From positions 1-20,139 of the forward strand of contig PJAB01000826.1 of assembly GCA_002887195.1 (NCBI GenBank): a DNA stretch of 20,139 bases, read 5' to 3'. The DNA is from Chrysochromulina parva. Taxonomy: Eukaryota > Haptophyta > Prymnesiales > Chrysochromulinaceae. The first letter of the stretch is position 1. The number at the start of each line of letters is the position of its first letter. Below the pieces are notes generated by a model, which was given only the letters and a program-made list of their open reading frames with translations, was not told the origin of the DNA and did no database searches. Made by a program: the position numbers and the translations under genes. Of this stretch, positions 1 to 20,139 are shown in pieces.

Positions 1-1989
1 CAGCTCGTGCGACTGATGGGCGAGCTGGCAAAGGATGCCGATCGCCTCCTGCTGCACCTCCACGCTCGCGCTGCATGCCAGCTGCACCAGAGGTGACGCC
101 GCGCCCGCCGCCGCCACGGCTTTGCGTCCCTCGGGCTCACATACCAGCGAGGCGATCACGGCCGTGACGTGCGCCTGCGCCGACACACTGCTGAGTCTGA
201 GCAGCTCGACTAGCTGCGTCGTCGTGGCCATGATCGCGTCGCGCGCCATAGCCATCGTCACGAGCCGTCGCAGCGTCCCTCCAGCGGAGTGGACGATGAC
301 CGGAGGGGCTTTGGTCGTGGGGTCCGCGCGCAGGCAGTTCTCGAAGACGTTGATCGCCCCCGCATCGATCACCTCCTTCGGATAGGCTCGCTCGAGTACC
401 AGCAGCGTGGCGACGGCATGCTCTGCGCCCACCTTGGTGGTCTGAGCCAGCGCGACGAGAGGTCCCAGGAGCTCAGGAGAGAGAGCCGGTTGCCCATGGC
501 TCGGGCACGCGGCCGACAGCCGCTTGAGTGCAGACAGCGCGGACGGCTTCGGCTTGCGTGCGATGGCGGCCTCGAACGCATCGCACTCGCCCGCGGGCGC
601 CTCGGGCTGCTCGAGGAGCTTGTGGAGCGCTTCGGCGGATGCGCCGGCGCCAGCCGCGGGCCATACGCTCCCGGTGCGCGGCGCGGCGGCGAAGACGATT
701 GGCAAGACGAAACGCACGAGAGGCGCGACGCCCTTCTCTTGCACCACGAGGCGCGCGTTGTCGGCATGCTGCGCAACCAGCGCGCACATAGCCGAAGCGC
801 CGGCGAGCTGGTCGAGCTCTTCGGTGGAGCGGAGCAGCCGCACGAGTGCCGGTACGGCGCCAGCCGCGGCGATCGCGCTCTGGTTGGCGCCATGGGCGCG
901 AGCGAGGTTGGCTAGGGCGACAGCCGCCTCCTGCCTTGCCTTGGCGAGCGTCGCATTTCCGCCAAGCTGCGCGACGAGCTTGACGAGCGGCGCAATGCCG
1001 CCCGCCTGTGCGATGGCAGTCCGATAGACCTTTGAGTGATCCGCGATGCGTCGCAGGATGCTGACCGCGTGCTGCTTAATCTTGAGAGTGGCCCCGGGAG
1101 ATGCGACGAGCTCGACGAGCGGCGCCACACCTCCTTCCTCCACGATCGCCGCCAAGATCGGCGCGCGCTGCGGCTGCGACGAGAGCGTCGTGAGCTCCAC
1201 GACAGCCACCTCCTTGGCGTCGCTCGTCGTGGCCGAGAGCAACGTCGAGACGACACTGCGCACGCGGCGCGCGGCCGAGGCGGTGACGGTCGCAGCGGCA
1301 ACGACGCTGCGCAATTTCGCCGCGACCGAAGGGCCACTGCCTCCACTCTCGGCAGAGCTGCTGCCCTCGGGCGCACAAGTCGCCTGGGCCAACCGCACTT
1401 CGGAGAGCACGAGGTTGAGCGCGAGCGTCGCGTGGCTCTGGTCACCACGCGAGCTCCTCTCAAGCTCCTCGACGAGCGGCTGGAGCAAGTAGGCCAGCGG
1501 TGCGAGCAGGCGCCCCTCGCGCCCGTCGCGAGTCGAGACGGGCGCGCTAGCCGGGCGCGGGATCGCTGCCTTGGCGAGGGCCCAGCGGCCCGGCTGCCGC
1601 GCGGAGCCCGGAGCAGCTTTTCGTGGCGATGGCACGCAATTGACAAGCGGTGCGAGCGGCGCGAGCGGAGGCGGTGCGGTGATCTTCATGGGTGGGGGTT
1701 CGGCAATCTTCAAGGGTGGGGGTGCGACGATCTTCAAGGTGATCTGAGGCTCCAGCGGTGGCGGTGGTGGCGGTGGCGGCTGCTGAGCCTCGGCCTCGGC
1801 GGCCATCTCCCACGCCATCTCGACCGCCGTCTTGAAGGCCATGCGGATGTAGCGCTTTTCCTCCTCATCGGGGGTAACCAACACAAATTCGCTTGAGCGC
1901 TCGGGCTCCGGCTCTTGCCAGGGCGTCAGCAAGCTCTGCCGTTCGCGAGCCGGCTGCCACTGACTCCCGGAAGCAGCGAGGAAGGACAT
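1..1989 (-). CDS. Armadillo-repeat protein, N-terminal 663 residues (runs off left edge)
   Basis: The minus-strand frame is open without a stop from the ATG at 1989 to position 1 (663 codons), so the C-terminus is missing. Residues 1-70 are acidic and non-repetitive. A proline-rich linker follows (about residues 70-115), with a proline run and three imperfect copies of an L/M-K-I-x-x-PPP unit. From about residue 160 the protein is alpha-helical, and from about residue 290 it shows armadillo-type repeats: GGVAPLVELVAS, GGIAPLVKLVAQ and GAVPALVRLLRS each begin the third helix of a repeat, and AVALANLA-type helices lie between them. Armadillo proteins are scaffolds that bind extended peptides; the partner cannot be told from the sequence. 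The Myb-type gene lies upstream on the same strand, about 600 bp away. No intron is needed in the visible part. The fold is fairly certain; the specific function is unknown. Confidence 0.8.
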   Translation of the reverse strand, partial: MSFLAASGSQWQPARERQSLLTPWQEPEPERSSEFVLVTPDEEEKRYIRMAFKTAVEMAWEMAAEAEAQQPPPPPPPPLEPQITLKIVAPPPLKIAEPPPMKITAPPPLAPLAPLVNCVPSPRKAAPGSARQPGRWALAKAAIPRPASAPVSTRDGREGRLLAPLAYLLQPLVEELERSSRGDQSHATLALNLVLSEVRLAQATCAPEGSSSAESGGSGPSVAAKLRSVVAAATVTASAARRVRSVVSTLLSATTSDAKEVAVVELTTLSSQPQRAPILAAIVEEGGVAPLVELVASPGATLKIKQHAVSILRRIADHSKVYRTAIAQAGGIAPLVKLVAQLGGNATLAKARQEAAVALANLARAHGANQSAIAAAGAVPALVRLLRSTEELDQLAGASAMCALVAQHADNARLVVQEKGVAPLVRFVLPIVFAAAPRTGSVWPAAGAGASAEALHKLLEQPEAPAGECDAFEAAIARKPKPSALSALKRLSAACPSHGQPALSPELLGPLVALAQTTKVGAEHAVATLLVLERAYPKEVIDAGAINVFENCLRADPTTKAPPVIVHSAGGTLRRLVTMAMARDAIMATTTQLVELLRLSSVSAQAHVTAVIASLVCEPEGRKAVAAAGAASPLVQLACSASVEVQQEAIGILCQLAHQSHEL

Positions 1990-2583
1990 CGTCCGACGGG
2001 TGCGGTTGGGGACGAGGACAGTTGTCGAGCGTTGGGAAGTTGAGACAGTTTCCTCACGCGTCGCGGAGAACTGCCCTCAGGAGACGTGTGTGTGAATGTG
2101 AAAAGAGAAGTTGAACCGTTAGTTACTGTAATAGGGACTCCCTAGAGACACCCAACTGTAGCAATGACGAATGAGTGCACGATGTCCGATGACAGTGCCG
2201 CCGCGGGAAGAGTAACTGAAGAGTAATTTTCTCTCCCGACCTGTACAGCTGTACCCGCTTCTGTACCCGCGGGTTTGGGGTTACCCGGAATATCTTGGAT
2301 CTTGCGGAACACTGTTGCGGAACAAATCGCAACATGTACATGAGCACTATTGCCCCTGCTTCCGTATTAACTCCCGGCGCACGAAAGAATGACGCGTGCT
2401 CGGCGCACCGCACCGTCGTACCGGTTCTAATTCTTTCCCGCCGGACGTTGTCCCTTCCGCAAGCATCTTCCCTCCGCATACCTTGGTAGTGTACAGCCGA
2501 TGTTCTCCATCTCGTGACTGAGGTATTTGACGCGCTCGCTCGACGCATGCTCGGCGCCGTCTCGTGCTGTCCGCGCTGGTCGG
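1990..2583. other. Intergenic region between two minus-strand genes
   Basis: About 594 bp between the end of the Myb-type gene and the ATG of the armadillo gene. It should hold the 3' UTR of the former and the promoter and 5' UTR of the latter. It is visibly less GC-rich than the genes. It has a cluster of TGTAC-containing words around 2240-2280, including the palindrome TGTACAGCTGTAC-like segment. I see no convincing TATA box and no gene here; the 156-codon minus-strand frame in this stretch has no recognisable protein character. Confidence 0.5.
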
Positions 2584-2750
2584 CTACATCCAATCGCCTT
2601 GAACAACCAGCTGGACGCCGGGTGAGCGACCGCTCGACTGCCAGTCGTCAACAAGCAGCGCGGCCTGCTGCTCTTGCTGCTGCTGCTGCGGCGGCGGCTG
2701 CTGCGGTTGCCACTGCTGCTGCTGCTGCTCTTGCTGCTGCCACTGCTGCC

Positions 2751-2788
<38 letters not shown>

Positions 2789-2816
2789 TGCTCCTGCTGC
2801 TGCTGCCACTGCTGCC

Positions 2817-2875
<59 letters not shown>

Positions 2876-2940
2876 ATTTGCCGCATTTGCTGCTGCTGCT
2901 GCTGCTGCTGCATTTGCCGCATTTGCTGCTGCTGCTGCAT

Positions 2941-2971
<31 letters not shown>

Positions 2972-5301
2972 ATTTGCCGCATTTGCTGCTGCTGCTGCTG
3001 CATTTGCTGCTGCTGCATTTGCTGCTGCTGCCACATGGTTGCATTTGCTACTGGTGCCTTGGGCGAGTGCGCGGGTACGAGCATCATCACTTGCTGATGG
3101 TTCATCGACGCTGATGGCCTACCATCGCCCGCATGAAGCGGCGACCCAATCACGGCCGCCCGGCCTGGCGACGCGATCAGTGGCGCGAGCTGGGCGTTGC
3201 TCGGAGGGTGCTGCGCGAGCGCCCACGAGGCCGAGCGCTGCTGCACCGGGATGTTGAGCGCATTGTTCGCCTTCATTCGGCAAGTATGCCCCTTGGTCGG
3301 CTCACCGCACAGGCCACACTTGTTCACGCCGGAGCCTTCCTTACCTCGGCGGTAGAAGCGGTTGCGACACATGTGCTGCGTGCGTGTGCCTTGGAAGTAC
3401 TGGTCGGCGATCGCCTTCCACTTGTTGCCAAGCTTTTGGATGGCCTCGTCGAGTAGACGATCCTCGTCTGGCAGCCAGGGACGCGCAATGAGAGGCAATC
3501 AGAGATCCTCGTCTGGCAGCCAGGGACGCGCAATGAGAGGCAATCAGAGGTCATCAGAGGTCATCAGAGGCCATCAGAGGCAATCAGAGGCCAATCCCTC
3601 ACCTGGCAGCCAGGGCCGCTCGACGCGATAGCGCTTGTTCGAGTCCCCCTTTTTGCCATCGGGCCCGAGGGCGTCGTCATCCCCGGCGAGTACCAGCAAC
3701 TCAGCCGACATGATTGCCGTGTCTGCTGCGTCAGTGGCCAAGAGAGTCGTCGTGGGCACCACCTGTACGCCAGGGCCGGGATAGGCAGTCGCCATCGCGT
3801 GCATCTCGACGCTGGCGGCCGTGTGCTGCACCGGGACGGCGAGCGAAGCGGGCACGCTTGGTGCGCTCTGTGCGCCCGGGCGCACGCCGGCAGGCAAGGG
3901 CATGGCCGCGGGCGTCGTGGCGGGCGCGATGGCGCCGAGTATCGGGGCTGTACCAGCGCCGACCACAGCGCCTCCCATCGGCTGGTCGCCAAAGGGCGCG
4001 GCGGCGCGCGGCGGCATGGTAGCGCACGCCGCGGCACCACCGGCGTCAGTGCCCGCCGCGTCGGGCGGTGGCGCGGCGGCGGCGCTCGCGGCGCCCTCGG
4101 TCGTGCCTGCAGCCGGGTCGACAGCGTCGCCGGGGGCTGATGGGGAGGAGCCCCCGAGGGCATAGCAGCGCGCAGCGTAACCCTTCTGACAATGCATGCG
4201 CTGCATGAGCTGGCTCGTCGCCGCGCCCGCGCCGGTGAAGGCCGCCTCGGCCGGCGCCCATTCGTGTGAATCGGAGCGGCACGGCCAGCGGCCCTGACTG
4301 CGTGGTTCTCTCTCGACCATGCGCGGAGCACCGGGGCTGCCGCCGGGAGTGGGCGGCATCGGCGGCATCTGCTGCATCGGCTGCACCTGCTGCACCTGCT
4401 GCACCTGCTGCATCTGCATGCCGTTGAGGGCATACATGCCCAGTTGCGGCGCCCCGCCGTTCATCATCCTCCCCGCCGTAGGACCGTTGTTGGCTGAGAG
4501 GGCTCGGTGCAGATCGTTCGCGATCGATCGATCGTTAGCCTCGGCCGGCATCGCGCCCGGAAGCATCGACGAGGCTCCCATCATCCCCGGCATCATCCGC
4601 GCGCCCATGAGCTGCATTGGAGACGAGACTATTCCTCCGGTCGGAAAGCCCGTATGCATGCAGGCCGAACGGTCGGGCGGGCCGTTGCCCGGGCCGGCGG
4701 CGGCGTTGATCGCAGCGGCGGCGGCGGCGGCGGCGGCGGCGTTCGCGGCCGCGGTCGCCACCATGCTGTTGCGCCCGGCGTTCGGATTGCCCCCGGGACC
4801 CGATGGAGTCCCTCCTGAGGCGAGGGCCATCAGCACGTCCGACGGAGAGAACTCGACGCCCATCATCGTCTCGAGCTCGGCGCGGTTGAAATGCATGTGC
4901 GACGGGGCGGCACTCGACGACCCCCCCGACGGCGTGCCCATCAGCTGCGGCTGAGGCGGCACTGGCGGCGGCGGCATCATGGGCCGGCGCCCATTCGGAG
5001 AGTTGTCGACCGCATAATTCGGAGGCATCTGCCCGTTGGCGCCGACAAGGGTGGCGGCAGCCGCGCCGGCGCCGGCGCCGCCGGAGGGCAGGTACTCGTC
5101 GAGCCGCGGGCCGATGAACTGCTCCGATTCTTGCAAGTCGGGGTTCCCCTGATCGTCCTCGATCATGAGCAGCGGGTCAAAGCCCAGCTGCGCGGTGCCG
5201 GGGATGGAGCCAAAGGCGCCGCTCGGGAAGGAGCTGCTCGCGGGGTCCCTCCCAATCGTCGCCTGCACCATCGGCGTCTGCGGCACCTCGTCGGACGACA
5301 T
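2584..5301 (-). CDS. Myb/SANT-domain protein with C2HC knuckle and polyglutamine C-terminus (two exons)
   Basis: Exons are 5301-3603 and 3467-2584, joined at a phase-1 intron (860 residues, TAG stop). The upstream open frame has only a GTG at 5430, so the first ATG, at 5301 (MSSDEVPQ), is taken as the start. Residues 1-555 are low-complexity, rich in Ala, Pro, Gly and Met, with an alanine run near 185-200. Splicing completes one Myb/SANT repeat (about 558-607): the tryptophans of RPWLPDED and GNKWKAIA, then CRNRFYRR. Next is C617-x2-C620-x6-H627-x-C629, a small zinc-knuckle-like motif. The last 150 residues are mostly glutamine, punctuated by MRQM and WQQW. The likely role is a nuclear DNA-binding regulator (inference). 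Without splicing, the first exon would read GEGLASDCL and stop, which splits the SANT repeat. It is divergent to the FAD oxidoreductase gene. Confidence is high for the splice and domain, low for the biological role. Confidence 0.85.
2665..3031 (-). repeat. CAG/CTG trinucleotide tract coding for polyglutamine
   Basis: About 365 bp made mainly of CTG on the plus strand (CAG in the gene). It is interrupted by CAT (Met), CCA (Trp), GCG/TTG and CTC codons. The longest pure run is about 19 units at 2818-2874. It stays in frame in the Myb-type gene and gives poly-Leu or poly-Ala in the other frames, which explains the spurious long frames on both strands here. Confidence 0.95.
3459..3549. repeat. 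45-bp tandem duplication spanning an intron acceptor
   Basis: Positions 3459-3504 recur at 3504-3549 with a 45-bp period and no mismatch. The unit covers the first bases of exon 2, the 3' splice site and the end of the intron of the Myb-type gene. The outer copy therefore contains a complete decoy acceptor; if it were used, the reading would continue D-E-D-L and then hit TGA. Confidence 0.9.
3468..3602 (-). other. Intron of the Myb-type gene, with repeated exon-tail copies
   Basis: A 135-nt phase-1 intron, read on the minus strand as CTGCCAG|GTGAGG ... CTGCCAG|ACGAGG. The body consists of CCTCTGATGA/TTGCCTCTGAT-type 10-nt repeats. The 13-nt exon tail (plus-strand coordinates 3603-3615) recurs at the acceptor (3468-3480) and again at 3513-3525. 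Splicing to the acceptor at 3468 restores the SANT repeat. Confidence 0.85.
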
Positions 5302-5676
5302 GTTGCGTGGCTTTTGTGTGGCTCTCTGGTGCCGCGCAGTCGGGTGACAAGGCAGTCTCGTGCAGCACCGAGTTTCCTCGAAAAGGGTTGAGATGTTCCC
5401 TAAGCTTTTCAGAAATGAATTTCCCCTCACGCCGCCTCGGCTGTGCTTGTGCGTCGTGCCGACGAGGAGCTGCTGTTCGCGTCGGTTCGTGAGAAAAACA
5501 GGGTTCTACAGACGAGTAAAGAAAATGGCCGCCTCCGAACCCTTGCTTCCCAGCTTGCTCCTGAAAAGCGAGTGATTGGAGTTCCAGTTTGGGAACTATT
5601 TGCTCTCTATCGCCGCAACTTATTTCTGAATGGAGGCGCCGAAGGCGGCGCCGCGCCGCCGCGGGCGTGTTTCGCA
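5302..5676. promoter_or_regulatory. Probable divergent promoter region
   Basis: 375 bp between two divergent start codons (Myb-type gene at 5301, FAD oxidoreductase at 5677). The plus-strand frame is open through much of it but has no ATG before 5677, and the base composition is lower in GC around 5480-5620, as expected for 5' UTR or promoter sequence. An ATTGG (inverted CCAAT) occurs near 5576. I cannot place the transcription starts. Confidence 0.4.
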
Positions 5677-6897
5677 ATGTGCCGAACAACAGGGATCGGC
5701 AAGCGTGCAACGGCGATCGTCGTCGGCGCCGGTCCGAGCGGTATCGCCGCGGTCGGTGCGCTCGTTGCACGCCGACAGCGCGTTGTGTGGGTCGACCCGA
5801 ACTTCACCGTCGGCGCGCTCGCTCGGTACAAAGCCGTGCCCGCAAACACCAAGGTCGATGTACTTTTACCGGGCTTCGTGGCCGGCTTTCTGCCGCAGGG
5901 GCTGCCGAGCGCGGCGGCCGAGCGCGCGCTCACGCGCATGCAAGTCGAAGCGACGACGCTGCACGCCAACCCCGACCCTTGCGAACTCGGCTGGACGACT
6001 CTCGGCTCTTGCCAGGAGCTGATGCAGACGATGACGGCCGCGCTGCTCAGCGAGCCCGGGGTCAGCGCGTGCCGCGGCCGTGCCATCGGGCTCGAGCGCC
6101 AGGTGGACGGCACGTGGAGCGTTCAGCTCGCGGGCTCCCCCGGCATCGGCGTCGACGCGCGCGACCTGCGAGCACCGAGCGTCGTGCTCGCGCCGGGCGG
6201 CGCACCAAACCCGGTGCCTCCGCAGCTTCGTCTGAGCGCCTGGGCCTCGGGCGCGCGACGGCCGCGAGTGCTCCATCTGGAGCAGGCGCTCCAGTTTGAG
6301 CGGCTGCCGACCCTCCTCGGCGGCGCACGCACCGTGGGCGTCGTTGGCGGCGGCCACTCCGGGGTGGTGCTCTCTCAGCGATTGCACGAACACCTCGGGC
6401 GTCGTGTGTTACTCTTCGTGCGCTCGCCGCTGCGGCTGGCCTGCTGGGACGCGCATGCGGGCGCGTACGGCGCGTGGGCGTTTCGAGGCCTCAAAGGGGC
6501 CGCCGCAGACTATGCCTTGCGCCATGGGCTGGTGGGCCTCACACCCCCAGGCGGCGTGGTTGCGCCTGGTCTGGAGCTCCATCACTCGAGCGCCCTTTCG
6601 ACGAGCGCTGCCGTGAGCGCGGACCTCGACGCGGTGGTCTTCTGCCTCGGGTACACGCGCGCCCCCCTGCCGCTGCTCACGCACTCGGGCGGCCGCCCGC
6701 TGGGCACCATCGGCCGACACGGCGCTCCTGGTGGCGCCTTGTTTTCGCTGAGTGGTGAGCCGATCCGCGGTCTGTTTGGGATCGGGTTGGCGTTCTCGGA
6801 CGACGAGTACACGTCTGGCGAGGCGTACGGTGAGGTGGGCTTCTTCCCTTTCGCGGCGAGGGCGGCCGAGATTGCGCAGGCGGTTGCGGCAAAATAG
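5677..6897 (+). CDS. FAD/NAD(P)-binding oxidoreductase
   Basis: A single exon of 406 residues ending in TAG. The ATG at 5677 is the first in the frame and lies 10 codons before the first Rossmann strand. Residues 11-30 (ATAIVVGAGPSGIAAVGALV) form the FAD-binding Rossmann motif GxGxxG, followed by the acidic strand end VVWVDP (37-41). A second dinucleotide motif, VGVVGGGHSG (about 220-229), should bind NAD(P)H. VFCLGYTRAP (321-330) is the usual ATG/GY-type motif near the flavin. The PANTKVDV segment after the first Rossmann unit resembles the P-(S/A)-N-T-K signature of a group of uncharacterised fungal and algal pyridine-nucleotide-disulfide oxidoreductase-like proteins. No CxxxxC redox disulfide is seen, so disulfide reductase activity is not implied; a monooxygenase-like or NAD(P)H oxidase-like role is possible. 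The substrate is unknown. Confidence 0.85.
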   Translation: MCRTTGIGKRATAIVVGAGPSGIAAVGALVARRQRVVWVDPNFTVGALARYKAVPANTKVDVLLPGFVAGFLPQGLPSAAAERALTRMQVEATTLHANPDPCELGWTTLGSCQELMQTMTAALLSEPGVSACRGRAIGLERQVDGTWSVQLAGSPGIGVDARDLRAPSVVLAPGGAPNPVPPQLRLSAWASGARRPRVLHLEQALQFERLPTLLGGARTVGVVGGGHSGVVLSQRLHEHLGRRVLLFVRSPLRLACWDAHAGAYGAWAFRGLKGAAADYALRHGLVGLTPPGGVVAPGLELHHSSALSTSAAVSADLDAVVFCLGYTRAPLPLLTHSGGRPLGTIGRHGAPGGALFSLSGEPIRGLFGIGLAFSDDEYTSGEAYGEVGFFPFAARAAEIAQAVAAK

Positions 6898-6930
6898 GTG
6901 GCAGCGGGGGAGGCGGGGCGCGTCCACCCT

Positions 6931-6948
6931 CTAGTACAGTAGTACTAG
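6931..6948. other. Short inverted repeat downstream of the oxidoreductase gene
   Basis: CTAGTAC-AGTA-GTACTAG forms a perfect 7-bp stem with a 4-nt loop, 34 nt after the TAG of the oxidoreductase gene. It is in the 253-bp gap before the GAF gene. Its role is unknown; it may be part of the 3' UTR. Confidence 0.5.
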
Positions 6949-7150
6949 TAGCAGTGTAACGAGAAACGTCCTCGCGAGAACCGACGTCTGAACACGACAG
7001 ATTCAAGCGAGGACGCTCCGAAAGTTGCTTGAGTGGGAACTACACACGCTGCGCGCTCTCGACACACCTCTCAGAAGTCAGCACTGTGAATGAAGGGACC
7101 GCGACGAAACTGACCACTGACTTTTAAGGGAGGCCGTTTCACGACTTGTA

Positions 7151-10100
7151 ATGTCGGATGCCTTGGCCAAGCTACGCAAGGCCGGCAAGACCTTTGCCGC
7201 GCAGGCGCGCATGCAAGGCCGAGTCGAAGACAAAAACGCGTACCTCAAGTCTCTCGGCGGGCAAGCCGCAGGCGTCATGCCTTCGCCGAAGGCGGCCATG
7301 ATGTTGCAGGCGGCCGTGCGCAGGTGGGTGATCAGAAGGCGCCGCGCGCGGAACATCCAGTCGCGCGAGGCCGCGCGCCGCACGAAGCAACGACATGCCG
7401 CGCTCTCGTCCGAGCCCGTTGAATACATGGAGACGGAGCTCTTCAAGAAGCTCGAGCACCACTCGGAGGACGCGGTTCACACCTCCATCAACAACCTGCC
7501 CGCCATCAAGAAGACGCCTGTCATGCACCGGCTCGCGGCCAACGTGCAGAAGCTGATGCACTGCTTTGCGTGCCTCTCGCGCGTCAACTCCGCCGCCACC
7601 GAGGGCGGCGTGCGGGACGAGATGGCGCTCGCGATGTGTGAGCTCTTTGGCAGTCCCGGCAGCTTCTGCGATGTGTACCAGGTCGAGATGCTCGACGAGG
7701 ACGCGTACCTTCGCATCAACGCCAAGGTGTTCATGCCCGCGCGCTTCCACGGGCTCTTCTCGCGGATGAAAGCCACAGCTGGCGGCCAGCTGCCCGTCGT
7801 CTCCCTGCGCGACGTGGCCGGCTCCGATAAGGAAATCGGGCAGCTGTCGGTCCTAGAGTGGTACGAGGCCCGAGACGGCTTCAAAGAGCTGCTGGTGACG
7901 AAGGAGGAGACGGAGACGGTCGCGGCGCGCCTGAACGAGCGTGGGCTCAAGCCGACGCGCAAGCCGTGGGCTGTCCGCGAGTATGGCCACGCGATGCTCG
8001 TGCCCGTGCTGAAGACGGACGACGACGGGCGCAGCGGCCTCGTCGCGCTCATGCAAGTGATTCGTGCTGCCGACGAGGCCCCCTTCAACGCGGACGATGA
8101 GTACCTAGCTGCGACGCTCGCGGTGCAGTTCGCGCACTGCCTGCGCCGCGCGCGGCTGCTCGCAGGAGCTCACGAGCAGATCGATCAGATGCGCAAGCTC
8201 CACTCGTGGGGCAGGCAGAAGCTTGACAGGCCTGAGCACCTTGTCAAGCTTGCGTCCTCCCTCTTTCCGTGTGACGATGTCGCCATGTTCCAGCTGCGCT
8301 CGAAACAAACCGAGGGCCAGGCAACAGACCTTGGCGCGAGCAGCGCCAAGGGCGGCAAGAGCAGTCAGCTCGATGTCGTCTTCAGGGCACATAGCACCCC
8401 CGCGGATTCGGTGGCAGGCTGCGAGTCCCTCTGCTTTTCAGGCCAGTCGCTCGTCGTGTGCCAGGGCGCGAACAACCCCAAGGCCTTCGAGAGCCTGCTC
8501 GGCTTCCTGCGCCGCCCCGTTGCCGCTGTGCACCGCTCGATGCTCTGCGTGCCCGCGCTCGTGCATCGACAAGTCCTCGGGCTCGGGCGGCAGACAGAGA
8601 ATCCAGACGAGCCACCAACGATCCCCGTGCTCATACAGGTGATGGCCTCTCTGATGACCTCTGATGACCTCTGATGACCTCTGATTGCCTCGAATGACCT
8701 CTGATCCCCGTGCTCGTGCAGTGGGCGAATAAGCAAGGACGGCCGTTTGGGCGCCATGACTTGCATGTCGCCTCCGCGATGACGGATGTGCTCGGGCGGA
8801 TCGCGTCGGATCGTACCATTCATGGCGCCATCGAGTTGTTGCAGGTGCGTGCCGCGGATGGCCGCGGATGGCCTCGGAGTGCCGTTGGATAGCTTCCGAG
8901 TGCTGCCACTTGAGTGTCTATGAGTGCCTCGGATGGACTCGGAGTGCCACTTGAGTTTCTATGAGTTCCTCGGATGGCCTCTCAGAGTGCCACTGAGTGC
9001 TTCGGATCGACGCGGTGTGCGGCAGGAGCGTTTCGCGGTTGGCGACCAGCGGCGTAATGCTCTGATGCAGAGCGCGCGCATGCTCGCCAGCCGGATGGAG
9101 ATGGAGGAGCTCTTCACAGCTGTGATGAGCCATGCGAAGGACCTGATGGAGGTCGATCGATCGTCGCTCTTCATGGTCGACCGGAATGCGGGCACCCTGT
9201 ATACGATCGTAGCCGACGGCGCAGCGCCCATCGTCATCCCGAAGGATAAGGGCCTCGCTGGTGCCGCCCTCAAGCTGCGAAAGGTCGTCACCGTGGCCGA
9301 CGCGTACCTGGACCCTCGGTTCAACCGTGAGTTCGACATTCGGTCGGGCTACCGCACAAAGCAGGTGGCGGCGCCACTTGATTGCCTCTTGATGGTCTCT
9401 TGATTGCCTATCGATGGCTTTTCGAATTGCTTGATGGTTGTCTTTGATGAGCGCTGATTGCTTTTGATTGCAGGTGCTCTGCTACCCAATCACCAACTCG
9501 CGTGATGACGTCATCGCCGTCATCATGCTCATCAACAAGAAGAACGAGCTACCGTTCAACCGGTCCGACGAGGAGCTGATTGCGGCTTTCTGCGCGCAGC
9601 TCGCGGTCTCCATCGAGAACGTGAGCGCTATTGATTGCCATCGATTGCCATCGATTGCCATCGACGATGGTCTCCATCGAGAACGTGAGCGCCATCGATG
9701 AGATCTCTGATGGTCTCAGATTACCGTGTAGTTCGTCATAGATTTGCCATGGAGTGCCATTGAGTGCCATTGAGTGCCATGGATTGCCATGGAGTGCCAT
9801 GGAGTGCCATTGATTGCCGTGGCTTGCCATTGATTGCTATTGATTGCCGTGGATCGCCCCGCTCGCAGATGAGCACCGTCGACGAGATGAACAAGTCGTC
9901 CGTCCTCGCCGAGAAGCAGAAGAAGCGCATGATGCGCTTCCTCGAGGTCGTCAATGTACTCGTCAAGGGGCTTCCCGCGCACGAGGTCTGTGCCCATTCA
10001 CAGCGCGCCGCGATGGAGTGCACCGACTCGACGGGTGCCGCCGTCTTCATCTGCCGAGACGAGCGGGCGAAGGACGTCCTTCCGCCTGGCAAGGTGGATC

Positions 10101-11953
10101 TCGATGCGTTCCTGTGCGACGAGAAGAAGCCGGGCGCGGACAAGGAGGGCGGCGGCGATCGGGGCCTTAGGCGCCAGTCATCGATGAGCGCCGTGGTGGA
10201 AGGCGGCGATCGGGGCCTTAGGCGCCAGTCATCGATGAGCGCCGTGGTGGACGAATCTGTCGCGATCGAGATCGAAGCACTGCGGAATGACGCGTACACA
10301 CAGCAGGCGCAGCTGCAGGCGTCGTCGTCGTACGGGGTGGTGAAGGAGGCGGAGCTCGTGCAGGTGATGGCCACTGATGGCGAATGATGCTGATGGTCTC
10401 CGATTGCCATGAAGTGCCTTTGAGTGCCACGGATGCTTTGGATGGCCGTGCAGGTGGCGCCGGACAGCTCACAAGAGATCGCAAGCGTCGTGCGCTTCGC
10501 TCGGGCGGCGTTCAACGCGGGCATCACCCTCGAAGAGGTCATTGACGAGAACGATCGCGGCCTTGATGAAGCGCTGATGGCGCAATTCGGCATCCATCCC
10601 AAGATGGTGCGGTGCATGGCGACGCCCATCGTGGCTAACGGCGATACGCAGGAGCTGCGCGGCGTGCTGGTCGTGTGGGGTGCGCCAGCCGGATACGGAC
10701 CGAGCGACACACAGATCCTCAAGACGCTCGCCGTGCTCTGCAACCATCTGCTCACGACGGCGCGGCGCGGCGCGGCGGAGCGCAAGGTGTCCGGGATGAT
10801 CGCCGAGGAGGTACGAATGCTGCGCGGCCAGCGCGAGTCGATGGCGCGCGTGGCGAGGCAGGTGTGCGCCTCGGCGCCCGTGATGCTGCACAAGGTGGCG
10901 CATCAGCTGGCCGAATGCCTCAATTGCGCGTCCGTGACACTGTGGCTCGTCGAGACGACGCCCACGAAGCAGCTGCTCGTGACGCACCTGGACCCGAAGC
11001 GCGAGCGCGACGAGGAGGAGGACGAGAATTCGTATGAGGACGGCACGGTGGCGACCAACGGCTACGCACGCGCGGTGGGCGACGTCGTCTCCATCCCGCT
11101 CGGTGCCCAAGGGATCGTCGGCGCCGTCTTGGGCACCGCCAAGCCGCTCAACATTGGGGATGCGCACATCCACCACGCGTACAAGGCGGAGGTGGACGAG
11201 GCGGTGCAGAAGCTCGAGCCCGGGCACACGGCGCTGATGGCCGTGCCGCTCTGCGACTACCACGGGCGCGTGATGGGCGTGCTGCAGGCGAGCGGCAAGC
11301 TTGATACCCCCTCTGATGGCGTCGAGGTCGACAATCTCGACTTCCTGCTCGAGGAGTATCAGAAGAAGGTTGAGACGCCCACATTTACGGAGGGGGACTT
11401 TGAGTTCCTCATCTTCCTCGCTGATCGGATGGGCAACCAGCTGCAGTACCTCGACCTCTCGGGCCACTCCGCCTCGGATATTGTCCAGCAGCAGAACTTG
11501 AGCGCTGACTTGCAGGCCCAGGCGGAGAAGCAGCTGCAGACGCTGCTCGACAACCGGCGTCAGCTAGCCTCGCTCGGGCACGACTTGTATGCAGCTGCAC
11601 TGCCGCACTCGGCGCCCTCAGGTTATGCCTCGTATGGCGCGAGCGGCGCCTTCGGGGGCAAGCTCAAGCCATCCTCTCTGGCGCCGCCCTCGATCGCGCT
11701 GCCTACGCCCGCGCCGCTCCCCTCTGCCAGCCTTCAACGGGTGCCCAGCAAGGCGACCATTGGCTTTCCCGCGAAGAAGAAGAAGGTGGGCGGACGGCTC
11801 GACCCTCTGCCAGACGGGACGCTCGGGGACCAGTTGGACGCGATGAGGGCGCGCGTGGGCGGCACGCGTTCCTCGGCGGCACTGCTCCCAGAGGTACTCG
11901 ACACGCCCGATGCCGTCTGGGATGACCTGTGCAGAGCGCTGCGCGAGCTGTAG
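7151..11953 (+). CDS. Large multi-GAF-domain protein with IQ-like motif (six exons)
   Basis: Exons are 7151-8638, 8722-8844, 9026-9364, 9474-9620, 9869-10363 and 10454-11953. All five introns are phase 0, giving 1363 residues and a TAG stop. LQAAVRRWVIRR (52-63) resembles an IQ calmodulin-binding motif. About five GAF or GAF-like domains follow: roughly 140-335, 365-530, 555-700, 715-960 (split by an intron) and 1004-1205. The third is the most canonical, and its end reads N671-K672...F678-x3-D682-E683, the NKXnFX3DE signature of cyclic-nucleotide-binding GAF domains in phosphodiesterases. The first has PFNADDE and the second NK...F-x3-D-L, which are partial versions. The C-terminal 180 residues are Pro/Ser/Ala-rich with a basic PAKKKKVG patch. 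No phosphodiesterase HD, cyclase, kinase or other effector domain is present, so it looks like a ligand sensor or scaffold. Splicing joins PVLIQ to WANK and TKQ to VLCYPI, both conserved GAF strands, which supports the exon model. Confidence 0.88.
8639..8721 (+). other. GAF gene intron 1, with exon-tail copy at its 3' end
   Basis: An 83-nt phase-0 intron between ...CTCATACAG and TGGGCG. It consists of CTCTGATGAC repeats followed by GATCCCCGTGCTCGTGCAG (8703-8721), which matches the last 19 nt of exon 1 (8620-8638) at 17 of 19 positions. Confidence 0.9.
8845..9025 (+). other. GAF gene intron 2
   Basis: A 181-nt phase-0 intron, TTGCAG|GTGCGT ... GGCAG|GAGCG. It is filled with GAGTGCC and GGATGGCCTC-type words and includes a 32-nt segment repeated at 8905-8936 and 8946-8977 with two mismatches. 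The frame after the acceptor (ERFAVGDQRR) leads into the third GAF domain. Confidence 0.8.
9365..9473 (+). other. GAF gene intron 3
   Basis: A 109-nt phase-0 intron, AAGCAG|GTGGCG ... TTGCAG|GTGCTC. It is made of TTGATTGCCTC/TTGATGG-type repeats. Splicing rebuilds the central sheet of the third GAF domain (GYRTKQ to VLCYPITNS). Confidence 0.9.
9621..9868 (+). other. GAF gene intron 4, containing a copy of its own 5' exon junction
   Basis: A 248-nt phase-0 intron, GAGAAC|GTGAGC ... TCGCAG|ATGAGC. It contains ATTGCCATCG and TGCCATTGAG/TGCCATGGAG repeats. A 24-nt segment covering the exon end and the donor site (9605-9628) is repeated without mismatch at 9669-9692, so a second potential donor lies inside the intron. 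The intron separates the third GAF domain from the region leading to the fourth. Confidence 0.85.
10151..10252 (+). repeat. 51-bp tandem duplication coding two RRQSS sites
   Basis: Positions 10151-10201 and 10202-10252 are essentially identical in-frame copies inside exon 5 of the GAF gene. Each encodes a 17-residue unit containing GLRRQSSMSAVV (about residues 793-827). R-R-x-S is the consensus for cyclic-nucleotide-dependent protein kinases. Confidence 0.9.
10364..10453 (+). other. GAF gene intron 5
   Basis: A 90-nt phase-0 intron, CGTGCAG|GTGATGG ... CGTGCAG|GTGGCG. The 10-mer CGTGCAGGTG occurs at both ends, and the body is again GATGGCC/GAGTGCC-type words. After the acceptor, VAPDSSQEI continues the fourth GAF-like domain. 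Confidence 0.85.
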
Positions 11954-12337
11954 AGCGCCGGGTCGCCGTACAACTGATAGAAGGACCGACTAGTAATCTG
12001 ATGCATACGATATCTGTCTTTCGTGGTCGTTAGAGAGGAATGTACTCAATTATACGTGATCAGCCACCGGCCACCGCACGTAGGTCGGAAAAGGTCGCCC
12101 GACACTTAGTTCATCGAGTTGGAAGTTGGATCGCTTGGGGCCCGCTTGCTGTGTTGCTGACGTGGTGACTGTTCGGTTGGATGCCGCCCGATAGCGTCTC
12201 GAGCTGACCTTCACACGCGCGCCGGCGCACGTCATTCACCGAGGGGTGCGGAGCCAGACGGGGGGGTGCTGGCACGTTGTTCTGAGAACCGACTTGACTT
12301 GACTCGGTTTGGTGCTTGGAAAGTACCGGAACCGGAC
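11954..12337. other. Intergenic region upstream of the glutaredoxin gene
   Basis: 384 bp between the TAG of the GAF gene and the ATG of the glutaredoxin gene. The plus-strand glutaredoxin frame is open back to 12266 but begins there with GTG, so this is taken as 5' UTR. I see no RNA gene, no clear promoter box and no other gene. Confidence 0.4.
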
Positions 12338-13300
12338 ATGGTGTTGGCGACATTGCTGGTGGCCGCTTCGGCTCTGCACGTAATCCCTCGGCTCCCGAAA
12401 ACACGGATCGCCGGCCCAATCCGCTGCTCAGAATCTGCCACGTCAAGCAACGCTGCTGTGGCGGAGGCGCTGATGAAGGTGATTTCAGACTCTCCTTGCG
12501 TCGTATTCTCAAGAACGACGTGCCCATACTGCTTGCAGACCAAAGAGTGCTTGGATCGCGTAGGTGCAACGTACCGTGTCGTGGAGCTGGATGCTGACCC
12601 ACAAGGTCCCGCCATGGGCAAGGAGCTTGCGAGCTTGACCGGGAGGACGTCGGTGCCGGCAGTCTTCATCGGCGGCAAATTTGCAGGTGGTGCCAACGAT
12701 GGTGGCCTCGGCGGCGTGCTCACCCTGCAACGCGAGGGTGCGCTGGAGCCGCTGCTCGTGGAGAGCGGCGCGCTCGATCTGAGCGGTCAATTGAGCGATC
12801 CGGTTGCCCAGCTCTTCTCAAGTCTGTTCCAGGGCGGCAGTGGCAAACGCATCGCGTGGGGCGTGCTGCAGCAAGACGTGGATCCGGCGGCAGTGCCGGA
12901 CGCCGATGAGCGCGCGCGCCGGCGAGAGGTGGCGGCGAGCAGTCTGACCAACATCGACGCCGCGGAGCGCCAGCGGCGGCAGCTCGCAGGCACGGCGATG
13001 AGCGTCGCGACGGGGGCCCTCGCAGTGAGTCTCCTCGCGGCACACGCGGCGCCGCTGACACGCGTCGCCATAGCACCACCGCTCTTCCTCGCGTACGGGT
13101 ACCTCGCATCGGCGCGGGAGGGCCTCTGAAATATCGGGCAGGGTGGCGTCTGGGACGTGGACGGCTCCGGCCTGCAGCGGATCGAGGATCCAGTCCTCGC
13201 AACCCGACTGCGGACCAAGGTGAACACGTTCAACGCGCGCTCGATTGGTGTCGTCGCCATCGCCACCCTGCTCTATGTCGCCGTGCCCGAGCTTTTGTAA
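12338..13300 (+). CDS. Dithiol glutaredoxin fused to a membrane domain; candidate selenoprotein with in-frame TGA
   Basis: The first ATG in frame is 12338. Residues 1-17 are hydrophobic (MVLATLLVAASALHVIP) and look like a signal peptide, possibly the first part of a plastid-targeting leader. Residues about 40-145 are a glutaredoxin: VVFSRTTCPYC with the CPYC active site at 62-65, the cis-proline in TSVPAVFIGGK (P107), and the glutathione-binding GGANDG (118-123). A charged linker leads to hydrophobic segments at about 219-236 and 242-258. A TGA at 13127-13129 is codon 264. The same frame continues 56 codons (NIGQGGVWDVDGSGLQRIED...), with another hydrophobic segment, SIGVVAIATLLYVAVPELL, and then TAA at 13298-13300. 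If TGA is read as selenocysteine the protein has 320 residues; if it terminates, 263. A SECIS-like hairpin follows at 13359-13441. A sequencing error or pseudogene remains possible. The glutaredoxin call is firm; the readthrough is likely but unproven. Confidence 0.8.
13127..13129 (+). other. Candidate selenocysteine codon (in-frame TGA)
   Basis: A TGA codon in the glutaredoxin-membrane gene, flanked on both sides by coding sequence in the same frame: AREGL before, NIGQGGVWDVDG after. No GT-AG intron that removes it keeps the downstream frame: donors at 13093 and 13099 with the acceptor at 13141 give 49 and 43 nt, neither divisible by three. Confidence 0.6.
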
Positions 13301-13619
13301 GGAGAGGCTGTAGAAGAGTAAGAGAGGGAGACACATGAGCTCCCGCTCGCATGCGGCTCGCCCGGCCCTCGACGTGATGGCACGTGCCTCCCTCTCGGCA
13401 CTTCCGGGAAGGCACGACTGCTTGAGAAGGATCGGTCGGCGTGTTCGCAACCCCGTGGGGATCCCAGCTGGGGGGCTCCGTGATCCCAAGTACGCAACTG
13501 TCTAAAAGTTGACGTTGCATGCACACACGGGTTCTGTTTCTTCTCTGAAACCGAAAAAAACGATCAAGTACATCAAGAAAAAAGTAAAAACAGCAGTCCG
13601 TCCAGCACTCGTATCGCAG
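13301..13619. other. Intergenic region holding the SECIS-like hairpin
   Basis: 319 bp between the glutaredoxin TAA and the EF-hand gene ATG. The first half contains the SECIS-like fold. The second half (13505-13619) is A-rich, with runs of AAAAAA around 13553-13590, and is probably the 5' UTR or promoter of the EF-hand gene; its open frame upstream of 13620 starts only with TTG. Confidence 0.45.
13359..13441 (+). promoter_or_regulatory. SECIS-like stem-loop in the 3' UTR
   Basis: Folded by eye. Helix I pairs 13359-13367 with 13434-13441 (8 pairs, one bulged C). An internal loop follows. The core has GTGA (13374-13377) opposite TTGAG (13422-13426). Helix II pairs GGCA and CGTGCCT (13379-13389) with AGGCACG and TGCT (13410-13422, two bulged bases). 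A bulge holds CC (from 13390), 12 nt after the GTGA. Helix III is CTCGG/CCGGG with a CACTT loop. This is the layout of a form-2 eukaryotic SECIS, with CC in place of the usual AA. It lies 58 nt after the TAA of the glutaredoxin gene. Confidence 0.5.
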
Positions 13620-16183
13620 ATGCCTCTCCCTAGAAGCGCCGTACCCGATGTGTCATCGCCCCAGACCTCCATGAAAGTGTCGTGGAACCTCGACCACGCC
13701 TTTGAAGCGGTGCAAGCCTCGATTGCAGACGCTGTTGAAACGTCATCGTGGAAGGCGGTATTTCCAGAGTGCATAACGCTGGAGACTCGTGAAGACCTTT
13801 CCATCGAGGAGCAGGTGCACGCCATCCTGAGCAAGCACTCGGCGATCCTCGATGCTCTCTTTCACCAGTGGGACGTGGATGGGAAGGGCAGCTTCACTCT
13901 TACCGAGGTATGAATGGCACGCAACCGAAGAGCAGTCGGGGCATGTTGCATGGTAAGTTGCATGGTGCTTGATTCTCACAGAGTGCGTGACGTCGAGTCT
14001 CGTCATCCCAGTTTCGCGACGGCCTCACGGCGTTGGGCTACTTAGTGCCCATGCGCGAGCTCGCGGCCGTCTTTTCGTCGATGGACATGGAGGGAACCGG
14101 CGTCATCCAGTTTGAGCAATTCAAGGCAGCGCACAGCCCAAACGGCATCGAGCCTCCCAGACAGAAGGCAAGCGTGGCGAGCGTCCTTGGCCAGCTCAAG
14201 ATGGCGCTCGCCAAGAACCTCAACCGGGTTATCGACACATTCCGCGACTTTGATGAGAACCATTCTGGTCAGCTCGACAAGCACCCATTTCGGCTCGCGT
14301 TGCAGAAGCTCGGCATCGTCGGCCGCGCGTCTGCGTTCGACGACACCTTTGACTCGATCGACAAGGATCGCTCGGGTATCCTGGAGTATCACGAGCTCAA
14401 GCATCATCTGGCCCGGCGGCACACCGGCGATCCGTTCATCGATCTTCGGCGGCGCACCGCCGACCCATTCCTTGAATTTGAAGAGTACCAGGCAGCACTC
14501 ACTAGAAAGGCCGCGGGGTGGAAGGCGAGAGAGGCGGCGCAGAGGACGCTGCAAGCGGTGGACGCCAAGTTGGACGCGGCGAGCAAGGCGGTGGCGCTGA
14601 CGGCCGAGCAAGCAGAGAAGGCAGCCGCGGCGGAGAAGGCAGCGGTCTTGTCTGCCGAGCGGGCGGCGACGTCGGCCGCGGTTGTCAAGGCGAACAAGCA
14701 GGCTGAGAAGGCGAAGGCGGAGGAGGCAAAGTTCAAGAAGCTGCAGGAGGCGGCTCGGCTCGAGATGCATCGTGAGCAGGCTGAGGCTCTGGCGGAGGCT
14801 CAGAGGCATGCAAAGGCGATGGCGGCGGTGGCAGCGGCAGCGGCGGCGGCGGCAGCGGCGGCAGCCGAGCACAAGGCAACCGTTGCCAACGGCTTTGTTC
14901 AGCTCAAGATGGCGGTCGCCAAGAACCTCAATCGGACGATCGACACGTTCCGTGAGTTTGACGAGGACCAGTCGGGCACGGTTGACAAGCGCGAGTTCCG
15001 GCTCGGGCTGCAGAAGCTCGGCATCCCTGGGCACGAGGCTGCTTTCGATGAGATCTTCGACTCGATCGACAAGGATCGCTCGGGCTATCTCGACTACCAT
15101 GAGCTCAACCGCCATCTCCGGCGCCGCTCGAGGGATCCCTCGCACACGAGCGCGATGGGCGTCCTCTCCAGAGGGGGGGGCGCAGCTGGAGCTGTGAACG
15201 GGGGCGCAGCTGGAGCTGTGAACGGAGCTTTGAGGAGTGCGCCATCGCCCCAGCCGGCGCTCAGAGTCGGGGGAGTCCGTCCGTGTATCGGCACGTTCCT
15301 CGCTCACCACAGCGCGCACTTGATGCAACTGTTTCATGAGTGGGACTTGGGTCGACGCGGAGCGCTGGACAAGCATAAGATGAGGGGCAACCTTTTGCGC
15401 GTGTGCACGTCACTTGGGTGGCCCGCGAGTGCCGCCTCTTGCAATGCCGATCTCGACGAACTCCTGAAGCACCTCGACCTCAACGGCGACGGCAAGATCA
15501 CGTTTGCAGAGCTCAAGCGCGGATTGAACGGCTTCGGCCGCACGGGGGGGGATACGCCGAGCTGGGAGCTGGCGAGCAGTGCCTTGGCGAGCCACGGCGC
15601 CTCTTGTGCAGCCGCTCGGCGCTCGTCGTTGGCCGAAAGGGGCGCCCGTCACGGCGCCAAGGCGTCGAGCCCGAAGCCACGGTGCCAATCTGCGGGGAGG
15701 TGCCAATCTGCGGGGCGGAGCTCGCGATCTCCGGGGACCGCGGGGAGCCCGATCAAGCTTCGGTGGCACGATGGCGTGCTCGTGGAGAAGGGCAGTACCC
15801 CGATGCTCTCGGCGCTCGAGTATGCGCTCGGTGGTACCGCCAAGCAGTCCGGCGCGAACCCCGCGTCAGGTGCTGGGACGAGGGGCGAGGCGACGCGTGA
15901 GCGTGAGCGGCAGAAGACGGCGGGGGCATTCTCGGGCTTGATGCGTGAGGCGGCGAGGGAGTCCGCGGCCGCCATGCGGGAAGCCGAGGCCGTCGAGCTT
16001 CGCAAGCAGCTGGATGATGCAATCCTTCAGAAGCAGCGCGCCCAGGTGTGCGCCTGGCCAGGGGCGCACGTGCCCATCCCCCTCGCCCAGGTGTGCGCCG
16101 CCTGGTCAGAGGAGGAGATGCTTGTCGAGGCGCGGCGGGCTCGCCGGATGGGCACGCTAGGCGGCCAAGGGAAACCGAGTTAG
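13620..16183 (+). CDS. Eight-EF-hand calcium-binding protein with alanine-rich coiled coil (two exons)
   Basis: Exons are 13620-13907 and 14012-16183 (819 residues, TAG stop); the intron is phase 0. The first ATG is 13620, and earlier in-frame starts are TTG only. EF loops: 85-96 (DVDGKGSFTLTE, completed by the splice, then F), 121-132 (degenerate, Q at position 12), 177-188 (degenerate, P at position 12), 213-224 (DKDRSGILEYHE), 413-424 (DEDQSGTVDKRE), 449-460 (DKDRSGYLDYHE), one degenerate (DLGRRGALDKHK) and a last canonical DLNGDGKITFAE. Two 75-residue modules (about 157-230 and 393-466) are close copies. Between them, residues 265-385 form an Ala/Glu/Lys-rich helix, probably a coiled coil, ending in a polyalanine run. 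The C-terminal third is Ser/Gly/Arg-rich with a repeated RCQSAG and a charged helix. It is likely a calcium sensor or scaffold; no enzymatic domain is visible. Confidence 0.9.
13908..14011 (+). other. EF-hand gene intron
   Basis: A 104-nt phase-0 intron, ACCGAG|GTATGA ... ATCCCAG|TTTCGC. It falls exactly after position 12 of the first EF loop. It contains GTTGCATGGT twice but none of the CTCTGATG-type repeats and no exon-tail copy, unlike the introns of the Myb-type and GAF genes. Confidence 0.9.
14192..15123 (+). repeat. Duplicated EF-hand pair module in the EF-hand gene
   Basis: Segments 14192-14415 and 14900-15123 (offset 708) are similar at both DNA and protein level. Each encodes QLKMA-AKNLNR-IDTFR-FDE...LQKLGI...FDSIDKDRSG...YHEL and contains two EF loops. 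They are separated by the sequence for the alanine-rich helix. Confidence 0.85.
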
Positions 16184-16639
16184 TGAGGTGGGCGGCGAAG
16201 CGAGCCGAAAGGTCGAGCTGTAAATCAGGAGCTGTACATACAGTTCGGTGGTGGGACGCGTGGAGTACGCATGCATGGTGGGGAGCCATTCCCTTCCTTC
16301 AGCCTTATTCATTCTTTTGAGCTGGGGTTTCGCCAAGACTCTTGAGCGGTTGGGAAGACAACCGCAGCGCGTAGGGTAAGATTTGAGGGTAAGATTGAGA
16401 ATGCAATGCCAATGGGCATGTGCGATGTGGATGACAGACACGCGTCCGCGGAAGGCGTCGGCGTGATAACCCTGCGTGATAAAATTAGGATTTTCGCACA
16501 GCTCTGTTTGAAGCGGCTGTGAGCCGGAGCTTGCGAACAGAGAAGCAGCCAACTCACTTTTGAAAAAGTCAGCAAAAGTCCAAAAGAAGGCCATGCTTCA
16601 TGTGAATTTCGCACTAACGTTGCGCCGCCCGTCCGGCCG
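16184..16639. other. Intergenic region before the two-pass membrane protein gene
   Basis: 456 bp between the EF-hand TAG and the next ATG. It is lower in GC. It holds a short tandem repeat, GGGTAAGATT(T)GA twice, near 16373-16397. I see no gene or RNA here; the minus-strand frames in it lack protein-like composition. Confidence 0.4.
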
Positions 16640-17464
16640 ATGTCATTAATCGGCATGGCTGGGGTCCCGAAGTTCAACCACGACATCGAAAAGCCAACGG
16701 CAGTGAGAACGACCAACCCCATCTTCACGCCGCGCAGCACCATAAGCCAGACCAAGCAGGCGCACGCGACGGATAGCGGATTCCGGAGGGGCGCGATCAG
16801 CATCCTCGCAATCCTCGGAGGTGGTGCGGCGGCTGCTGTCAGCTTCGGCGAGCTGCAAGACTACTATGCGGGCGAGGCTGGCAAGCACTTTGTGGGAGGT
16901 ACGTGCCGCGTGACGGCCGTGGCGCACTCCGATGTCATGACGTTTGCGCACTCGGAGACAGGCGGCCATTATTCATCGTCGTCGTCCAGCAAAGCGGTGG
17001 TGTGCATCGACAAGTACACCTACTCGTTCGAGTGGCTAGGCACTGGCGGCGCGCCGGAGCTCCGTGGTGCGGCTCTCACGACGTCCGAATCGCTCCGTCG
17101 CACCACAATAGGAACTTGCACGCTCCCTGGCGCCGTGCCGGAGCCCGCCACGCTCGACGCATCGCCCGATCCCGTGCGCTGCTGGGCTGCGAAGGCTGGC
17201 TCTGAGGAGGTGATCGCGCGCTACTACCCTAAGTGCGACACCGTGCCGGCGTGCGTCAAGCTGCTAGGCTCGCCCAAGGCCGACTTCGAGGCCCGAACCA
17301 AGGAACCCTTCGAGCTGCTCCTTTACCTCTTACTCTCATTCGTCGCCTTTCTCGGTGGAACGATCTCGGCGTGCAGCGCTATGGCGAGCGCGCCGCCGGA
17401 GACCTTCGCCCCGCCGCTGTCTGCGCGAGCGCGCGAGCGCCTCAACAGCAAGGACCTCATGTAG
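16640..17464 (+). CDS. Two-pass membrane protein with cysteine-rich loop, function unknown
   Basis: A single exon of 274 residues (TAG stop) starting at the ATG at 16640; a second ATG is at codon 6. Residues 1-48 are hydrophilic, and 50-70 (GAISILAILGGGAAAAVSFG) is the first transmembrane segment. Residues 71-222 form a loop with six cysteines (89, 122, 160, 181, 199, 205), a serine run (112-117) and the pattern C...VVCIDKYTYSFEW...GTCTLPG...RCWAAK...YYPKCDTVPAC. Residues 223-247 (PFELLLYLLLSFVAFLGGTISACSA) form the second segment, followed by a short basic tail. The architecture (two spans, short ends, disulfide-capable loop) resembles DUF3592-type proteins and BK-channel beta subunits, but I see no decisive signature. 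With N-in topology the loop would be extracytoplasmic. It is a real gene by composition; its function is unknown. Confidence 0.75.
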   Translation: MSLIGMAGVPKFNHDIEKPTAVRTTNPIFTPRSTISQTKQAHATDSGFRRGAISILAILGGGAAAAVSFGELQDYYAGEAGKHFVGGTCRVTAVAHSDVMTFAHSETGGHYSSSSSSKAVVCIDKYTYSFEWLGTGGAPELRGAALTTSESLRRTTIGTCTLPGAVPEPATLDASPDPVRCWAAKAGSEEVIARYYPKCDTVPACVKLLGSPKADFEARTKEPFELLLYLLLSFVAFLGGTISACSAMASAPPETFAPPLSARARERLNSKDLM

Positions 17465-17877
17465 AAGGTGAGCATCTCAACGCGGCCCAACGGCCGCGAA
17501 GAGCTCTTCGTATGAGACGTGAGAGTTCGTGGCGTGGGCATGGGCTGGGGCGCGCGCGGTGGATTGGTACCGCCGACACCAGCATTCCATACAAAACGTA
17601 GCTAAGGAGCCAGGCAGCATCCCAGCATTGGCCTACACAATGGCCGCAGGAGCTATTTCTCAGTTCTCCGTCTACATGTGTCTCATTTCGAGAGTCCTGT
17701 GTTGCTGTTTGCGAAAGGGTCAGTTGAATCGACACGCAAGGTACCGATCTACGTGTGGTGTGAAATGGGAATTCATAATGACCGAGGACTCGCCGCGGGC
17801 ACGTGGAGGTCCGAGACAGAGGCAACCGGGTCTGACGTTCTTGGTCGACGCGGCATCGGCCCCCGCCTCGCCTCGCT
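17465..17877. other. Intergenic region upstream of the CWF19-like gene
   Basis: 413 bp between the membrane-protein TAG and the ATG at 17878. A plus-strand frame crosses it (17529-17957) but it overlaps the start of the next gene in another frame and has no domain-like content, so I do not call it. No clear promoter element or RNA gene is visible. Confidence 0.4.
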
Positions 17878-19534
17878 ATGTCAGAACTGCTCGCAGGCAT
17901 AAGATTCGTGAGCAAGGCCGACCTCGACGAGCGGAAGCGTTTGGCCAAAGATGCTGAGCAGCGCCGAGAGGTGGAGGCCAAGGAAGCTGCCAAGGAGCGG
18001 CGACAAGCGGCGGTCGCGTCCGTAGCCTCTGGCCAGAGCAAGTGGCTCGCGCCAGCGCTGGCGCGCAGGCTGGGTGGCACGGGCGCAGGCGGGGCTGAAA
18101 AGGATGACGAGCTGGAGCGCAAGCGCGAAAAGAAGGAGAAGCACCACAAGAGCGACAAGGACAAGCACAAGCACAAGAGCGAGAGAAAGCACAAACACAA
18201 GCACAAACACGACAAGAGCGAGGGCCCCGACGCTCCGGCCGGATCCGACGCGAGCCCGAGCAGCGACGACGACGCTGCAGGCGAGCTGGCGAAAGCGCCC
18301 GCGGAGGCGGCTCCAAGCGCTGCGGCGGTCCGTGCACCCGTTGCGGGCGATGCACCCGTTGCGGGCGATGCTGCCCGGTCGGCTGCCGGGCTCGACTGGA
18401 TGCAGCGGGACTGGATGCGCCCGCCCACGGCAGCGGACGGTGCCAAGAGTATCGCCGCCGCCGCCGCCGCAGCTCTGGACCTGCGCGCGCCGCCCAAGGT
18501 GGCTGAGGGCCTCGCCGACGCGGCCGTTAGCGCCGCGCCGAGCACTCGAATCTCGAGGGAGCTCAATCCATATGCCCGAGATGGCGCCGAGATTGATCAG
18601 TGGACCGCGAAGGCGTTGGGGCGTCAGGAGGAGGCGCCGGTGGAAGCGGTGCGCGCGGCGGGCACGGACGGCGGGACGAGCTGGCAGCAGAAGAAGCTGA
18701 AGCGCGCTGTGGAGGAGGCGCGGGAAACGGGCCGGAGCTTAACGGAGATTTGCATGGAGCGATGGGGCGATCTGACGAATCTGGCGCAGCTCGAAGCGAT
18801 CTCCCGGGCGCCAGCCGAGCGCGCAGGCAAGGGCGGCATGGGCCAGGGCGCCGCCTTCGACGCGCACCTGAGTGCCGGGGCGGCGCGCGCGAGAGAGGCA
18901 CCGCCCAAGCGCCGTGGCGACGCCTTCGACCCGGTCAGCAAAGGCGATGGGCACACTGGCGATGACAAGGGCTGGAGCAGGCGCGGCGAAGGGCGCGGCG
19001 AAGGGCGCGGCGAAGGGCGCGGCGAAGGGCGCGTCGAAGGGCGCGGCGAAGGGCGCGGCGAAGGGCGTGGAGACGGCAGTGAGCGCAACCACAGCAAGGG
19101 GATCGGTATGCAACGTCCCAAGCTCTCGTGGGAAGCGCCGTCCCAAGCGTGCGAAGCGCCGTCCCAAGCGTGCGAAGCGCCGTCCCAAGCGCTGTCGGCC
19201 CATGCGAGCCGAGAGGCAGCACCGCTCGCGCCGCCCGCCGCGCTTCCAAATGCCTTTGCAAACGACGGCAGCTTCCTCGCGAGCTATGAGGCTGGGCGGC
19301 AGCGGCAGGCGTCCCAGTACGGCGCGCCTGCCGCCCAGTACGGCGCGTGCTCTTCGTCACCGGTACCGGTAGGAGGCGCGGTGACGGGCACGGCTGCGTG
19401 CACGGCTGCGGCTGGGGTGGAGGTCCCGATGCGAGTAGCACTCGCCGCGGGGGCGGCGCAGGAAGCGGCGCACGGCCAGGTTTCGTCGCACGGCCAGGTT
19501 TCGTCACTGGACGAGGCAGCGGAGATCGGCGGCG

Positions 19535-19566
<32 letters not shown>

Positions 19567-19974
19567 GGCAGCGGCAGCGGCGGCGGCGGCAGAGGCGACG
19601 GCTACATAGATCTCAATAAGCTTGCAGCCAAAGCGATGAAGGCGATGCTTATGGGCAACCTTGCAGAGCATGAGCGTCTGAGCGCGCTCATAGCACGCGC
19701 CAAGGCCGACGGCAGCGCCGCGCCTCCGCCACCGCCGCAGCCAGCGTCGGCACGTCCAGCGCATGCAGACGCATCGGAACGGGAGCGGACAGTTCAACTC
19801 GCGGTGCCGCTGAGCGCCGTCGGTGTCATCATCGGCAAGGGCGGTGCGACCATCGACGCGCTCCAAGCCGAAAGTGGTGCCAAGATTAGGGTGCCTAGAG
19901 GACAGGATGCCGAAGGAGGCGAGGAGCGCGTCGTCCTGATCAGTGGAAGCGCCGTGGCGATCGATAAGGCGCAG
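17878..19974 (+). CDS. CWF19L2: CWF19-like protein 2 (spliceosome-associated), N-terminal part with KH domain; continues past right edge
   Basis: 699 codons from the ATG at 17878 to a probable donor (GCGCAG|GTGACT). Landmarks of CWF19L2 occur in order: the N-terminal GIRFVSKADLDERK...SKWLAP; a Lys/His/Glu-rich tract (about 75-118); SRELNPYARDG (about 226-236; human has RELNPYWKDGG); GTDGGTSWQQKKLKRA...MERWGDL (about 262-302); and DLNKLAAKAMKAMLMGN (about 578-594; human has KNKLGAKIIKAEMMGN). These proteins act with the late spliceosome and lariat turnover. A KH domain follows at about 638-699 with I-I-G-K-G-G (GxxG loop at 653-656), which I do not know from other members. The usual CwfJ C-terminal domains are absent here, presumably encoded beyond the window. 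The linker has (GEGR)n, EAPSQAC and Gly/Ser repeats. If no splice occurs, translation ends at the TGA at 19996-19998. Family assignment is good; the KH fusion is notable. Confidence 0.82.
18981..19072 (+). repeat. 12-bp repeat coding (GEGR)n
   Basis: About seven copies of GGCGAAGGGCGC, one with a Val codon, in the disordered linker of the CWF19-like gene. Confidence 0.9.
19132..19194 (+). repeat. 21-bp tandem repeat, three copies (EAPSQAC)
   Basis: Units at 19132-19152, 19153-19173 and 19174-19194; the last diverges in its final bases. In frame in the CWF19-like gene. Confidence 0.9.
19530..19599 (+). repeat. Gly/Ser-coding GGC/AGC repeat
   Basis: A run of GGCGGC and AGC codons encoding a Gly/Ser-rich linker directly before the DLNKLAAKAMKAM helix of the CWF19-like protein. 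Confidence 0.9.
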
Positions 19975-20139
19975 GTGACTGTCACTGATGCCCTCTGATG
20001 GCCCTCTGATGCCCTCTGATGATGCCCTCTGATGCCCCTCTAATATCCTCTGATCACGGCACGAGAGCAAGCTCCGACACTCCCTTACGTGAGCGCCGTC
20101 ACTGAGCCTTGCCGAGCTCAATATGTGCTACATCCAGAC
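19975..20139 (+). other. Probable start of an intron of the CWF19-like gene (runs off right edge)
   Basis: The KH-coding exon ends GCGCAG|GTGACT in phase 0. The sequence that follows (GATGCCCTCTGATGGCCCTCTGATG...) is the same repeat type as in the introns of the GAF and Myb-type genes. No acceptor can be assigned; a CAG at 20135-20137 is too close to the edge to judge. Confidence 0.6.

What the first reader, a model, noticed from the sequence alone, without database searches (positions are those of the whole stretch)
12338..13300. Glutaredoxin-membrane protein interrupted by one in-frame TGA: candidate new selenoprotein
Seen: the frame carrying a CPYC glutaredoxin meets TGA at 13127-13129, then stays open for 56 codons of protein-like sequence (NIGQGGVWDVDGSGLQRIED..., then a hydrophobic span) and ends in TAA. 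Removing the TGA with a GT-AG intron would shift the frame. The other five complete genes end in TAG and this one in TAA, so no gene here is forced to use TGA as stop. Known: eukaryotic algae use selenocysteine, often in redox proteins. Inferred: TGA encodes selenocysteine between two membrane spans.
Basis: partly seen in the sequence, partly recalled or inferred. Interest (0 to 1): 0.88.

Follow-up and report, generated by a model that had tools for sequence, protein, structure and literature searches.

The report
Algal glutaredoxin-membrane selenoprotein with distal selenocysteine
An algal gene joins a glutaredoxin to a membrane segment and reads one internal stop codon, almost certainly as the selenium amino acid selenocysteine, pointing to an apparently undescribed family of selenium proteins.

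Summary
In detail: frame 12338-13300 has one in-frame TGA (13127-13129), then 56 open codons and TAA. The tail is real protein: 25/54 residues match, ungapped, a relative with cysteine exactly at the TGA. Of 43 relatives found, 35 end at precisely the residue before it, 4 have Cys, 3 Trp, 1 diverges. The window's own genome has a tRNA-Sec, SepSecS and 19 active-site TGAs among 28 matches to four classic selenoprotein families. A SECIS-like hairpin lies 58-139 nt after the TAA; the same scan hits 11 of 20 TGA-bearing loci and 0 of 20 controls. Its core is GTGA with CC, unlike those 11 (all ATGA). The selenoprotein reading is well supported. The Sec lies in a membrane domain with no family model, not in the glutaredoxin motif. 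Relatives form two clades: one with fused glutaredoxin (a haptophyte among them), one without, where 12 of 23 have a plastid-type N-terminal motif. Not shown: stop codons in relatives' DNA, eEFSec and SelD genes, protein evidence, function.

The parts
12338..13300 (+). whole reading frame: N-terminal hydrophobic stretch, glutaredoxin, linker, membrane domain, Sec, C-terminal tail, TAA
12338..12397 (+). hydrophobic N-terminus (residues 1-20), probable signal peptide
   Evidence: hydropathy; function inferred
12500..12682 (+). glutaredoxin domain (residues 55-115), PF00462 E 8.9e-17
12521..12532 (+). CPYC dithiol motif (residues 62-65), ordinary Cys, not Sec
12980..13075 (+). hydrophobic stretch (residues 215-246) of the unnamed membrane domain
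   Evidence: hydropathy
13127..13129 (+). in-frame TGA, codon 264, read as selenocysteine
   Evidence: Cys in P0008, P0010, P0012, P0013
13130..13297 (+). conserved 56-codon tail after the TGA, with a last hydrophobic stretch at residues 297-320
   Evidence: (25/54 identity, E 4e-15)
13358..13439 (+). SECIS-like hairpin in the 3' untranslated region: helix I 13358-13365/13432-13439 (7 pairs, 1 mismatch); core GTGA 13374-13377 facing GA 13424-13425; helix II -22.1 kcal/mol; unpaired CCC 12-14 nt after the core
   Evidence: (centroid); the minimum-energy folds differ

Best explanation
The gene encodes one 320-residue selenoprotein. Shown: the frame, the Grx domain, conservation of the tail, Cys at the TGA in relatives, and Sec-decoding genes in the genome. 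Strongly indicated: the TGA is decoded as Sec through a SECIS hairpin 58-139 nt after the TAA. Inferred: the N-terminus sends it to a membrane, probably in the plastid. The Sec sits after a hydrophobic segment and before the conserved NIGQGGVWDVDG motif and works as a reactive selenol on membrane peroxides or disulfides. The fused CPYC glutaredoxin, with glutathione, reduces it again in cis. In relatives without the Grx domain a separate glutaredoxin would do this in trans.
For: Cys at the TGA in 4 of 43 relatives, and a tail that aligns without gaps. 35 of 43 relatives end exactly at residue 263, including a protein from the haptophyte Scyphosphaera apsteinii (P0034, MMETSP1333) and an MMETSP transcript ORF (P0037). 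Cys forms are scattered among 'ending' forms in the tree, the usual Sec/Cys pattern. tRNA-Sec 70.7 bits, cut-off 47, TCA anticodon (5 of 14 control genomes also pass that cut-off); SepSecS E 1.9e-124 over model positions 1-388 of 389 (3 of 14 controls also match). Of 28 family matches 20 hold a TGA and in 19 it is at the active site: Rdx 4/4, GPx 8/11, Sep15/SelM 3/3, MsrA 4/10. SECIS-like hairpin: of 2000 shuffles 9 give a hit at -15 kcal/mol or lower, 2 at -20, 0 at -22; the scan hits 11 of 20 TGA-bearing loci and 0 of 20 controls. The representatives P0002 and P0031, each 98% identical to the window protein, end at the same residue, which argues against a sequencing error.
Against: The SECIS candidate has GTGA and CC, whereas all 11 hits among this genome's TGA-bearing loci have ATGA and 10 of 11 were flagged by AA. 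The scan was written after I had seen the candidate by eye. The minimum-energy fold of 13298-13500 is another structure and that stretch folds no better than shuffles (z 0.91); 13310-13405 alone prefers a rival hairpin (z -2.43). Rfam SECIS_1 matched nothing here, but nothing in the whole genome either. Three relatives show Trp at the position. eEFSec and SelD were not identified with the models used. The DNA of relatives could not be read, so their stop codon is unknown. No structure could be predicted; plastid location and redox role are inferred.
Confidence: 0.92

Rival explanations
1. The TGA is a true stop: the glutaredoxin protein ends at residue 263 and the tail is an unread remnant of a longer ancestor.
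For: 35 of 43 relatives are called as ending exactly there, among them two transcript-derived proteins.
Against: The tail keeps frame, codon-position bias and 46% identity to a distant relative; a remnant would decay. Cys and 'ending' forms are interleaved in the tree.
Confidence: 0.04
2. The TGA is read through as an ordinary amino acid (for example Trp) without selenium.
For: Three relatives have Trp at the position (P0009, P0011, P0014).
Against: Four relatives have Cys. Trp forms have near kin that end there (P0009 vs P0018 164/181, P0011 vs P0018 144/180, P0014 vs P0026 138/150 identical), which fits gene calling with TGA=Trp (inferred; DNA not seen). The genome decodes Sec at many TGAs, and a SECIS-like hairpin is present.
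Confidence: 0.03
3. A sequencing error or a broken allele created the TGA.
For: One assembly only; the reads were not available.
Against: The representatives P0002 and P0031, 98% identical but not the same sequence, end at the same residue; their clusters hold 82 and 26 member sequences, which were not seen one by one. The genome has a single full-length copy with no other stop.
Confidence: 0.01

Closest known systems
Sec-containing glutaredoxin (GRX) of algae, PMC7539508
   Same: a glutaredoxin-domain selenoprotein in selenoprotein-rich SAR algae and haptophytes
   Different: here the Grx motif is plain CPYC and the TGA lies about 200 residues later in a membrane domain. The sections read do not give the Sec position of the published GRX, so overlap with some haptophyte entry is not excluded.
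MSP, membrane selenoprotein (PMC2375036, passages)
   Same: predicted membrane selenoprotein of protists
   Different: MSP is reported with two Sec and, in that paper, only in Dictyostelium, Chlamydomonas, Volvox and Ostreococcus; this has one TGA and a Grx. Sequences were not compared.
Thioredoxin-glutathione reductase (TGR/TXNRD3) (recalled)
   Same: N-terminal Grx fused to a protein with a distal Sec, Grx and Sec exchanging electrons
   Different: TGR is a soluble flavoprotein with a C-terminal GCUG (recalled); Pfam finds no flavin domain here and the Sec is in a membrane domain

Membership tests
eukaryotic selenoprotein | in-frame TGA with coding conservation on both sides | tested here: met
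eukaryotic selenoprotein | Cys at the TGA position in homologues | tested here: met
   4 of 43 relatives; 3 of 43 have Trp
eukaryotic selenoprotein | SECIS element in the 3' untranslated region | tested here: met
   by my own scan, with variant core GTGA and CC; Rfam SECIS_1 gave no match here or in the genome; minimum-energy folds differ
eukaryotic selenoprotein | organism has tRNA-Sec and SepSecS | tested here: met
eukaryotic selenoprotein | organism has eEFSec and SelD/SPS | tested here: inconclusive
   not identified with TIGR00475, PF21208, TIGR00476; draft genome, exon-split genes may be missed, and two GTPase loci stayed unassigned
eukaryotic selenoprotein | selenium incorporation shown biochemically | not testable with these tools
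   needs 75Se label or mass spectrometry
dithiol glutaredoxin | Glutaredoxin domain with CPYC | tested here: met
   PF00462 61.5 bits over cut-off 22.9; NCBIfam glutaredoxin models match below their cut-offs
Sec-type glutaredoxin | Sec in the Grx active-site motif | tested here: not met
   CPYC is all Cys; TGA is codon 264
MSP membrane selenoprotein | two Sec residues | tested here: not met
   one TGA only; MSP feature from PMC2375036 passages

The most novel reading that the evidence does not exclude
This is a founding member of a selenoprotein family spanning haptophytes and diatom-like algae. Its Sec lies at the edge of a plastid membrane domain outside any thioredoxin fold. Haptophytes fused a glutaredoxin to it as a built-in reductant, and other lineages swapped Sec for Cys several times.
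Probability: 0.6. Interest if true: 0.72.

Novelty: new member of a known kind. Interest (0 to 1): 0.62.

Why it matters
Selenoproteins are easily cut short in gene catalogues: 35 of 43 relatives found here end at the presumed Sec codon, and the listed Pfam domains of those relatives never cover the membrane part. If right, a conserved phytoplankton membrane protein has been recorded without its active residue and its last 57 of 320 residues. It would give a testable link between selenium supply and membrane or plastid redox protection in haptophytes and diatom-like algae, and a natural pair, Grx fused versus Grx separate, for asking how a membrane selenol is recycled.

Tried and rejected
An intron removing the TGA: rejected, because the alignment with P0008 runs without gap across it. 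The ATGA at 13334 as SECIS core: the scan returns only the GTGA at 13374 in the 3' region. The Rfam hit mir-9201 at 13402-13314 minus (23.5 bits, cut-off 95.5): taken as chance. Relatives in viral contigs and genome contigs: none. Solved structures by profile: best E 0.42, no relative. NCBIfam: glutaredoxin-type models below cut-off for P0001 and P0037, and nothing for P0008, P0010, P0012. eEFSec: TIGR00475 gave 21 rows, 8 with a locus; by Pfam these are an EF-Tu-like factor (L019), IF-2 (L020), LepA (L022), BipA (L024), eIF2-gamma (L025) and three with general GTPase or EF-G/EF-Tu-type domains only (L021, L023, L026), L021 and L023 staying unassigned; the PF21208 match (25 bits, cut-off 27) lies in a frame with long Gln and Ala runs. 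My notes are wrong or loose in places: GPx matches with TGA are 8 of 11, and the MsrA locus L041 has its TGA at codon 141 of 143 of the match, not at the active site, so it should not have stood among the 20 calibration loci, where it gave no hit. P0016 was scored 'C' by the script but diverges just before the position and is not counted as Cys. L023 and L033 were left out of the SECIS calibration (contig edge; unclear frame). Structure prediction never ran.

Full report
What is there. The frame 12338-13300 reads 263 codons, TGA at 13127-13129, 56 codons and TAA. Residues 55-115 are a glutaredoxin (PF00462, E 8.9e-17) with CPYC. The rest has no Pfam match: the tail alone has none at E 0.01, and the Cys relative P0008 has none even at E 1 (P0010 and P0014 have only matches under the curated cut-offs). 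Hydropathy gives hydrophobic stretches at residues 1-20, 215-246 and 297-320, and a weaker one at 39-57.

The tail is protein. Searching residues 165-320 with the TGA read as Cys gave 7 proteins. Six end at the residue before the TGA. The seventh, P0008, runs through and has Cys exactly there: SAQQGL-C-NIAQAGVWDVDGSGL against SAREGL-TGA-NIGQGGVWDVDGSGL. The 56-residue tail by itself matches P0008 at 25/54 with no gap, E 4e-15 for that single comparison. GC at codon position 3 is 0.69 in the Grx part, 0.81 in the membrane part and 0.82 in the tail.

Relatives. Two more searches (18 rows from P0008, itself included; 27 rows from profile A3, where only the 8000 best candidates were scored) bring the total to 43 distinct relatives, P0002-P0044. 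At the TGA column 35 end exactly one residue before, 4 have Cys (P0008, P0010, P0012, P0013), 3 have Trp (P0009, P0011, P0014) and P0016 diverges just before (the script labelled it C by alignment, and I do not count it). P0034 carries the label of MMETSP1333 with taxid 418940, which is Scyphosphaera apsteinii, a haptophyte, and P0037 is labelled as an MMETSP transcript ORF; both end at that residue. Which stop codon ends any of the 35 was not seen. Among the eight full-length rows (window included), 14 of the 56 tail residues are invariant.

Two clades. A tree of the membrane part (44 rows, 121 columns) splits into 21 and 23 rows. The 21 hold the window gene and every row with a listed Grx domain (15 of 21 with the window; the other six are shorter proteins), with no Cys or Trp form. 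The 23 have no Grx domain listed, and Cys, Trp and ending forms are interleaved. Of these 23, 12 carry an A-F-x-P motif in the first 75 residues, against 1 of the 20 other relatives (first look). I recall this motif as the plastid-targeting signal of algae with secondary plastids; it comes from no call.

The genome decodes Sec. G000 (45,074,565 bases, 2199 contigs, unnamed) has a tRNA-Sec (70.7 bits, cut-off 47) in whose sequence I read the TCA anticodon, and SepSecS (E 1.9e-124). Neither model is perfectly specific: 5 of 14 control genomes pass the tRNA-Sec cut-off and 3 of 14 match SepSecS. TGAs lie inside 4 of 4 Rdx, 8 of 11 GPx, 3 of 3 Sep15/SelM and 5 of 10 MsrA matches, that is 20 of 28. 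Translation puts 19 of these at the known active-site position; the twentieth, MsrA L041, has it at codon 141 of 143. SelD (TIGR00476) gave no match. eEFSec was not identified: TIGR00475 gave 21 rows under its cut-off, of which the 8 with loci were scanned with Pfam; five are other factors by Pfam or by my reading, and L021 and L023 stay unassigned. PF21208 gave one match of 25 bits, under its cut-off of 27, in a repeat-rich frame. The assembly is a draft and exon-split genes may be missed. The window gene is the only full-length copy found; the other 7 matches lie in the N-terminal and Grx part (residues 3-148).

SECIS. The centroid fold of 13298-13500 shows a long hairpin, but the minimum-energy fold is another structure and the stretch as a whole folds no better than shuffles (z 0.91). 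The piece 13310-13405 alone prefers a rival hairpin (z -2.43, 3 of 200 shuffles as good). On 13358-13439 the minimum-energy fold keeps helix II but pairs part of the internal loop, while the centroid leaves the core open. A topology scan (RTGA core, facing GA, helix II, unpaired AA or CC 9-14 nt after the core, helix I) gives one hit in 13298-13620: GTGA at 13374, GA at 13424, helix II -22.1 kcal/mol, unpaired CCC. Of 2000 dinucleotide shuffles of that stretch 9 gave a hit at -15 or lower, 3 at -18, 2 at -20 and none at -22. In the whole window, both strands (40,278 bases), there are two hits, the other at +1283 with -17.3. With the same settings the scan finds a hit within 1300 nt downstream (less where the locus ends) in 11 of 20 TGA-bearing loci and in 0 of 20 control loci of this genome; without L041 it is 11 of 19. 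Against: all 11 have ATGA, and 10 were flagged by AA, one (L014) by CC; the window has GTGA and CC. I saw the candidate by eye before writing the scan. Rfam SECIS_1 finds nothing in the window stretch or in the whole genome, so it does not discriminate. GUGA cores, with AA, are reported for most SECIS of Chlamydomonas reinhardtii and two Ostreococcus species and for many in sponges in PMC3473315 (passages); that passage does not cover GUGA with CC.

Mechanism. Sec insertion by the standard eukaryotic route is well supported. What the protein does is inferred: Cys/Sec exchange in relatives points to a redox residue, the fused CPYC glutaredoxin is a natural partner, and the hydrophobic segments put the selenol at a membrane. 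I give this functional picture about 0.4; the 0.92 is for selenocysteine.

Known or new. The algal survey PMC7539508 (abstract, sections 5, 9, 10, 11, 22 and passages read) reports 42 families, with GRX, MSP and 'Hypo' the nearest names. It says that Sec-GRX occurs in SAR algae and haptophytes but, in what I read, not where the Sec lies; its supplements were not open to me. MSP has two Sec (PMC2375036 passages). PMC6627142, PMC5139114 and PMC5917014 were read as passages only; the last names 'Glx, glutaredoxin' among Aureococcus selenoproteins. Searches for selenoprotein with glutaredoxin, algae, haptophytes, diatoms, Emiliania, Aureococcus or membranes listed no paper that, from title and start of abstract, describes a Grx-membrane selenoprotein. 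Most subscription journals and all bioRxiv preprints are missing from that library, so novelty is likely but not proven.

Verdict. A real selenoprotein gene, probably of an undescribed family. The machinery is ordinary; the protein is the news.

Noticed in passing
G000 loci L004-L011, L013-L016, L036-L038, L042-L044, L047: The same genome has a large selenoproteome: 19 active-site TGAs in only four families searched.
   Followed up: partly
L041 (G000:C1155:15819-16247): An MsrA with intact active-site Cys and a TGA near the end of the match (codon 141 of 143); exon end, ordinary stop or something else.
   Followed up: no
P0009, P0011, P0014 (proteins): Trp at the Sec position in three relatives whose near kin end there; perhaps TGA=Trp gene calling, perhaps true TGG.
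   Followed up: partly
window 13402-13314, minus strand: Weak mir-9201-like hairpin, 23.5 bits against a cut-off of 95.5; probably chance.
   Followed up: no
window 1283, plus strand: A second SECIS-like hit of the scan, -17.3 kcal/mol, not seen downstream of any known Sec gene.
   Followed up: no
L033 (G000:C35:3633-4037): A glutaredoxin-like match reported with one TGA; translation shows it as the last codon of the match, probably the ordinary stop.
   Followed up: partly
window 2584-3498 minus; 14033-16183 plus; 17878-19998 plus: Neighbours include a long Gln-repeat ORF, an EF-hand protein and a KH-domain protein, with no evident link to selenium.
   Followed up: no
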